Positions 1 through 64,000 of a stretch of DNA of 64,000 nucleotides are shown piece after piece. How positions within the stretch are numbered: the stretch's first letter is position 1; each line of letters starts with the position of its first letter. The notes under the pieces are model-generated. The model was not told the DNA's origin and ran no database searches. It saw only the letters and a program-made list of their open reading frames with translations. The stretch is from Giesbergeria sp. (GTDB lineage Bacteria > Pseudomonadota > Gammaproteobacteria > Burkholderiales > Burkholderiaceae_C), in the NCBI GenBank assembly GCA_023150295.1, contig JAKLLE010000002.1:1-64000 (forward strand). Direction: 5' to 3'. A program made the position numbers and the translations under genes.

Positions 1-244
1 CCCCCCCGAAGAAGCCACCCTTGTTAAAGTGGCTTCGCCATTTCTGGCGTAGGTTTTTGCCCCGAGTGCGACGACTGGCACCACTCGGTATGTGGCCGGG
101 ATTCGCCTGACCGGCAAAAGCAATGTTTGTGTGCCCCTGGCGCGAGGACGGACACCGCCAAGTATGTGAACCGGGTGACACAGCTCGCCGGTTCGGCACA
201 GTGAGCAGTGTACGAAACGGACTACCACCGTCCGAACGGTCACG

Positions 245-571
245 TCACTTTTTCGACCAAAGTTTGAGCATTCTGGAAAAGAACGTTTCAACCGGCCCGC
301 GCTTTGACTCTCGATAGGCTTTGCGGTCTTCTTGCGACAAGCCGCGTTCCGGGTCGTGAAATCGATGCCAAAGCTCTTGTTCGGGCGTGGCATCACTAAA
401 ACCAGTGAAATGAACATGCGACCCATCGGGTTGCTCTGCCAAGCAACTCCAGCTAACACGCCTTGGTCTTGTGAGCTGGAAATCTAGCGGCATGAGTGGG
501 GCTCCCTTGTGGGGGCATTCAGGCTCTGAGGCATCGGGTACAGGCGCTGCGAGCGGTTCATGCTGATTCAT
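245..571 (-). CDS. Hypothetical protein of element 1
   Basis: A 108-residue soluble protein that I do not recognise. It has no membrane segment or signal peptide. The N-terminal third is Pro/Glu-rich with one Cys-Pro-His, and the C-terminus is basic and ends in tandem lysines. The start shown opens with MNQHEP and no convincing ribosome-binding site precedes it, so expression is uncertain. It is oriented away from tRNA-His and diverges from the two small genes at 849-1262. The 277 bp between them (572-848) hold no gene I can support. Confidence 0.4.
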   Translation of the reverse strand: MNQHEPLAAPVPDASEPECPHKGAPLMPLDFQLTRPRRVSWSCLAEQPDGSHVHFTGFSDATPEQELWHRFHDPERGLSQEDRKAYRESKRGPVETFFSRMLKLWSKK

Positions 572-848
572 ACGGGCTGGTTGTGCTACAGAGCCCCCAA
601 GCCAAGAGGCCCGGTGCGTTCAAACACCACATCCGAAGCGGTAGCAGCCCCCACCGATAAGCGGGGTTTTGTCATGCCCAAATTCTGGGGCTGGTGCGCC
701 TGCACTTGTCTCCCATGGTTTCGGGCGGGATGGGCTTACCCGCAAGGATGGCCGCACGGCTTCGGACGTGTTTGAAACATCCCGCCCACCTGCTGCGCGT
801 TCAAACGCAAACGGTGGATTCCTTGCCACTCCCGAAGGAGCCAAGACC

Positions 849-1049
849 ATGACCTCAATCACGGGGCGCAAATCCGCGCCCACTCAGGCCAGCCCGGCCA
901 CCATCCCCACTGCCAACCTGACCGCCGTTCTGGCGGCCTTCAACGCCTGCAACCTGACGTCCTGCTACATCGAGCGCGGCAACTTCGCCGCCGCCCGGCG
1001 CAAGCTGGTGCTGGCCCTGGCGTCCGTCAACCAACTGGCGGAGGGCTGA
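849..1049 (+). CDS. Small hypothetical protein of element 1
   Basis: A 66-residue protein of unknown function. I chose the ATG at 849 because a strong GAAGGAG ribosome-binding site sits just upstream. A longer open frame exists but its upstream part has no such site. The N-terminal third is Ser/Thr/Pro/Ala-rich; the rest looks helical and basic at its end (two adjacent arginines and a lysine). It is followed 3 bp later by another small gene with its own GGAGGG site, so the two form a tiny operon pointing toward tRNA-His. Confidence 0.55.
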   Translation: MTSITGRKSAPTQASPATIPTANLTAVLAAFNACNLTSCYIERGNFAAARRKLVLALASVNQLAEG

Positions 1050-1052
1050 GCC

Positions 1053-1262
1053 ATGAGCACCACCACCCACACCGCCCACCCCCAGGGCGAAGCCGCCGCA
1101 TTGCGCGCTGCCCTGCGCCTGGCACTGGCCGCGCTGAAAAAGGCCATAGATGACGATTGCGCCATCGAGGCACACGAACAGATGACCATTGACGGCGACA
1201 CCTGGACCATTGGCGGCATCTGCGCTCTGGCCCATGACGCCCTGACCAACAAGGAGGCGTGA
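1053..1262 (+). CDS. Small hypothetical protein of element 1
   Basis: A 69-residue protein with an Ala/Leu-rich helix (residues about 13-31) followed by an acidic segment. I recognise no family. The ribosome-binding site GGAGGG overlaps the end of the preceding gene, so translation is probably coupled. An intrinsic terminator follows at 1300-1324, making this the last gene of the element before tRNA-His. Confidence 0.55.
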   Translation: MSTTTHTAHPQGEAAALRAALRLALAALKKAIDDDCAIEAHEQMTIDGDTWTIGGICALAHDALTNKEA

Positions 1263-1299
1263 GCCATGGCGTACTTCAACCCAGCAGAACGACCACCAG

Positions 1300-1324
1300 A
1301 CCCGCCGCGAGCGGGTTTTCTTTT
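1300..1324 (+). terminator. Intrinsic terminator ending the element 1 operon
   Basis: A 6-bp GC-rich stem (ACCCGC/GCGGGT, 5-nt loop) is followed by TTTTCTTTT. It lies 37 bp after the stop of the small gene at 1053-1262 and plays the same role as the terminator at 42731-42757 in element 2. Confidence 0.6.
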
Positions 1325-1377
1325 GCTGGCGCTGGAAGCCTACCCCGATTGCCCAAGGGTTGCATTGCCGAAATTGA

Positions 1378-1403
1378 CTTACATCCGCCCTTACATCGGA
1401 CGG
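1378..1403 (-). repeat. 26-bp integrase arm-type repeat, copy in element 1
   Basis: On the minus strand this reads as two GATGTAAG octamers separated by GGCG, preceded by CCGTCC. The whole 26 bp is identical to 42674-42699 of element 2. The central 20 bp also occur at 50665-50684. Paired short direct repeats close to the attachment site are what arm-type binding sites of tyrosine integrases look like, but that function is inferred. Confidence 0.6.
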
Positions 1404-1442
1404 AAAAAGAAAAACCCCGCTATTTTTTGGATAGCAGGGTTT
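1404..1442 (-). terminator. Terminator downstream of tRNA-His
   Basis: A 12-bp stem (1412-1423 with 1431-1442) has one G-U pair when read on the minus strand and is followed there by a T-rich run. It lies 12 bp beyond the CCA of tRNA-His. Its sequence closely resembles the terminators after tRNA-Thr at 42635 and 50876. Confidence 0.75.
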
Positions 1443-1454
1443 CCTTTTTTTACT

Positions 1455-1531
1455 TGGGGTGGCTGATGGGGCTCGAACCCACGACAACAGGAATCACAAT
1501 CCTGGACTCTACCAACTGAGCTACAGCCACC
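1455..1531 (-). tRNA. tRNA-His (GTG anticodon)
   Basis: The minus strand folds as a full cloverleaf: D-arm AGCTCAGTTGGTAGAG, anticodon stem around TTGTGAT giving anticodon GTG, T-loop TTCGAGC, and an encoded CCA. The extra 5' G (position -1, base 1531) pairs with discriminator C73, as expected for tRNA-His. The 3' end is the attachment boundary of element 1. Confidence 0.95.
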
Positions 1532-1543
1532 GTAGAGCCTGCA

Positions 1544-1549
1544 ATTATA
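1544..1549 (-). promoter_or_regulatory. -10 box of tRNA-His
   Basis: A perfect TATAAT on the minus strand ends 12 bp before the tRNA 5' end. A plausible -35 overlaps the stop codon of ppiD just upstream. Confidence 0.6.
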
Positions 1550-1570
1550 GCCTGAAATTCTGGCTACAGA

Positions 1571-3493
1571 TCAATTTTCTGCGTTTGCTTGCGCCACGGG
1601 ACGGGGCACCTTGATTTGGGCCTGGTAGCGGGACTTGAGGGTTTCGTAGTAAGCCATGCCCTCGGCCGTGGCCCACCACTGGGTGTATTGCTGTTGCATC
1701 TGCCCAAAGAGTTGGGGGTCTTTGTTCTCGGTAGGCAGGATGCGAATGACCTTGACCACGGCATAGCCTGCAGGGCCAAGATCAACGCCGGTCCACACAG
1801 GCAGGGCATCAGGTTTGGCAGAGAGCACTGCATCCACCACAGCACGGGATTGGCCTTGGGCCTGGTCGCGCGCGAGCACGATCGGAGCGGCAAGCCCCTT
1901 GGCCAACTCCGGCTTTTCGGCCCAGGCGTCTCGCTTGGCTTCGCCTTCTTTGCGGGCCAGTTCGGCCGCCTTTGCGGCCACATAGCGCTGGCGCACCTGA
2001 TCCTTGACTTCATCGAAGGGCTGGGTGCGTGCACTTTGGTGCTCGACAACTCTTGCTGCAGCCATTTGATTGGCACCCAACTCCACCGCCTCGGTGTTGC
2101 GCCTGTTCTGCAAAGAATCGGTGGCAAAAAGCGCATCCAAAAGTTTGGGGCTGGCCAACGCGCCGCTGGCACCCGGCTGCGGCGTACGCGTCACGCCTTT
2201 GGCGGTGTGGATCTTCAGCTTGAGCTTGTCGGCCACGGGCTGGAGACTCTCAGCCTGCTCATAGACGGTGTTGGCAAAGGTTTCCGCGGCCTCGGCATAC
2301 TTGCGTTGGGCCTGTTGCTGCTTCAGTTCAGCTTCGAGTTTGGGGCGCAGATCTTCAAAGCTGGGCTCACGCGCGGCCTTGACATCGACCAGTTGAATGA
2401 GGTGATAGCCGAAGTCGGTTTCCACCACGTCGCTGATGGCGCCCTTGGTCAGCCCAAACGCAGCCTCTTCAAACGGCTTGACCATGGCACCGCGGGCAAA
2501 AAATCCCAGGTCACCACCCTGAGCGGCAGAGCCCGGATCTTGGGAGTGCTTTTTGGCCAGAGCGGGAAAGTCCTTGGGATTCTTGCTCAGTTGCTCCAGC
2601 AGCTGCGACGCGAGTGCCTTGGCCTTTTCACGCTCGACAGCAGGCGCATCCTTGGCGGCAGCAATCAGGATGTGACTGGCCCTGCGCTCCTCCTTGCCCA
2701 TGTGGCGCGAGAGGTTTTCCTTGTAGTAGGTGCGAAGATCATCTTCATTGAGCGTGATGCCAGCTCGCACGCTGTCGATGTCGAAAACCACGTATTCGAT
2801 GCTCGCCTGCTCGGGCAGCTGAAAAGTGGGGCTGTGCTCCTGGTAGTAGGCCTGCAGCTCCGAATCGGTGGGAACCACCTTGGATTCCTGATCGGCGGCC
2901 TTGAACAAGGCCACCTGCACCTCTCGCCGCTGAAACAGAGGTTCGATGGCAGAGAGCCCCTGGGACGAAGTGGCAAAGCTGCTGTTGACCACACCACCCA
3001 GTACCTGGTTCAAGGAAAGGTCGCGCCGCATGGAGGCCTCGAAGCCTTCGGGCATCATGCCCTGCGTGGCAACCAGCGCACGGTAAGCCTCGGCATCCAG
3101 GGTGCCATCGGGCTTGCGCAAGGCGGCAATCTGCGGAATCTCCTGCAGGCTGCGGGCCAGGCGTGCGTCTGTAGTTACCAGGTGCATCTTTTGAGCTGCC
3201 ACCTGCAGCACACGGTCACGCACCAGGCGCTCCAACGTGGCGTAGCGGGCTTGCGGGGTGTCTAGCAACTTGGCGTCCATTTGCGGCTGCTCGCGCCGCT
3301 GGCGGTCAGACTCGACCCGGTGGGCGTTGTCCCATTCGGTCTGCGTGATGTCCTGACCGTCCACCCGTGCCACGACGGGGCTGCTGCCTGAGAAATAGCT
3401 GGAATCAATGCCCACCAGCACGAACGAGGGAATGATCAGCAAGAGCAGCAAGAGCATTGCGATCTTGGTGTTCTTGCGGATGGTTTCGAACAT
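1571..3493 (-). CDS. ppiD: Peptidyl-prolyl cis-trans isomerase PpiD (SurA-like periplasmic folding factor)
   Basis: A membrane-anchored periplasmic chaperone of about 640 residues that assists folding of exported proteins. The N-terminus opens MFETIRKNTK and is followed by a Leu/Ile-rich transmembrane anchor (about residues 11-30). Next comes a SurA_N-type chaperone region, and a parvulin (rotamase) domain lies near residues 265-360, with the typical RASHIL start and GDLGFF motif. A helical C-terminal region follows. I moved the start to 3493, since upstream codons run into the tRNA-Val region. Length and layout match betaproteobacterial PpiD. It lies between tRNA-Val and tRNA-His on the same strand, with HU just upstream, the familiar hupB-tRNA-ppiD order. 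Confidence 0.9.
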   Translation of the reverse strand: MFETIRKNTKIAMLLLLLLIIPSFVLVGIDSSYFSGSSPVVARVDGQDITQTEWDNAHRVESDRQRREQPQMDAKLLDTPQARYATLERLVRDRVLQVAAQKMHLVTTDARLARSLQEIPQIAALRKPDGTLDAEAYRALVATQGMMPEGFEASMRRDLSLNQVLGGVVNSSFATSSQGLSAIEPLFQRREVQVALFKAADQESKVVPTDSELQAYYQEHSPTFQLPEQASIEYVVFDIDSVRAGITLNEDDLRTYYKENLSRHMGKEERRASHILIAAAKDAPAVEREKAKALASQLLEQLSKNPKDFPALAKKHSQDPGSAAQGGDLGFFARGAMVKPFEEAAFGLTKGAISDVVETDFGYHLIQLVDVKAAREPSFEDLRPKLEAELKQQQAQRKYAEAAETFANTVYEQAESLQPVADKLKLKIHTAKGVTRTPQPGASGALASPKLLDALFATDSLQNRRNTEAVELGANQMAAARVVEHQSARTQPFDEVKDQVRQRYVAAKAAELARKEGEAKRDAWAEKPELAKGLAAPIVLARDQAQGQSRAVVDAVLSAKPDALPVWTGVDLGPAGYAVVKVIRILPTENKDPQLFGQMQQQYTQWWATAEGMAYYETLKSRYQAQIKVPRPVAQANAEN

Positions 3494-3550
3494 GGTCAAT
3501 CTTTCTGAGACATAAAACAAAAGGCGAACTTGCGTTCGCCTTTGCATCAG

Positions 3551-3626
3551 TGGTGGGTGCTGACGGGGTCGAACCGCCGACCTACGCCTTGTAAGGGCGC
3601 CGCTCTACCAACTGAGCTAAGCACCC
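3551..3626 (-). tRNA. tRNA-Val (TAC anticodon)
   Basis: The minus strand gives a complete cloverleaf with acceptor GGGTGCT, anticodon loop CTTACAA (anticodon TAC), T-loop TTCGACC and encoded CCA. It sits between hupB and ppiD, all in one direction. Confidence 0.95.
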
Positions 3627-3640
3627 ACTGAAATCCGATG

Positions 3641-3913
3641 TCAGTTCAGGGCGTCCTTGAGAGCCTTGCCTGGACGGAACTTTGGCACCTTGGCAGCCTT
3701 GATTTTAATCGCAGCGCCGGTACGGGGGTTGCGGCCCGTGCGTGCAGCGCGCTTGCCCACGGCAAAGGTACCGAAACCGACGAGCGACACGGTGCCGCCT
3801 TTTTTCAACGTCTTCTTGACCGCTTCGATCGTGGACTCCAGCGCCCGTGCAGCGGCAGCCTTGGAGATGTCGGCATTGTTTGCAATGTGCTCAATCAGTT
3901 CGGTTTTGTTCAC
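3641..3913 (-). CDS. hupB: DNA-binding protein HU-beta
   Basis: A 90-residue histone-like nucleoid protein that bends DNA as a dimer. It has the HU family signature from GFGTF through the GRNPRTG arm tip to the [14 protein letters not shown]-terminus. I take the GTG at 3913 ([12 protein letters not shown]) as start: it gives the canonical length and has an AGAGGC site just upstream. Earlier ATG codons would add a non-conserved extension. The 279 bp upstream (3914-4192) contain no gene and presumably hold its promoter. Confidence 0.93.
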
Positions 3914-4192
3914 AAGAAGCCTCTCGGGAATGTGGTTGGGTTGTCTCTGGTGTTTGTTCAACTCACCCAGCCCGGCGTGCGCTGGGGGCGGGTGGCTGGT
4001 TGGCCCTGGCAGCGGGCACTGCCACTCTGGATTAAAGCCATCGACTCTCCGGGTGTCAATACAACACGCCGGATTGCAACGGCGCGACGGGCAATTCTAG
4101 TCGCATTTGTGGCCTTGCATGGAGGCGTTGACTCTTTTTTGCCGCAGCTCAGCTGCCTCGCAGCTTCACCGATTGACAAGCATGGCGGCGGG

Positions 4193-4762
4193 TCAGTCCT
4201 TGACCCGCGCACGAATCTCCGGCAACGCCTTTTGCAGGTAGTACACCATGGACCACACCGTCAGCACCGCCGCGATCCAGATCAGCCAGGTGCCCCACAC
4301 ACCGGTGTCGATCACTCCCAGCACGCGCCCGTCGTACAACAGAAAAGGGATGGCCACCATCTGCACCGTGGTCTTGAGCTTGCCCAGCATGTGCACGGCC
4401 ACGCTCTTGCTGGCACCGATCTGCGCCATCCATTCGCGCAGTGCCGAAATGGCGATCTCGCGTCCGATGATGATGAGGGCCACGAACACATCGGCGCGTT
4501 GCAGATGCACCAGTACCAAGAGCGATGCGCACACCAGAAATTTGTCTGCCACCGGATCGAGGAACGCGCCGAAGGACGAGGTCTGGTTGAGCTTGCGCGC
4601 CAGGAAGCCGTCGAGCCAGTCCGTGGCGGCAAACACCATGAACATCAACGCGGCGATGAGGTTGCGCGTGGGCTCGTCCAGCGGCGCGTAGAACACTCCA
4701 ACGATCAAAGGGATCGCGACAATGCGCGTCCAGGTCATGAGGGTGGGAATGGTCCAGAACAT
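4193..4762 (-). CDS. pgsA: CDP-diacylglycerol--glycerol-3-phosphate 3-phosphatidyltransferase
   Basis: This integral membrane enzyme makes phosphatidylglycerophosphate, the first committed step to phosphatidylglycerol and cardiolipin. The CDP-alcohol phosphotransferase motif is intact: D51-G52-x2-A55-R56-x8-G65-x3-D69-x3-D73. Four or five hydrophobic segments are visible. The 189-residue length is normal. It lies downstream of uvrC on the same strand, a common pairing in proteobacteria, with 47 bp between them. Confidence 0.93.
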   Translation of the reverse strand: MFWTIPTLMTWTRIVAIPLIVGVFYAPLDEPTRNLIAALMFMVFAATDWLDGFLARKLNQTSSFGAFLDPVADKFLVCASLLVLVHLQRADVFVALIIIGREIAISALREWMAQIGASKSVAVHMLGKLKTTVQMVAIPFLLYDGRVLGVIDTGVWGTWLIWIAAVLTVWSMVYYLQKALPEIRARVKD

Positions 4763-4809
4763 GGCGCGATTGTGTCACGCCCCAGGGACTGCGGACACCT
4801 GAAGCCTGT

Positions 4810-6750
4810 TCAGCGCAAGACGCGGTAGATCTCCTCGGCCAGCTCGCGCGAGATGCCTTCCACACTGGCCAGGTCTTCCGCACTGGCATCCTGCACGCCA
4901 CGCACGCCGCCAAAGCGCTGCAGCAGGCGTGCACGCTTCTTCGGCCCGATGCCGGGAATGTCTTCCAGCCGACTGCCGCCCACGCGCACCTTGGCACGGG
5001 CCGCGCGCATGCCAGTGATGGCAAAGCGGTGCGCCTCGTCGCGGATCTGCGCCACCAGCATGAGTGCTGCCGAGTCCCGTCCCAGGCACACCTTCTCGCG
5101 CCCATCGGCAAACACCAACTCCTCCAGCCCCACCTTGCGGCCTTCGCCCTTCTCTACGCCGACGATGCGCGCCAGGTCCAGGCCCAGTTCAGTGAAAACC
5201 TCACGCGCCATGGCAACCTGGCCCTTGCCACCATCGACCAGCACCAGGTCGGGCAGGCGCGCCTGGCCTGCGGCGGGCTCGGCGCCGCCAGCCTCGCGCA
5301 GGGCCTGTGCCACCTTGGCGTAGCGGCGCTGCAGCACCTGGCGCATGGCGGCGTAGTCGTCCCCGCCGGTGATGCCTTCGATCTTGTACCGACGGTACTC
5401 GCTGCCCTGCATCTTGTGGTGGTGGAACACCACGCACGAGGCCTGCGTGGCCTCGCCCGCCGTGTGCGAGATATCGAAGCACTCGATCGCGAGCTGGTCC
5501 AGGTCTTCCTGCGGCAAGTCCAGCGCCTCGGCCAGCGCCCGCGTGCGCGCCTGCTGCGAGCCCTCCTCGGCCAGCAGGCGGGCCAGTTGCAGGTCGGCGT
5601 TCTGGCGCGCCATGTCGAGCCAGGTGCGGTGCTGCCCGCGCGGCTGGTGCACCACGCCCACGCGCTGGCCGGCCTGCTCCGCGAGCGCCTGCGCCAGCGC
5701 CTTGTCCACCGGCTCGCTGGCGATCAGCAGAGGCGGCACGGGCACGCCGATGTAGTGCTGCGCGATGAAGGCCTCCTGCACCTGCTGCTCCACCGCCGCT
5801 GGCGCAGCCGCAGCATCTTCGGCGGCATAGACAGCGGCGGCATCCTCCACATGCACCGGGAAGTAGGCCCGGTCGCCCAGGTGGCGGCCGCCGCGCACCA
5901 TGGCCAGGTTCACGCAGGCGCGCCCACCCTGCACGCGCACGGCAAGAATGTCCACGTCCTTGTCCGAGGTGGTTTCCACCGCCTGCTGGTGCAGCACGCG
6001 CGCGAGCGCCGTGATCTGGTTGCGCAGCTCGGCCGCCTGTTCGAACTCCAGCCGATCGGCGTGCGCCATCATGCGCGCCTCCAACTCTTGCAAGAGCGCC
6101 TGCGTCTCGCCGCGCAACAGCGCCTCGGCATGTGCCACATCCTGCGCGTAGACCTCGGGCGCAATCAGGCCCACACAGGGAGCGGTGCAGCGCTTGATCT
6201 GGTACAGCAGGCAAGGCCGCGTGCGGTTGGCAAACACCGTGTCCTCGCAGGTGCGCAAGCGGAACACCTTTTGCAGCAGCTGAATGGTCTCCTTCACCGC
6301 CCAGCTGTTCGGGTAAGGCCCGAAGTAGCGGTGGCGCTTGTCGATGCTGCCCCGGTAGTAGGCCATGCGCGGAAAGCGCTGCAACGCCGCCTCGCCCTGC
6401 CCGTCCTTGGCGGCCACGCCGGTGATCTTGAGGAAGGGGTAGCTCTTGTCGTCGCGGAACAGGATGTTGTATTTGGGGTTCTGCGACTTGATGAGGTTGT
6501 TTTCCAGCAGCAGCGCCTCGGCCTCGGAGCGCACCACCGTGGTCTCCAGGCGCGCGATCTTGCCCACCATGTGGCCGATGCGCGTGCCGCCGTGCTGCTT
6601 GGTGAAATAGCTCGAAACGCGCTTCTTGAGGTTGCGCGCCTTGCCCACGTAAAGCAGCGCGCCCTCGGCGTCGAAATAGCGGTAGACGCCCGGCAGGGGT
6701 GGCAGCGCGACCACCTGCGCCAGCAGTTCTTCGGAATACCCATCTTGCAT
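4810..6750 (-). CDS. uvrC: Excinuclease ABC subunit C
   Basis: UvrC makes both incisions around DNA lesions in nucleotide excision repair after UvrA and UvrB have located the damage. In order there are an N-terminal GIY-YIG nuclease (PGVYRYF...LLYVGKA), a Cys-containing middle part, a UVR motif that contacts UvrB ([13 protein letters not shown], near residue 220), an RNase H-like C-terminal nuclease (VLVDGGKGQ), and two helix-hairpin-helix motifs at the end ([14 protein letters not shown]). I chose the start at 6750 ([10 protein letters not shown]); the ATG at 6771 would run into the divergent earP gene. Only about 20 bp separate the two starts. Confidence 0.93.
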
Positions 6751-6770
6751 GGCGCTATTGTGCGCAGACA

Positions 6771-7907
6771 ATGCGGGCCATGCGTTCGCAAACCCCTCCC
6801 GCCCCGCTGCAATGGGACATCTTCTGCCGCGTGATCGACAACTTTGGCGACATCGGCGTGTGCTGGCGCCTGTCCGCCGACCTGGCAGCGCGCGGCCAGC
6901 AGGTACGCCTGTGGGTGGACGACGCCTCGGCCCTGGCCTGGCTGGCGCCGCAGGGCCATCCCGGCGTGCAGGTACGCGCCTGGGGCAGCCTGCCCGCCGC
7001 GCACGAGCCCCCCACGCAGGTGCTGGTAGAAGCCTTCGGCTGCGAGATTGCTCCTGAATTCATAGCTAACAGCGCACGTATTTCAAGCGCTACAGGCCAA
7101 AAATACCTTTGGATCAACCTCGAATACCTCTCGGCCGAGCCCTATGTGGAGCGCTGCCATCGCCTGCCCTCGCCCGTGCGCGAAGGTGCAGCACTGGGCG
7201 ACGTGAAGTGGTTTTTCTACCCCGGCTTCAACCCGGCCACCGGCGGTTTGCTGCGCGAAGCCGGGCTCATGGAGCGCCAGGCACGCTTTGACACCGCCGC
7301 CTGGCGCACGGCCCAAGGCGCCGGCACGCCCGACGATGCACCCGACGCCTGCTGGATCTCGCTCTTTTGCTACGAGCCCCCCGCCCTGCCCGCACTGTTG
7401 CAGCAGTGCATGCAGCGCCCCACGCGGCTGCTCGTCACGCCAGGCCGGGCTGCGGCAGCCACACAGGCCGCTCTGGATTTTATGGATGAAAATGGCCTGA
7501 AAGGCATACCAGATAAGCGCAGGCAGCTATCAATTTCATACCGACACACCTGCCCCCAGCGCGCCTTTGACGACATGCTCTGGGCCTGCGACCTGAACCT
7601 GGTGCGCGGCGAGGATTCGCTGGTGCGCGCGCTGTGGGCCGGTCGGCCGCTGGTCTGGCAGATCTACCCGCAGCACGACAACGCGCACCACGACAAATTG
7701 CACGCCTTTCTGGACTGGCTGCAGGCGCCCGAGTCGCTGCGGCGCTTCCACGCCACCTGGAACGGCCTGGACAACGCTCCCCTGGTGCTGCCCGACGCAA
7801 CCCAACTCGCACAATGGGCGGCCTGTGTGCAGGCCGCGCGTGCGCGGCTGCTGGCCCAGGACGATCTTGCGACACAAATTCTGGGGTTCGTGCGCGAAAA
7901 ACGGTAA
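6771..7907 (+). CDS. earP: EF-P arginine-32 rhamnosyltransferase
   Basis: A GT-B glycosyltransferase (formerly DUF2331) that moves rhamnose from dTDP-rhamnose to Arg32 of elongation factor P, which helps ribosomes through polyproline stretches. The family hallmarks are present: [13 protein letters not shown] with the conserved aspartates at the N-terminus, [10 protein letters not shown] in the middle, and [19 protein letters not shown] in the donor-binding half. Its target efp follows directly. The start is 6771 or the ATG at 6780; neither has a good ribosome-binding site. Oddly, two segments (7047-7105 and 7477-7539) match the dispersed GCTAT/ATAGC repeat and are translated in frame. Confidence 0.93.
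7047..7105 (+). repeat. Dispersed GCTAT/ATAGC repeat inside earP, copy 1
   Basis: It contains ATAGCTaacaGCGC, then GCGCTacaGGCCAAAAAT, matching the second half of the intergenic copies. The frame stays open and the segment encodes [14 protein letters not shown], similar to the peptide from the pepN copy ([13 protein letters not shown]). Confidence 0.65.
7477..7539 (-). repeat. Dispersed GCTAT/ATAGC repeat inside earP, copy 2
   Basis: Read on the minus strand it contains AATTGATAGCTGCctGCGC and then cagGCCATTTT, in the usual order. It is therefore inverted relative to copy 1 in the same gene. The earP frame reads through it ([20 protein letters not shown]). Confidence 0.6.
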
Positions 7908-8049
7908 AATCCAAGGCTTTGCGCAAATCGGCAGACTGCTTTTGCAGCCGCCGCCACAGCGCATTCCCGCCGCGGAACATGCATCGGCACGGCAGCCCCC
8001 AGGGCTACAGGCCCACGCATTGAGCGGCCCCAACCCCAGGCAACATGCT

Positions 8050-8604
8050 ATGAAAATCGCTCAAGAAATCCGCGCCGGCAACGTCATCATGCACGGCAAG
8101 GACCCCATGGTCGTGCTCAAGACCGAATACGCACGCGGCGGCCGCAACGCCGCCACTGTGCGCATGAAACTCAAGAGCCTGATCGCCAACTTCGGCACCG
8201 AAGTGGTGTTCAAGGCCGACGACAAGATGGACCAGATCATTCTGGACAAGAAGGACTGCACCTATTCCTACTTCGCTGACCCGCTGTATGTCTGGATGGA
8301 CGCCGACTACAACCAGTACGAAGTCGAAGCCGAGAACATGGGCGACGCCCTGAACTACCTTGAAGACGGCATGACCGCCGAAGTGGTGTTCTACGAAGGC
8401 AAGGCCATCTCGGTCGAACTGCCCACCAGCGTCGAGCGCGAAATCACCTGGACCGAACCTGCCGTCAAGGGCGACACGTCCGGCAAGGTGCTCAAGCCCG
8501 CCAAGATCGCCACCGGCTTCGAAGTGCCCGTGCCCCTGTTCGTGGACCAGGGCGACAAGATCGAAATCGACACCCGCACCGGCGAATACCGCAAGCGCGT
8601 CTGA
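8050..8604 (+). CDS. efp: Translation elongation factor P (Arg32 type)
   Basis: EF-P binds between the P and E sites of the ribosome and relieves stalling at consecutive prolines. The 184-residue protein has the three beta-barrel domains of the family, from the KOW-like N-terminus ([13 protein letters not shown]) to the C-terminal OB fold ending GEYRKRV. The loop tip reads ARGGRN with arginine at position 32, the substrate residue of EarP, rather than the lysine used with EpmA. This agrees with earP immediately upstream. A clear terminator follows. Confidence 0.95.
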
Positions 8605-8621
8605 GGCAGCTTCGCCCCAGC

Positions 8622-8655
8622 AAAAAGGCTTCCCTCGGGAAGCCTTTTTGTTTTG
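8622..8655 (+). terminator. Terminator after efp
   Basis: A 12-bp stem with a short CTC loop (8622-8649; AAAAAGGCTTCC paired with its complement) is followed by a T-rich tract. It ends the earP-efp unit before the convergent rimO gene. Confidence 0.85.
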
Positions 8656-8660
8656 GGGCC

Positions 8661-8720
8661 TTTTTGACCTCCAGCGCCCCTCCATTGGGTGCAAGCAGCT
8701 ATTAATTTTATAGCAATCAG
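8661..8720 (-). repeat. Dispersed GCTAT/ATAGC repeat between efp and rimO
   Basis: On the minus strand this shows GCTATaaaattAATAGCTgcttGC, then CGCtggaGG and an A-run, in the same order as the other copies. It overlaps the last codons of rimO. Confidence 0.65.
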
Positions 8721-10108
8721 ACCGGCTGCGCCACCAGGTCGTGGCCCTGCACGCCCACGATGCGGGCCTTGGTGAAGTCACCCACTTTCATGGTCTTGCT
8801 GATTTTCTCGGGCGGCAGCAACTGCACGGTGCCGTCGATCTCAGGCGCATCGGCGTAGCTGCGGCCCACGCCGCCCTTGCGCCCCATGGCGGGCGCATGA
8901 TCCACCAGCACCTGCATGGTGGCACCCACGCGGCGCTGCAGGCGCGCGATGGATACCTCTTCGGCCACGGCCATGAAACGGGCTCGGCGTGCTTCGCGCT
9001 CTTGCAGCGGCAACATGCCAGGCAGGTTGTTGGCCTCGGCACCCGTCACGTCGCTGTAGGCAAAGCAGCCGGCACGGTCGATCTGCGCTTCGCGCAAAAA
9101 GTCCAGCAGGTGCTGGAATTCTTCTTCGGTTTCGCCTGGGAAACCGGCGATGAAGGTGCTGCGCACCACCAGCTCGGGGCACACCTCGCGCCAGCGCTGG
9201 ATGCGCTCCAGGTTCTTCTCGCCGCTGGCCGGGCGCTTCATGCGCTTGAGCACGTCGGGGTGGCTGTGCTGGAAGGGCACGTCCAGGTAGGGCAGCACCA
9301 GGCCCTGCGCCATCAGCGGAATGACATCATCGACGCTGGGGTACGGGTACACATAGTGCAGGCGCACCCAGGCGCCATAGGGCGCGGCCATGGTACCCAG
9401 GGTCTGCACCAGTTCGAGCATGCGCGTCTTGACCGGCTTGCCGTCCCAGAAGCCGGTGCGGTACTTCACATCCACACCATAGGCCGAGGTGTCCTGGCTG
9501 ATGATGAGCAGCTCTTTCACGCCGCCCTCGAACAGCGCGCGCGCCTCGTTCAGCACATCGCCAATCGGGCGCGAGACCAGGTCGCCGCGCATCGAGGGGA
9601 TGATGCAGAAGGTGCAGCGGTGGTTGCAGCCCTCGCTGATCTTGAGGTAGGCATAGTGGCGCGGCGTGAGCTTGATGCCCGCCTCGCCGAAGGCGCCGGG
9701 CACCAGGTCGATGAAAGGATCGTGCGGCTTGGGCAGGTGGCGGTGCACGGCATCCATCACATCCTGCGTGGCCTGCGGGCCGGTCACGGCCAGCACGCTG
9801 GGGTGCATCTGCTGCACGAAATTGCCGCCGCCATCGCCCGAGCGCGCGCCCAGGCAGCCGGTGACAATGACCTTGCCGTTCTCGGCCAGGGCGTCGCCAA
9901 TGGTGTCCAGGCTTTCCTTGACGGCGTCGTCAATGAAACCGCAGGTGTTGACGATGACCAGGTCCGCGCCTTCGAAGGACTTGGCGGTCTGGTAACCCTC
10001 GGCGCTGAGCTGCGTGAGGATGAGTTCGGAATCGGTCAGGTTCTTCGGGCAGCCGAGGCTGACGAATCCGACCTTGGGGGTCTTGGTGGGGGAGAGTGCT
10101 TCGCTCAT
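8717..10108 (-). CDS. rimO: Ribosomal protein uS12 methylthiotransferase RimO
   Basis: A radical-SAM enzyme that adds a methylthio group to an aspartate of ribosomal protein S12. It has the N-terminal UPF0004 domain ([16 protein letters not shown], cysteines for an auxiliary 4Fe-4S cluster), the radical-SAM core with CxxxCxxC in GCNHRCTFC (about residue 160), and a C-terminal TRAM domain. Length 463 is typical. The start at 10108 gives the conserved N-terminus. It is convergent with efp, and phaR lies upstream on the same strand, 42 bp away. Confidence 0.93.
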
Positions 10109-10150
10109 AACCCCGTATTGTCCCAGTTCTGGCCCGGGAGGGCGCTGCCC

Positions 10151-10687
10151 TCAGCGTTTGATGCCGAACGCGCCCAGCATCTGCTCGGTCTGCTTTTGCA
10201 TCTGTTCCTGCATTTGCGTGAACATGGTGCGCGACTGCTCTGCATAGTTGCCCATCAGCCCTGCCATCACGGGGGACTGCGGGGCCACGAACTGCTTCCA
10301 CATCTCGGGCGTCATGCCCTGGGTCTGCTCGGCCATGCGCGCCTGCAGGTCGGTGAACATCTGCACGTTCTTCTCCAGCGTGCTGCCCATGAAACCCTGC
10401 ATGGCGTGGCCGTAGAAACGGATGATGTTGGCCAGCACGGCTTCGCTGAACATGGGTGCGCCGCCAGCCTCTTCTTCCAGAATGATCTGCAGCAGGATGC
10501 TGCGCGTGATGTCTTCGCTCGTCTTGGCGTCCCGCACCACGAGGTTCTCATGCGCCATCACCAACTGCTTGACCTCGGCCAGCGTGATGTAGGTGGATGT
10601 GTTGGTGTCGTACAGGCGCCGGTTGGGGTACTTCTTGATCACCCGCTGCGCCGGTTTGGTGGCGGATGCGGCTTGGGTTTCTGGCAC
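10151..10687 (-). CDS. phaR: Polyhydroxyalkanoate synthesis repressor PhaR
   Basis: A DNA- and PHA-binding repressor that controls phasin and PHB-synthesis genes. The PHB/PHA accumulation regulator DNA-binding domain is plain (VIKKYPNRRLYDTNTSTYITL), followed by the PHB accumulation domain and a Gln/Met-rich coiled tail (QMQEQMQKQTEQ). I prefer the GTG at 10687 because a GAGGAG site lies just upstream. The ATG at 10723 would add 12 non-conserved residues. Its position near acetate/acetyl-CoA genes fits carbon-storage control, but no operator was identified. Confidence 0.88.
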   Translation of the reverse strand: MPETQAASATKPAQRVIKKYPNRRLYDTNTSTYITLAEVKQLVMAHENLVVRDAKTSEDITRSILLQIILEEEAGGAPMFSEAVLANIIRFYGHAMQGFMGSTLEKNVQMFTDLQARMAEQTQGMTPEMWKQFVAPQSPVMAGLMGNYAEQSRTMFTQMQEQMQKQTEQMLGAFGIKR

Positions 10688-10864
10688 GGAAGGGGCTCCT
10701 CGGATCTGGCTGGACGGCGGCATTTTGCACTGCAGCAGATTTTAGAGGCGGCACCCCAGCCTCGGTCCGAAGGAATACCCTGAGAGCCACTGCTGCATTG
10801 CAGCAAAAGTGCCTCGATCCCGTGCTACTGTGAGGGCTGTCGCATGCCAACCCATTGACCGCCC

Positions 10865-12289
10865 ATGACACCCACCACCGAATGGCTTGAGAACATCACC
10901 TACGACGAGCTGCAGGTCGGCCACAGCGCCCGGCTCCTGCGCACGCTGAGCATGGCCGACATCCAGGCCTTTGCCGCAGTCTCGGGAGACACCAACCCAG
11001 CCCACCTCAACAGCGATTACGCCAACGACACCCTGTTCCACGGCGTGATTGCGCATGGCATGTGGGGCGGCGCTTTGATTTCGGCGCTGCTGGGCACACA
11101 GTTCCCAGGGCCGGGCACCATTTACGTGTCGCAAGACCTGCACTTCACTCGCCCGGTGCGCGTGGGAGACACACTGACCATCATTGCCACCGTCCAGAAC
11201 AAACTGGACGAGCGCAAACTGGTGGAGCTGGACTGCCAGGCCGTCAACCAAAAAGGCGAGACCGTTCTGCATGGATTGGCGCGGGTACTTGCCCCGCAAA
11301 AGAAGGTGCGGCTGCCGCAGTCGCACGCCCCGCAAATCCAGCTTTTCGATCCACAGGCGCGGCTGCGCGAACTGCTGGCCCTGGGCCAGGGGCTCGCGCC
11401 CGAACGCTGCGCCGTGGTGCACCCCTGCGATCCCGAGTCCCTGCGCGGCGCCATGGACGCCGCCGCCCACGGCCTGATCACACCCGTGCTGGTGGCCCCC
11501 GAGGCGCGGCTGCGTGCGCTTGCCGAGAAGGCCGGAATCAGCCTGCAAGGGGCCGAGATCCTGGCCGTGGAACATAGCCACGCCGCCGCAGCCAAGGCCG
11601 CCGAACTGGCAGCGCTGGGTCAGGTCGGCATGCTCATGAAAGGCAGCCTGCACACCGACGAGCTGATGCAGGCCGTGGTGTCCCAGCCCGCACTGCGCAC
11701 GGGGCGACGCATGTCCCACGTGTTCCGGTTTGACGTACCGCTGTACCCCAAGCCGCTGCTCATCACCGACGCCGCACTCAACATCCGCCCCACGCTGGCC
11801 GAAAAGGCCGACATCATCCGCAACGCCATCGACTTTGCGCGCATCCTGGGCGTGGAGGTTCCGCTCGTGGCCATCCTGTCGGCCGTGGAAACGGTCAACC
11901 CCAGCATTCCCTCCACGCTGGATGCCGCCGCCCTGTGCAAGATGGCGGACCGACGCCAGATCACGGGTGGCGTGCTCGACGGCCCTCTGGCGTTCGACAA
12001 CGCCATCTCGCTGCAGGCCGCGCAGATCAAGGACATCAGCTCCCCCGTGGCCGGGCAGGCCGACATCCTGGCCGTCCCCGACCTGGAAAGCGGCAACATG
12101 CTGGCCAAACAGCTCGAATACCTGGCCGGTGCGTCCGGCTCGGGCATCGTGCTGGGGGCGCGCGTACCCATCGCCTTGACCAGCCGTGCCGACGGCCCTC
12201 AGGCACGGGTCGCGTCTGCTCTGCTGGCGCGGTTGGTGGCACACCACGCACACCAGGCCGCCGCCAACCAACACCGTGCGCTCACCTGA
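10865..12289 (+). CDS. Bifunctional enoyl-CoA hydratase / phosphate acetyltransferase
   Basis: A two-domain protein. Residues about 10-135 form a MaoC-like (R)-hydratase hot-dog domain with the hydratase-2 motif (SGDTNPAHLN...HGVIAHGMW). Residues about 175-470 form a phosphate acetyl/butyryltransferase (PTA_PTB) domain that interconverts acyl-CoA and acyl phosphate. It is followed 11 bp later by acetate kinase, so the pair can turn acetyl-CoA into acetate plus ATP, or the reverse. The hydratase part could link to PHA or fatty-acid metabolism. The fused form is common in Burkholderiales; the physiological substrate cannot be read from sequence. Confidence 0.9.
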   Translation: MTPTTEWLENITYDELQVGHSARLLRTLSMADIQAFAAVSGDTNPAHLNSDYANDTLFHGVIAHGMWGGALISALLGTQFPGPGTIYVSQDLHFTRPVRVGDTLTIIATVQNKLDERKLVELDCQAVNQKGETVLHGLARVLAPQKKVRLPQSHAPQIQLFDPQARLRELLALGQGLAPERCAVVHPCDPESLRGAMDAAAHGLITPVLVAPEARLRALAEKAGISLQGAEILAVEHSHAAAAKAAELAALGQVGMLMKGSLHTDELMQAVVSQPALRTGRRMSHVFRFDVPLYPKPLLITDAALNIRPTLAEKADIIRNAIDFARILGVEVPLVAILSAVETVNPSIPSTLDAAALCKMADRRQITGGVLDGPLAFDNAISLQAAQIKDISSPVAGQADILAVPDLESGNMLAKQLEYLAGASGSGIVLGARVPIALTSRADGPQARVASALLARLVAHHAHQAAANQHRALT

Positions 12290-12300
12290 AAGAAGGCTCC

Positions 12301-13491
12301 ATGGCGATACTCGCAGTCAATGCAGGGTCTTCCACGCTCAAGTTCTCGGTCCATCCCCTGGTGGGCACCGGCGTCTCGGACCCCGTGCTCACCGGCACCA
12401 TCCAGGGCCTGGAACCTGCGGGCCAACCCGCGATGGATTGGTTCTGGCAGGGTCAACACCACCAGCAGCCCCTGCCCTCTACCCCCGGCTCCACGTTCGA
12501 AAGCGCACTGCGCGCGCTGCAGAGCCTGCTGCTCAGCCTGCCCGCACTGCCCGGCCTGCGTGCGGTCGCGCACCGCGTGGTGCACGGCGGCCAGCACTTC
12601 CAGCACAGCACACGGGTCACACCCGAAGTGCTGCTCATCCTGGAGCAACTCAACCCCCTGGCGCCGCTGCACCAGCCGCACAACCTGGCGGGCATCCGTG
12701 CGTTTGCGGCCGTGTTTCCCACACTGCCCCAGGTCGCGTGTTTCGATACCGCCTTCCACGCCACACTGCCGCGTGAAGAGTTCTGCTTTGCACTGCCCCA
12801 GGCACTAAGCGATGAGGGCGTGCGGCGGTATGGCTTTCATGGGCTCTCGTACCAATCCATCATGGGCACCCTGCAATCGTGCAGCGCGCGCGCCGGCGGG
12901 CGCACGCTCATGGCCCACCTGGGCAACGGTGCCAGCCTATGCGCCACGCTGCAAGGCCGCAGTCAGGCGACCACCATGGGGTTTTCCGCGCTCGATGGGC
13001 TGGTGATGGGCACGCGCTGCGGCTCCATAGACCCCGGTGTCTTGCTGTACCTGCTGGAACAGGGCTGGGATCACGACCGCATCCAGGCCCTGCTGTACCG
13101 CCAGAGCGGCCTGCTGGGCGTGTCGGGCATTGCCGCCGACATGCGCACCCTGCGCGCCAGCACCGAGCCCACGGCGCAGTTCGCCATCGAACTGTTCGCG
13201 CGGCGCGTGGTGCGTGCCACGGGCGAGCTGAGCGCCTGCATCGGCGGGCTCGACGTGCTGGCCTTCAGCGGCGGCATTGGCGAAAACGACGCCCTGCTGC
13301 GCGCCGACGTGGCCCAACGCCTGGCCTACCTGGGCGTACGCGTGGACGCCACGCTGAATGCACGCGCCGTGCAAGGTCACGCCGCTTGGGCCATCCACAC
13401 ACCGGACAGCGCCGTGGAAGTCTGGGTCGTGCCCACCGACGAAGGCCGCGTGGCGGCCGCCGAAGCGGCTGCACTGTTGATTGCCTCTTGA
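12301..13491 (+). CDS. ackA: Acetate kinase
   Basis: Catalyses acetyl phosphate + ADP to acetate + ATP in the cytoplasm. The acetokinase signatures are present: VNAGSSTLKFSV at the N-terminus, the FDTAFHATLP and RRYGFHGLSY motifs in the middle, and FSGGIGEND near the C-terminus. The length of 396 residues is normal. The ATG at 12301 starts the conserved MAILAVNAGSS with GAAGG upstream. It forms an operon with the hydratase/phosphotransacetylase. Confidence 0.94.
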   Translation: MAILAVNAGSSTLKFSVHPLVGTGVSDPVLTGTIQGLEPAGQPAMDWFWQGQHHQQPLPSTPGSTFESALRALQSLLLSLPALPGLRAVAHRVVHGGQHFQHSTRVTPEVLLILEQLNPLAPLHQPHNLAGIRAFAAVFPTLPQVACFDTAFHATLPREEFCFALPQALSDEGVRRYGFHGLSYQSIMGTLQSCSARAGGRTLMAHLGNGASLCATLQGRSQATTMGFSALDGLVMGTRCGSIDPGVLLYLLEQGWDHDRIQALLYRQSGLLGVSGIAADMRTLRASTEPTAQFAIELFARRVVRATGELSACIGGLDVLAFSGGIGENDALLRADVAQRLAYLGVRVDATLNARAVQGHAAWAIHTPDSAVEVWVVPTDEGRVAAAEAAALLIAS

Positions 13492-13533
13492 CCCACTGTA
13501 AGAGCTGCCCAACCTTATTGCCCCCACGCACCA

Positions 13534-14448
13534 CTATGCGCACAGCGCCTCCAACCGCCGCTGGCTTTCAAAACACCTGAGTTCCCCCGTGAGCGGATCG
13601 ATGAATTCCAGCGACCGGGCCAGCAGTTGCAAGGGGCGGGAGTAGTCGCCCTCTGGCGGGTCGTTGACTTCGGGATAGAACGCATCGTTGCGCAGGGGTA
13701 GGCCCAGTGCGGCCATGTGCACGCGCAACTGGTGGCGCTTGCCGGTCACCGGCTCCAACCCATAGCGTGCCCAGCCGTTGGCCACTTCGAGAACCCGCAT
13801 GCGCGTGAGGCTGTTGGCTTCACCAGGAACCTCATGCATGCGGAAGAACTGCGGGCTTTCTTCCAGGCGGCTACGGTGCTCACGCGGAAACGCCAGCCCT
13901 TCGCGCCAAGGCGCCACGGCCTCGTAGTGCTTGGTAATGACGCGGTCGCGGAACAGGCCCTGGTACACCCCCCGCGTGGCCCGTTGCAACGAAAACAACA
14001 CCAGCCCTGCGGTATCCCGGTCGATGCGGTGCAGGGGCGAGAGTTCGGGCAGTTGCAGCCGGTGCTTCAGGCGCACCAGCAGGCTGTGGTGCAGGTAGCG
14101 GCCCGTGGGGGTGACGGGCATGAAATGCGGTTTGTCAGCCACCAGCAGGTGCGCGTCCTGGTACAGCACCGTTTCCTCGAAGGGGATGCAAGGCTCTTCA
14201 CCCAGCCAGCGGTAGTAGTACAGGCGAATGCCGCGCTCGAAGATTCGTGCAGGGGTCACAGGTACGCCGCGCTCATCGACCACATCGCCCTGCTCCATGC
14301 GCTGCGCCCATGCTTCGCGCGTGACGGCCGGTATGCGCCGTGCCAGATAGTCCAGCATGGTGCCGCTGCCGCTGGAGGGCAGCACCACGCAACTGGGGCT
14401 CACGCCCGCGCGCATGGGCAACACATCGGGGCAGCGGGGGTTGTGCAT
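13534..14448 (-). CDS. RluA-family pseudouridine synthase
   Basis: Isomerises uridine to pseudouridine in rRNA or tRNA. The catalytic signature HRIDRDTAG is intact (Asp in the second position of RID/RLD families), with the RTHQLR-like KRHQLRVHMAALG motif further on. An S4-like N-terminal segment (GTMLDYLARRIPAVTREAW...DVVDERG) precedes the catalytic domain. The start is uncertain: the frame is open up to 14523, and I take the ATG at 14448 as reasonable. A second RluA-type gene lies at 30794-31474. Which RNA position is modified cannot be decided here. Confidence 0.88.
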   Translation of the reverse strand: MHNPRCPDVLPMRAGVSPSCVVLPSSGSGTMLDYLARRIPAVTREAWAQRMEQGDVVDERGVPVTPARIFERGIRLYYYRWLGEEPCIPFEETVLYQDAHLLVADKPHFMPVTPTGRYLHHSLLVRLKHRLQLPELSPLHRIDRDTAGLVLFSLQRATRGVYQGLFRDRVITKHYEAVAPWREGLAFPREHRSRLEESPQFFRMHEVPGEANSLTRMRVLEVANGWARYGLEPVTGKRHQLRVHMAALGLPLRNDAFYPEVNDPPEGDYSRPLQLLARSLEFIDPLTGELRCFESQRRLEALCA

Positions 14449-14549
14449 GACGGCGGTGATTTTAGTGGGGACTGCCACTTCTACGGCACTGAAAAAGCGA
14501 TGGCCCGCTGCGCGGGCCATCATCGTGCGTCAGGGCAGAGGCGGCTGGA

Positions 14550-15191
14550 TCACTGGATCAGCGGCACACCCGTCCTGGACTGCAGAAACTCCAGGCTCAC
14601 TTCCGGTGCCAGCTCCACCACCTTGAGGCCTTGCGGGGTCACGTCCATGACGGCCAGGTCGGTGATGATGCGGTCCACCACGCCCTGGCCCGTGAGGGGC
14701 AGCGTGCATTTCGGAAGGATCTTGAGGTCTTCGGTACCGTCCTTCTTCTTGGCCACATGCTCCATGAGCACGATCACGCGCTTGACGCCGGCCACCAGGT
14801 CCATGGCGCCGCCCATGCCCTTGACCATCTTGCCGGGGATCATCCAGTTGGCCAGGTCGCCCTTGTCGGTGACCTGCATGGCGCCCAGGATGGACAGGTT
14901 GATCTTGCCGCCACGGATCATGGCAAAGCTCTCATGGCTGCCGAAGATCGACGAGCCCTTGATGGTGGTCACCGTCTGCTTGCCGGCGTTGATCAGGTCG
15001 GCGTCCACCTCGTCCTCATAGGGGAAGGGGCCGATGCCCAGCATGCCGTTCTCGCTTTGCAGCCACACCTCGATGTGGTCGGGCACATGGTTGGCCACCA
15101 GCGTGGGGATGCCGATCCCCAGATTCACATAGAAGCCGTCCTGCAGTTCCTGTGCGGCGCGCGCCGCCATTTGGTCTTGGGTCCAGGGCAT
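14550..15191 (-). CDS. scoB: Succinyl-CoA:3-ketoacid CoA-transferase subunit B
   Basis: The beta subunit of the enzyme that moves CoA from succinyl-CoA to acetoacetate, letting the cell use ketone bodies and PHB breakdown products. The catalytic glutamate motif SENGMLGIG is present. The start at 15191 has a strong GAGGAGA site. An upstream in-frame extension lies inside scoA and is not real. It is co-transcribed with scoA, 10 bp apart. Confidence 0.92.
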
Positions 15192-15201
15192 GGTGTTCTC
15201 C

Positions 15202-15906
15202 TCACACTTTGCGGTCGCGGGTGGTGCGCTTTTCGATGCGCTTTTCGGGCGTGGGGTTGTGCACGATGCGGTGCACGTAGATGCCGGGCAGGTGCACGTC
15301 GTCGGGTGCAATGTCGCCCGTGGCAACGACGCGTTCCACCTCGACGATGCAGATCTTGCCTGCCATGGCTGCTGCGGGGTTGAAGTTGCGCGCCGTCAGG
15401 TGAAAGCGCAGGTTGCCCGACATGTCGGCCACGTCGGCCTTGATGAGCGCCACCTCGGGCACCAGGGCACGTTCCATCACATAGGTTTCGCCGTCGAATT
15501 CGCGCAGTTCCTTGCCGTCGGCCACCAGGGTGCCCACGCCGGTCTTGGTAAAGAAGGCCGGAATGCCTGCACCGCCCGCACGCAGCTTTTCGGCCAGCGT
15601 GCCCTGGGGGGTGAATTCCAGCTCCAGCTCGCCCGCCAGGTACTGGCGCTCGAACTCCTTGTTCTCGCCCACGTAGCTGGAGATCATTTTCTTGATCTGG
15701 CGTGTCTCCAGTAGCTTGCCCAGGCCGAAGCCATCGACACCGGCGTTGTTGGAGATGACGGTGAGGTTCTTCACCCCCGTATCGCGCAGCGCATCGATCA
15801 GTGCCTCGGGAATGCCGCACAGCCCGAAACCGCCCACGGCCAGCAACTGGCCGTCTGCCACCACGCCCTCAAGGGCCGCGGCCGCCGAAGGAAATACCTT
15901 GTTCAC
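15202..15906 (-). CDS. scoA: Succinyl-CoA:3-ketoacid CoA-transferase subunit A
   Basis: The alpha subunit of the same CoA-transferase, 234 residues. It has the family N-terminus [12 protein letters not shown] and the glycine-rich GGFGLCGIP motif that shapes the CoA site. It is the first gene of the scoAB operon and is transcribed away from a PAS-LuxR regulator 76 bp upstream, which makes that regulator a likely controller. Confidence 0.92.
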
Positions 15907-15982
15907 GAGAGTCTCCTCATCAGTAGGGATGCACTACGATACTACTTATTTGCTTAAGTAGTTTTCCGTAAAGATTTGCACT

Positions 15983-16528
15983 ATGGATGTGGACTACCGC
16001 CTTGCCTTCGAACTGGCGCCCGTGGGGCTGATCCTGTCGCGCAACCGCACCATGGTGGACTGCAACGCCCATGTGTGCGAGATGTTCGGCTGCTCGCGCG
16101 AGCTGCTGCTGGGCCAGTCGTTCCAGATGCTCTACCCCAGCGCCGAGGAGTACGAGCGCCTGGGCGCACGCATGGCGCCCATTCTCAACGCCAAGGGCTG
16201 GTATGCGGACAACCGCATCATGAAGCGCGCGAGCGGCGAGCTGTTCTGGTGCCATGTGTCGGGCCGCGCCCTCAACCGCGAGGCACCGCACGCCTCGGGC
16301 ATCTGGAGCTTCGAGGATCTGAGCTCGCAACGCACCGTCAAGGCAGAACTGACGGGGCGTGAGCGCGAGGTGGCAGCGCGCGTGCTCGAAGGGCTCACGT
16401 CCAAGGAGATCGGCAAGGCCCTGGGCATCAGCCACCGCACGGTGGAGATCTACCGCGCCCGGCTCATGCGCAAGTACGACGCCTCCACCGCAGCCGACCT
16501 GGTGCACAAGCTGCTGGCGGGCGCGTAA
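15983..16528 (+). CDS. PAS domain LuxR-type transcriptional regulator
   Basis: An 181-residue regulator with an N-terminal PAS sensor (residues about 1-115) and a C-terminal LuxR/FixJ helix-turn-helix (ELTGREREVAARVLEGLTSKEIG...RTVEIYRARLMRKY). It has no receiver domain or transmembrane segment. It is divergent from scoAB with a short AT-rich shared promoter region (15907-15982), so control of acetoacetate/PHB metabolism is the natural guess. The ligand is unknown. Confidence 0.85.
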   Translation: MDVDYRLAFELAPVGLILSRNRTMVDCNAHVCEMFGCSRELLLGQSFQMLYPSAEEYERLGARMAPILNAKGWYADNRIMKRASGELFWCHVSGRALNREAPHASGIWSFEDLSSQRTVKAELTGREREVAARVLEGLTSKEIGKALGISHRTVEIYRARLMRKYDASTAADLVHKLLAGA

Positions 16529-16566
16529 ACCGCGCCGCAGCGCCTGCGACCCTGTGCTGTGGAACT

Positions 16567-16956
16567 TCAGCGCGGCACTGCGGGCTCCACCACCTCGGCG
16601 GCGGCGCGGAACGCATCCACCGCCGACGGCACGCCACAGTAGATGGCGGCGTGCAGCAGCACTTCCTGGATTTCCTGCACCGAGGCGCCGTTGTTCAGCG
16701 CTCCGCGCACATGGCCCTTGAGCTCGTGCGGGCGCCCCAGTGCGGTGAGCATGGCCACGGTGACCAGGCTGCGTGTCTTGCGGTCCAGACCGTCGCGCTG
16801 CCACACGTCGCCCCAGGCCGCGCACGTGATGTGCTCCTGGATGGGTGCGGTGAACGGGGTGATCCCGGCCAGGGCGCGGGCCACAAAGTCCTCGCCCATG
16901 ACCTGCTTGCGCGTGGCCAGGCCCTGGTCGTATTGCTGCTGTTGCTGTGCGTTCAT
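16567..16956 (-). CDS. Carboxymuconolactone decarboxylase family protein (PcaC-like)
   Basis: A 129-residue AhpD-fold protein that matches 4-carboxymuconolactone decarboxylase in length and motifs (LTALGRPHELKGHVRGALNNG; HAAIYCGVPSAVDAF). PcaC acts in the protocatechuate branch of the beta-ketoadipate pathway. No other pca gene is in view, so the assignment to that pathway is only by similarity. It is divergent from another AhpD-fold gene at 17047. Confidence 0.8.
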   Translation of the reverse strand: MNAQQQQQYDQGLATRKQVMGEDFVARALAGITPFTAPIQEHITCAAWGDVWQRDGLDRKTRSLVTVAMLTALGRPHELKGHVRGALNNGASVQEIQEVLLHAAIYCGVPSAVDAFRAAAEVVEPAVPR

Positions 16957-17046
16957 GGTGGTGCTTGTCTGTTGCTGGGGTTGGATGTTGCGGCGGCAAA
17001 CGTATCATGGTTTCTTCCCCCATCCACCCTGGAGCGCACGACAGCC

Positions 17047-17622
17047 ATGAGCCCACGCTACCCCTTCCCCGCACTGGACGACCTGCCCGAAGATATCCGC
17101 ACCCGCATCCTGGAGGTGCAGGAAAAGGCGGGCTTCATTCCGAACGTGTTTCTGGCCTTCGCGCGCCGCCCGGCCGAATGGCGCGCCTTTTTTGCCTACC
17201 ACGACGCCCTCATGCTCAAGGAAGAAGGCCACCTGACCAAGGGCGACCGCGAGATGATCGTCACGGCCACCAGCGCCGCCAACCAGTGCCTGTACTGCGT
17301 GGTGGCGCATGGCGCCATCCTGCGCATCTACGAAAAGAAACCCTACGTGGCCGACCAGGTGGCGGTGAACCACCGCAAGGCCGACATCACGCCGCGCCAG
17401 CGCGCCATGCTCGACTTCGCCATGAAGGTCTGCCAGCATTCGAACGAAATCGAAGATGCCGACTTCACCGCCCTGCACGCCCACGGATTCGATGACGAAG
17501 ACATCTGGGACATCGCCGCCATCACTGCGTTCTTCGGCCTGTCCAACCGCATGGCCAGCTTCGCCGGCATGCAGCCCAACCCCGAGTTTTTCCTCATGGG
17601 GCGGGTGCCACGGCAGAAGTGA
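17047..17622 (+). CDS. Peroxidase-related AhpD-fold enzyme
   Basis: A 191-residue member of the uncharacterised peroxidase-related (AhpD-like) family. The redox motif is visible as NQCLYCVVAHG, a CxxC plus the nearby His of the AhpD proton relay. The start at 17047 opens MSPRYPFPALDDLP. Longer open sequence upstream overlaps the divergent PcaC-like gene and is not coding in this frame. The reductant and substrate are unknown. Confidence 0.85.
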   Translation: MSPRYPFPALDDLPEDIRTRILEVQEKAGFIPNVFLAFARRPAEWRAFFAYHDALMLKEEGHLTKGDREMIVTATSAANQCLYCVVAHGAILRIYEKKPYVADQVAVNHRKADITPRQRAMLDFAMKVCQHSNEIEDADFTALHAHGFDDEDIWDIAAITAFFGLSNRMASFAGMQPNPEFFLMGRVPRQK

Positions 17623-17679
17623 AAGCTATTATTTCAATAGCTATCAGCGCCCACTAATAGGGCGCTTGAGCCTTAAAAC
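17623..17679 (+). repeat. Dispersed GCTAT/ATAGC repeat between two convergent genes
   Basis: It shows GCTATTatttcAATAGCTatcaGCGC, a spacer, then gGCGCTtgaG and an A-run. It starts at the stop of the AhpD-like gene and ends next to the stop of the thioesterase gene. As an RNA it could form two hairpins and act as a bidirectional terminator. Confidence 0.7.
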
Positions 17680-17687
17680 GCTTCCAA

Positions 17688-18110
17688 TCAAGGCGTTACC
17701 AGCACCCGCATCCAATCCGGCAGCGTCTGCGCCTTCTGCTGCGGGAAATCGACCCAGATAGTGGTGGCGCCGCCCGCAGCGCACACCACGCCGGGCTGGT
17801 CGCCTCGCTCCAGGGTGCACCAGGTTTCGAACGTGGTGCGCCCCGGGTCGCTGACGTACATCTTGGCCAGCACCTCGCCCGGGTATTCGAGCTGTTTATA
17901 GAAGTTGCAGAAGGCGTTGACGATCACCGGCCCCTGGCCCTGCGGGTCGGGGTTGCAGCCCACCGAGCGCATCCATTCGATGCGCACGGTTTCCATATAG
18001 CGGAAGTACACCGTGTTATTGACATGCCCCATGGCATCCATGTCGCCCCAGCGGATGGGCAGGAGCAGTTCGAACACCAGCTTCTTGGTTTCGGGAATCT
18101 CGATCTTCAT
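17688..18110 (-). CDS. Acyl-CoA thioesterase (4-hydroxybenzoyl-CoA thioesterase fold)
   Basis: A 140-residue single hot-dog-fold protein. The signature RWGDMDAMGHVNNTVYFRYME holds the catalytic aspartate typical of 4HBT/YbgC-type thioesterases, which hydrolyse acyl-CoA to free acid and CoA. The ATG at 18110 is preceded only by out-of-family sequence. It is the downstream partner of an SDR gene (23 bp apart), probably one operon for fatty or aromatic acid metabolism. The substrate is unknown. Confidence 0.87.
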   Translation of the reverse strand: MKIEIPETKKLVFELLLPIRWGDMDAMGHVNNTVYFRYMETVRIEWMRSVGCNPDPQGQGPVIVNAFCNFYKQLEYPGEVLAKMYVSDPGRTTFETWCTLERGDQPGVVCAAGGATTIWVDFPQQKAQTLPDWMRVLVTP

Positions 18111-18133
18111 CGTATGATCCAGGCCGCAGGGGG

Positions 18134-18916
18134 TCAGACGCCGAATCCGTCGTCGGCCGCAATCACCGCGCCATTGACGAAATGGCTCTGGTCGCTGGCC
18201 AGCATGACGATGAGGGCGTCGAGATCCTGAGGCTGGCCCACGCGCTTGCGCGGCAGCATGCTGACGAGTTTCTGGCCGTGCTCGGTGTTCCAGTGGTGGT
18301 GGTTGATTTCGGTGTCGATGTAGCCGGGGCACAGGGCGTTGACGTTGATGCCATAGCGGCCCCATTCCAGCGCCATGGCCTTGGTCATCTGCACCACGGC
18401 AGCCTTGCTCATGGCATAGGCGCCAATCTGCGGCAGCACCTTCAGGCCCGCCATCGAGGCGATGTTGATGATGCGCCCGCCGGTGAAGCTGCCCGGCGCC
18501 GCACCGCGCGAGCGGGCCAGCATGCGCTTGCCCACCTCTTGCGCGACGAAAAAGGCGCCTTTGACGTTGGTGTCGAAGATGAAGTCGTAGTCTTCGGGTG
18601 TCACGTCCTGCAGGCGCTGCGTGGTGCTCACGCCCGAGTTGTTGACCAGAATGTCGATGGAGCCCATCTCGGTTTCGGCGTGGGCCACGGCGGCCTTGAT
18701 GGAGTCGTGGTCGGTCACGTCGAGTTCCACCACATGCGCGTCGCCCCCCTCGCCTTCGATGCGTGCACGCAGTTCCTTGAGCTTTTCAATGCGGCGGCTG
18801 GCCAGCACCACGCCCGCGCCGGCACGCGCCAGCGTTCTGGCAAACTGCGCACCCAAACCGCTCGAAGCCCCTGTCACAAATGCGATGCGGCCGGACAAAT
18901 CGATGCTGTAAGCCAT
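18134..18916 (-). CDS. Short-chain dehydrogenase/reductase
   Basis: A 260-residue SDR with the classical motifs: TGASSGLGAQFA (NAD(P) binding, near residue 16), NNSG (NNAG equivalent), a Ser in NIASMAGL and the YxxxK dyad in YAMSKAA. Such enzymes reduce 3-oxoacyl or related carbonyl substrates. It precedes the thioesterase gene in the same direction, and its promoter region holds an inverted repeat at 18945-18956. It diverges from the ETF-QO gene. Confidence 0.88.
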   Translation of the reverse strand: MAYSIDLSGRIAFVTGASSGLGAQFARTLARAGAGVVLASRRIEKLKELRARIEGEGGDAHVVELDVTDHDSIKAAVAHAETEMGSIDILVNNSGVSTTQRLQDVTPEDYDFIFDTNVKGAFFVAQEVGKRMLARSRGAAPGSFTGGRIINIASMAGLKVLPQIGAYAMSKAAVVQMTKAMALEWGRYGINVNALCPGYIDTEINHHHWNTEHGQKLVSMLPRKRVGQPQDLDALIVMLASDQSHFVNGAVIAADDGFGV

Positions 18917-18944
18917 TTAGAGTATCTCCACTGATTAGAAAATA

Positions 18945-18956
18945 GAACGACCGTTC
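18945..18956. promoter_or_regulatory. Inverted repeat, possible TetR-family operator
   Basis: GAACG-AC-CGTTC is a perfect 5-bp-arm palindrome in the 142-bp region between the divergent SDR and ETF-QO genes. Its form resembles operators of TetR-type fatty-acid regulators. No regulator gene of that family lies beside it, so this is only a suggestion. Confidence 0.35.
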
Positions 18957-19058
18957 GATTATCGGCATAACCGTGCATACAATCGGTCACCCGCCGGACA
19001 GGGGTCATCCCCCTCCCTGCCCAAAATAGCCCATTATCAAACGCCCGACGAGAAGCAC

Positions 19059-20780
19059 ATGACAAACGAAGAAATCCTCGCCCAGTTCGGTCCCCGCGAG
19101 TCCATGGAATACGACGTGGTGGTGGTCGGCGGCGGCCCCGGCGGCCTGGCCACCGCCATCCGGCTCAAGCAGCTCGCTGCCGAGCGCGGCCAGGATGTCT
19201 CGGTCGTGGTGCTGGAGAAAGGCTCCGAGCCCGGCGCGCACATCCTCTCGGGCGCCATCATGGACCCCAAGGCTTTGAGCGAGCTCATCCCCGACTGGAA
19301 GGAGCGCGGCGCCCCCCTGAACCAGCCCGTGACCGATGACGCCTACATCTTCCTGGGCGAGAAGTCGTCGTTCCGCGTGCCCAACATGGTGCTGCCCCCG
19401 TTTGCGCACAACCACGGCAACTACATCGTCAGCCTGGGTGCGGTCACCAAGTGGCTGGCCGAGCAGGCAGAAAGCCTGGGCGTGGAGATCTTCCCCGGCT
19501 TCACCGCCGCTGAAGTGCTTTATAACGAACAGGGTGCCGAAAATGGGGGCGTACCTGCGGTACGGGGCGTGGCCACCGGCAACCTGGGGGTGGGCAAGGA
19601 TGGCGAGCCCACCGAGAACTTCCAGCTCGGCATGGAACTGCTGGGCAAATACACCGTGTTCGCCGAAGGCGCACGCGGCCACCTGGGCAAGCAGCTGATT
19701 GCCCGCTACCAACTCGACGCCAACCGCGACCCGCAGAGCTTTGGCATCGGCATCAAGGAGCTGTGGGAGATCGACCCCGAGCGCCACCAGCCCGGCTTTG
19801 TGATGCACACCGCCGGCTGGCCCATGGAAAACGACACCTACGGCGGCGCCTTCCTGTACCACCTCGAAGGCAACAAGGTGGCTCTGGGCTTTGTCACTGG
19901 CCTGGGCTACACCAATCCGTATCTGAGCCCGTTCGAGGAATTCCAGCGCTGGAAGACGCACCCCAACGTCCGCTATTACCTGGAAAACGCCCGGGGCGAA
20001 GTCACGGCCAAGCGCCTGTCGTATGGCGCGCGCGCCATCAACGCCAGCGGCCTCAACTCCCTGCCCAAGACCGTGTTCCCGGGTGGCGCGCTGGTGGGCT
20101 GCAACGCCGGCTACCTGAACGTGGGCCGCATCAAGGGCAGCCACGCGGCCATCAAGACCGGCATGCTGGCGGCCGAAGCTGCGTTCGAGGCCGTCACCGC
20201 CGGGCGCCAGCACGACGAACTTGCCGCCTACCCCAAGGCGTTCGAGGAAAGCTGGCTGCACACCGAACTGAACAAGGACCGCAACTTCAAGAACTGGTTC
20301 AAGTACGGCTTGACCGTGGGCACCGTGATGAACGGCTTCGAGCAATTTGTGCTGCGCGGACACATTCCGTGGACGCTGCACCGCGAGAAGGCCGACCACC
20401 AGTACCTCAAGCCCGCAGCCGAGTGCAAGCCCATCCATTACCCCAAGCCCGACGGCAAGCTGACCTTCGACCGGCTCTCGAGCGTGTTCATCAGCAACAC
20501 CAACCACGAAGAGCAGCAACCGGCGCACCTGACGCTCAAGGACGCCAGCGTGCCCGTGCGCATCAACCTGGCCCAATACGCAGGCCCCGAGGCGCGCTAC
20601 TGCCCGGCCGGGGTGTACGAGTTCGTGCCTGACGAGGCCGCCGGAGGCAATGCCCAGCGCCTGCAGATCAACGCGCAGAACTGCGTGCACTGCAAGACGT
20701 GCGACATCAAGGACCCGACGCAGAACATCGTGTGGGTGACGCCCGAGGGGGGCGGCGGGCCCAACTATTCGGGCATGTGA
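19059..20780 (+). CDS. Electron transfer flavoprotein-ubiquinone oxidoreductase
   Basis: Passes electrons from ETF (reduced by acyl-CoA dehydrogenases) to ubiquinone in the membrane. The 573-residue protein has an N-terminal FAD-binding GGGPGGLATA motif (near residue 24), and a C-terminal 4Fe-4S ferredoxin-like domain with CPAGVYEF and CVHCKTCDIKDPTQN. Length and motifs match the family. It lies beside SDR and thioesterase genes, consistent with fatty-acid or amino-acid oxidation. A terminator follows. Confidence 0.94.
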   Translation: MTNEEILAQFGPRESMEYDVVVVGGGPGGLATAIRLKQLAAERGQDVSVVVLEKGSEPGAHILSGAIMDPKALSELIPDWKERGAPLNQPVTDDAYIFLGEKSSFRVPNMVLPPFAHNHGNYIVSLGAVTKWLAEQAESLGVEIFPGFTAAEVLYNEQGAENGGVPAVRGVATGNLGVGKDGEPTENFQLGMELLGKYTVFAEGARGHLGKQLIARYQLDANRDPQSFGIGIKELWEIDPERHQPGFVMHTAGWPMENDTYGGAFLYHLEGNKVALGFVTGLGYTNPYLSPFEEFQRWKTHPNVRYYLENARGEVTAKRLSYGARAINASGLNSLPKTVFPGGALVGCNAGYLNVGRIKGSHAAIKTGMLAAEAAFEAVTAGRQHDELAAYPKAFEESWLHTELNKDRNFKNWFKYGLTVGTVMNGFEQFVLRGHIPWTLHREKADHQYLKPAAECKPIHYPKPDGKLTFDRLSSVFISNTNHEEQQPAHLTLKDASVPVRINLAQYAGPEARYCPAGVYEFVPDEAAGGNAQRLQINAQNCVHCKTCDIKDPTQNIVWVTPEGGGGPNYSGM

Positions 20781-20798
20781 GCCCGCGACCCCATGAAG

Positions 20799-20823
20799 GG
20801 CCTGCACTTGCAGGCCTTTTTTT
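20799..20823 (+). terminator. Terminator after the ETF-QO gene
   Basis: A 7-bp stem GGCCTGC/GCAGGCC with a 4-nt loop is followed by seven T. Confidence 0.88.
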
Positions 20824-20845
20824 CATGCCGGCCCAGGCCGGAGCC

Positions 20846-21124
20846 TCAGGGGCGGCCGCGCCGCTGCTCGCGCTCGCGCCGCGACCAGTACTGGAAGGCG
20901 TCCTCGTGCAGTTCGATGTCGAGTTCTTCAACGCGCTGCCGCAGGCGCTCCTGCACATCGGCCACGGCCTGGTTGTAGACCAGCGGAGCGATCTCTTCCA
21001 GGAAGAAACCGAACAACGCACCGGCTGCGATGTTGCCAATCTTCTGATCCAGATGCTCCTGAAAATAGCGCTCGATGGACGCCACGGCGTCCGCCCGTTC
21101 CTGCCGGGGAATCTCGATACCCAT
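20846..21124 (-). CDS. DUF2164 family protein
   Basis: A 92-residue conserved protein that I assign to DUF2164 from its layout (IPRQERADAVASIERYFQEHLDQKIGN and a charged C-terminus). It is acidic and helical with no membrane segment. The function is unknown. It is convergent with the ETF-QO gene and downstream of an Lrp-type regulator on the same strand, 72 bp away. Confidence 0.75.
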   Translation of the reverse strand: MGIEIPRQERADAVASIERYFQEHLDQKIGNIAAGALFGFFLEEIAPLVYNQAVADVQERLRQRVEELDIELHEDAFQYWSRREREQRRGRP

Positions 21125-21196
21125 GGGAAGATGCTCCTGATTAAATAGCTTACCGCGATTGACTGGTGAGCGTCAGAGGCCATTTTTGCCGGAAAT

Positions 21197-21667
21197 TCAA
21201 TTCACGAACAACGGCAAATCGGCCTTTTTCAGCGTGCGCAGCACGAAGCTGGAGCGGCTGTGGCGTATGCCCTTGATCTTGTAGAGCTTCTCGCGCAGCA
21301 GGCGCTCGTAATCGCGCGTGTCTTTCACCACCACGCGCAGCAGGTAGTCGTAGTCGCCCGAGACCAGGTGCGCCTCGATCACCTCGGGAATGCTCGCCAG
21401 CGTTTCGCCAAATTTTTCCAGCGTGTTGTCGGAATGGCTGTCGAGCGTGACCTGCACCAGCACCGTGTCGGCCAGGTCCAGCGCCTGCGGGTTGAGTCGC
21501 ACGGTATAGCCTTCGATCACCCCGGCCTCTTCCATCTTCTTGATGCGGCCCCAGCACGGCGACGGGCTCAAGCCCACGGCTTGGCCGATTTCCTGCAGGC
21601 TGGCGCGCGCATTGGCTTGCAGCACGGAGAGAATTTTTCTGTCCAGACGGTCCATGGCTTTGATCAT
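21197..21667 (-). CDS. Lrp/AsnC family transcriptional regulator
   Basis: A 156-residue regulator with an N-terminal AsnC-type helix-turn-helix (LDRKILSVLQANARASLQ...VGLSPSPCWGRI) and a C-terminal RAM ligand-binding domain (VEAHLVSGDYDYLLRV-like). These proteins sense amino acids. It lies 475 bp upstream of, and divergent from, the riboswitch-gcvTHP operon, so a role near glycine metabolism is possible. The start may instead be the second ATG at 21655. Confidence 0.9.
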   Translation of the reverse strand: MIKAMDRLDRKILSVLQANARASLQEIGQAVGLSPSPCWGRIKKMEEAGVIEGYTVRLNPQALDLADTVLVQVTLDSHSDNTLEKFGETLASIPEVIEAHLVSGDYDYLLRVVVKDTRDYERLLREKLYKIKGIRHSRSSFVLRTLKKADLPLFVN

Positions 21668-21870
21668 TTGAGTTATTGAGAAATTTCAGAATAATTTTCC
21701 ATTGAATCGATTAAATGACGCAAATTCAGAAAATTCAACCACCACCCGTCCGGCACAATTTCTCTCAGACGCTCTTACCGGAGCGAGCAAACTGACAAGG
21801 CCCCGGCTGGTTACCGCCAGACCGGGGCGCTTGGCAATTGGCCCCGGCAAAGCAGGTAGAATCGCGCCTT

Positions 21871-22092
21871 CGTCAGGAGAGAGTGCTCCGCTTATCCGCG
21901 AGCAGCACCGCCGAAGGCGCAGGCACCCGCCGAACGCTCAGGCAAAAGGACTGGCAACCGCCCGCAGTGATGCGGGCGTTCCCTTGCTGGAGAGAGGTGG
22001 CCGCGCACACGCACAGGCCATCCACCGAAGGAGCAAGCCGCGCGGCCAGCCAGGGCGCCGTGGTGAATCTCTCAGGTAAAGCGGACAGCAGG
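21871..22092 (+). promoter_or_regulatory. Tandem glycine riboswitch
   Basis: Two glycine aptamers lie in series before gcvT. Aptamer 1 (about 21871-21953) shows GTCAGGAGAGAG...CGCCGAAGGCGCAGGC...CTCAGGCAAAAGGACTG. Aptamer 2 (about 21984-22092) shows GCTGGAGAGAGG...CACCGAAGGAGCAAGCC...CTCTCAGGTAAAGCGGACAGC. These are the conserved core strings of the class, with P1 stems closing on GTC/GAC-type ends. Binding of glycine is expected to turn on the cleavage operon. The 21668-21870 stretch before it holds the promoter region and no gene. Confidence 0.93.
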
Positions 22093-22142
22093 GCAAATTC
22101 CGTGGCACATGTGCCGCGGCCCCCATTTGCCCTGGAGCTTTC

Positions 22143-23279
22143 ATGTCCGCACCTGCCGCCGCCCCCCTGCTCACCACGCCGCTCAACGCACTGCACATCG
22201 AACTGGGCGCCCGCATGGTGCCGTTTGCCGGTTATTCCATGCCCGTGCAGTACCCCGCAGGTTTGATGGCCGAGCACCTGCACACCCGTCAGGCTGCGGG
22301 CCTGTTCGATGTATCGCACATGGGCCAGCTGCGCCTGATGGGCCCCGACGCCGCTGCCGCGTTCGAAACCCTGATGCCCGTGGACGTGATCGACCTGCCC
22401 GTGGGCAAGCAGCGCTACGGCCTGCTGCTGAACGACGAGGGCGGCATCATCGACGACCTGATGTTCTTCCGCGTGGCGCAGGACGAAATTTTCGTCATCG
22501 TCAACGGCGCCTGCAAGGTGGGCGACATCGCGCACATCCAGGCGCGCATCGGCCAGCACTGCCAGGTCATTCCAATGCCCGACCACGCCCTGCTCGCCCT
22601 GCAAGGCCCGCAGGCGGCTGCGGCCCTGGCGCGCCTGGCGCCCGGCGTCGAAAAGCTGGTGTTCATGACCGGCAGCCAGTTCACCATCGCCGATTGCGAC
22701 TGCTTCGTCACGCGCAGCGGCTACACCGGCGAGGACGGCTTTGAAATCTCGGTGCCCGCCGCGCAGGCCGACACCCTGGCGCGCGCGCTACTGGCCCAGC
22801 CTGAGGTGAAACCCATCGGCCTGGGCGCGCGCAACTCGCTGCGCCTCGAAGCCGGCCTGTGCCTCTATGGCAACGACATCGACACCACCACCACGCCCGT
22901 CGAGGCCGCGCTGAACTGGGCCATGCAGAAGGTACGCCGCACCGGCGGCGCCCGCGCCGGGGGCTTTCCCGGAGCCGACACGGTGCTGGCCCAGCTCGAC
23001 AACCCCGCCAGCCTGACGCGCAAGCGCGTGGGCCTCGTCGCCCTGGAGCGCGTACCCGTGCGCGAGCACACCGAGCTGCAAACGACCGAAGGCCAGAAGA
23101 TCGGCGAAGTCACCAGCGGCCTGCTCGGCCCCACCTTCGACAAGCCCATCGCCCTGGCCTATGTGGACGCCCAGCATGCCGCCATCGGCACGCGCGTCAA
23201 CGCCATCGTGCGCGGCAAGGCAGTGCCCATGGAAGTCTGCGCCACCCCTTTCGTGCCCACGCGCTACTACCGCGGCTGA
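22143..23279 (+). CDS. gcvT: Glycine cleavage system aminomethyltransferase (T protein)
   Basis: The T protein takes the aminomethyl group from lipoylated GcvH, releases ammonia and forms 5,10-methylene-tetrahydrofolate. The 378-residue sequence shows the family N-terminus (TPLNALHIELGARMVPFAGYSMPVQY), GLFDVSHMGQ, the FVTRSGYTGEDGFEI folate-site segment, and the C-terminal barrel. It is the first gene of the riboswitch-controlled gcvTHP operon, 50 bp after the second aptamer. Confidence 0.95.
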   Translation: MSAPAAAPLLTTPLNALHIELGARMVPFAGYSMPVQYPAGLMAEHLHTRQAAGLFDVSHMGQLRLMGPDAAAAFETLMPVDVIDLPVGKQRYGLLLNDEGGIIDDLMFFRVAQDEIFVIVNGACKVGDIAHIQARIGQHCQVIPMPDHALLALQGPQAAAALARLAPGVEKLVFMTGSQFTIADCDCFVTRSGYTGEDGFEISVPAAQADTLARALLAQPEVKPIGLGARNSLRLEAGLCLYGNDIDTTTTPVEAALNWAMQKVRRTGGARAGGFPGADTVLAQLDNPASLTRKRVGLVALERVPVREHTELQTTEGQKIGEVTSGLLGPTFDKPIALAYVDAQHAAIGTRVNAIVRGKAVPMEVCATPFVPTRYYRG

Positions 23280-23337
23280 AACCGCCACGGGCGCAAGCTA
23301 CATTCCGAATTCCCTTCATCTTTCAGGAGCTTTTCCC

Positions 23338-23712
23338 ATGACCATCAAGTATTCCAAGGATCACGAGTGGATCAACGCCGCCGATGCCAACGCCGCCGTC
23401 GTCGGCATCACGCTGCACGCCCAGGATGCGCTGGGTGACGTGGTGTTTGTGGACCTGCCCGCCGTGGGCACCACGTTTGCCCAGGGCGACGTGGCCGGCG
23501 TGGTCGAGTCCGTGAAGGCCGCTGCCGACGTGTACATGCCCGTTTCGGGCGAAGTGGTGGAAGTGAACGAGGCGCTGCGCGCCGACCCGTCGCTGGCCAA
23601 CTCAGACCCGCTGGGCGCGGGCTGGTTCTTCAAGGTCAAGCTGTCCGACGCCGCGCAACTCGACGGCCTGATGGACGAGACCACCTACACGAGCTTCTCT
23701 GCCAGCGCCTGA
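23338..23712 (+). CDS. gcvH: Glycine cleavage system H protein
   Basis: The lipoyl carrier that shuttles the aminomethyl intermediate between P, T and L proteins. The lipoylated lysine is K60 in VESVKAA. The length of 124 residues is normal. The start at 23338 has a CAGGAG site. It lies between gcvT and gcvP, with an inverted pair of dispersed repeats in the gap before gcvP. Confidence 0.95.
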   Translation: MTIKYSKDHEWINAADANAAVVGITLHAQDALGDVVFVDLPAVGTTFAQGDVAGVVESVKAAADVYMPVSGEVVEVNEALRADPSLANSDPLGAGWFFKVKLSDAAQLDGLMDETTYTSFSASA

Positions 23713-23722
23713 GGCGCAACCG

Positions 23723-23830
23723 CTTCAAAAACCATAGCAGCCAGCGCACGCATTCAGGCGATTTCAGATACAAAAGTATTTGAATCCGCCTGAAATAAAG
23801 CGTAAGCAGCTCACATTTCAATAGCACTCC
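23723..23830. repeat. Head-to-head pair of dispersed GCTAT/ATAGC repeats between gcvH and gcvP
   Basis: The first half (about 23723-23778) has CAAAAACCATAGCagccaGCGC. The second half reads the same elements on the minus strand (GCTATTgaaatgtgAGCTGCTTaCGC). Together they form a long imperfect palindrome centred near 23777, inside an operon where a strong hairpin could weaken gcvP expression or protect the gcvTH transcript. Confidence 0.6.
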
Positions 23831-23844
23831 AGACTGGTTCCGCC

Positions 23845-26721
23845 ATGCAGATGCCCGCCGCCCTGCCCTTGTCCGCGCTCGAAAACGCGGGTGAATTCCT
23901 GCCCCGCCACATCGGCATCGACGCCGCCGACGAAGCCCACATGCTGTCGGTCATTGGCGAGGCCTCGCGCCGTGCCCTCATCGACGGCATCGTGCCGCGC
24001 TCCATCGCGCGCGGCCAGGCCATGGATCTGCCTGCGCCCGCCACGGAGGCGGCCGCACTGGCCGAGCTCAAGGCGATCGCATCCAAGAACAAGCTGCTCA
24101 AGAGCTTCATCGGCCAGGGCTACTACGGCACGCACACACCCGGCGTGATCCTGCGCAACATTCTGGAGAACCCCGCCTGGTACACCGCCTACACGCCCTA
24201 CCAGGCCGAAATTTCGCAAGGCCGCATGGAGTCGCTGGTCAACTTCCAGACCATGGTGTGCGACCTGACCGGCATGCCGATTGCCAACGCCTCCATGCTC
24301 GACGAGGCCACGGCAGCGGCCGAGGCCATGACGCTGGCCAAGCGCATGAGCAAGTCCAAATCCATGGTGTTCTATGTCGACGACCAGGCACTGCCACAAA
24401 CCGTTGAGGTGATTCGCACTCGTGCAGAGCACCTTGGTATCGAAGTGCGGATTTGTACCGGCGTCGAAGCGTTGGACGGTGAAAGTTTTGCGGTGTTCTT
24501 GCAGTATCCGGCGCTCAATGGCGAGGTACGCGATCTCAAGACTTGGGTGACACAGTACAAAGCTCAAGGCGGTAGCGTGATCGTGGCCGCCGACCTGCTG
24601 GCCCTCACGCTCATCACCCCGCCTGGTGAATGGGGCGCCGATATTGTGGTGGGCACCACGCAACGCTTTGGCATGCCCATGGGCGCGGGCGGCCCGCACG
24701 CAGCCTACATGGCCTGCCGCGACGACTTCAAGCGCTCCATGCCCGGCCGCCTGGTGGGCGTGAGCGTGGACGTGCATGGCAAGCCGGCCTACCGCCTGGC
24801 GCTGCAGACGCGCGAGCAGCACATCCGCCGCGAAAAAGCCACCTCCAACATCTGCACCGCGCAGGTGCTGCCAGCCGTCATCGCCAGCATGTACGCCGTG
24901 TACCACGGCCCCGAGGGCCTGCGCCGCATCGCCCAGCGCGTGGCCTCGTACACGGCCATCCTCGCCAAGGGCCTGGAGCAGTTGGGCGCGCCGGTGCACG
25001 CCCAGGCAACGTTCGATACCGTCACGCTGAAAACCGACGGCGCTACCAAAACCATAGCTGCTCGCGCAGTGCAGATGGGCGCAAACCTGCGAATTTACTT
25101 CGAGAACTACCTCTGCATATCGCTCGACGAAACCACCACGCGCGACGACATCGCGCTGCTGTGGAAGGTCTTCGCGAAGGACGGCCAGCCCCTGCCCAGC
25201 GTCGACGCGTTCGAGAACGGTGTGGAGCCGCTGATCCCTGCGGAGCTGCGCCGCACCAGCAGCTACCTCACGCACCCGGTGTTCAACACCCACCACTCCG
25301 AGACCGGCATGCTGCGCTACATCCGCCAGTTGTCCGACAAGGACCTGGCGCTGGACCGCACCATGATCCCGCTGGGCTCGTGCACCATGAAGCTCAACGC
25401 CACGAGCGAGATGATCCCGATCACCTGGCCCGAATTCGCGAACGTGCACCCCTTCGCCCCGGCCAACCAGCTCGAAGGCTATCGCCTGCTCGACGAGCAA
25501 CTGCGCGCCTGGCTGTGCCAGGCCACGGGCTACGCGGGCATCAGCCTGCAGCCCAACGCGGGCAGCCAGGGCGAATACGCCGGCCTGCTGGCCATCAAGG
25601 GCTACCACGAGGCCCGTGGCGGGAGCCACCGCAAGGTCTGCCTGATCCCCAGCAGCGCGCACGGCACCAACCCCGCCAGCGCCCAGATGGTGGGCATGCA
25701 GGTGGTGGTGACACAGTGCGATGAAAACGGCAACGTCAACATGCAGGACCTGCAGGCCAAGTGCGAACAGCACAGCCAGAATCTGGCCTGCGTGATGATC
25801 ACCTACCCCAGCACGCACGGCGTGTTTGAAACGCAGGTCAAGGAGCTGTGCCAGCTCGTGCACAGCCATGGCGGCCGCGTGTACGTGGACGGCGCCAACA
25901 TGAACGCCCTGGTCGGCGTGGCCGCCCCCGGCGAATTTGGCGGCGACGTGAGCCACCTGAACCTGCACAAGACCTTCTGCATTCCGCACGGCGGCGGCGG
26001 CCCCGGCGTCGGCCCGGTGTGCGTGGTGGCAGACCTGGTGCCCTACCTGCCCGGCCATGCCACAGCGGGCAATGCTGGCACGGTGGGCGCCGTTTCTGCC
26101 GCGCCCCTGGGCAACGCCGCCGTGCTGCCCATCAGCTGGATGTACATCCGCATGATGGGCGCCGAGGGCCTGCAGGCTGCCACCGAGGCGGCCATCCTCA
26201 GCGCCAACTACATCAGCGCGCGCCTCAAGGATCAGTATCCCACGCTGTACGCCTCCAGCAACGGCCATGTGGCGCACGAATGCATCCTCGACCTGCGCCA
26301 ACTCAAGGAGACCAGCGGCGTCATGGCCGAGGACGTGGCCAAGCGCCTGATCGACTACGGCTTCCACGCGCCCACCCTGAGCTTCCCCGTGGCCAACACG
26401 CTGATGGTGGAGCCCACCGAGAGCGAGACGCTGTCCGAAATCGACCGCTTCATCGACGCGATGATCGCCATCCGCGAAGAGATCCGCCAGGTCGAAACCG
26501 GCGCCTGGCCGCAGGACAACAACCCGCTGAAGAACGCCCCGCACACCGCCGAGAGCCTGCTCGCGGGAGACTGGACGCGCCCCTACACCCGCGAAGCCGC
26601 CGCCTACCCCGTGGCCGCCCTGCGCCAGGCCAAGTACTGGTCGCCCGTGGGCCGCGTGGACAACGTCTACGGTGACCGCAACCTGTTCTGCAGCTGCGTG
26701 CCTATCGGCGAACTGGCCTGA
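23845..26721 (+). CDS. gcvP: Glycine dehydrogenase (decarboxylating), P protein
   Basis: The PLP enzyme that decarboxylates glycine and loads the residue onto GcvH. At 958 residues it is the fused (single-chain) type. The PLP lysine is K709 in [18 protein letters not shown]. The N-terminal half has [18 protein letters not shown] and the C-terminal half [13 protein letters not shown]. No L protein gene is in view. Two oddities: codon use between about 24384 and 24590 is clearly less GC-biased than on either side, and 25036-25095 resembles the dispersed repeat. Confidence 0.95.
25036..25095 (+). repeat. Dispersed GCTAT/ATAGC-like repeat inside gcvP
   Basis: GCTAccaaaaccATAGCTGCTcGCGC, then gggCGC and AATTT, follow the order of the other copies. 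It encodes ATKTIAARA, close to AIKTIADSA in the pepN copy. By my comparison with E. coli GcvP from memory the local length is nearly unchanged, so it would be a replacement rather than an insertion. Confidence 0.5.
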
Positions 26722-26732
26722 CCCCAACCGCC

Positions 26733-28124
<1,392 letters not shown>

Positions 28125-28181
28125 GTACGCATAACGGTCTGAGGGATACGTACACTGTTCTTTTTTTCCACAAGGAACACC

Positions 28182-28592
28182 GTGCGCTCTTTCGCCAAAG
28201 TCCTGTTGCCCTGCCTGCTGGCAGCACCCCTGGCCCACGCCCAAGGCCCTACCAAGGCCGTCACCACCCCCAGCGGCCTGGTCTATGAATCCCTCAAGGA
28301 CGGCGCGGGCGACGCACCCAAGGCCACCGACACCGTCAAGGTGCACTACAAAGGCACGTTCCTCGATGGCAAGGAATTCGACAGCTCCTACAAGCGCGGC
28401 GAGCCCACCGAGTTCCCCCTCAACCGCGTGATCCCCTGCTGGACCGAGGGCGTGCAGCGCATGAAGCCCGGCGGCAAGGCCAAGCTGACCTGCCCTCCCG
28501 CCATTGCCTACGGCGAGCGTGGCGCAGGCGGCGTGATCCCACCCAACGCCACGCTGAACTTCGAGATCGAGCTGCTGGCCGTCAAGCGCTGA
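28182..28592 (+). CDS. FKBP-type peptidyl-prolyl cis-trans isomerase, exported
   Basis: A 136-residue protein with a Sec signal peptide (MRSFAKVLLPCLLAAPLAHA) and a single FKBP domain (VKVHYKGTFLDGKEFDSS...AIAYGERGAGGVIPPNATLNFEIELL). It probably speeds proline isomerisation in the periplasm. The GTG start at 28182 has an AAGGA site. The lysine/tyrosine pattern of the active site looks intact. Confidence 0.9.
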   Translation: MRSFAKVLLPCLLAAPLAHAQGPTKAVTTPSGLVYESLKDGAGDAPKATDTVKVHYKGTFLDGKEFDSSYKRGEPTEFPLNRVIPCWTEGVQRMKPGGKAKLTCPPAIAYGERGAGGVIPPNATLNFEIELLAVKR

Positions 28593-28662
28593 ACGGCCAG
28601 GGCTTGCTGCGTCCGCTCAGGAGCACAGGCCGCCCTGCCGGGCTTACACTTGCGCGCAGCCC

Positions 28663-30807
28663 ATGGCCCTTCCCGATCTGTCTTTTCTGCTGCAGGCCCA
28701 CCCTCCCGGTTCCATGCCGGAGGGCCAGTCCCTGGCCATGCAGGCCCAGGCCAGCGCGTCGACACCCGACGAAGCCCCCCTGCCCGCCTTGATTGCAGAA
28801 CTGCGTGCCTACCAGATGGAGCTGGAGGCGCAGAACAAGGTCTTGCAGTACAGCCAGGCCTCGGCCGAACGCGCCTCGGAGCGGTTTGAGGCGCTGTTTG
28901 CCAGCGTGCCCCTGTCGCTGATGGTGCTGGACGAGCACGACATGGTGGTGCAGGCCAACGCCATGGCGCACCGCTCGTTCCAACCCACCGAGCGCGACCG
29001 CCCTCTGACCGCGCTGATGCCCTTTGTTTCGGACCACGACGCCGAGCGCGTGCGCCTGGCCTTTGCCGAGGCGCGCGAGCATGGCCAGGCCCTGGCTACC
29101 GAAGTGGTGTTCTCTCAGGGCGCACAGGTACGCATCACGGGCGACCTGCACATTGCCTTCATCACTCTGGGGCACGAGGGCGAGACCCCACAGCACCAGT
29201 ACCTGTGCGCTGTCATCGACCAGGGCCCACTGCTGGCCGAGCGCGGCGCACTGCAGGAGCGCAACGGGCAACTGCGCGCCAGCGAGAAGCGCCTGGAGGC
29301 GGTCATCAATTCGGCGCTGGACGCCATTGTGTGTGTGGATCAGCACCAGCGCATCACCGTGTTCAACCCCACGGCGGCGGTGCTGTTCCAGTGCAGCGCC
29401 AGCGATGCGCTGGGCAGCACTCTCGACCGCTTTCTGCCCGACGCCGCCCAGGCGCTGGGCTTTGGCCAGCTCGCCACCCAGGCGGTGCTGGGCGAGATGA
29501 TGGCGCGCACCGCTGCGGGCAAGGAGCTGTCGGTGGAGGTGAGCGTGTCCTTTGAGCACCACGCCGACGGCCTGACCACCACCGTGTTTGCCCGTGACCT
29601 GACCAGCCGCAAGCGCGCCGAGGCCCAGCGCAGCGAGCTGGAGGCGCAATTGCGCGAGTCCCACAAGATGCAGGCCGTGGGCACCATGGCCGGGGGCATT
29701 GCGCACGACTTCAACAACATCCTGGGCGCCATTCTGGGCAACGTGGAGCTGGCCATGGCCGACTGCACGCCCGAATCCAGCGCCATGGTGAGCCTGCGCG
29801 AGATTCAAAAGGCCGGGCGCCGTGCGCGCGATCTGGTGCGCCAGATCCTTACCTTCAGCCGCAACGAGCCCCCACGGCTGGGCGCCGTGGACCTGGCCGA
29901 AGCCCTGCACGACACCGAACGCCTGCTGCGCGTGACGCTGCCCCCCACCGTGGCCCTGCAAATCCACATTGCACCCCACCTGCCCACCGTACTGGCAGAT
30001 GCCACCCAGGTGGAGCAGGCTCTGTTGAACCTGTGCACCAACGCCATTCATGCCATCGGCACCGCCAAGGGCACGGTGCGCGTGCAGGCCCTGCCCCTGC
30101 GCCCCGACACGGCGCTGTGCGACCGCCTGGGCCTGCCCACAGGCGACTATGTGGCCATCAGCGTGCACGACAACGGCCCCGGCATGGACGCCGCCACCCT
30201 GCAGCGCGTGTTTGAACCCTTTTTCACCACCAAGCCCGTGGGCCAGGGCACCGGCCTGGGGCTGGCGGTGGTGCATGGCGTGATGCGCACGCATGCGGGG
30301 GCCGTGGACGTGCACAGCACGCCGGGCGAAGGCAGTTGCTTCACGCTGTACTTCCCTGCCCAGGCCCAGGGCGCTGCCGCACCGGCCCCGGCAGAGCCTG
30401 CCGCACCGGCCCCGGTAGTCATGGCATTGCCGGCGCAACAGCATGTGATGTATGTGGACGACGACCAGGCCCTGGTGTTCCTGGTGGAGCGTTTGTTGCG
30501 CCGCCGGGGCTACCGCACCAGCGGCTATACCGACCCCCTGGCCGCCCTGCAAGCCTTGCAGGCCGCGCCGCAGGATTGCCACCTGCTCGTGACAGACTAC
30601 AACATGCCCGGCTACAGCGGCGTGGAGCTGCTGCAGGCAGTGCGCGAGATCCGGCCCGACCTGCCGGTGGCCTTGGCCTCGGGCTATGTCACCGCAGAGA
30701 TCGAGCAGGCGGCCCTGGCCGCAGGGGCACGCGCCCTGATCCACAAACCCAACGACGTGCAGGAGCTGTGCGACACCGTGGACCGGCTGATCCATGCCGC
30801 AGAGTGA
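28663..30807 (+). CDS. PAS-containing hybrid sensor histidine kinase
   Basis: A 714-residue soluble kinase. In order there are a helical lead-in (LRAYQMELEAQNKVL), PAS 1 (about 75-180), PAS 2 (about 205-310), a dimerisation/phosphoacceptor domain with H348 in GGIAHDFNNILG, an ATPase domain with N-box LNLCTNAIHAIG and DNGPGMD, and a C-terminal receiver with acceptor D645 in TDYNMPG. The LRAYQMELE segment is typical of cytosolic kinases that sense redox or other internal cues. No output regulator is adjacent. Its last 14 bp overlap the next gene. Confidence 0.92.
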   Translation: MALPDLSFLLQAHPPGSMPEGQSLAMQAQASASTPDEAPLPALIAELRAYQMELEAQNKVLQYSQASAERASERFEALFASVPLSLMVLDEHDMVVQANAMAHRSFQPTERDRPLTALMPFVSDHDAERVRLAFAEAREHGQALATEVVFSQGAQVRITGDLHIAFITLGHEGETPQHQYLCAVIDQGPLLAERGALQERNGQLRASEKRLEAVINSALDAIVCVDQHQRITVFNPTAAVLFQCSASDALGSTLDRFLPDAAQALGFGQLATQAVLGEMMARTAAGKELSVEVSVSFEHHADGLTTTVFARDLTSRKRAEAQRSELEAQLRESHKMQAVGTMAGGIAHDFNNILGAILGNVELAMADCTPESSAMVSLREIQKAGRRARDLVRQILTFSRNEPPRLGAVDLAEALHDTERLLRVTLPPTVALQIHIAPHLPTVLADATQVEQALLNLCTNAIHAIGTAKGTVRVQALPLRPDTALCDRLGLPTGDYVAISVHDNGPGMDAATLQRVFEPFFTTKPVGQGTGLGLAVVHGVMRTHAGAVDVHSTPGEGSCFTLYFPAQAQGAAAPAPAEPAAPAPVVMALPAQQHVMYVDDDQALVFLVERLLRRRGYRTSGYTDPLAALQALQAAPQDCHLLVTDYNMPGYSGVELLQAVREIRPDLPVALASGYVTAEIEQAALAAGARALIHKPNDVQELCDTVDRLIHAAE

Positions 30808-31474
30808 ACCGGGCTGCGCCCCAGGTGCTGCCGATGGCCTGCAATGCCTGCATGAGGATTCACACCTGCTGGTGCTGGCCAAGCCGCCCGGCCTGCTGTG
30901 CGTGCCAGGGCGCGGACCCGACAAGCAAGACTGCCTGAGCGGCCGCGCACAGGCCCAATGGCCCGATGCGCTGGTGGTGCACCGGCTGGACCAGGCCACC
31001 TCCGGCCTGGTGCTGATGGCGCGCAGCGCCCAGGTGCAGCGCAGCTTGGGCCGCGCGTTCGAGCTGCGCCAGGTGCACAAACGCTACCTCGCCGTGGTGG
31101 CTGGCGCCTTGCCGCAAGCCGCAGGTGCCGCCTGGTCCACCATCGACCTGCCCATTGCCGCCGACTGGGAACGCCGCCCGCTGCGCACTATCAACCCCCA
31201 CCTGGGCAAGCCCAGCCAGACGCGCTGGCGCGCGCTGGGCTACGACACCGCCATCGACAGCAGCCGCGTGGAACTGGAACCCCTCACCGGCCGCACCCAC
31301 CAGTTGCGTGTGCATCTGGCGGCCTTGGGCCACCCCATTCTGGGTGATGCGCTGTATGGCGACGGGTGCGTGCAAGCCCGTGCACCGCGCCTGCTGCTGC
31401 ACGCGCAGTGGCTGGCGTTCGAGCACCCTGGCACTGGCCAGTGGGTGGAGTTCACCTTACCTGCTCCGTTCTGA
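30794..31474 (+). CDS. RluA-family pseudouridine synthase (RluA-like)
   Basis: A 226-residue single-domain pseudouridine synthase without an S4 domain. HRLDQATSGLVL carries the catalytic Asp, followed by KRYLA and the RTHQLRVHLAALGHPILGD motif. Size and motifs fit the E. coli RluA type (23S U746 and tRNA U32), but the target cannot be fixed. It starts inside the end of the histidine kinase gene (14-bp overlap), so the two are probably translationally coupled. Confidence 0.88.
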   Translation: MPQSEPGCAPGAADGLQCLHEDSHLLVLAKPPGLLCVPGRGPDKQDCLSGRAQAQWPDALVVHRLDQATSGLVLMARSAQVQRSLGRAFELRQVHKRYLAVVAGALPQAAGAAWSTIDLPIAADWERRPLRTINPHLGKPSQTRWRALGYDTAIDSSRVELEPLTGRTHQLRVHLAALGHPILGDALYGDGCVQARAPRLLLHAQWLAFEHPGTGQWVEFTLPAPF

Positions 31475-31479
31475 CGGCG

Positions 31480-32466
31480 CTACACGTCGGCGCAGCACTG
31501 CACGTTGTTGCGCCCCGTCTCCTTGGCCCGGTAGAGCGCCTTGTCGGCCCGGTTGACCAGCTGCTCGAACGTCAGTCCCGCCCCCTGAACCAGCGTGGCC
31601 ACGCCGATGCTGACGGTGACCGAAGTGCTGGCGCCCTCTTCGTTGACCGCCACCACCTGCGATGCCACCCCTTGGCGCAGCGATTCCGCCAGGTGCAGCG
31701 CACCGGCGCTGTCGGTCTCGGGCAGCACGAGCACGAACTCCTCTCCCCCGAATCGGGCGACAGTATCCACCCCGGCGCGGGTGCGTGCGGCGCAGGCATC
31801 CGCCACGGCACAGATCACGCGGTCGCCCGCAAAATGTCCCCAGGCATCGTTGACGTTCTTGAACAGGTCGATGTCCACCACCATGACCGATAGCGGATGT
31901 CCAAAGCGCTCGGCCCGCAGGCATTCTTTCTCGCCCAGCTCCATCAGGGTGCGCCGGTTGGACAACCCCGTCAGGGCGTCGTTGGCCGCCAGCAGCTGCA
32001 GCGTGGTGTTGAGCTGTTGCAGCAGGGCGTTTTGCTCTACCAACTGGCGGTTGATCTGGGCGATCTCGTCCTCCTGGCGTTTGCGGTCGTCGATGTTGAA
32101 GGTCACGCCAATCAAGCGCTGGCCGGGCGAAGCACTCTTGCCGTCCATGATGCGGCCGTAGTTGGCAAACCAGACCCATTCGCCCTGCTTGGAACGCAGG
32201 CGGAACTCACACCGATACTGCGCCGTGCAGCCCGAAAGATGGTCTTCAATCGCACTTTGGACGCGCGGCAGGTCGTCCGGATGAACCAGCCCGTAGGTGC
32301 CCCGCACATCTGCGGCAATCTCCTCCTCGGTAAAGCCCAGTTCCGCGAAGGTCTTGCTGGCCTTGCGCGTCACCTCACCGGTCAGCAGGTTGTTCTCCCA
32401 CAGATCCAGGCCGGCGGCCTCCAGGGCCAGTTCCAGCCGTTCCTTGTTCAGGTCCGTTTCGTCCAT
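31480..32466 (-). CDS. Diguanylate cyclase with PAS domain
   Basis: Makes cyclic di-GMP from GTP. The N-terminal half (about residues 10-130) is a PAS_3-type sensor with an ending RKRQEDEI helix. A coiled linker (INRQLVEQNALLQQLNTTLQLL) follows. The C-terminal GGDEF domain has the active-site motif GGEEF and ends ALYRAKETGRNNV. I take the ATG at 32466; the frame extends further but loses PAS similarity. It is convergent with the RluA gene 6 bp away. Confidence 0.92.
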   Translation of the reverse strand: MDETDLNKERLELALEAAGLDLWENNLLTGEVTRKASKTFAELGFTEEEIAADVRGTYGLVHPDDLPRVQSAIEDHLSGCTAQYRCEFRLRSKQGEWVWFANYGRIMDGKSASPGQRLIGVTFNIDDRKRQEDEIAQINRQLVEQNALLQQLNTTLQLLAANDALTGLSNRRTLMELGEKECLRAERFGHPLSVMVVDIDLFKNVNDAWGHFAGDRVICAVADACAARTRAGVDTVARFGGEEFVLVLPETDSAGALHLAESLRQGVASQVVAVNEEGASTSVTVSIGVATLVQGAGLTFEQLVNRADKALYRAKETGRNNVQCCADV

Positions 32467-32506
32467 GGATCGCGGCGTCCGATTGGCATTGAATTTGGCA
32501 TTGGAT

Positions 32507-32530
32507 GGTGCATGGCGTGTGCCATGCACC
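32507..32530. promoter_or_regulatory. Perfect 10-bp inverted repeat in a divergent promoter region
   Basis: GGTGCATGGC and its exact complement GCCATGCACC are separated by GTGT. It lies in the 102 bp between the diguanylate cyclase (start 32466, minus) and the SDR gene (start 32569, plus), so it could be an operator for either or a hairpin in one of the leaders. Confidence 0.45.
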
Positions 32531-32568
32531 GGGCGACAACAGTATGGCCGCAAGGGTACCATTGCACG

Positions 32569-33327
32569 ATGCCCAAACACCTCACCATCCTCACCGGCGC
32601 CTCGCGCGGCATGGGCCTGGCCATGGCGCGGCAGTTGCTGCGCCCCGGCCACACCTTGCTCTGCATCTCGCGCAGCACCCACAGCACGCTGGCCCAGGAA
32701 GCCTCCGCCCAGGGCTGCACGCTGGAATCATGGGAGCAAGACCTCGCACAGCCTGAGCAGGCGGCCACACGCCTGCGCGAATGGCTGCAGCGCACGGCGG
32801 CCGGTGCTTATGCCAGCGCCACCCTCATCAACAACGCGGGCGTGATTCCGCCGATTGCCCCACTGTCGGCCAGCGCAGCGGCAGACCTGGCCATGGCACT
32901 GCGCGTGGGACTGGAAGCACCCATGCTGCTGTGCGCCGCCTTTCTGGGCGCCACCAAGGGCTGGGGCGTGCCGCGCAAGGTGCTGAACATCTCGTCCGGC
33001 CTGGGACGGCGGCCCATGGCGTCGCAGGCCGCCTATTGCGCAGCCAAGGCGGGCATGGACCATTTCACCCGCTGCATGGCACTGGACGAAACGCGCAAGC
33101 CCCTGGGCGCCAAGGTGTGCTCGCTGGCGCCGGGCGTGATCGATACCGACATGCAGGTGCAGTTGCGTTCCGCAGCGCCGGAGGCCTTTCCGGATGTACA
33201 GAACTTTGCCCAACTGCAAAGCAGCGGCATGCTCAGCAGCGCACCAGAGGCCGCCGCCCGCGTCCTGGCCTGGCTGGATCGCCCCGACTTTGGCGCCCAG
33301 CCCGTGGCCGACGTGCGCGAGGCCTGA
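32569..33327 (+). CDS. SDR family oxidoreductase
   Basis: A 252-residue short-chain dehydrogenase. TGASRGMGLAMA binds the cofactor, NNAGVIPP is the NNAG motif, and the catalytic Ser/Tyr/Lys appear in NISSGLG and YCAAKAG. The overall layout resembles sepiapterin-reductase/benzil-reductase-like SDRs (ILTGASRGMG...), but the substrate is not known. It is divergent from the diguanylate cyclase. Confidence 0.85.
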   Translation: MPKHLTILTGASRGMGLAMARQLLRPGHTLLCISRSTHSTLAQEASAQGCTLESWEQDLAQPEQAATRLREWLQRTAAGAYASATLINNAGVIPPIAPLSASAAADLAMALRVGLEAPMLLCAAFLGATKGWGVPRKVLNISSGLGRRPMASQAAYCAAKAGMDHFTRCMALDETRKPLGAKVCSLAPGVIDTDMQVQLRSAAPEAFPDVQNFAQLQSSGMLSSAPEAAARVLAWLDRPDFGAQPVADVREA

Positions 33328-33350
33328 GGGCCGCTACACCCTCGGCCACT

Positions 33351-33415
33351 AATTGCTATTGTTTTGATAGCTGCTTGCGCTTTGCCATCATCCGCTGGAG
33401 TCCATTTTTATCATT
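33351..33415 (+). repeat. Dispersed GCTAT/ATAGC repeat after the SDR gene
   Basis: GCTATTgttttgATAGCtgcttGCGC, then CCGCTggaG and a T/A-rich tail. One of the best-preserved first halves in the window. It lies just upstream of the perfect palindrome at 33438. Confidence 0.7.
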
Positions 33416-33437
33416 ATTTTTGGCTTCAACCCCCAAT

Positions 33438-33470
33438 GTACAAAGGCCCCGCGTTGCGGGGCCTTTGTAC
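33438..33470. terminator. Perfect 15-bp palindrome, probable bidirectional terminator
   Basis: GTACAAAGGCCCCGC, a GTT loop, then its exact complement. It lies between the ends of the convergent SDR and universal stress genes. The A/T-containing stem ends serve as weak T-tracts in both directions. Confidence 0.6.
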
Positions 33471-33515
33471 TGGGTTGACCGCCCCCCAGGGGGCAGAACC
33501 TGCTGGCGTGGCCGT

Positions 33516-33953
33516 TCAGTCGCGCACCACCAGCACGGGCACATGCACCGCGCCGAGCACGCGTTGGGTGACGCTGCCCAGCACCAACCGCTCAATCCCA
33601 CGGCGACCATGGGAGCCCATCACGATCAGGTCGGCGCCGGTGCTCTCCAGTGCGCGCGAGATGCCTTCCTGCACGGCATGGCCCTCGCCCACCACCGTGC
33701 TGGCCTCGATGCCAGCCTCTTGCATGGCCTTCTTGGCAGCATCCAGCGCAGAGTTGGCCTCTGACGTGGCCGCGCTGAGGTACTGCGCCTGGCCGTAGGC
33801 AAAATCGGCGCCCACGCCAGTGAAGGGGTACGGGTCGATCACATACAGAATGGTCACCGCGCTGCCAAAGGTCTTGGCCAGACCGGCCGCCTTGGACACG
33901 GCCATCATCGAAGTGGGCGAACCATCGACGGGAACCAGAATGTGCTTGAACAT
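33516..33953 (-). CDS. Universal stress protein (UspA family)
   Basis: A 145-residue single-Usp-domain protein. It opens MFKHILVPVDGSPTSMMA and has the ATP-binding motif GSHGRRGIERLVLGSVTQRVL near the C-terminus, so it is likely a nucleotide-binding UspA of the ATP-binding class. The ATG at 33953 has a strong AAGGAG site. It is monocistronic and convergent with the SDR gene. Confidence 0.9.
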   Translation of the reverse strand: MFKHILVPVDGSPTSMMAVSKAAGLAKTFGSAVTILYVIDPYPFTGVGADFAYGQAQYLSAATSEANSALDAAKKAMQEAGIEASTVVGEGHAVQEGISRALESTGADLIVMGSHGRRGIERLVLGSVTQRVLGAVHVPVLVVRD

Positions 33954-34181
33954 GGTTTTCTCCTTGAGCGTTGATCGGCACCCCACGCCAGCCCTGGCTT
34001 GCCTCGCTGGCGCGGTGACTTGCACTCCAGTGTAGCGCCAGCACCCGCCAGGGCAAGCCTGCAGAAGCCGGATTCATCGCGCCGCGATTTGCCCCATGGA
34101 ACACGCGCAAACCCCAGCCCCAAGCAGGCAGCCCAGGTGTAGCATGTAACAGTTGCTCCAACCACCAACGGGTACCCAGCC

Positions 34182-34544
34182 ATGCCCCACGAACGCCGCC
34201 ACTTTATCCGCGTCACCTTCGACGCCCCCGCGCAACTCACCACCAGCGAGGGCAGCTTCAGCGTGCATGTGCTGGACCTGTCGCTCAAGGGGGCACTGGT
34301 GGTTTTGTCCTCCGACGTGTATCTGGAGTCCGGTGCACTGTGCCAACTGGTCGTCCCCCTGACCAGCACCCACGACCACATCGCCATGTCCACCGAGGTG
34401 GCCCATGTGGAAGGCCGATGCGCAGGCCTGCTGTGCCACTCGATCGACCTGGACAGCGTGACCCACCTGCGCCGCCTGATCGAGCTTCAGTTGGGCGCGC
34501 CCCATCTGTTGGATCGCGATCTGGCCGAACTCACGGCCTCCTGA
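34182..34544 (+). CDS. PilZ domain protein
   Basis: A 120-residue protein that is essentially one PilZ domain, a cyclic di-GMP receptor. The two binding motifs are visible: RRHFIR (RxxxR) at residues 5-10, and DLSLKG ([D/N]xSxxG) near residue 32. A diguanylate cyclase is encoded 1.7 kb away, but the two are not in one operon. The effector it controls is unknown. Confidence 0.85.
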   Translation: MPHERRHFIRVTFDAPAQLTTSEGSFSVHVLDLSLKGALVVLSSDVYLESGALCQLVVPLTSTHDHIAMSTEVAHVEGRCAGLLCHSIDLDSVTHLRRLIELQLGAPHLLDRDLAELTAS

Positions 34545-34566
34545 GGCCGCATGGCCCCGGCACCGC

Positions 34567-36255
34567 TCAGGCCGTGACCTCGCGCTCCTGCAGCAGGCGC
34601 CACATCACCTTGCCGCTGCCGCTTTTGGGCAGCGCCTGCACGAACTGCACCGTGCGCGGCACCTTGTACACCGCCATGTTCTCGCGGCACCAGTCGATGA
34701 TTTCCTGCTCAGTGGTATGCGCATGGTCGGGCCGCAGAACGACCACGGCCTTCACGCTCTCGCCACGGTAGTCGTCCTTGGTGGAGATGACGCAGGCCTC
34801 CTGGATGGCCGGGTGCCGGAACATCAGTGACTCCACTTCTGCAGGCCAGACCTTGAAGCCCGAGGCATTGATCATGCGCTTGAGGCGATCCGTAATGAAG
34901 AAGTAGCCATCCGCATCCACCTTGCCCAGGTCGCCCGACCGGAAAAAGCGCTTTCCCTCCAGCTCGACGAACACTGCCTCGGTGGCCTCGGGCCGCTTCC
35001 AGTACCCATCGAACACCTGGGGGCCGTGGATCAGGATTTCGCCCTGTTCACCCACAGGCATCTGTTGCAGGGTGTCGGGGTCCACCACGCGCGCATCGGT
35101 GCCCATGAAGGGGATACCCAGGCACTGCTGTTTGGGTTGGTCCGGTGGGTTGCTGTGCGACGGCGCTGCGGTCTCGGTCAGGCCATACCCTTCGGCGTAG
35201 CGCAACCCGTACTGGTCCTGCAGACGCTGGGCCACCGCCTGCGGCATGGCGGCACCGCCTCCACCGATGTAGTTGAGGCTGGAGAGGTCGAACTGTGCGA
35301 AGTTTGGGCTGGCCATCAGGTCGATGACCATGGTGGGGATATTGGTCCAGGAGGTGACCTTCCAGCGCGAGATCAAACGTCCTGCCAGATCGCGGTCCCA
35401 GCGCGGCATGATGACCAGCGTGCCGCCACTGAAAATGGTGGCATGCATCATGCTGACCATGCCAGTGATATGGAACATAGGCACCACGGCCAGCGTCACG
35501 TTCTCGGACGTCGCATTGCCCCACAGGCTGCTGGCCACGGCGTTGTGCATCAGCGTGCGGTGCGGGTGCATGCACCCCTTGGGCAGCCCCGTGGTGCCGC
35601 TGGTGTAAGGCAGCACTGCCAGGTCATCGGGGCCGACCAGCAAGTCTGGCGCGGGGTCTGAACAAGCCAAGGCCTGCTGCCAGGTATGCACCGCACCGCC
35701 ATCCAGTGCGGGCAGTCCATGTTCCGTGCAAAGCCAGTCTTTCCATGCTGCAGGGGGTGCATCGCTACCGTCTACATCCAGATCGAACGCATCGGTGAAA
35801 TGCGTGACCAGCAGGTGTTGCAAGCGCTGGTCAGGCGCCAAGGCATTGCTGGCCTGTGCCAGTTCAGCCGCCAGATCGGCCGTGGTGATGGCCACGCGAG
35901 CCTGCGGATCCGTGATGTAGTGCTTGAGCTCCTCAGCCCGGTTCATCGGATTGACCGGCACCACCACCGCATTGGCCCGCAGGATCGCAAAGTGGGCCAG
36001 CACCAGTTGCGGGCAGTTCTGCATGCACAGCAGCACGCGGTCGCCTTTGCGCACACCAAGGCGGTGTAGGCAGGCAGCCATGCGCTGCGCCCCCGCCGCC
36101 AAGGCACCGTAGCCCATCGTGCGACCAAAAAACACCAGAGCAGGCTTGTCGGGATAGCGCCTGGCACTGATCGCCAGGTTGTCCCACAGCGGCGTCTGCG
36201 GCGGAACGATGGAATGCGGAAGCCTGCGAGGCCAGAAGCGGTGGTGCGAATTCAT
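34567..36255 (-). CDS. Acyl-CoA synthetase (long-chain fatty acid-CoA ligase type)
   Basis: Activates a carboxylic acid to its CoA thioester through an acyl-AMP. The 562-residue protein has the AMP-binding motif YTSGTTGLPKGCMHPHR (P-loop-like), EGYGLTETA, the GDLG...DGYFFITDRLKRMINASGFKVWPAEVE hinge region, and the C-terminal lysine in KSGSGKVMWR. I start at 36255, which has a strong AAGGAGTTG site. The N-terminus resembles long-chain acyl-CoA ligases (AlkK-like), but chain length is not certain. Confidence 0.9.
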   Translation of the reverse strand: MNSHHRFWPRRLPHSIVPPQTPLWDNLAISARRYPDKPALVFFGRTMGYGALAAGAQRMAACLHRLGVRKGDRVLLCMQNCPQLVLAHFAILRANAVVVPVNPMNRAEELKHYITDPQARVAITTADLAAELAQASNALAPDQRLQHLLVTHFTDAFDLDVDGSDAPPAAWKDWLCTEHGLPALDGGAVHTWQQALACSDPAPDLLVGPDDLAVLPYTSGTTGLPKGCMHPHRTLMHNAVASSLWGNATSENVTLAVVPMFHITGMVSMMHATIFSGGTLVIMPRWDRDLAGRLISRWKVTSWTNIPTMVIDLMASPNFAQFDLSSLNYIGGGGAAMPQAVAQRLQDQYGLRYAEGYGLTETAAPSHSNPPDQPKQQCLGIPFMGTDARVVDPDTLQQMPVGEQGEILIHGPQVFDGYWKRPEATEAVFVELEGKRFFRSGDLGKVDADGYFFITDRLKRMINASGFKVWPAEVESLMFRHPAIQEACVISTKDDYRGESVKAVVVLRPDHAHTTEQEIIDWCRENMAVYKVPRTVQFVQALPKSGSGKVMWRLLQEREVTA

Positions 36256-36427
36256 GGGCAACTCCTTGTGCCATCGCAGTCTAGGGATTGCTGGGCCCAG
36301 GCCATCGCGGGTTTCCACCTGCTGTTTGTCGCATCGGCGTCAACACTCCCATCCGTTGAACAAAGACGTTTTAGGAGCGCTCATCCGCCTTTGGGATTTG
36401 CTCCAAACCACCGAACATCGTGCTACG

Positions 36428-36473
36428 GATTGATGGGATACCTGATCCGCCCTCTTGGCGTCACCCATCAATC
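36428..36473. promoter_or_regulatory. 10-bp inverted repeat upstream of the orphan gene
   Basis: GATTGATGGG and CCCATCAATC are perfect complements separated by 26 bp, ending 27 bp before the ATG of the gene at 36501 and just before its GAAGGAG site. It could be an operator or a leader hairpin. The whole 36256-36500 interval has no gene. Confidence 0.4.
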
Positions 36474-36500
36474 AAGACCCGTCGATGAAGGAGACAGAAC

Positions 36501-37361
36501 ATGCTTGATGTATCCCAAGCCACCTCCCTGTTGCAGTCTTTGGGCATCAGCAGCTCCGTTGCCAACAAGGCCGTTGAGCGAAGCGCCCAAAGTGCGGGAA
36601 CAGATGCACAGGCATTCCTCAAAATCCTTCAGCAAAACCTGAAGGAACTCACCGCATCCACACCGTCTTCTGCCTCCGCAGGTGCCGTGCGATCCCAATT
36701 GTCAACCGGTACAAGCAGCGCGAGCCAGGCTGAAAACGCGACCAACGCTGCTGCAACAGCCAGCACGGTGAAGGCTCCGTTTGGCAATTTTCAGGAATTC
36801 AAAGAGTGGGAAAAAGGACTTGGCGATACCTTTGCCAAAGACTACAAGGCTCCGGACTACGTCAAAACAATCGCTCTTACCCTGAGCGGTGGCGACAGCG
36901 ACGCATTCAAGCGCTACATGTTCTTCAAAAACAATCCGCAGTACGCCGTGGACTATGAGTCCATCCGCGATGGCAACCTGTCGAAATTTCCCACCGATGG
37001 ATCGACATTGATCAAATCAGATCTGTCCAAGATGGACACGGAAACTGCGGTCTATTACAAAAAGGATCCCAGTCAACTGCAGGCTGCGGAAGGCTTCAAC
37101 ATGGATCCCACGCTGCTGAAAAAGCGCATGGAGGGCGATACCCAGGGCGGCAACGACCCTGAATGGCTGACAAATCACAAATGGACGGCGACAGGCGTCA
37201 TCGAAAGCAACAACCGCGCGATGTATGCACAAGCCAGTTTCATCGGATTGGATGGCAAGGGCGCAGACAACTACCGCCTGGCAAAATACGACAACGCCAC
37301 CGGTCGCATCATCGATTTTGATGGTCGATCCTACGATCCCATCACCGGCGAAGAGGCTTAA
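36501..37361 (+). CDS. Unrecognised orphan protein
   Basis: A 286-residue protein I cannot assign. The start has a strong GAAGGAG site. Residues 1-50 look helical (MLDVSQATSLLQSLG... LKILQQNLKEL), residues about 52-90 are a Ser/Thr/Ala-rich linker, and the rest is soluble, rich in Lys, Asp, Tyr and Asn (for example FKRYMFFKNNPQYAVDYESI), ending PITGEEA. There is no signal peptide or membrane segment. Base and codon use is markedly less GC-rich than its neighbours, suggesting acquisition by transfer. The disordered linker after a short N-terminal helix would suit a secreted or adaptor protein, but that is a guess. Confidence 0.7.
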   Translation: MLDVSQATSLLQSLGISSSVANKAVERSAQSAGTDAQAFLKILQQNLKELTASTPSSASAGAVRSQLSTGTSSASQAENATNAAATASTVKAPFGNFQEFKEWEKGLGDTFAKDYKAPDYVKTIALTLSGGDSDAFKRYMFFKNNPQYAVDYESIRDGNLSKFPTDGSTLIKSDLSKMDTETAVYYKKDPSQLQAAEGFNMDPTLLKKRMEGDTQGGNDPEWLTNHKWTATGVIESNNRAMYAQASFIGLDGKGADNYRLAKYDNATGRIIDFDGRSYDPITGEEA

Positions 37362-37649
37362 CCATGGTGGCTGGGTAGCCATCCAAACCGCAGGCCGTGG
37401 GCAAGCCAAGGGTGATAGTCGCTTGCTCACGCCAGATCCAGAAGACCACTGTGACAAACGTCCCGAGCAGTTTCAAATGGTCTTTTATGAAGCCGCATCG
37501 CTGTGTTGCAGCTGATAAGGCGTCTGAGCGTGTGAGGATCGTCTTTCAAAACCACTTGGTCAAATACGTTGCTGGTTGAGCTGCTTACCTGGGGGAGCCC
37601 CGCGCATGAGAAAATCGCGGGTTATTCAGAACACTCAGGATTGCACACC

Positions 37650-38754
37650 ATGGAAGCAGAACGCATCAACCAGATCGGCAACACCCTCCAGGACTTGGCC
37701 GCGCGCACGGCCGAGTTACGGAGGTATCTTTGACTTCGATGCCAAATTTGAACGCCTGCGCACGGTAAACGCCTCGCTCGAAGACCCCTCGGTCTGGAAC
37801 GACCCCAAGAAGGCCCAGGAGCTGGGCAAGGAGCAGAAGTCGCTCAACGGCGTCGTGCTCACGCTCGACAAGCTCACACGCGAGCTGGCCGACAACGCCG
37901 AACTGTTCGAGATGAGCAAGGAAGAAGGCGACGACGCGGGCCTGCAGACCATCGAAGCCGAGGCCGAGAAACTGCGCCCGCTGGTGGAGGAGCTGGAATT
38001 CCGCCGCATGTTCAGCAACGAGGCCGACCCGCTCAACTGCTTTGTGGACATCCAGGCCGGCGCGGGCGGCACCGAGGCCTGTGACTGGGCCAGCATGCTG
38101 CTGCGCCAGTACCTCAAGTACGCCGAGCGCAAGGGCTTCAAGGCCACGGTGGAAGAAGAAACCCCCGGCGATGTGGCCGGCATCAAGAGCGCCACCATCA
38201 AGATCGAGGGCGAGTACGCCTACGGCCTGCTGCGCACCGAAACCGGCGTGCACCGCCTGGTGCGCAAGAGCCCGTTCGACAGCTCGGGGGGGCGCCACAC
38301 CTCGTTTGCCTCGCTGTTCGTCTATCCCGAGATCGACGACTCCATCGAGATCAACATCAACCCCGCCGACGTGCGCACCGACACCTACCGCGCATCGGGC
38401 GCGGGCGGTCAGCACATCAACAAGACCGACTCGGCCGTGCGCCTGACGCACATGCCCACCGGCATCGTGGTGCAGTGCCAGGACGGCCGCAGCCAGCACA
38501 GCAACCGTGACGTGGCCTGGCAACGCCTGCGCAGCCGCCTGTACGACTACGAGCTGCGCAAGCGCCAGGAAGAGCAGCAAAAGCTCGAAGACACCAAGAC
38601 CGACGTGGGCTGGGGCCACCAGATCCGCAGCTACGTGCTGGACAACAGCCGCATCAAGGATCTGCGCACCAACGTCGAGATTTCCGCCACGCAAAAGGTG
38701 CTGGACGGTGACCTCGACGCCTTCATCGAAGCCTCGCTCAAGCAAGGCGTATAA
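37650..38754 (+). CDS. prfB: Peptide chain release factor 2, with programmed +1 frameshift
   Basis: RF2 recognises UGA and UAA stop codons and releases the peptide. The gene starts at 37650 ([10 protein letters not shown]), runs 27 codons to an in-frame TGA at 37731-37733 and continues in the +1 frame from GAC at 37732. The shift site is the classical CTT-TGA-C with a Shine-Dalgarno-like GGAGG three bases upstream, so RF2 level feeds back on its own synthesis. The full protein is 367 residues, with GGQ in [17 protein letters not shown]. Continuous-frame starts near 37576 are wrong. Upstream 37362-37649 holds no gene. Confidence 0.95.
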
Positions 38755-38765
38755 GAAAGCAACCC

Positions 38766-41516
38766 ATGCCACACCTGCGTGACGGGCAGGCGGCCCCTGC
38801 CGCCATCTTCCGTGCCGACTACCAGGCGCCCGCCTGGTGGATCGACAGCGTGGAACTCACCTTCGACCTGGACCCGGCCAAGACCCGCGTGCTCAACCGC
38901 ATGCGCGTGCGCCGCAACGCTGCCGTGCCCGCGCAGCCCCTGCGCCTGGACGGCGAGGACTTGAACCTGGCCCGCGTGTTGGTGGGCGGCGCAGGCACCA
39001 GCTTCAAGATGGAAGGCCAGCAGCTCGTGCTGGAGAACCTGCCCGAAGGCACCGAGCCGGTGGAGCTGGAGATCTTCACCACCTGCGTGCCCGAGAAGAA
39101 CACCCAGCTCTCGGGCCTGTACGTGAGCCAGGGCGCCTTCTTCACGCAGTGCGAGGCCGAGGGTTTTCGCCGCATCACCTACTTCCTGGACCGGCCCGAC
39201 GTCATGGCCAGCTTCACCGTGCTGCTGCGCGCCGACAAGGCCGCGTACCCGGTGCTGCTGTCCAACGGCAACCTGGTCGAGCAGGGCGAACTCGAAGGCG
39301 GCCGCCACTTCGCCAAATGGGTCGATCCGCACAAGAAGCCCTGCTACCTGTTCGCCCTGGTGGCGGGCAAGCTGGTGGCGCGCCAGCAGCGCATCGTCTC
39401 GCGTTCGGGCCAGGAGCATTTGCTGGAGGTGTACGTGCGCCCCGGCGACCTGGGCAAGACCGAGCACGCCATGAACTCGCTCATGGCCAGCGTGGCCTGG
39501 GACGAGGCGCGCTTTGGCCTGTCGCTCGATCTGGAGCGCTTCATGATCGTCGCCACCAGCGACTTCAACATGGGCGCGATGGAGAACAAGGGCCTCAACA
39601 TCTTCAACACCAAGTACGTGCTGGCCAGCGAAGCCACGGCCACCGATGCCGACTTCGCCCACATCGAAAGCGTGGTGGGGCACGAGTACTTCCACAACTG
39701 GACGGGCAACCGCGTCACCTGCCGCGACTGGTTCCAGCTCAGCCTGAAGGAAGGCCTGACCGTCTTCCGTGACCAGGAATTCAGCATGGACCTGGCGGGC
39801 AGCCCCTCGGCGCGCGCCGTCAAGCGCATCGAGGACGTGCGCGTGCTGCGCACCGCGCAGTTCCCCGAAGATGCCGGCCCCATGGCCCACCCGGTGCGGC
39901 CCGACAGCTACATCGAGATCAACAACTTCTACACCGTCACCATCTACGAAAAAGGTGCCGAGGTGGTGCGCATGCAGCACAACCTCGCGGCCGACGAGGC
40001 CGCTGGCATTTCTTGCCGTGAGGGCTTTGCCCGGGGCATGAAGCTCTATTTCGAGCGCCACGACGGTCAGGCCGTGACCTGCGACGATTTCGCCCAGGCC
40101 ATTGCAGACGCCAACCCTGGGTCTGAGCTGGCCCAGCGGCTGGAGCAGTTCAAGCGCTGGTACAGCCAGGCCGGCACGCCGCATGTGCGCGCCACGGGCC
40201 AGTACGATGCCGCAGAGCGCCGCTACACCCTCACCCTCACGCAAAGCTGCGCGCCCACGCCGGGCCAGCCCAGCAAGGCGCCCTTCGTCATCCCGGTGGA
40301 GCTGGGCCTGCTCACGCAGGAGGGACGCGCCCTGCCCCTGCAACTCGATGGCGAAGCCGCCCCCGGCGCCACCACGCGCACCGTGGTGCTGGCCGATGAG
40401 AGCCTGCAGCTCACCTTCGTGAATGTGGACAGCGCCCCCGTGCCCTCGCTGCTGCGGGCTTTTAGCGCCCCGGTGGTGCTGGACTGCGACTACAGCGATG
40501 CCGCGCTGCTGACCCTGCTGGCGCACGACAGCGACGCCTTCAACCGCTGGGAAGCCGGCCAACGCCTGGCACTGCGTATTGCTATCAAAACAATAGCTGA
40601 TAGCGCAATACTGACGGGCGCTGAAGGCCAAATTGATCAAAAAATTCTGCCCGACAACTTCGTTCAGGCCATGCGCGGCGTGCTGCGCCACCCTGGGCTG
40701 GATGCCGCGTTCAAGGAGCTGGCGCTCACCCTGCCCTCGGAAACCTACATCGCCGAGCAGCTGGATGTGGTCGATCCGCAGCGCGTGCACGCCGTACGCG
40801 AGGCCATGCGCCTGCAACTGGCCCTGGCGCTACAGGACGACTGGCAGTGGGCCTACGAGCACCACCAGCAGACGGGCGCCTACCGGCCCGACGCGGTCTC
40901 TGCCGGACGCCGCGCCCTCGCGGGCATGGCCTTGTCCATGCTGTGCCTGGCCGCGCGCACCACGGGCGACCAGGTCTGGCCCGGCAAGACCTACCAGCGC
41001 TTCAAGACCGCAGGCAACATGACCGACCGCTTCAACGCCCTGGCCGCCCTGGTGGGCAGTGGCAACGCGCTGGCGGCACCGGCGCTGGAGCGCTTCCACG
41101 CACTCTTCAAGCACGAACCGCTGGTCATCGACAAGTGGTTTGCACTGCAGGCCGGCAGCCCCGACCGCGGCGGCAACGTGCTGCCCACGGTGCGCCAGCT
41201 CATGCAGCATGCGGACTTCAGCCTCAAGAACCCCAACCGCGCGCGCAGCCTGATCTTCAGCTACTGCAGCGCCAACCCTGGCGCCTTCCACCGCCGGGAT
41301 GCAGCGGGCTACGTGTTCTGGAGCGAGCGCGTGATCGAGCTCGATGCCATCAACCCGCAGGTCGCAGCACGCCTGGCCCGCGCCATGGACCGCTGGAAGA
41401 AACTGGCTGAACCCTGGCGCACCGCCGCCCGTGAAGCCATCGCCCGCGTGGCCGCACGCGAACACCTGAGCAATGATGTGCGCGAGGTCGTCACCCGCGC
41501 ACTGGCCGACGAATAA
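38766..41516 (+). CDS. pepN: Aminopeptidase N
   Basis: A 916-residue zinc metallopeptidase (family M1) that removes N-terminal residues from peptides in the cytoplasm. The motifs are complete: GAMEN exopeptidase motif (MGAMENKGL), HEYFH at 306-310, and the third zinc ligand E329 in LKEGLTVF. The C-terminal helical superhelix is present. It follows prfB by 11 bp and precedes fbp by 11 bp. The segment 40578-40645 is a copy of the dispersed repeat, read in frame as a variable loop that by my alignment from memory is about 7 residues longer than in E. coli PepN. Confidence 0.94.
40578..40645 (+). repeat. Dispersed GCTAT/ATAGC repeat inside pepN
   Basis: ATTGCTATcaaaacaATAGCTgataGCGC, then gGCGCTgaaGGCCAAATT, the full layout of an intergenic copy. 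It is translated as [21 protein letters not shown] with no frame break. Base composition drops sharply against its flanks. Confidence 0.75.
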
Positions 41517-41527
41517 GGAGAACCCGT

Positions 41528-42535
41528 ATGGCAAAACGCATCAGCCTCACCCGCTACCTGGTGGAACAGCAGCGCGTGGCAGGCCACATCCCCTCTGAAC
41601 TGCGCCTGCTGCTCGAAGTGGTGGCCCGCGCCTGCAAGAGCATCAGCCAGGCCGTCAACAAAGGCGCCCTGGGCGGCGTGCTCGGCAGCGCCGACAGCGA
41701 GAACGTGCAGGGCGAGATGCAAAAGAAGCTCGACATCATCGCCAACGAGGTGCTGATCGAGGCCAACGAATGGGGAGGCCACCTGGCCGCCATGGCCAGC
41801 GAGGAAATGGACGGCATCTACGTGGTGCCCAACCGCTACCCCCAGGGCGAATACCTGCTGCTGTTCGATCCCCTGGACGGCTCATCCAACATCGACGTGA
41901 ACGTGAGCATCGGCACCATCTTCAGCGTGCTGAAGAAGCCCGAGGGCGACCGCGGCGTCGAGGAGACCGACTTCCTGCAGCCCGGCAGCCACCAGGTGGC
42001 CGCCGGCTATTGCGTCTATGGCCCGCAGACCACGCTGGTGCTCACCGTGGGCGACGGCGTAGCCATGTTCACGCTCGACCGCGAGCAGGGTTCGTTCGTG
42101 CTGACCCAGGAGAACGTGCGCATTCCCGAAGACACCAAGGAATTCGCGATCAACATGAGCAACATGCGCCACTGGGACGAGCCCGTGCGCCGCTACATCG
42201 ACGAATGCCTGCAGGGCAAGGAAGGGCCGCGCGGCAAGGACTTCAACATGCGCTGGATCGCCAGCATGGTGGCCGACGTGCACCGCATCATGTCGCGCGG
42301 CGGCATCTTCATGTACCCCTGGGACAAACGCGAGCCCAACAAGCCCGGCAAGCTGCGCCTGCTGTACGAAGCCAACCCCATGGGCTGGCTCATAGAACAG
42401 GCCGGCGGCGCCGCCACCAATGGCCGCCAGCGCATCCTGGACATCCAGCCCGGCCACCTGCACGAGCGCGTGAGCGTGATATTGGGGTCAAAAAATGAGG
42501 TGGAGCGCGTGACAAGCTACCATTCCGCGCTATAA
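41528..42535 (+). CDS. fbp: Fructose-1,6-bisphosphatase, class I
   Basis: Hydrolyses fructose 1,6-bisphosphate to fructose 6-phosphate in gluconeogenesis. The 335-residue protein has the metal-binding motif [21 protein letters not shown] and the substrate motif region ending [18 protein letters not shown]. Length and motifs are normal. It ends the prfB-pepN-fbp run. Its stop codon overlaps the -10 box of the tRNA-Thr gene downstream. Confidence 0.95.
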
Positions 42536-42536
42536 T
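42509..42536 (+). promoter_or_regulatory. Promoter of tRNA-Thr, inside the end of fbp
   Basis: GTGACA (42509-42514) and a perfect TATAAT (42531-42536) are 16 bp apart, with the tRNA starting 10 bp after the -10 box. The -10 box overlaps the TAA stop of fbp. Confidence 0.65.
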
Positions 42537-42546
42537 CTAAGTCTTC

Positions 42547-42622
42547 GCCGGTGTAGCTCAGTCGGTAGAGCAGCTCATTCGTAATGAGAAGGTCGGGTGT
42601 TCGATTCATCTCTCCGGCACCA
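42547..42622 (+). tRNA. tRNA-Thr (CGT anticodon), attachment site of element 2
   Basis: A 76-nt cloverleaf with anticodon loop TTCGTAA (anticodon CGT) and encoded CCA. The T-stem has two G-U pairs and the acceptor has a U-U mismatch at positions 6:67 (42552 with 42613). From 42575 onward it lies within the 49-bp direct repeat that bounds element 2, so the 3' half of this gene is repeated at 50816. Confidence 0.94.
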
Positions 42623-42623
42623 A
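42575..42623 (+). repeat. attL of element 2 (49-bp direct repeat in tRNA-Thr)
   Basis: The 49 bp from the anticodon stem to one base past CCA are identical to 50816-50864. This is the classic footprint of a tyrosine integrase that recombines within a tRNA 3' half and rebuilds the gene. Confidence 0.93.
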
Positions 42624-42634
42624 TACAGCAAAGG

Positions 42635-42668
42635 AAACCCCGCTATCAATACGGTAGCGGGGTTTTTT
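42635..42668 (+). terminator. Terminator after tRNA-Thr, element side
   Basis: An 11-bp stem (AAACCCCGCTA with TAGCGGGGTTT) is followed by TTTTTT. It lies inside the element, 12 bp after the CCA, and closely matches the host-side copy at 50876. The element therefore brings its own terminator for the tRNA it interrupts. Confidence 0.85.
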
Positions 42669-42673
42669 GTTTC

Positions 42674-42699
42674 CCGTCCGATGTAAGGGCGGATGTAAG
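42674..42699 (+). repeat. 26-bp integrase arm-type repeat, left copy in element 2
   Basis: CCGTCC followed by GATGTAAG-GGCG-GATGTAAG. Identical over 26 bp to the minus strand of 1378-1403, and over the central 20 bp to 50665-50684. Similarity extends a further ten or so bases on the inner side as an ATTTCGG-like string. Confidence 0.7.
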
Positions 42700-42730
42700 A
42701 CGATTTCGGGAATCCCACCCAGCACCAGAC

Positions 42731-42757
42731 AAAAGAAAAGCCCCACGGCGGGGGCTT
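42731..42757 (-). terminator. Terminator ending the element 2 operon
   Basis: On the minus strand AAGCCCC and GGGGCTT pair across a short loop (42738-42757) and are followed by TTCTTTTG. It lies 19 bp beyond the last gene. Confidence 0.7.
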
Positions 42758-42775
42758 CGGTCGGGGGCTTGTGTG

Positions 42776-42994
42776 TCAGCCCGGCGGGTGCATGAATGGC
42801 ATCAGGGCCTTGGCGGCGGCCATGCGCAGGCGCAGCGGCAGGGCTTCATGGTTCATTGCTGCTAAAAGCCATTGCAGCGGGTCGTTTGTCTCAGGCAGGC
42901 CATGCACCAGCACAGGCCGATTGCGTGCGCCTGCGGGCCTTCCTGCGCCTTTCCTGCGGCCTCCCCAGCCGGTCGAACTTGATTGTTTTTCCAT
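42776..42994 (-). CDS. Small phage-type protein with GGRRKGAGRP motif
   Basis: A 72-residue basic protein. The N-terminal GWGGRRKGAGRPAGARN motif is common in small terminase subunits and related phage DNA-binding proteins. The C-terminal half (PLQWLLAAMNHEALPLRLRMAAAKALMPFMHPPG) also recalls such proteins. It is the last gene of the element. It might be a second packaging factor or a helper-interference protein, but its role is not known. Confidence 0.55.
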   Translation of the reverse strand: MEKQSSSTGWGGRRKGAGRPAGARNRPVLVHGLPETNDPLQWLLAAMNHEALPLRLRMAAAKALMPFMHPPG

Positions 42995-43072
42995 GCCCGA
43001 TTTTTTCCGCGAATGAGAAGCAGTGGGGTGTCGCCGGTTCGAGGGTTGTAAGGTTTGACCGTGCCCCCCACC

Positions 43073-43255
43073 CTACGGCACAAGCTCATCAATCCGCGCC
43101 TCTAGCTGGGCAATGTGCGCCTCCATGCAATCCATGCGGGCCTGCAACGCTGCAATGTCATAGCGCGTCACCTGCTCGAACTGTTCGCGCTTGGGTTCCA
43201 TGTGCCTCAAGTAACGCATAACCCCGTCTAGGTTCTGCTCGGGTGTCCGGCTCAT
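43073..43255 (-). CDS. Small coiled-coil protein of element 2
   Basis: A 60-residue protein whose second half is a heptad-patterned helix (YDIAALQARMDCMEAHIAQLEARIDELVP). The start overlaps the stop of the upstream terminase-like gene by 4 bp, implying translational coupling. I do not recognise a family. The 78 bp after it (42995-43072) hold nothing I can name. Confidence 0.55.
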   Translation of the reverse strand: MSRTPEQNLDGVMRYLRHMEPKREQFEQVTRYDIAALQARMDCMEAHIAQLEARIDELVP

Positions 43256-43671
43256 GAGAAATACTCTGCCATTTCGGGGTCACTTTCCCACGGCTTCAAC
43301 CCGCTGTGCAGCGCCTTTTTCAGCCCCGCACTTTCTGGCCTTGTCGTGGCGCTCTTGCACAATCGCAGCTTGCCCGATAGCGCGGCCATTGTTCCCGCGT
43401 ACTGGTTCGATAGCCTCGCAGCGGGGTTAATCGCGCCATCGATGGTGATAGGCCCGTCACGCAGCACCAGCGCATCGCAAAGCCTCTTTTGATGGTCTGC
43501 CATGCACAGCGCCTCGAGTAGCACCATGTCGCCGGTCGAAAAGTAGTTCGCATCCAGCCCGGCGCAGATTGAAACCCACAGCGCAGCAGCACCTGGGGGC
43601 AGGCCATCGGGCGGCGGCGGGCGTTTTGTGTCGAATATGGTTGCCAGTGCGGCGGCGGATTTTCTAGGCAT
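43252..43671 (-). CDS. P27-like phage terminase small subunit
   Basis: About 139 residues. MPRKSAAALATIFDTKRPPPPDGLP followed by AAALWVSICAGLDANYFSTGDMVLLEALCMADHQKRL matches the layout of P27-family small terminases, which recognise phage DNA and recruit the large subunit for packaging. I use the ATG at 43671, which has a GAGGA site; the frame continues upstream with unrelated sequence. With no large subunit in the element, it probably redirects a helper phage's motor, as TerS does in known satellites. Confidence 0.7.
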   Translation of the reverse strand: MPRKSAAALATIFDTKRPPPPDGLPPGAAALWVSICAGLDANYFSTGDMVLLEALCMADHQKRLCDALVLRDGPITIDGAINPAARLSNQYAGTMAALSGKLRLCKSATTRPESAGLKKALHSGLKPWESDPEMAEYFS

Positions 43672-43774
43672 GGTGTGATTCCTCGAAACTACAGGCTTTT
43701 GAACGTAGCTTGGACATGACGGTTTACATATTGGCAGGGGGCAGGTTTTTGCCACCCCCTGCACGCTCAGACAG

Positions 43775-44461
43775 TTAGGCGATAAGCTCCCCCTCGCCTG
43801 GGTAGCTCACACGGGCGGCAAGCTTCGGCACTCGCCTTGGTGCGGCGGCAGCTTCACGGGCGGCTTGCTTTTCGTAAACCTCAACGGGCAGGGCCTTGGA
43901 TGCGATGTAGTCGCCAGCATCACGCGCCCAAGATGGGGCATACCCACCATCAACATCGCGGGTGTCGAAGTAGTCCACACCATGCGGCGTAAAGGCCATT
44001 GCCGGTAGCAGCGTGCCGCTATAGCCCTCCGCCTCGATATTGGCGCGAAACTCCTGTTCGGCCCTGTTCGCGGCGTGCATCTCCTCGACTGCCCGCGCAA
44101 CGCGCGCCACCCGTGCAACATGCTCGCCCACCGCATCGCGACACACCCGGCGCGAATGTTCGCCACGGATGCGCAGCACCTCGCGCTGTTGCAACTCAAT
44201 CGCCCGGCGCAACGCTTCAATCTTGCGCGCAGTCTCGGTGATTCGCTTGCTCAAATTGTCTTGCAGGGCAACGCCAGAAAGCAGCCTATCGGCAAGCTCA
44301 ATCGCGTTCGGCTCAAAGTCTTTGACATCGTGCGCAACGCGCTCGCTGTCCAAATCGTCAGCCAGTTGCCGGGCATCGGTCAGGGCTTCGCGGTAGCTGT
44401 CCAGCTTTGCAACGGCTTCGCGGTAGTCGGCATGGGCGGTGATATTTTTGATTGCTTGCAT
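43775..44461 (-). CDS. Hypothetical helical protein of element 2
   Basis: A 228-residue soluble protein. Residues about 10-150 are long charged helices, probably coiled coil (YREALTDARQLADDLDSERVAHDV; ITETARKIEALRRAIELQQREVLRIRGEHSRR). The C-terminus is less ordered (GYSGTLLPAMAFTPHGVDYFDTRDVDGGYAPSWARD). I do not recognise the family. It sits between the nuclease and small terminase genes, so a DNA-packaging or scaffold-like role is possible but unproven. Confidence 0.6.
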   Translation of the reverse strand: MQAIKNITAHADYREAVAKLDSYREALTDARQLADDLDSERVAHDVKDFEPNAIELADRLLSGVALQDNLSKRITETARKIEALRRAIELQQREVLRIRGEHSRRVCRDAVGEHVARVARVARAVEEMHAANRAEQEFRANIEAEGYSGTLLPAMAFTPHGVDYFDTRDVDGGYAPSWARDAGDYIASKALPVEVYEKQAAREAAAAPRRVPKLAARVSYPGEGELIA

Positions 44462-44474
44462 GGGGCTCTTTCGT

Positions 44475-44669
44475 TTAGATGATTTTGGTGGTGACGTTCT
44501 TAACCAGTGCCACTACGGCGCGGCGCTGTTCGGTGGTGAGATTGCGCGGCATGAGTCCGCCACTGTTGGCAACGCCTACAGCGATTTGTTCCGCCTTGGC
44601 TTGCTCAAACTTCGCCAGTGCTGCGGCCACTGCGGCGGGCGGTTGTTGCCCGGATGATTTTTGGTACAT
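44475..44669 (-). CDS. Small hypothetical protein of element 2
   Basis: A 64-residue protein, Ala/Gln-rich in the first half and basic in the second (MPRNLTTEQRRAVVALVKNVTTKII). It is 13 bp upstream of the 228-residue helical protein in the same operon. No family recognised. Confidence 0.5.
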   Translation of the reverse strand: MYQKSSGQQPPAAVAAALAKFEQAKAEQIAVGVANSGGLMPRNLTTEQRRAVVALVKNVTTKII

Positions 44670-44717
44670 GGCTGTCTTTCAAAGTTGGTGAATGAACGGA
44701 TGCGGTGCGGCGGTTTG

Positions 44718-45089
44718 TTATGGGGCTTGCGCCTCGCCCAAGGTGCGCAACACATCGCGGCAGTCACGCGCCACAAAGGCCACGCCACCAGCGCAGCGGA
44801 TGCGCTCCAGGAATAGGGCTTGCTCAGGGCGCAGGCGTCCGGCCTGGGCTTTCACTTCCACACCCAGCAAGCGCCCATCCTTCAATTGCCCCAGCACATC
44901 AGGGCAGCCCGGCCAGCCGAAACGGATAAAGCGGTTGCCCACCCGTGCGGCTCCGGTGTTCATGCGCTCGGCCCATGCCACGGCGGGATGTGCTCTCAGT
45001 GCCTTCAAGACTTCCACCAGGGCGGCAGCCTCGGGGCGGCTGTTGGTTCTGGGGTTCTGTTGCTCCAGGCCGAAAAGGTCAGCAGTCAT
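44718..45089 (-). CDS. VRR-NUC domain nuclease
   Basis: A 123-residue protein that is one VRR-NUC domain of the PD-(D/E)XK superfamily. The catalytic core is visible: GWPGCPDVLGQLKDGRLLGVEVKAQAGRLRPEQALFLERI, with the Asp of PD and the E-x-K of VEVKA, then the typical GVAFVARDCRDV ending. Stand-alone VRR-NUC proteins are common in phages and satellites and may act on branched DNA during replication or packaging. It follows the primase gene after a repeat-rich 115-bp gap. Confidence 0.85.
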   Translation of the reverse strand: MTADLFGLEQQNPRTNSRPEAAALVEVLKALRAHPAVAWAERMNTGAARVGNRFIRFGWPGCPDVLGQLKDGRLLGVEVKAQAGRLRPEQALFLERIRCAGGVAFVARDCRDVLRTLGEAQAP

Positions 45090-45204
45090 TGCAAAACCTC
45101 CCCACCGTAAACCCCTCCGAAAACCACCCCCCTATTAAAGGGGGGGCGGAGAATTTCGGCGTCGGAAGTCTCCGAAAACGGAGAAAACGGAGAATTTCGG
45201 CGGC
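45090..45204. other. Repeat-rich gap after the primase gene, candidate replication origin
   Basis: It contains a 15-bp direct repeat CGGAGAATTTCGGCG at 45147-45161 and 45188-45202, the inverted pair TCTCCG/CGGAGA at 45169-45184, and a 6-bp C/G stem with an AT loop at 45127-45145. Satellite origins commonly lie next to the primase gene and contain such iterons, hence the suggestion. A packaging signal or attenuator would be alternatives. Confidence 0.45.
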
Positions 45205-47199
45205 TCACTGTTGCCATAGCCACCCCTCATTGCAGCCCAGCACACCACGCGCCACCAGCCCCGTGATTGCCTCTCTGGTGCGTGAAGTTCGTTTGTCAGT
45301 CGGGCATGTCAGCTTGGATGCTGCGGCAGTTATCGCGGCCTCCAGCTCTATACATGGGCGCAGCGGCGGGGCTCCTGGCTTGCCGGTTGTTCCGTCTTTG
45401 AACATCGGGCGCAGGGCATCCAAAATCACCCGCTGATTGCCACCCTGGGGCAGCTTCACGGCGCGCACGTCCTGGGCTGCGGTATCACGCACCACCACGC
45501 ACGATGTAATGGCCTCGCCGGTCGGCTCAGTGCCCAGCACCTCCACGGCCAGCTTGAACGGGCAAGACTCGCCATCAATGCCGTCTTTGGATTTCGCCAC
45601 CTTCCATTCCCGGCGGTCGCCTTCGCGTGAAACCTCGATTGCGGCATCCATCGCAGCGAATAGCGAACTGTGCCCACGCAGGCCAGCGGCGGCATTCTTG
45701 CCCGTGTGGTGAACCAGCACCACCAGCCCACCGGTCAGGGTTTGCAGGGTCTTTGCTGCCTCCAGAATCTCGCCCATGTCGCGTGAACTGTTTTCGTCGG
45801 CAGTGGGCGCGGCGCGGTTCAAGGTGTCCACCACCACCACAGCACCAGCAGGCACCACGGCGGCAAGGTCTAGCACGTCCTGCCCATCGGTCAGCTTGAA
45901 CGGTTGCAGCATCATGCGCAGGCCGTCAGGCAAGGCCCGGCCCCGGCTGGTCTCCCATGCCTGGGCGCGCAGCTTGAAACCCGCTTCACCCTCCAGCGCG
46001 GCATACACCACGGGCGCAGCTTCCACCCGGCAATCAAACCAGCGTTGCCCCTCGGCAATGGATGCGGCCATATCAAAGGCCAGGAATGATTTACCGGATG
46101 CGCTCGGGCCATACAGCGCAGCAAGCCCCACGGCAGGCAGCACACCACGCACACGCCACGCCAGCGGGGGCAGGTCACGCAGTTCATCAGCCCCCAGCAG
46201 CTTGTAACGGGGCTCAGGCTTGGGCGGCTCTGTCGCAGCCTCCAGCAGCGCAGCCAGCACATCGTGCCCGTCACGCTGCGCAAGGTCGTTTGCGTCGAAG
46301 TTCTGCGCCTCACCCTGGGGCATGTAGGCCACGGCGCATTGCAGCGCCTGGGCAATCTCTGCGGCGCTTTCTTCTTTGCCCACATCAGGCACCAACACCA
46401 GCCGGGCGGCGGCGTCACGCTGGCGCAGGGCTTCGGCCACCTTGCCCACATTGCCCCAGCCAAAGCACGCCACGGCAGGATGCCCGGTAGCCTGCCAGCA
46501 AGCCCATGCAGTGCCCACACCCTCGCACAAAGCCACGGGCGCACCGGGCACCAGCGTGCCCACGGTGAAGGATGCCCCGGCCATCGGCGCACCGGGCAGG
46601 TTCAGCTTGGGCTTTTTCCCCTTCGCCTTCAAGCGGGCGGCAGTGTCGCCAGTGGTCACGCATTGCAGGCTCTGCAAACTGCCATCGGGCGCAAAGGCGG
46701 GCACCACCAGCGCCCCGGCCATGCTCTCGCCTTGGATGCGCAGCGGGTCACCAGCAGGCACCACGCGCAAGGCATCCAATGGCACCCCGGCGGCAGCTTT
46801 TGCCACGATGTAGCCATGTGCAGCGGTTGCAGCTTCGCAGCGTTCCCACACCTCAGCAGGGCTCATGCCTGGGGCGGGCTTGCGCTGGGGTTCTGCTGCC
46901 TTCCTGGGGGCTTGCACGGGCCTTTGCTGGGGCTTGCCTTCACCCATGCGCCACCCATGTTCTGCGCCCACGCGGTACAGCGTTCCAGGGCCAATACCCT
47001 TGCCCGGCTTGAAACTGCGCCACGTATCGCGGGCGTCGCGTTCGCTGTAGTTGCCAGCCCCGGCGCTCCATTCGTTGAACGTGTCGAAATCAAGGCCAGC
47101 AGCTTGTGCAGCCATGCCCACCTTCACCCATTCATCACGCGGCAAATCGGGCGGGATGGCGTGCAATGCGTCGATTGCTTTTGCGGTGTCGGTCAGCAC
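45205..47199 (-). CDS. Primase-helicase (PriCT-2, Toprim, RepA-like ATPase)
   Basis: A 664-residue replication protein. The N-terminus (residues about 10-75) is a PriCT-2-type primase C-terminal module (PRDEWVKVGMAAQAAG...YSERDARDTWRSFKPG). A Toprim domain lies near 210-290 (CEGVGTAWACWQATGHPAV...LVLVPDVGKEE). From about 345 comes a RepA-like AAA ATPase with Walker A GPSASGKS and Walker B-like VVVVDTLNR. This layout suits initiation and unwinding at an element-encoded origin. Its start overlaps the preceding gene by 7 bp. Confidence 0.88.
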   Translation of the reverse strand: MLTDTAKAIDALHAIPPDLPRDEWVKVGMAAQAAGLDFDTFNEWSAGAGNYSERDARDTWRSFKPGKGIGPGTLYRVGAEHGWRMGEGKPQQRPVQAPRKAAEPQRKPAPGMSPAEVWERCEAATAAHGYIVAKAAAGVPLDALRVVPAGDPLRIQGESMAGALVVPAFAPDGSLQSLQCVTTGDTAARLKAKGKKPKLNLPGAPMAGASFTVGTLVPGAPVALCEGVGTAWACWQATGHPAVACFGWGNVGKVAEALRQRDAAARLVLVPDVGKEESAAEIAQALQCAVAYMPQGEAQNFDANDLAQRDGHDVLAALLEAATEPPKPEPRYKLLGADELRDLPPLAWRVRGVLPAVGLAALYGPSASGKSFLAFDMAASIAEGQRWFDCRVEAAPVVYAALEGEAGFKLRAQAWETSRGRALPDGLRMMLQPFKLTDGQDVLDLAAVVPAGAVVVVDTLNRAAPTADENSSRDMGEILEAAKTLQTLTGGLVVLVHHTGKNAAAGLRGHSSLFAAMDAAIEVSREGDRREWKVAKSKDGIDGESCPFKLAVEVLGTEPTGEAITSCVVVRDTAAQDVRAVKLPQGGNQRVILDALRPMFKDGTTGKPGAPPLRPCIELEAAITAAASKLTCPTDKRTSRTREAITGLVARGVLGCNEGWLWQQ

Positions 47200-47567
47200 G
47201 CGGCACCCCCATTCATCGCCAGGGCTTGCGCGGTGTATTTCGGGTCAAGTCGGTACAGCGCAATGATGCGGTCGGGGCTATGTTCCGTGGGGCTTGGAAC
47301 CTCGATAGTTTCCACGGGCCAGCCCAAGGTGCGCAGCGTGAAAATCACGGCACCCAGTCGCCAGGATTGCGTGCTGTTCTCGAAGTCGGGATGGTCAATC
47401 AGGCGGCCATCCATCAACATGCCCAGCGCCTTATCGGCAAGGGTTCCACGCTGGGGCCATGTCGGGCAAAATGGCGGGGGCGGCAGAAACGAAAGTTGTT
47501 CACCGTGGGCCCCTTGCGTCTTGGTCGGTGCGGGGGCCTTTCCATTTTGGGTACTGATTTTTTTCAT
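47193..47567 (-). CDS. Hypothetical protein, possible winged-helix
   Basis: A 124-residue protein. After a Pro-rich N-terminus it has a segment that could be a winged helix (LADKALGMLMDGRLIDHPDFENSTQSWRLGAVIFTLRTLGWPVETIEV), which resembles helix-turn-helix proteins often found beside phage primases. It overlaps the primase start by 7 bp, so it belongs to the replication operon. The assignment is tentative. Confidence 0.6.
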   Translation of the reverse strand: MKKISTQNGKAPAPTKTQGAHGEQLSFLPPPPFCPTWPQRGTLADKALGMLMDGRLIDHPDFENSTQSWRLGAVIFTLRTLGWPVETIEVPSPTEHSPDRIIALYRLDPKYTAQALAMNGGAAC

Positions 47568-47579
47568 CGTCAGTGGCCC

Positions 47580-47912
47580 TCAGAATGGAATCGTTTCGTC
47601 ATCGCCAAACGGCGCTGATTTCAAAGGCTCTTGCGGCGTCCACGGTTCCAGCGTGTCATAACCTTTCAAGCAGCGGGCGGCCTCTTTCAGAATTGCGCGG
47701 GCGTGTTCAGGTGTTACCCCGGCGCGGATAAATATCGTCACTGACGCGTCAAACATGCAGGCGGTATCAGGCTCTATGTGCAGCCTCAATTCGTCATATT
47801 CAACGGCGGTTATCTTTGCGAAACCCAGCGGCTTGTAGCGCGCTGTTTGCTCCAGGCAGTCACCCAGCGAACCGATAGACGGGCGCTCAACAGGTTGTTG
47901 ACGGCGGCTCAT
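47580..47912 (-). CDS. Hypothetical protein of element 2
   Basis: A 110-residue acidic protein with no recognised domain, no signal and no membrane segment. Its ATG overlaps the stop of the AlpA-like gene by 4 bp, and it lies 12 bp before the next gene, so it is in the alpA-primase operon. Confidence 0.6.
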   Translation of the reverse strand: MSRRQQPVERPSIGSLGDCLEQTARYKPLGFAKITAVEYDELRLHIEPDTACMFDASVTIFIRAGVTPEHARAILKEAARCLKGYDTLEPWTPQEPLKSAPFGDDETIPF

Positions 47913-48151
47913 ACTGCCACCCCCAGCACGCGGCGCAGTTCCGACACGTTCCAGGCCAAACGGCCATTAATGCGGATGGGGCGCAGCGGCCCGTTTTCCA
48001 TGCAGGCCCAGCCCCTAAGGGTTTGCGGGCGGCGGCTCAGGTAATAGGCAGCGGCGGCGGTGTCCACTGCGGGGCGGGTTTCATGCGCCAGCGGGGGAAA
48101 TTTCGGGGCGGTCGCTTGTTCGCGGGCCTCGATACTGTGAAGGGCTTGCAT
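47909..48151 (-). CDS. AlpA/excisionase-like DNA-binding protein
   Basis: An 80-residue protein with a MerR/excisionase-type helix-turn-helix: VDTAAAAYYLSRRPQTLRGWACMENGPLRPIRINGRLAWNVSELRRVLG has the typical strand-turn ending in an R-hydrophobic-W pair. AlpA proteins in satellites activate excision and replication genes. It is the first gene of the replication operon, directly downstream of a 164-bp repeat-bearing gap. The assignment as AlpA-like is by motif and position. Confidence 0.75.
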   Translation of the reverse strand: MQALHSIEAREQATAPKFPPLAHETRPAVDTAAAAYYLSRRPQTLRGWACMENGPLRPIRINGRLAWNVSELRRVLGVAV

Positions 48152-48315
48152 CGCAGTTTGCTTTCAACCCAGCAGCACGGGCTAGGTATGGGCGAACTTT
48201 GAAAACCCCGTATCTATGCGAATTGCCCCGGGGTTCTGGAATCAAGCATCCATGCGGGTTAGCGGCGCATTGCCACCTTAAATCCGGGGTTCACCCCCGG
48301 GGTTCTGACAGTGTT
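48152..48315. promoter_or_regulatory. Control region upstream of the AlpA-like gene, with GGGGTTC repeats
   Basis: CCCCGGGGTTCTG occurs twice (48226-48238 and 48295-48307), with a shorter CCGGGGTTC at 48284-48292 and a related AAAACCCCG at 48212-48220. The gap separates the 294-residue gene from the alpA-primase operon on the same strand, so it is a likely promoter/operator region and a second candidate origin. Confidence 0.45.
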
Positions 48316-49200
48316 TTAAGGCGTATCGAAGTTGTCAGCTTCGTAGGTTTTCCACGCTTCCAGCCAGTCTTGTAGCTGCGGCTTTGTCTGGAACCTTGCG
48401 CGGATGCTGTTCGCCTTCGCGTGACCGTTATGCACCAGCGCAGCACCGATAAGAACAGGGTTCCAGCGGGTCTCCCTTTTACCTCGCTCTCCACGCAACG
48501 CAATACAAGCCTCAAGCCACTTTGGCGGGCTTCCTAGCGTGTCTTTCCATGCCTTCTCATTCCACCTTCGCAGCCCATCAAACGCGTGTGCAACATCGCC
48601 CGTTGTCACCGGCTGCGGTGCATCCAATGGCGCATTGCTGGCGCTGTCTGCCACCACGGGCGCTGCGGCCTGGGGCTCGGCTTGCTTTGCTTCGGGTGCG
48701 GTGTATTCATCAGCCAGGGCGTGAACGTCATAGCCCACCACGCGGCAATCAGCGGGCACGGTTTCAAAGTCGGGCTCATCATCGGCCAGCATGCCCTTTG
48801 TGTAGCGCATCAATATCCCGTCGCGTTCATCGAACCCGTCGAACGTGCGCCAGGATGCCCGGCCAGCGTTCGCTAGGTGCTGGCAGGCGGAAAGCGGCAA
48901 CGTTGGGATGGCACCAGCAGGCACGATGTTTTCATTGGGTTCACCCTTGTTGAATAAAACCCCGCCGTCATGTTTGCGCACCTTTGCGGCACGGTGAACG
49001 ATGGCCCTTAGCGTTATCTCGCCACGGGCAGCAGCTCGCAGAAAATCGCCAATGGTGACGGGCTCCCCGGCGTGCTTCGTTGCCATGCTTGCGGCCTCTG
49101 CCAGCGTCAAAACATCGGTGTCAACCATGCGGCCACCTGCCCACGGCGTGCGGGGCTCCAGGCGCGAGAACATGGGCGGGAAATATTGAATCTTGGACAT
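48316..49200 (-). CDS. Hypothetical protein of element 2
   Basis: A 294-residue protein that I do not recognise. The N-terminal part (about residues 28-75) could be helical DNA-binding (TLAEAASMATKHAGEPVTIGDFLRAAARGEITLRAIV). Then comes a mixed region, an Ala/Pro/Glu-rich linker near 165-200, and a C-terminal helical region (WNEKAWKDTLGSPPKWLEACIALRGERGKRETRWNPVLIG). It lies next to the integrase and upstream of the alpA region, the place where satellites keep regulators. Confidence 0.6.
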   Translation of the reverse strand: MSKIQYFPPMFSRLEPRTPWAGGRMVDTDVLTLAEAASMATKHAGEPVTIGDFLRAAARGEITLRAIVHRAAKVRKHDGGVLFNKGEPNENIVPAGAIPTLPLSACQHLANAGRASWRTFDGFDERDGILMRYTKGMLADDEPDFETVPADCRVVGYDVHALADEYTAPEAKQAEPQAAAPVVADSASNAPLDAPQPVTTGDVAHAFDGLRRWNEKAWKDTLGSPPKWLEACIALRGERGKRETRWNPVLIGAALVHNGHAKANSIRARFQTKPQLQDWLEAWKTYEADNFDTP

Positions 49201-49304
49201 GGCACCCCTTCAAGTGCAGCCTTCATTGGGTGCCCCAGCAGGTCGGTGAAGGTGTCCGACTTTTCGGCAGGATTGCGGCCCTGCCTAGCTGGGGCAAAAC
49301 TGTT

Positions 49305-50633
49305 TTACGCGGCTTGCACCACGCGCAGCGCACCGGGCGCGGCCTTGGCATCAAACTGCACACCGGCAAGGCTCAGAATGTGCGCCTCTATCTGTTCCAG
49401 AAACGGGCGCAGGGCGTCAATACTTCGCGGCCTGTAGCCCTCGGCTGTTGCGCTTGGTTTGTGGCCCATTACTTGCGCGATAGCCCCAGCAGGTGCCCCG
49501 GCAGCCTCACCCAGCAGCGAAAAGGAACGGCGCAGTCCGTGGATTGTCAGCCCCTCGATTGCAGCGCTTTGCAGGGCCTTTGCATGGCTGTTGCGGGTGT
49601 CTGTAATGCGCCCTGCCTTGCCCGTGCTGGCAAACACATACAGCCCCACTCTGGGCAGCGTTGCCAGCATGTGCGCCATGTATGGGCTCAGGGGAATGGT
49701 TCGGGTTGTTTCCACCTTGTCGGCAATGGTCAGCTTGCGCCATTGAAAATCCACATTCGCCCAAGTCAGGGCGGCCAGTTCTTCACGGCGGGCACCAGTC
49801 AGCAGCAGGGCGCGCAGATAGGCGCTTGCGGTGCGGTTGCTCAGTTGTTCCACACCAGCCCACCAGCCGGGCACCTGGGCGGCTTCTAGGGCGTCGGTGC
49901 GGCGGGTGTTGCTGGGAAGGTTCTCGACAATGGCGGCGGCCTTGCCTGCATCGCGGTCTGTCAGGTTCCGATACTCGGGGCGGGCAGCACACCAGCGCAG
50001 GAAACCACGGAACATCATCAGGGCGCGGGCAGCTTGGTGCTTACCGGCCACGGCTTCCCGGTCATACCAGCTTTTCAGCGTGTCCTCATTGATGGCGGCC
50101 AGCGGCAGCGCCAGCAGCGGATACAGCGGCCCCGGCCTTGTCGCGCCCTGCCCTCGCTTCTTCTTCTCGCCACCGGGCGCGGCCATAGCTTCAAGGTCGG
50201 CACGATAGCGGGGCTTCCATGCGTCTTTGCGCTTGGGTCTGCCGTTTTCCAGATACAGCGGCCACACCTCGCCCACGGTCAGGGCAGCGGCCTTGTCAGC
50301 TTCCACCTTGGCAGCGGCAGCGGCTTGCTTTTTGACTTGCGCGGCGATGGCTTCGCGTTTCAAGTCTCGGGGGTCTTTGCCTTCATCAATCAGGCGTTGC
50401 AGTTCGCGTGCCTTGGCTTGCGCGTCTGGAATGCTCCAGGCGGCAGGGCTCCCGATGGTTATGCGCAGGTCTTTACCTTGGTACACGCTCTGGAACACGT
50501 AGGCGGGTTTCCCGGCAGGCGTTGCGCGCAGCCCTAGCCCCGGCGCGGTCACATCCCACAGAAAAGCCTGTTTCTTCTCGGGCGGGCACTTGAACCCAGA
50601 TACCCGGCCAGCGGTGAATGCAATCTTTGCCAT
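49305..50633 (-). CDS. int: Tyrosine-type site-specific integrase
   Basis: A 442-residue phage-type integrase. The N-terminus has the DUF4102-like arm-binding domain (AFLWDVTAPGLGLRATPAGKPAYVFQSVYQGKDLRITIG), then a SAM-like core-binding domain, then the catalytic domain. The R-H-x-x-R-H-Y set is complete: R in LLTGARREELAALTW, HGLRRSF, GHKP and EGYRPR. It acts at the tRNA-Thr attachment site 183 bp away and is transcribed from attR into the element. Confidence 0.93.
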   Translation of the reverse strand: MAKIAFTAGRVSGFKCPPEKKQAFLWDVTAPGLGLRATPAGKPAYVFQSVYQGKDLRITIGSPAAWSIPDAQAKARELQRLIDEGKDPRDLKREAIAAQVKKQAAAAAKVEADKAAALTVGEVWPLYLENGRPKRKDAWKPRYRADLEAMAAPGGEKKKRGQGATRPGPLYPLLALPLAAINEDTLKSWYDREAVAGKHQAARALMMFRGFLRWCAARPEYRNLTDRDAGKAAAIVENLPSNTRRTDALEAAQVPGWWAGVEQLSNRTASAYLRALLLTGARREELAALTWANVDFQWRKLTIADKVETTRTIPLSPYMAHMLATLPRVGLYVFASTGKAGRITDTRNSHAKALQSAAIEGLTIHGLRRSFSLLGEAAGAPAGAIAQVMGHKPSATAEGYRPRSIDALRPFLEQIEAHILSLAGVQFDAKAAPGALRVVQAA

Positions 50634-50650
50634 GTGGTGCCCCTTGCGGT

Positions 50651-50686
50651 CTTACATCGGTCAGGATGTAAGGGCGGATGTAAGAC
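50651..50686 (+). repeat. Integrase arm-type repeats next to int
   Basis: CTTACATC at 50651 (inverted), then GATGTAAG at 50665 and 50677 separated by GGCG. The 20-bp core is the same as at 42680-42699 and 1378-1397 (minus). It lies between the int start and attR. Confidence 0.65.
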
Positions 50687-50815
50687 TATTTGCCGAAAAA
50701 TGCCGAATTTCAATCAACGCCTTGTCTGGGTTTTTGCCCAGTAAATCGCTCATAAGCTGTTGATTTATATTGATTCTATCAGCACCAATCAACGGTGGCA
50801 AATACACCTATCCCA

Positions 50816-50864
50816 TCATTCGTAATGAGAAGGTCGGGTGTTCGATTCATCTCTCCGGCACCAA
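50816..50864 (+). repeat. attR of element 2 (49-bp direct repeat)
   Basis: Identical to 42575-42623. It represents the 3' half of tRNA-Thr from the anticodon stem onward and has no 5' half, so it is not a tRNA gene. Confidence 0.93.
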
Positions 50865-50875
50865 GTAAACAAAAG

Positions 50876-50912
50876 AAACCCCGCTATCGAAAAGGTAGCG
50901 GGGTTTTTCTTT
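50876..50912 (+). terminator. Terminator beyond attR (original tRNA-Thr terminator)
   Basis: An 11-bp stem AAACCCCGCTA/TAGCGGGGTTT with a 9-nt loop, then TTTCTTTT. This host-side copy would have ended tRNA-Thr before the element inserted. Confidence 0.85.
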
Positions 50913-50958
50913 TCCGCTTCGCAGGCTCAGTGGTCGCCTGATTTCGGTGCGATGGGCA

Positions 50959-50990
50959 GAAAAAAACCCCGGCCAGTGATGGGCGGGGTT
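50959..50990 (-). terminator. Terminator of the small lipoprotein gene
   Basis: On the minus strand AACCCCG and CGGGGTT pair across a 12-nt loop and are followed by TTTTTT. Confidence 0.7.
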
Positions 50991-51041
50991 GGTGCGCCAC
51001 CGGCGCCACCCAACGGGCAGACGCCAGGTGCCAAGCGATGC

Positions 51042-51290
51042 TTACTTGGCGGCTTCGGAAGCAGCAGCGGGAGCGGCAGGAGCGGCCTCGGATGCAGCAG
51101 GTGCGGCAGCGGGAGCGGAGGCATCGGTTGCAGCAGCAGAAGCAGCCTCCACAGCGGGGGCGGCAGGTGCTGCAGGAGCGGGGGCAGCGGCGGGAGCGGG
51201 AGCAGGAGCGGGCGTCGGCTCTTCCTTCTTGCCACAGGCAGCCAGAGCGGCTGCAGCGATCAGGGAAGCGATGACGAGGGACTTGTTCAT
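51042..51290 (-). CDS. Small Ala/Pro-rich lipoprotein
   Basis: An 82-residue protein with a lipoprotein signal peptide (MNKSLVIASLIAAAALAAC, lipobox LAAC at residue 19). The mature part is a low-complexity Ala/Pro tail after a CGKKEEP start. I use the ATG at 51290; the upstream extension has no signal logic. Its role in the envelope is unknown. A terminator follows at 50959. Upstream (51291-51529) there is no gene. Confidence 0.75.
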   Translation of the reverse strand: MNKSLVIASLIAAAALAACGKKEEPTPAPAPAPAAAPAPAAPAAPAVEAASAAATDASAPAAAPAASEAAPAAPAAASEAAK

Positions 51291-51529
51291 TTCAGGTTTT
51301 CCTTGAGGAGGGTCAAAAAAACGAAGGCCAAAAAATCCAGCCTCTTTCAGCCGGCGCACTTCTCTGACCAGCACTTGGCGTTTGGCAAGCGCGCTATCAA
51401 AACAGCCGTTGATTGTATTTCGAATTCGTCAATAGTGAATAACACCAATCCGCGCATGCCATAGTCTGCGTTGTCTATAACTGACGACGCCCTTACATGG
51501 TTGACATGGACGGGGCCTCGGTCTTCACT

Positions 51530-52054
51530 TCAAAGCCCCAGCGTGGTGGAAGGAAAACCTGGCGTGCTCTTGCTGCGCACCCACTCGGCCAACACTTCTT
51601 GCAGCATCACCCTGCGTGCAGGCTCGCTTCCCGAGACACCGGTGCAACGGTCCAGATCCAGACGCTGGAGCACCCAGTGTGGAGACCAGATCACGCTGGG
51701 GATATCCAAGGGGTCTGCTGCAGGACAGGCGCGGCAGGTAAGGATGTGGTCCCAGGTGGTGCGCCAGCGCACCAACCGCGCATGGCGGCGAGCCACCTCG
51801 TTGTAGCTGCGGGCCAGAAAGGTCAGGCGCCTGCCGCTGTGAGCCCACTCCTGCAGCGATTCGATCACCGCCCGCTCTCCGAGCGGCCAGTCGTGAAAGT
51901 CCGCATCACTCAAGATCAGCTCACGCCAGCCTTCACGCGCCGCGGTGGCCAGCGCATCGCGCACCAACTGCTGAAAGGCCTCGCGCCCACTGAACCGTCC
52001 CTCGGGAAGCGGTGCGAAGGCGCCTGCGGGGGGGGGCTGCTGATCGATGGTCAT
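51530..52054 (-). CDS. Conserved hypothetical protein
   Basis: About 174 residues, soluble. Features include SGREAFQQLVRDALATAAREGWRELILSDADFHDWPLGERAVIESLQEWAHSGRRLTFLARSYNEVARRHARLVRWRTTWDHIL, which looks like a betaproteobacterial conserved protein with a phospholipase D-like flavour (the His in ARRHARLVRWR). I cannot name the family with confidence. The start may be the ATG at 52054 or at 52081. It is divergent from the SlyD-like gene, 44 bp apart. Confidence 0.65.
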   Translation of the reverse strand: MTIDQQPPPAGAFAPLPEGRFSGREAFQQLVRDALATAAREGWRELILSDADFHDWPLGERAVIESLQEWAHSGRRLTFLARSYNEVARRHARLVRWRTTWDHILTCRACPAADPLDIPSVIWSPHWVLQRLDLDRCTGVSGSEPARRVMLQEVLAEWVRSKSTPGFPSTTLGL

Positions 52055-52098
52055 ACGACATTCCTGAATGGGAGGGGCCAAACTGCGACAATTCTCGT

Positions 52099-52623
52099 AT
52101 GGAAATCAAACATCAATGCGTTGTGGCGCTGACCTGGGTGCTCAAGGACACTTTGGGCGAGGAACTGGACGTACTCGATGACCCCGTCGAGTTCTTGGTG
52201 GGCGGCAGCGATCTGCTGGTGCGCATCGAAGAGGCCTTGCAAGGTCATCGCACTGGCGACTCACTGGCGCTGCATCTGGAACCCGAAGATGCGTTCGGAG
52301 ACTACCAGGATCAGTTGCTGTTCCTGGAGGCTCGCACGCTGTTTCCCGACAGCCTGGAAGAAGGCATGACCATCGAAGGCCACGCCCTCCCTGCAGGCTG
52401 CAATCCGCAAGCGCCACGCGACGCGCTCTATACCGTCACCGAGATCTACCCCGAGCACGTGGTGCTCGACGGAAACCACCCTTTGGCAGGTATTGCCCTG
52501 CGCTTGCAGCTGAAGGTTTGCGGTGTGCGCGAAGCGACGGAGGAGGAAGTGGGGCGCGGCTCCGCTGGCACTGGGTTCTTTCGCATCCAGCCCCAGGCGC
52601 CAGGCAGCACCTCGCTGCACTGA
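52099..52623 (+). CDS. SlyD-like FKBP-type peptidyl-prolyl isomerase
   Basis: A 174-residue protein with the SlyD layout: an FKBP core (VALTWVLKDTLGEELDVLDDPVEFLVGGSDLLVRIEEALQGHRTGDSLALHLEPEDAFGDYQDQLL) interrupted by an IF (insert-in-flap) chaperone domain. It lacks the His/Cys-rich metal tail of E. coli SlyD, so a folding helper without nickel binding is likely. The ATG at 52099 fits the family start. Confidence 0.85.
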   Translation: MEIKHQCVVALTWVLKDTLGEELDVLDDPVEFLVGGSDLLVRIEEALQGHRTGDSLALHLEPEDAFGDYQDQLLFLEARTLFPDSLEEGMTIEGHALPAGCNPQAPRDALYTVTEIYPEHVVLDGNHPLAGIALRLQLKVCGVREATEEEVGRGSAGTGFFRIQPQAPGSTSLH

Positions 52624-52645
52624 CATGCACTGGGAACGCGTCCGT

Positions 52646-53140
52646 TCAATAGCGTGAGATCTGTCCGTTGACCATGCGCACGGGGTCTCCCACGCGCAGG
52701 TCGCCCACCGAGGGCACGTCGTACGCCCTGCGTCCTCCGCGGTCGAGCTGGATCGTGATGCGGTAGCTGCCCTGGGCGGCCTGGTTGCGCTCTTCGATGG
52801 CGTTGCCCGCCACCGCGCCCCCGACCACACCCACAGCCGTGGCCGCCGCTCGACCACTGCCTTTGCCCACCTGGTTGCCAATAAGGCCGCCCACCACAGC
52901 GCCAAGAACCGCACCAGCGCCCGTGGTCTGCCCTTGGTGGTGGCCCTGCAGCCACTGGATGTGGGTGACGCGCCCATACTCGGCCGTCGCAGGGGCGTGC
53001 GACGAGTATCCGCCCTGGTACCCCCCTGGGGGATAGGGCTGCGACGCCGGGCGATGGTGGGCACACGCCGACAACAAAGCCGCAGCGACAAGGCCGCTGA
53101 CAACGGTGGCGCCGCGCGAGAGGAAAGCAGGCTGGGTCAA
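52646..53140 (-). CDS. Glycine-zipper lipoprotein (17-kDa surface-antigen type)
   Basis: About 164 residues. The start is probably the TTG at 53140, which has an AGGAG site and gives a clean lipoprotein signal (VVSGLVAAALLSAC). A Tyr/Pro/Gly-rich region follows, then a glycine-zipper 2TM segment (GAGAVLGAVVGGLIGNQVGKGSGRAAATAVGVVGGAVAGNAIEE) and a C-terminal beta domain. Such proteins sit in the outer membrane; the function is unclear. The alternative start at 53176 is weaker. Confidence 0.8.
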   Translation of the reverse strand: MTQPAFLSRGATVVSGLVAAALLSACAHHRPASQPYPPGGYQGGYSSHAPATAEYGRVTHIQWLQGHHQGQTTGAGAVLGAVVGGLIGNQVGKGSGRAAATAVGVVGGAVAGNAIEERNQAAQGSYRITIQLDRGGRRAYDVPSVGDLRVGDPVRMVNGQISRY

Positions 53141-53291
53141 GTGAAACTCCTGAAGAAAAATGGCGATCTCTGGCATTGAACGCCATTCCTGGGGAACCGC
53201 GCTGACAGGCGAACGCCGCGAGGGCAGTAGGACGCCCCGCTGCCAGCCTGTGCGAACTGTCCTACATGCTCTGACGGCAGATGCGCAAACA

Positions 53292-53741
53292 TCAACGCAC
53301 GCCCGTGGAGCCGTAGCCCCCTTCCCCGCGCTCGCTGGCTGCAGAGAACTCGCTCACCACGTTGAACTGTGCCTGCACCACTGGCACGATGACCATTTGC
53401 GCCAAGCGCTCCATGGGTTCGATGGTGAAGGCCTGATCGCTGCGGTTCCAGGCGCTGACCATGAGTTGCCCCTGGTAATCGCTGTCGATCAGCCCTACCA
53501 GATTGCCCAACACGATGCCATGCTTGTGGCCCAGGCCAGAACGCGGCAGGATCAGCGCCGCGTAGCCAGGGTCGCACAGGTGAATGGCAATGCCCGTGGG
53601 CACCAACTGCCAGGCGTTGGGCTGCAGCGTGAGCGGCGCGTCCAGGCAGGCCCGCAAATCCAGGCCTGCACTGCCCGGCGTAGCGTAAGCGGGCAATTGG
53701 TTCGCCATGCGCGGATCCAGTATCTTCACGTCAATCTTCAC
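53292..53741 (-). CDS. dut: Deoxyuridine 5'-triphosphate nucleotidohydrolase (dUTPase)
   Basis: Hydrolyses dUTP to dUMP, keeping uracil out of DNA. The 149-residue trimeric-type protein has the five motifs, including [43 protein letters not shown] and the C-terminal [10 protein letters not shown] loop. I start at the GTG at 53741 ([11 protein letters not shown]), which overlaps the upstream gene by 4 bp, implying coupling. Confidence 0.93.
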
Positions 53742-54235
53742 TTGCGTTTTCCTGTGTTTTTTTGCTGCGCCAGGGCAGCAAGTTGTTGTTTCAGTTGGGC
53801 AATGCCTTGCTCTGCGTTCGTTGTCCCGGGCAGCGTCAACACCGTGCGCGCCAGACTTGCCGCCCGGCCCAGGCCCCACCATAGGAAGGCCGTGGCAAAC
53901 AGCCCCCACCAGGAGCCCTGCCCCAGCACAAAGAGCGCCAGCGCCTGCACCGCCACGGACAACAGCAACACACCACGCACCACGCGCAATACCTGGGTGA
54001 CAGCCCCGAGCACTGCGGGAGCCCCCGGCGCCACTGCCTTGGTCGGCAAAACGTGCCCCGTCTTTGCTGCCGGCGCCGAGCCCTTTCCACCACCGGAAAG
54101 AGAACCCAGCACAGATGCTTGTGCGCGGCCACCGAGTGTCTGCGCCCCCGGCACCGCACCGCTCAAGCGCTCCACGTAGGCAGCGAAGTCACCCCTGGGT
54201 GGGGTATCCCATTCGGGCTTGGGCGCTTTGGACAT
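53738..54235 (-). CDS. Hypothetical membrane protein
   Basis: A 165-residue protein with a soluble N-terminus ([26 protein letters not shown]) and two hydrophobic segments near residues 80-120 ([35 protein letters not shown]), ending in a basic Lys-rich tail. It lies between coaBC and dut and overlaps the dut start by 4 bp. No family recognised. Confidence 0.7.
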
Positions 54236-54265
54236 GATGGGACTCCTGTGGAACCGGGTGTGGGC

Positions 54266-55477
54266 TCAGGACAATCGTTTTGCAATCTCCACCACCAGTT
54301 GGCGGGCCAGTGCGCGCTTGCTGGCGTGGGGCAGTTCGCGGTGACCTTGCGCATCCACCAGCAGCAGGGCATTGTCATCCTGCCCGAAGGTCGCCGGGCC
54401 AATGTTGCCCACGAGCAGAGGCACGCCCTTGCGTTCGCGCTTGGCACTGGCGTGGGCCAGCAGGTCGTGGCTTTCGGCGGCAAAACCCACGCAGAACAAC
54501 TGGCCGCTGCGCGCCCGTTCTGATTGGGCCACAGCGGCCAGAATGTCGGGGTTTTCCACAAAGCCCAGCACCGGCGTCTGGCCCGAGCCGTCCTTTTTGA
54601 TCTTTTGCTCGGCCTGCACCGCCGGGCGCCAGTCGGCCACGGCTGCAGTTGCTATAAAAATAGTAGCATCTTGCGCCCGTGGTTCGGTCGCCGCGAGCAT
54701 TTCCTGTGCCGAACGCACATTCACGCGCTGCACGCCCCGCGGCGTGGGCAAATGCACCGGGCCCGCCACCAGCGTGACCTCGGCGCCCGCCTCTCGTGCC
54801 GCACGCGCGATGGCAAAGCCCATTTTGCCGCTGGAGTGGTTGGTGATGCCGCGCACCGGGTCGATGGATTCAAACGTGGGCCCCGCCGTGACCAGCACCT
54901 TCTGTCCCGCCAGCAGCTTGGGCGTGAAGAAGGCGATCACCTCCTCCAGCAGTTCCGCCGGTTCGAGCATGCGGCCGTCGCCCGTCTCGCCACAGGCCTG
55001 GTCACCGTTACCAACAGCCAGCACGGTGGCGCCGTCCTGCGCCACCTGGGCCAGGTTGCGCTGCGTGGCCGGGTGCGCCCACATCTCTCGGTTCATGGCG
55101 GGCGCCAGCAACAACGGCACTTGCTGCGCAGGTCGCGCCAGGCACAGCAGGCTCAGCAGTTCGTCGGCCCGGCCCTGCGCCAAGCGCGCGATGAAGTCCG
55201 CGCTGCACGGCGCGATGAGGATGGCGTCGGCCTCGCGGCTCAGATTGATGTGCGGCATGTTGTTGGCCTCGCGCGCATCCCACTGCGAGCCGTACACGGG
55301 CCGGTTCGACAGCGCCTGCATGGTCACGGGCGTGATGAACTGGGAAGCGGCCTCGGTCATCACCACCTGCACGGTGGCGCCCTCCTTGATGAGCGCGCGG
55401 CACAGCTCCGCCGATTTGTAACAGGCCACGCCTCCACTGAGGCCCAGGACGATGTGTTTGCCGACAAGCTCGTTCAT
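54266..55477 (-). CDS. coaBC: Bifunctional phosphopantothenoylcysteine decarboxylase / phosphopantothenate-cysteine ligase
   Basis: Two steps of coenzyme A synthesis in one 403-residue protein. The N-terminal CoaC flavoprotein half has [14 protein letters not shown], the catalytic His in [11 protein letters not shown], and PAMNREMW. The C-terminal CoaB half has [26 protein letters not shown] and an AAVADWRP motif. The start at 55477 matches the family. Base 54648 onward carries a match to the dispersed repeat, in antisense to this gene. Confidence 0.93.
54648..54690 (+). repeat. Dispersed GCTAT/ATAGC-like repeat inside coaBC (antisense)
   Basis: TTGCTATaaaaATAGTAGCatcttGCGC, then a GC-rich half. 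It is shorter and more diverged than the other copies. The coaBC frame reads through it without a break, just before AAVADW. Confidence 0.45.
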
Positions 55478-55545
55478 GGGGCGCAATTTAGCAGACGGAA
55501 CCCCCATTCGCCGCACGCGGACGACGGCAGGACGGGGCCGCCCTC

Positions 55546-55551
55546 TATAAT
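55546..55551 (+). promoter_or_regulatory. -10 box of pyrG
   Basis: A perfect TATAAT 27 bp before the pyrG ATG. No clear -35 is seen. Confidence 0.5.
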
Positions 55552-55572
55552 CCCAATTTCCCACCACCTTAA

Positions 55573-57234
<1,662 letters not shown>

Positions 57235-57246
57235 AGGAGACCCGCC

Positions 57247-58104
57247 ATGAAACTCTGCGGATTCGACGTCGGTCTCAACCAGCGCTTCTTCCTGATCGCT
57301 GGCACCTGCTCCATCGAAAGCCTGCAGATGTCGCTGGACGTCGCGGGTCAGCTCAAGGAGGCCTGCACTGCGCTGGGCGTGCCGCTGATCTACAAGGGCT
57401 CGTTCGACAAGGCCAACCGCTCGTCGGGCAACAGCCAGCGTGGTGTGGGCATCGATGCGGGCCTGCAGATCCTCGACGAAGTGCGCCGCCAGCTGCAGCT
57501 GCCCATCCTGACCGATGTGCACGAAGCCGCCCAGGTGGCCGAGGTAGCCAGCGTGGTGGACGTGCTGCAGACCCCCGCCTTCCTGTGCCGCCAGACCGAC
57601 TTCATCCGCGCCGTGGCGCAGTCCGGCAAGCCGGTGAACATCAAGAAGGGCCAGTTCCTCGCGCCCTGGGACATGAAGAACGTCATTGACAAGGCCCGTG
57701 CCGCCGCCAAGGAGGCTGGCCTGTCGGAAGACCGCTTCCTCGCCTGCGAGCGCGGCGTGAGCTTTGGCTACAACAACCTCGTGGCCGACATGACCAGCCT
57801 GGCCGAGATGCGCAAGTCCGGCGCGCCCGTGGTGTTCGACGTGACCCACTCGGTGCAAAAGCCCGGCGGCCTGGGCGCCGTGAGCGGCGGCGCGCGCGAC
57901 ATGGTGCCCGTGCTGGCCCGCGCTGGCGTGGCCGTGGGCGTGGCAGGCCTGTTCATGGAAACCCACCCCAAGCCCGCAGAGGCCTGGTCGGATGGGCCCA
58001 ACGCCGTGCCCCTGAAACACATGCGCGCGCTACTGGAGACGCTGGTGGCGCTGGACGACGTCACCAAGAAGAATGGTTTTCTCGAAAACAACTTTGGAGC
58101 CTGA
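57247..58104 (+). CDS. kdsA: 3-deoxy-8-phosphooctulonate synthase
   Basis: Joins arabinose-5-phosphate and phosphoenolpyruvate to make KDO-8-phosphate for lipopolysaccharide. The 285-residue protein has [34 protein letters not shown]-like [16 protein letters not shown] and DVTHSVQ. It lies 12 bp after pyrG. Confidence 0.95.
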
Positions 58105-58108
58105 ACCC

Positions 58109-58399
58109 ATGCCCAGCGGATACATCATCGCCTCGGTCAACGTGACCAACCCCGAACAGTACGAGGAGTACCGCAAGTGGAGCTCCGAGGCCATGCGCGT
58201 GCACCAGGCCGAGGTCTGCATTCGGGGCGGCAAGGTGGAAGTGCTCGAAGGCGACTGGAACCCGGGCCGCACCGTGGTGCTGAAGTTCCCCAGCTTTGAA
58301 GCCGCACGCGCCTTCTACGACACACCCGAGTACCAGAAAGCCAAGGCTGCACGCCAGGGCGCCGCCGTCATGCGCATGGTGTGCGTGGAAGGTGTGTGA
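58109..58399 (+). CDS. DUF1330 domain protein
   Basis: A 96-residue ferredoxin-like-fold (dimeric alpha/beta barrel) protein (GYIIASVNVTNPEQYEEYRKWSSEAM ... VVLKFPSFEAARAFYDTPEYQKAKAAR). DUF1330 proteins have no firmly known function; the fold resembles antibiotic-biosynthesis monooxygenases. The ATG at 58109 lies 4 bp after kdsA with a GGAG site, so it belongs to the same operon. Confidence 0.85.
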   Translation: MPSGYIIASVNVTNPEQYEEYRKWSSEAMRVHQAEVCIRGGKVEVLEGDWNPGRTVVLKFPSFEAARAFYDTPEYQKAKAARQGAAVMRMVCVEGV

Positions 58400-58403
58400 G
58401 CGT

Positions 58404-59800
<1,397 letters not shown>

Positions 59801-59821
59801 GTGCGCAGTAGCGCTGCCAAC

Positions 59822-60100
59822 ATGGGCACAAGATTGCTGCCATTGGTGCTGCTGGCCTTGCTGGTAGCCGTACACGCCCAGCTCTGGCTGGGCCGTGGCA
59901 GCCTTCCGCGCGTCCAGGAAATGCAGCGCCAGATCGACGCCCAGAAGGCCGCCAATGCCCAGGCCAGCCAGGCCAACGAGCGCCTGGCCTCTGAGGTGCA
60001 GGACCTCAAGGAAGGCCTGGACATGGTAGAGGAAAAAGCCCGCAGCGAGCTGGGCATGGTCAAGCACGGCGAGGTGTACGTGCAGTACACGCAAAAGTAG
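59822..60100 (+). CDS. ftsB: Cell division protein FtsB
   Basis: A small bitopic membrane protein that joins FtsL and FtsQ at the divisome. The 92-residue sequence has an N-terminal transmembrane segment (RLLPLVLLALLVAVHAQLWL) and a long periplasmic coiled coil (VQEMQRQIDAQKAANAQASQANERLASEVQDLKEGLDMVEEKAR), ending GEVYVQY. I use the ATG at 59822 because MGTRLL matches the family start; the GTG at 59801 right after eno is possible. The eno-ftsB order is typical. Confidence 0.88.
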   Translation: MGTRLLPLVLLALLVAVHAQLWLGRGSLPRVQEMQRQIDAQKAANAQASQANERLASEVQDLKEGLDMVEEKARSELGMVKHGEVYVQYTQK

Positions 60101-60231
60101 GGGCACCCCCTGTGGTGCTGCGCGCCTTCCCCCTTCTCTCGAAGGGCTGCGCCATTCGGGAAGGGGGACGCCACCAGCGCGGCGGGGCGGCCCTTGCGCG
60201 GTGGCTGCTGGCCTGACCGCGCCCGCTTCAA
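60101..60231. other. GC-rich gap between ftsB and hslO
   Basis: 131 bp with runs such as GCGGCGGGGCGGCCC and several stem-forming strings (for example CCCCCTTCTC with GAAGGGGG near 60130-60170). No gene. It separates two convergent genes and could work as a terminator region. It resembles a GC-rich repeat I associate with this family, but only one copy is in the window. Confidence 0.35.
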
Positions 60232-61233
60232 TCAGTGCAGTGTGGGTGAGGCCGGAGCATCCGACGGCTGCGCCACAGGCGCTGTCGTGAACAGGCTGGC
60301 AGTATCCACGGCGTCAAAGCGGTATTGCTGGCCGCAGTATTCGCACCCCACTTCGATCTGGCCTTGCTCGGCCAAAATGTCTTCGGCTTCCGCCTGGCCC
60401 AGGCCTTGCAGCATGCGGCCTACGCGTTCTCGTGAACAGGTGCAGGCAAAGCGGGGGCCCTGCGCGCCCTGCAGGGGCTCGAAGCGCACGAGTTGTTCCT
60501 CCCAGAACAGGCGGCGCAGGATGGTATCTGCGTCCAGCGTGAGCAGTTCCTCGCGCGTCAGGCTGGAGGCCAGGTGCGCGATGCGGTTGTAGTCTTCGTT
60601 GCGGCCGATCTGGTCTTCGTTCTCGCTGTGGCTGATGTGCCCCCCCAGGTTACCCTCGCCCTTGATGGGCATGCGTTGGATCAGCAGGCCTGCAGCTACC
60701 TTGTCGTCGGCCGCCAGCACCAGCACGGTATCGAGCTGCTCGGACTGCAGCATGTAGTGCTGCAGCACGTCGGACAGGCGTTCGAGCTTTTCATGCTGGT
60801 CGCCGTGCAGCGGCACCACACCCTGGTAGGGCTGCTGGCCGGGCAGGCGATCCTTGGGGTCCAGCGTGATGGCGCAGCGCCCGGTGCCATGCAGGTTGAC
60901 CATCTGGCTCAGGCGCGCATCTTCGGGCACATCACCCAGCACCGTGGCCGTGGCGCGCAGGCTCAGGTCTGGCTGCACCTCGGCCACAGCCAGCTTGATC
61001 GGGCCGTCACCAAACACCTGCAGCACCAAAGCGCCATTGAACTTGATGTTGGCTTCCATCAGCACCGCGGCAGCGGCCATTTCACCCAGCAGTTCGCGCA
61101 CCGGCGCGGGGTAGGGCCCGGTGGCCGTGTTGCCCGCTCGGCGCGCCAGGATTTCGGCCCAGGCATCGGTCAGGCGCACCAGCATGCCGCGCACGGGCAT
61201 GCCATCGAAAAGAAACTTGTGGAGTTCAGACAC
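60232..61233 (-). CDS. hslO: Hsp33 redox-regulated chaperone
   Basis: A 333-residue chaperone switched on by oxidation. The C-terminal zinc switch is present as CTCSRERV and CEYCGQQY (CxC...CxxC), with a linker before it. The N-terminal domain starts MSELHKFLFDGMPVRGMLVRL. Hsp33 holds unfolding proteins during oxidative heat stress. It lies 21 bp upstream of, and on the other side from, the carbonic anhydrase gene, on the same strand. Confidence 0.93.
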   Translation of the reverse strand: MSELHKFLFDGMPVRGMLVRLTDAWAEILARRAGNTATGPYPAPVRELLGEMAAAAVLMEANIKFNGALVLQVFGDGPIKLAVAEVQPDLSLRATATVLGDVPEDARLSQMVNLHGTGRCAITLDPKDRLPGQQPYQGVVPLHGDQHEKLERLSDVLQHYMLQSEQLDTVLVLAADDKVAAGLLIQRMPIKGEGNLGGHISHSENEDQIGRNEDYNRIAHLASSLTREELLTLDADTILRRLFWEEQLVRFEPLQGAQGPRFACTCSRERVGRMLQGLGQAEAEDILAEQGQIEVGCEYCGQQYRFDAVDTASLFTTAPVAQPSDAPASPTLH

Positions 61234-61254
61234 GCAGGGATTCCCCGGAAATGT

Positions 61255-61779
61255 TCAGCCAATTTTGCGCAGGCCGTTCTTGAAGCGGCGTGCATTCTCG
61301 ATGTAGTGCAGCGCGCTCAGGCGCAGGCCCTCCATCTGCTCGGGCGTGAGCTGGCGCACCACCTTGGCGGGGCTGCCGATGATCATCGAACCGTCTGGAA
61401 ACTCCTTGCCCTCGGTCACCAGCGCACCGGCACCCACTAGGCAGTTCCTGCCAATCTTGGCACCATTGAGGACGACCGCACCGATGCCAATGAGCGATTC
61501 GTCCCCAATGGTGCAGCCATGCAGCATGACCTGGTGGCCCACGGTGACACGCTCGCCCACCACCAAGGGCTTGCCGTAGTCGGCGTGCAGCACGCTGGCG
61601 TCCTGGATGTTGGAGCCCGCGCCGATGGTGATGCTCTCGGTATCCCCGCGCACCACGGTGCCAAACCACACACTGGCGTCCTCGCCCAGCACCACGCGGC
61701 CCATGACCTGGGCGCTGTCCGCCACCCAGCTGCTGGCAGCCATCTGGGGGGCCACACCGTCGAGTTCGTAGATTGCCAT
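61255..61779 (-). CDS. Gamma-carbonic anhydrase family protein
   Basis: A 174-residue left-handed beta-helix protein made of hexapeptide repeats (VMGRVVLGEDASVWFGTVVRGD; IGAGSNIQDASVLHAD; VGHQVMLHGCTIGDESLIGIGAVVLNGAKIG). The three zinc-binding His are visible in LHAD, VGHQ and MLHG. It may be a carbonic anhydrase or an acetyltransferase-like relative (YrdA type). The start at 61779 (MAIYELDG) is the family start. It is upstream of hslO in the same direction. Confidence 0.87.
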   Translation of the reverse strand: MAIYELDGVAPQMAASSWVADSAQVMGRVVLGEDASVWFGTVVRGDTESITIGAGSNIQDASVLHADYGKPLVVGERVTVGHQVMLHGCTIGDESLIGIGAVVLNGAKIGRNCLVGAGALVTEGKEFPDGSMIIGSPAKVVRQLTPEQMEGLRLSALHYIENARRFKNGLRKIG

Positions 61780-61988
61780 GTCCAGCACTCCAAAGCTGCC
61801 CTTGGTTACACAAAGCCCCGCCATCGGGCGCCGCAGCAGGGCCTAGAATTGTAAGGATCGCGTGCGCCCCTGGCTTGCAACGGGGTATGCGGGGGTACTT
61901 TCTCGGCCTTGAGCCCCAGCGGCCCGCTGTCTTTACAATCTGCGCCCGCCCTGCACGCCTTGCCCCGCCCCTCTTGGAAAGCCCTTTC

Positions 61989-63257
61989 ATGTCAAGCACC
62001 CCTGTTCCCGCCGGTCTTCCGACCACATCGCAGGACGCCAGCCTGACATCCGTGGCGCTGATTGCGCGCCAGGCGATCGTGAATTCACAGCACGTCGTCA
62101 TCGGCTATGAGCTGTTCAACCGCTCGCGCTCCGGCCAGGCGCACACGGCCGCCAGCGATGTGGCACTGGTGTTCACCGCACTGTCGCATGCTGGCTCGGA
62201 CGAACTGGTCGGCAAGAAGCTCATCTTCGTCAACTGCACGCACGAAAGCCTGACCGGCGGCCACCTGGAACTGGTAGACCCCGAGAAAGTGGTGCTCGAA
62301 ATTGCACCGCTGGGCCATGCGGCCTCCGAGGAGGTGGCCGCACGGCTGCCCATCCTGCAGGGCCTGCGCGACCGAGGGTTCCACCTGGCGTTCAACCATA
62401 CCGTCTTGCAGTCGCCCTATGCCGCCTGGCTGCCCCTGGCCGACTACATCAAGTTCGATCTTTCGGTACTGGCCCAGGATCAGTTGGCCGTGCTCATCAA
62501 CTATGCCAATCGCCGCAGCGAGGCAGAGCTGATCGCAGAGAAGGTCGAGAACGCGCAGCAGTACGACTTTGCGTCGAGCCAGGGTGTGCAGGTGTTTCAA
62601 GGGTATTGGTTTGCACGCCCTTCCCTGGTGCAGACCAAGCTGGTGGCCCCTTCGCAGGCCGCCATCCTGGAGCTCATCAACCTGGTGCGCAAGCAGGCCA
62701 GCACGGACGAGATCGAAGAGGTTCTCAAGAAAGACGCCGGTCTGGCGTTCAACCTCATGCGGCTCATCAACTCGGCGGGCCTGGGTCTTTCGCGCGAAAT
62801 CACCTCGTTTCGCCAGGCTGTCATGCTGCTGGGCCTGAAAAAACTGTTCCGCTGGGCCGCGCTGCTGCTCACGGCCTCGCGCGCCAACGGCACGCCATCT
62901 TCTGTGGGGCAGACCGCCGTCGTGCGTGGCCGCCTCATGGAGTTGCTGGCCCTGGAGTCGGCCCCGCAGGAAGAAGCCGACGAAGCCTTCGTGGTCGGCA
63001 TCTTCTCTTTGCTGGATGTGATGCTGCGCATGCCCATGGAGGAAGCGCTTGACCTGCTCAGCGTGCCCGAAGCCGTGCGCGCTGCGCTGCTGCAACGCCA
63101 GGGACTGCTGGGCGACCTGCTCAAGCTGGCAGAGGCCTGCGAATCCAGCGACGATGCGGCCTTCCACCATGCTGCCAGCACCCTGCACCTGAGCAGTGCC
63201 CAAATCAATGGCGCTCACCTCCAGGCCTTGGCCTGGGCCGACCATGTGACCGACTGA
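61989..63257 (+). CDS. EAL/HDOD domain protein (YuxH-like), first copy
   Basis: A 422-residue protein with an EAL-like N-terminal half (IARQAIVNSQHVVIGYELFNRS...FVNCTHESL...LQGLRDRGFHLAF...DYIKFDLS...AEKVENAQQYDFASSQGVQVFQGYWFA) and a C-terminal HDOD domain (LELINLVRKQ...NLMRLINSAGLGL...SFRQAVMLLGLKKLFRWAALLL). Several residues needed for c-di-GMP hydrolysis look changed: the usual EAL triplet reads YELF here, and some metal ligands are absent. It is therefore probably a sensor or regulator rather than an enzyme. It is a near-tandem paralog of the next gene. Confidence 0.88.
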   Translation: MSSTPVPAGLPTTSQDASLTSVALIARQAIVNSQHVVIGYELFNRSRSGQAHTAASDVALVFTALSHAGSDELVGKKLIFVNCTHESLTGGHLELVDPEKVVLEIAPLGHAASEEVAARLPILQGLRDRGFHLAFNHTVLQSPYAAWLPLADYIKFDLSVLAQDQLAVLINYANRRSEAELIAEKVENAQQYDFASSQGVQVFQGYWFARPSLVQTKLVAPSQAAILELINLVRKQASTDEIEEVLKKDAGLAFNLMRLINSAGLGLSREITSFRQAVMLLGLKKLFRWAALLLTASRANGTPSSVGQTAVVRGRLMELLALESAPQEEADEAFVVGIFSLLDVMLRMPMEEALDLLSVPEAVRAALLQRQGLLGDLLKLAEACESSDDAAFHHAASTLHLSSAQINGAHLQALAWADHVTD

Positions 63258-63295
63258 TACGCCTAGAATCTCAGGGTACTCAAGACCCAAGCACC

Positions 63296-64000
63296 ATGTC
63301 CAGCATGCAAGAAGAAAACTCCGCCACGCCCGATGTACCACCCGAAGAAGGGCTGACCGCGCTGATTGCCCGCCAGGCCATCGTGGACGAACACCGTGCC
63401 GTCTTTGGCTACGAGCTGTTTGACCGCACCACGGCGCTGGATTCGCACACCGCTGCCAGCGATGCCGCACTGCTGTTCAACGCCTTGTCCCATGGCGGCG
63501 CAGAGGCCTTGGTGGGCAAGAAGCTGGTGTTCATCAACTGCACCCACGAAAGCCTGGCCAGCGGCCACCTGGAGTTGGTGCATCCGGACAAGGTGGTGCT
63601 GGAGATTCCCACACTGCCCGACGGCGCCACACCCGAAGACATCGACGCCTGCGTTTTGCAATTCGAGGCCCTGAACAAGCGCGGTTTCAAGCTCGCGTTC
63701 AACCAGAACGTGCTGCGCAAGGCCTATGCCAGCTGGCTGCCACGTGCGTCCTATATCAAGCTGGACATGAAGGCCTTCAAGCCCGAAATGGCGGCACCGT
63801 TGGTCAAGTTTGCCAGCACCAACAGCCAGGCCAAGCTGGTGGCCGAAAAGGTGGAAACCGCCGAGCAATACCAGCTCATGGCAGATCTGGGCGTCACGCT
63901 GTTCCAGGGTTTCTGGTTCGCCCAGCCCTCGCTGGTGCAGACCAAGACGCTGCGGCCCTCGCAGGCCATCATCATTCAGTTGATCAACCTGATCCGCAAA
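63296..64000 (+). CDS. EAL/HDOD domain protein, second copy (cut by window edge)
   Basis: The first 235 codons of a close paralog of the gene before it, 38 bp downstream. The shared motifs include IARQAIVDEHRAVFGYELFDR, FINCTHESLASGHLELVHPDKVVLEIP, AEKVETAEQYQLMADLGVTLFQGFWFAQPSLVQTK. The HDOD half should lie beyond 64000. Tandem copies suggest duplication followed by specialisation. Confidence 0.88.
   Translation, partial: MSSMQEENSATPDVPPEEGLTALIARQAIVDEHRAVFGYELFDRTTALDSHTAASDAALLFNALSHGGAEALVGKKLVFINCTHESLASGHLELVHPDKVVLEIPTLPDGATPEDIDACVLQFEALNKRGFKLAFNQNVLRKAYASWLPRASYIKLDMKAFKPEMAAPLVKFASTNSQAKLVAEKVETAEQYQLMADLGVTLFQGFWFAQPSLVQTKTLRPSQAIIIQLINLIRK

Follow-up and report, generated by a model that had tools for sequence, protein, structure and literature searches.

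What kind of mobile element occupies the 3' end of the threonine tRNA gene in a Giesbergeria sp., a relative of Comamonas, and by what means might it travel between cells? The locus lies in the window analysed here, a stretch of 64,000 nucleotides, for which a preliminary description had proposed a satellite resembling the phage-inducible chromosomal islands (PICIs). That proposal is supported by the gene order, the common strand, the tRNA attachment (att) site, an origin-like block, an empty site in a related genome and a family of relatives without virion gene sets, and we consider a PICI-like phage satellite the probable identity of the island, with a probability of roughly 0.72.

Boundaries and gene content of the island

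The tRNA-Thr(CGT) gene is located at positions 42547-42622 on the plus strand, and the 49-bp direct repeats previously claimed at this gene were recovered as two identical copies with a spacing of 8,241 bp, bounding an island of 8.24 kb. The surroundings of the two repeats are 90% alike over 100 nt, a terminator-like hairpin included, and a 48-nt pattern taken from the repeats occurs twice in the 3.69-Mb genome, while the same pattern read backwards does not occur. The distal tRNA fragment is undamaged, and an empty tRNA-Thr site was found in G141, a genome of the same genus. Prophages with a PF04860 portal were present in 4 of 26 genomes of the genus and in no case on the contig with this tRNA-Thr, a count that refers to draft genomes and to one portal family. 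The features of the locus are as follows.

42575-42623, plus strand: att repeat, tRNA copy, inside the 3' half of the intact tRNA-Thr
42680-42706, plus strand: predicted integrase arm-type sites, tandem GATGTAAG, just inside the tRNA end of the island
42776-42994, minus strand: u72, short TerS-like protein (phrog_641 match), last gene
43073-43255, minus strand: u60, role unassigned; overlaps the TerS stop; identical in the Ramlibacter relative L003
43252-43671, minus strand: P27-type small terminase (TerS), 139 aa (phrog_83 match)
43775-44461, minus strand: u228, long coiled-coil protein according to a single-sequence model
44475-44669, minus strand: u64, also present in L035 and L039
44718-45089, minus strand: VRR-NUC nuclease (PHROGs matches, Pfam just under cut-off)
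45090-45204, minus strand: origin-like block, two exact 15-nt repeats and the CCCCCCCTTTAATAGGGGGG palindrome
45205-47199, minus strand: PriCT_2 / Toprim_3 / AAA_25 primase-helicase (Pfam matches)
47193-47567, minus strand: u124, weak winged-helix match, conserved beside the primase
47580-47912, minus strand: u110, without a relative in the 18 other elements compared
47909-48151, minus strand: AlpA-like wHTH regulator/excisionase (weak phrog_66 match)
48316-49200, minus strand: u294, conserved, between integrase and AlpA
49305-50633, minus strand: tyrosine integrase with arm-binding domain (Pfam and PHROGs matches)
50649-50691, plus strand: predicted integrase arm-type sites, one inverted and two direct copies
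50816-50864, plus strand: distal att repeat, 49/49 identical to the tRNA copy

All 12 genes are carried on the minus strand, in agreement with the single-strand layout described before. Every gene named in the earlier list was found again, but the list had misplaced the start of TerS and missed u60 and u72 at the tRNA end; relatives place the TerS start at the internal ATG of the 139-aa frame and not at the GTG start of a 170-aa product, the longer frame running from 43764.

The functional assignments made earlier were upheld. The tyrosine integrase matched PF00589 (5.8e-13) and Arm-DNA-bind_3 (4.8e-11), and the PriCT/Toprim/ATPase replication protein matched AAA_25 (2.8e-36), PriCT_2 (3.6e-16) and, just under the cut-off, Toprim_3 (7e-6; 26.8 bits, cut-off 27.2). 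The VRR-NUC nuclease was recognised by phrog_93 (2.4e-14) and phrog_5702 (3.8e-12), though its Pfam score was slightly too low (23.3 vs 23.8 bits). Likewise the P27-like small terminase was recognised by phrog_83 (1.1e-8) and phrog_12559 (2.7e-5), though it scored under the P27 cut-offs of both Pfam (15.7 vs 24.7 bits) and NCBIfam (13.5 vs 45.6 bits). The AlpA-like call stands as a weak one, with a phrog_66 match (0.0032) that is weak alone, HTH_17 matches in 9 of 18 family members and not in the window's own copy, and only chance matches when the family profile was compared with the PDB. The profile matches behind the TerS and AlpA calls are both weak, a point against the satellite reading.

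Predicted arm-type sites lie at both ends of the island, 26 of the 27 nt of the tandem at 42680-42706 recurring at 50665-50691. The motif GGATGTAAG is present in four copies in the window, one of them outside the island, where 0.18 would be expected. The same tandem was found in the relatives L035, L088 and L077, and arm-type sites are common to the window island and a sister island at tRNA-Met.

Among the remaining genes, the structure model of u294 (mean pLDDT 38) was unusable, and the single-sequence model of u228 consists of a helix at residues 40-145 (mean pLDDT 69.9, pTM 0.34). A capsid-redirecting (Sid-like) function of u228 was considered and set aside, since the model is a long coiled coil only and no fold in the viral library was matched at E<=0.001; its best PHROGs matches (0.19 and 0.4) are at chance level, and relatives exist in L035, L039 and L045. 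The protein is a candidate for an interference or capsid role, a Sid-like role being a guess, and together with u64 and u294 it belongs to the candidates for capsid or regulatory interference.

Primase and origin-like block

Relatives of the primase were found in 35 of 399 genomes of the family. They are not satellite-specific, which again speaks against the satellite reading: 560 phage records match part of the primase, and none does so over 80% of its length. Directly 3' of the primase gene follows the origin-like block, in which iterons are combined with a CCC-(AT)-GGG palindrome, and which is also seen in distant homologues. Its position and repeats make the segment at 45090-45204 a candidate replication origin.

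The palindrome motif was chosen after 15 loci had been seen, 10 of which were judged to fit the pattern in its final form; its AT run was extended once, from 3-6 to 3-8, so that the window locus matched. Three of 29 primase loci lay too close to the end of a contig and were left out, leaving 26, which include two fragments (L042 and L047) and one doubtful member (L039). The motif was present 3' of the primase at 13 of these loci and absent at 13, compared with 4 of 178 control genes of at least 200 aa; for the narrower pattern (AT run 3-6) the figures were 11 of 26 and 3 of 225 control genes of at least 150 aa. Fisher values for these counts are overstated because related loci are not independent. 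In homologues that had not been looked at when the motif was chosen, the palindrome was present in 8 of 21 (3/11 within the scored set and 5/10 fresh).

Virion genes, packaging zone and alternative readings

The claimed absence of virion genes was borne out when 12/12 proteins of the island were scanned with PHROGs: no convincing virion gene appeared, and the structural names besides terminase were chance-level matches of u60 to a head-tail adaptor (E 0.034) and of u124 to a minor tail protein (0.47). At the level of sequence the island is an element with a tyrosine integrase, inserted in the 3' end of tRNA-Thr, that has its own primase-helicase and an origin-like block and lacks any convincing virion gene. 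The eight relatives in which both att ends are present measure 7.3-11.4 kb and are also transcribed in one direction, L049 alone having two opposite ORFs within its att ends. After integrase, primase and genes under 55 aa had been left out, 57 genes of these relatives were scanned, and no head, connector, tail or lysis family was matched at E<=0.001, while one TerS family was.

Among the relatives compared, the window's TerS recurs only in L003 (Ramlibacter) and L004 (C. granuli), each copy being 91% identical to it, and in both elements an HK97 capsid gene lies beside TerS, with no TerL, portal or protease recognised. The last gene, u72, matches the TerS profile phrog_641 (3.2e-8) over positions 83-125 of 162 and resembles the C-terminal part of a phage TerS; against the TerS of one prophage it gave a 93.5% profile match over 33 columns. 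The P27 TerS of a prophage in G412 (PF05119 3.4e-16) was tried as kin of the window TerS and gave no useful alignment.

A self-replicating integrated element that is moved by chance, through generalised transduction or transformation, and whose TerS and u72 only disturb infecting phages as a defence, is in our view a rather unlikely alternative. It agrees with the outcome of the helper searches, as no helper for the window island was found among 50,697 phage records, where TerS and u72 had no relatives, in its own genome, where neither a PF04860 portal nor a PF03354 TerL was detected (the two families searched), or in four HK97-type prophage regions of the same genus, with which it shares no segment at E<=1 (best match of any island: L035, E 0.003). 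Nothing was confirmed when the primase, TerS, u228 and u72 were compared with IMG/VR. It also agrees with the absence of TerS from most relatives, which shows that TerS is not needed by the whole family. On the other hand, u72-type TerS-like genes are present in seven distinct islands, TerS has a capsid gene as its neighbour in two relatives, which suggests packaging and not defence alone, and PADLOC matched none of the 10 of 12 proteins analysed except u228, to a coiled-coil JetC region (0.0077).

A decayed prophage, stripped of its virion genes and left with integrase, replication genes and TerS, is distinctly improbable. Virion genes in relatives, in which the preliminary description would have seen such decay, were found as the one HK97 capsid gene of L003 and L004, and there were none in the eight att-bounded relatives. 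The capsid genes, the phage relatives of primase and integrase, and the truncated state of the C. granuli element itself all favour decay. However, a capsid gene is usual in Gram-negative PICIs (21/29 reference elements in the available part of PMC10111431) and is therefore no mark of prophage decay, and the two capsid proteins, only 26% identical beside nearly constant TerS copies, point to swapped cassettes and not to a shared relic. Decay also fits poorly with the one-strand gene order and with the many separate 7-12 kb islands, inserted at various tRNAs, that have the same compact gene set and no virion genes. The L003 capsid matched 44 phage records, all below 60% identity and the 25 listed below 30%. 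A P2-like prophage, suspected where relatives seemed to continue into portal, terminase and scaffold genes, was rejected, as Pfam identified these genes as hrcA, nadK, recN, rapZ and mutY, which belong to the flanking chromosome.

An integrative mobilisable element that spreads by conjugation is barely credible: its size and tRNA integration would fit, and the L003 primase has a sub-threshold match to RepB_primase, a plasmid family (23.7 vs 24.3 bits), but no relaxase was matched with Pfam (10/12 proteins) or with PHROGs (12/12, weak evidence because PHROGs is a phage library), and we know of no role for TerS in conjugation.

The PICI-like satellite is further favoured by the arm sites common to the window island and its sister island, by the capsid gene next to TerS in L003 and L004, and by the likeness of u72 to a prophage TerS. 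Counting against it are the negative helper searches, the small size, the different type of primase, the undamaged distal tRNA fragment and the lack of the palindrome at 13 of 26 loci. We infer that the island represents a separate lineage which redirects the terminase of its helper. Following PICI biology, a helper phage would switch on the AlpA-like protein, which together with integrase acting at the arm sites would excise a circle; the primase-helicase would start replication at the iteron/palindrome block, VRR-NUC might process junctions in the replicating DNA, and TerS and/or u72 could recruit the large terminase of the helper to the island's DNA for packing into helper-made particles. 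A broader proposal, which we offer tentatively and at slightly less than even odds, is an undescribed satellite lineage centred on Comamonadaceae, with the PriCT/Toprim/AAA_25 primase and the palindrome-iteron origin as its hallmark. Its packaging zone would consist of a near-constant P27-type TerS, an adjacent capsid gene replaced by unrelated ones or by u64-u228, and u72 as a TerS-tail-like adaptor bringing helper TerL to the island, and one genome would hold two such islands with shared arm sites and different tRNA targets.

We could not find a description of the scattered family to which the island belongs, and no paper joining "phage-inducible chromosomal island" and "Comamonadaceae" was found in a search that excluded subscription papers and preprints and does not imply absence from print. 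New here are the origin-like block 3' of the primase, the arm sites that a sister island at a different tRNA has in common with this one, and the TerS-like last gene u72. If the reading is true, the PICI lifestyle also occurs, with a replication module of its own, in a betaproteobacterial family that is common in the environment, and there are parts to test, namely the origin, the arm sites and the two proteins resembling terminase. Islands whose packaging zones have been exchanged form a natural series in which one could ask how a satellite selects its helper or switches to another.

Comparison with known satellites

The cf-PICIs carry their own capsid, portal, protease and TerL genes. L003 and L004 resemble them in having a capsid gene with TerS, but not the full capsid assembly set, and none of the four genes was recognised in the window island.

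As far as the available parts of the cited papers go, the closest likeness is to Gram-negative PICIs such as EcCICFT073 and PmCI172 (PMC6092414, PMC10111431), in which integrase, replication module and master regulator have a conserved order (PMC6092414). Both have int and an AlpA-like gene first, a replication gene with iterons directly 3' of it, a late zone that in some PICIs contains TerS or a capsid gene, one transcription direction and tRNA sites. The published criteria include induction, interference and packaging that depend on a phage, an att site never used by prophages, genes exclusive to PICIs and the absence of phage structural and lytic genes, the last also seen here (12/12 proteins). 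The window island differs in its size of 8.24 kb, which is below the ranges given for PICIs (about 12-15 kb in PMC6092414, 10-20 kb in PMC10111431), in its type of primase, and in its P27-type TerS and u72. Published iterons flank an AT-rich stretch, whereas the present block contains a GC palindrome built around an AT core; the distal tRNA fragment is undamaged, whereas damaged Thr-tRNA fragments have been reported for PICIs (PMC10111431); and the host is a betaproteobacterium, whereas the 2018 Gram-negative set, in the part available, is all Gammaproteobacteria.

The PICMI of Vibrionaceae (PMC10803314) share with the window island the core of int, AlpA and primase and a very small size. Their primases are of the DUF3987/DUF5906 type, unlike that of the window, and the prototype sits by fis with no TerS reported in the available part of that paper. 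Finally, Rpp of E. coli PICIs is, in the accessible part of PMC6739421, a small protein that targets the helper's TerS and so diverts packaging to the island; a similar job may be proposed for u72, which differs in that it resembles TerS itself, through the C-terminal part of phrog_641.

Boundaries and gene content of the island

The island of the preliminary description was borne out together with its coordinates and its layout on a single strand. It is flanked by identical 49-bp repeats spaced 8,241 bp apart.

42575-50864, minus strand: the island, with 12 of 12 genes on this strand
42575-42623: first repeat copy, in the 3' half of an intact tRNA-Thr(CGT)
50816-50864: second repeat copy
43671, minus strand: internal ATG, probably the start of the small terminase (TerS) gene

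The surroundings of the two repeats are 90% alike across 100 nt, and a 48-nt pattern taken from the repeats occurs twice in the 3.69-Mb genome (0 for the backwards-read control). As for the gene calls, the integrase and the primase are clear by Pfam (Toprim_3 of the latter just below its cut-off), and the VRR-NUC nuclease gives a clear PHROG match with a Pfam score just below the cut-off. The proposed P27-like TerS was upheld by a moderate PHROG match, while it stays below the Pfam and NCBIfam P27 cut-offs, and the AlpA-like protein is weak on its own, HTH_17 being detected in 9 of 18 family members. Remaining PHROG matches of the unassigned island genes are at chance level, including that of u60 (60 aa) to a head-tail adaptor (E 0.034).

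Site-specific integration, with an empty site in a relative, can be read directly from the sequence. In G141, a genome of the same genus, the right flank of the window follows directly after tRNA-Thr with 78-79% identity, and judged from this alignment the locus is an empty site. This flank was seen at 2 of the 20 tRNA-Thr loci fetched from same-genus genomes, the other being that of G403, where about 84 unaligned nt separate it from the tRNA. At the same tRNA-Thr, G399 carries an island with a TerS and a capsid gene, G413 one whose integrase is 87% identical to that of the window, and G406 a relative of AlpA; in G354 (C14; L058, L109) it holds two consecutive att-bounded stretches. Of 26 genomes in the genus, 10 carry an additional copy (at least 45 nt) of the tRNA end, the window's own among them.

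Tandem GATGTAAG arm-type sites lie just inside either island end. Among 14 loci scanned, the exact tandem recurs in L035, a sister island in the same genome, in L088 and at one further place represented by both L069 and L077, with a variant in L037; it is missing from 9, including L039 despite a 79%-identical integrase. The sister island (L035:6872-15061, contig C119) sits at tRNA-Met beside hrcA and shares the arm sites, u64 and u72 with the window; its integrase is 60%, its primase 61% and the N-terminal part of its u294 84% identical, and it is without the P27 TerS. Two other loci bring the related integrases in this genome to four, L107 (C122), which carries arm sites, and L108 (C45); around both, no island gene other than the integrase was matched.

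Relatives of the island and the capsid gene

Of 399 family genomes, 35 contain relatives of the primase (E<=1e-30), and these represent 30 of 141 genera, the own genome being counted. In a sample of 369 genomes from the class, E<=1e-40 was reached in 2, one being the window's own. Eight relatives are delimited by att repeats.

Att-bounded relatives of the island
L035, 8.1 kb, tRNA-Met
L037, 7.3 kb, tRNA-His
L038, 9.7 kb, tRNA-Phe
L045, 8.4 kb, tRNA-His
L048, 7.5 kb, tRNA-Met
L049, 7.5 kb, tRNA-Asn
L054, 11.4 kb, tRNA-Thr
L063, 10.9 kb, tRNA-Thr

Identity across the family is mosaic; in L039, where the 49-bp repeat is present twice (one copy being 48 nt), it amounts to 79% for the integrase, 58% for the primase and 90% for both VRR-NUC and u124.

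Virion genes in relatives had been regarded in the preliminary description as the mark of a degraded prophage. PHROG families were scanned for 57 of the 65 non-integrase, non-primase genes of the eight islands, namely those of at least 55 aa, and no head, connector, tail or lysis family was matched at E<=0.001. The scan gave one TerS family (phrog_57), a transcriptional repressor family (phrog_4268) in 3 genes and a family labelled toxin (phrog_3445) in 2. An HK97 capsid gene did appear upstream of TerS in the island L003 (PF05065 3.3e-37), probably of a Ramlibacter, and the island L004 (PF05065 1.1e-12), probably of Comamonas granuli, a species that would then belong to the GTDB genus of the window. 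Together with the window's own, these are the three genomes in which the P27-type TerS was found (2 of the 399 sampled from the family and 1 of the 399 sampled from the order, counting the own genome). Since the two capsid proteins are only 26% identical to each other while each TerS is 91% identical to that of the window, the capsid gene behaves like a cassette that has been exchanged, and its position before TerS is occupied by u64 and u228 in the window. Of 29 reference Gram-negative PICIs, 21 carry a capsid gene, and where this was put to the test the gene proved dispensable (PMC10111431; PMC6092414).

L003 spans about 9.3 kb delimited by a 15-nt repeat, and contains an integrase, a different primase (RepB_primase match just below cut-off), the capsid gene, TerS, u60 and u72. 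A second stretch with an integrase, bounded by a 34-nt repeat (L003:11360-16935), adjoins it at tRNA-Ser. The C. granuli island (L004:744-7706) is truncated, and the junction where a C-terminal primase fragment abuts SpoVR, DUF444 and PrkA genes is the product of a deletion.

The origin-like block

The intergenic stretch between the primase and VRR-NUC genes contains a CCCCCCCTTTAATAGGGGGG palindrome together with a 15-nt repeat in two exact copies; relatives keep the CCC-(AT)-GGG core, and their iterons vary in sequence. At 13 of 26 primase loci the palindrome lies no more than 250 nt 3' of the gene, against 4 of 178 other genes (Fisher 1.7e-10). It was also found in 8 of 21 homologues unseen when the motif was chosen (Fisher 1.5e-6), five of which (L027, L029, L032, L034, L105) encode primase-helicases only 31.6-35% identical to that of the window, and this replication family may use it generally as an origin element. 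Repeated 8-mers in the following 150 nt exceed all shuffles in 11 of 26 loci, including the window (16 versus a shuffle maximum of 4). Three results count against an origin: the palindrome is absent from half of the primase loci, the strand's folding exceeds that of shuffles only slightly (z -1.9), and ungapped pairing outside the palindrome core is modest (3.15 of 7, versus 2.09 elsewhere and 1.75 by chance). A terminator is less likely because a T-run is absent after the palindrome in the window.

u72, candidate helpers and comparison with PICIs

The u72 protein was found in seven distinct islands and aligns to positions 83-127 of the 162 in TerS family phrog_641, of which positions 1-138 are covered by the TerS of an HK97-type prophage of the same genus (L104), encoded beside TerL, portal and capsid genes. 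Compared directly, u72 and this TerS give a profile match of 93.5% over 33 columns (E 2.4e-7). Most of u72 also matches phrog_15261 (unknown family, 99 positions), and 3 of 6 scanned relatives weakly match TerS family phrog_18735 (101 positions; E 0.0065-0.0089), so u72 may itself be a complete, short TerS. It could recruit or block the TerL of a helper. HK97-type prophages with TerS, TerL, portal, protease and capsid genes are present in G141 (L104:7000-12800) and G412 (L099:6248-12346) and are a possible helper type; the TerS of the former resembles u72.

The island combines a replication module, including the origin-like block, with a gene set containing no convincing virion gene, and as predicted from its genes it would work like a Gram-negative PICI. 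A helper would trigger the AlpA-like protein, upon which the island would excise and replicate, and TerS and/or u72 would redirect the terminase of the helper. The literature searched, with limited coverage, contained no such element in Comamonadaceae. We withhold the strict PICI label, as the size and the primase type of the island differ from those typical of Gram-negative PICIs, and induction and packaging are predictions. The distal tRNA fragment is undamaged (49/49) in the window, in contrast to the damaged Thr fragments reported for PICIs (PMC10111431). The origin-like block fits the published PICI origins in its place relative to the replication gene (PMC6092414).
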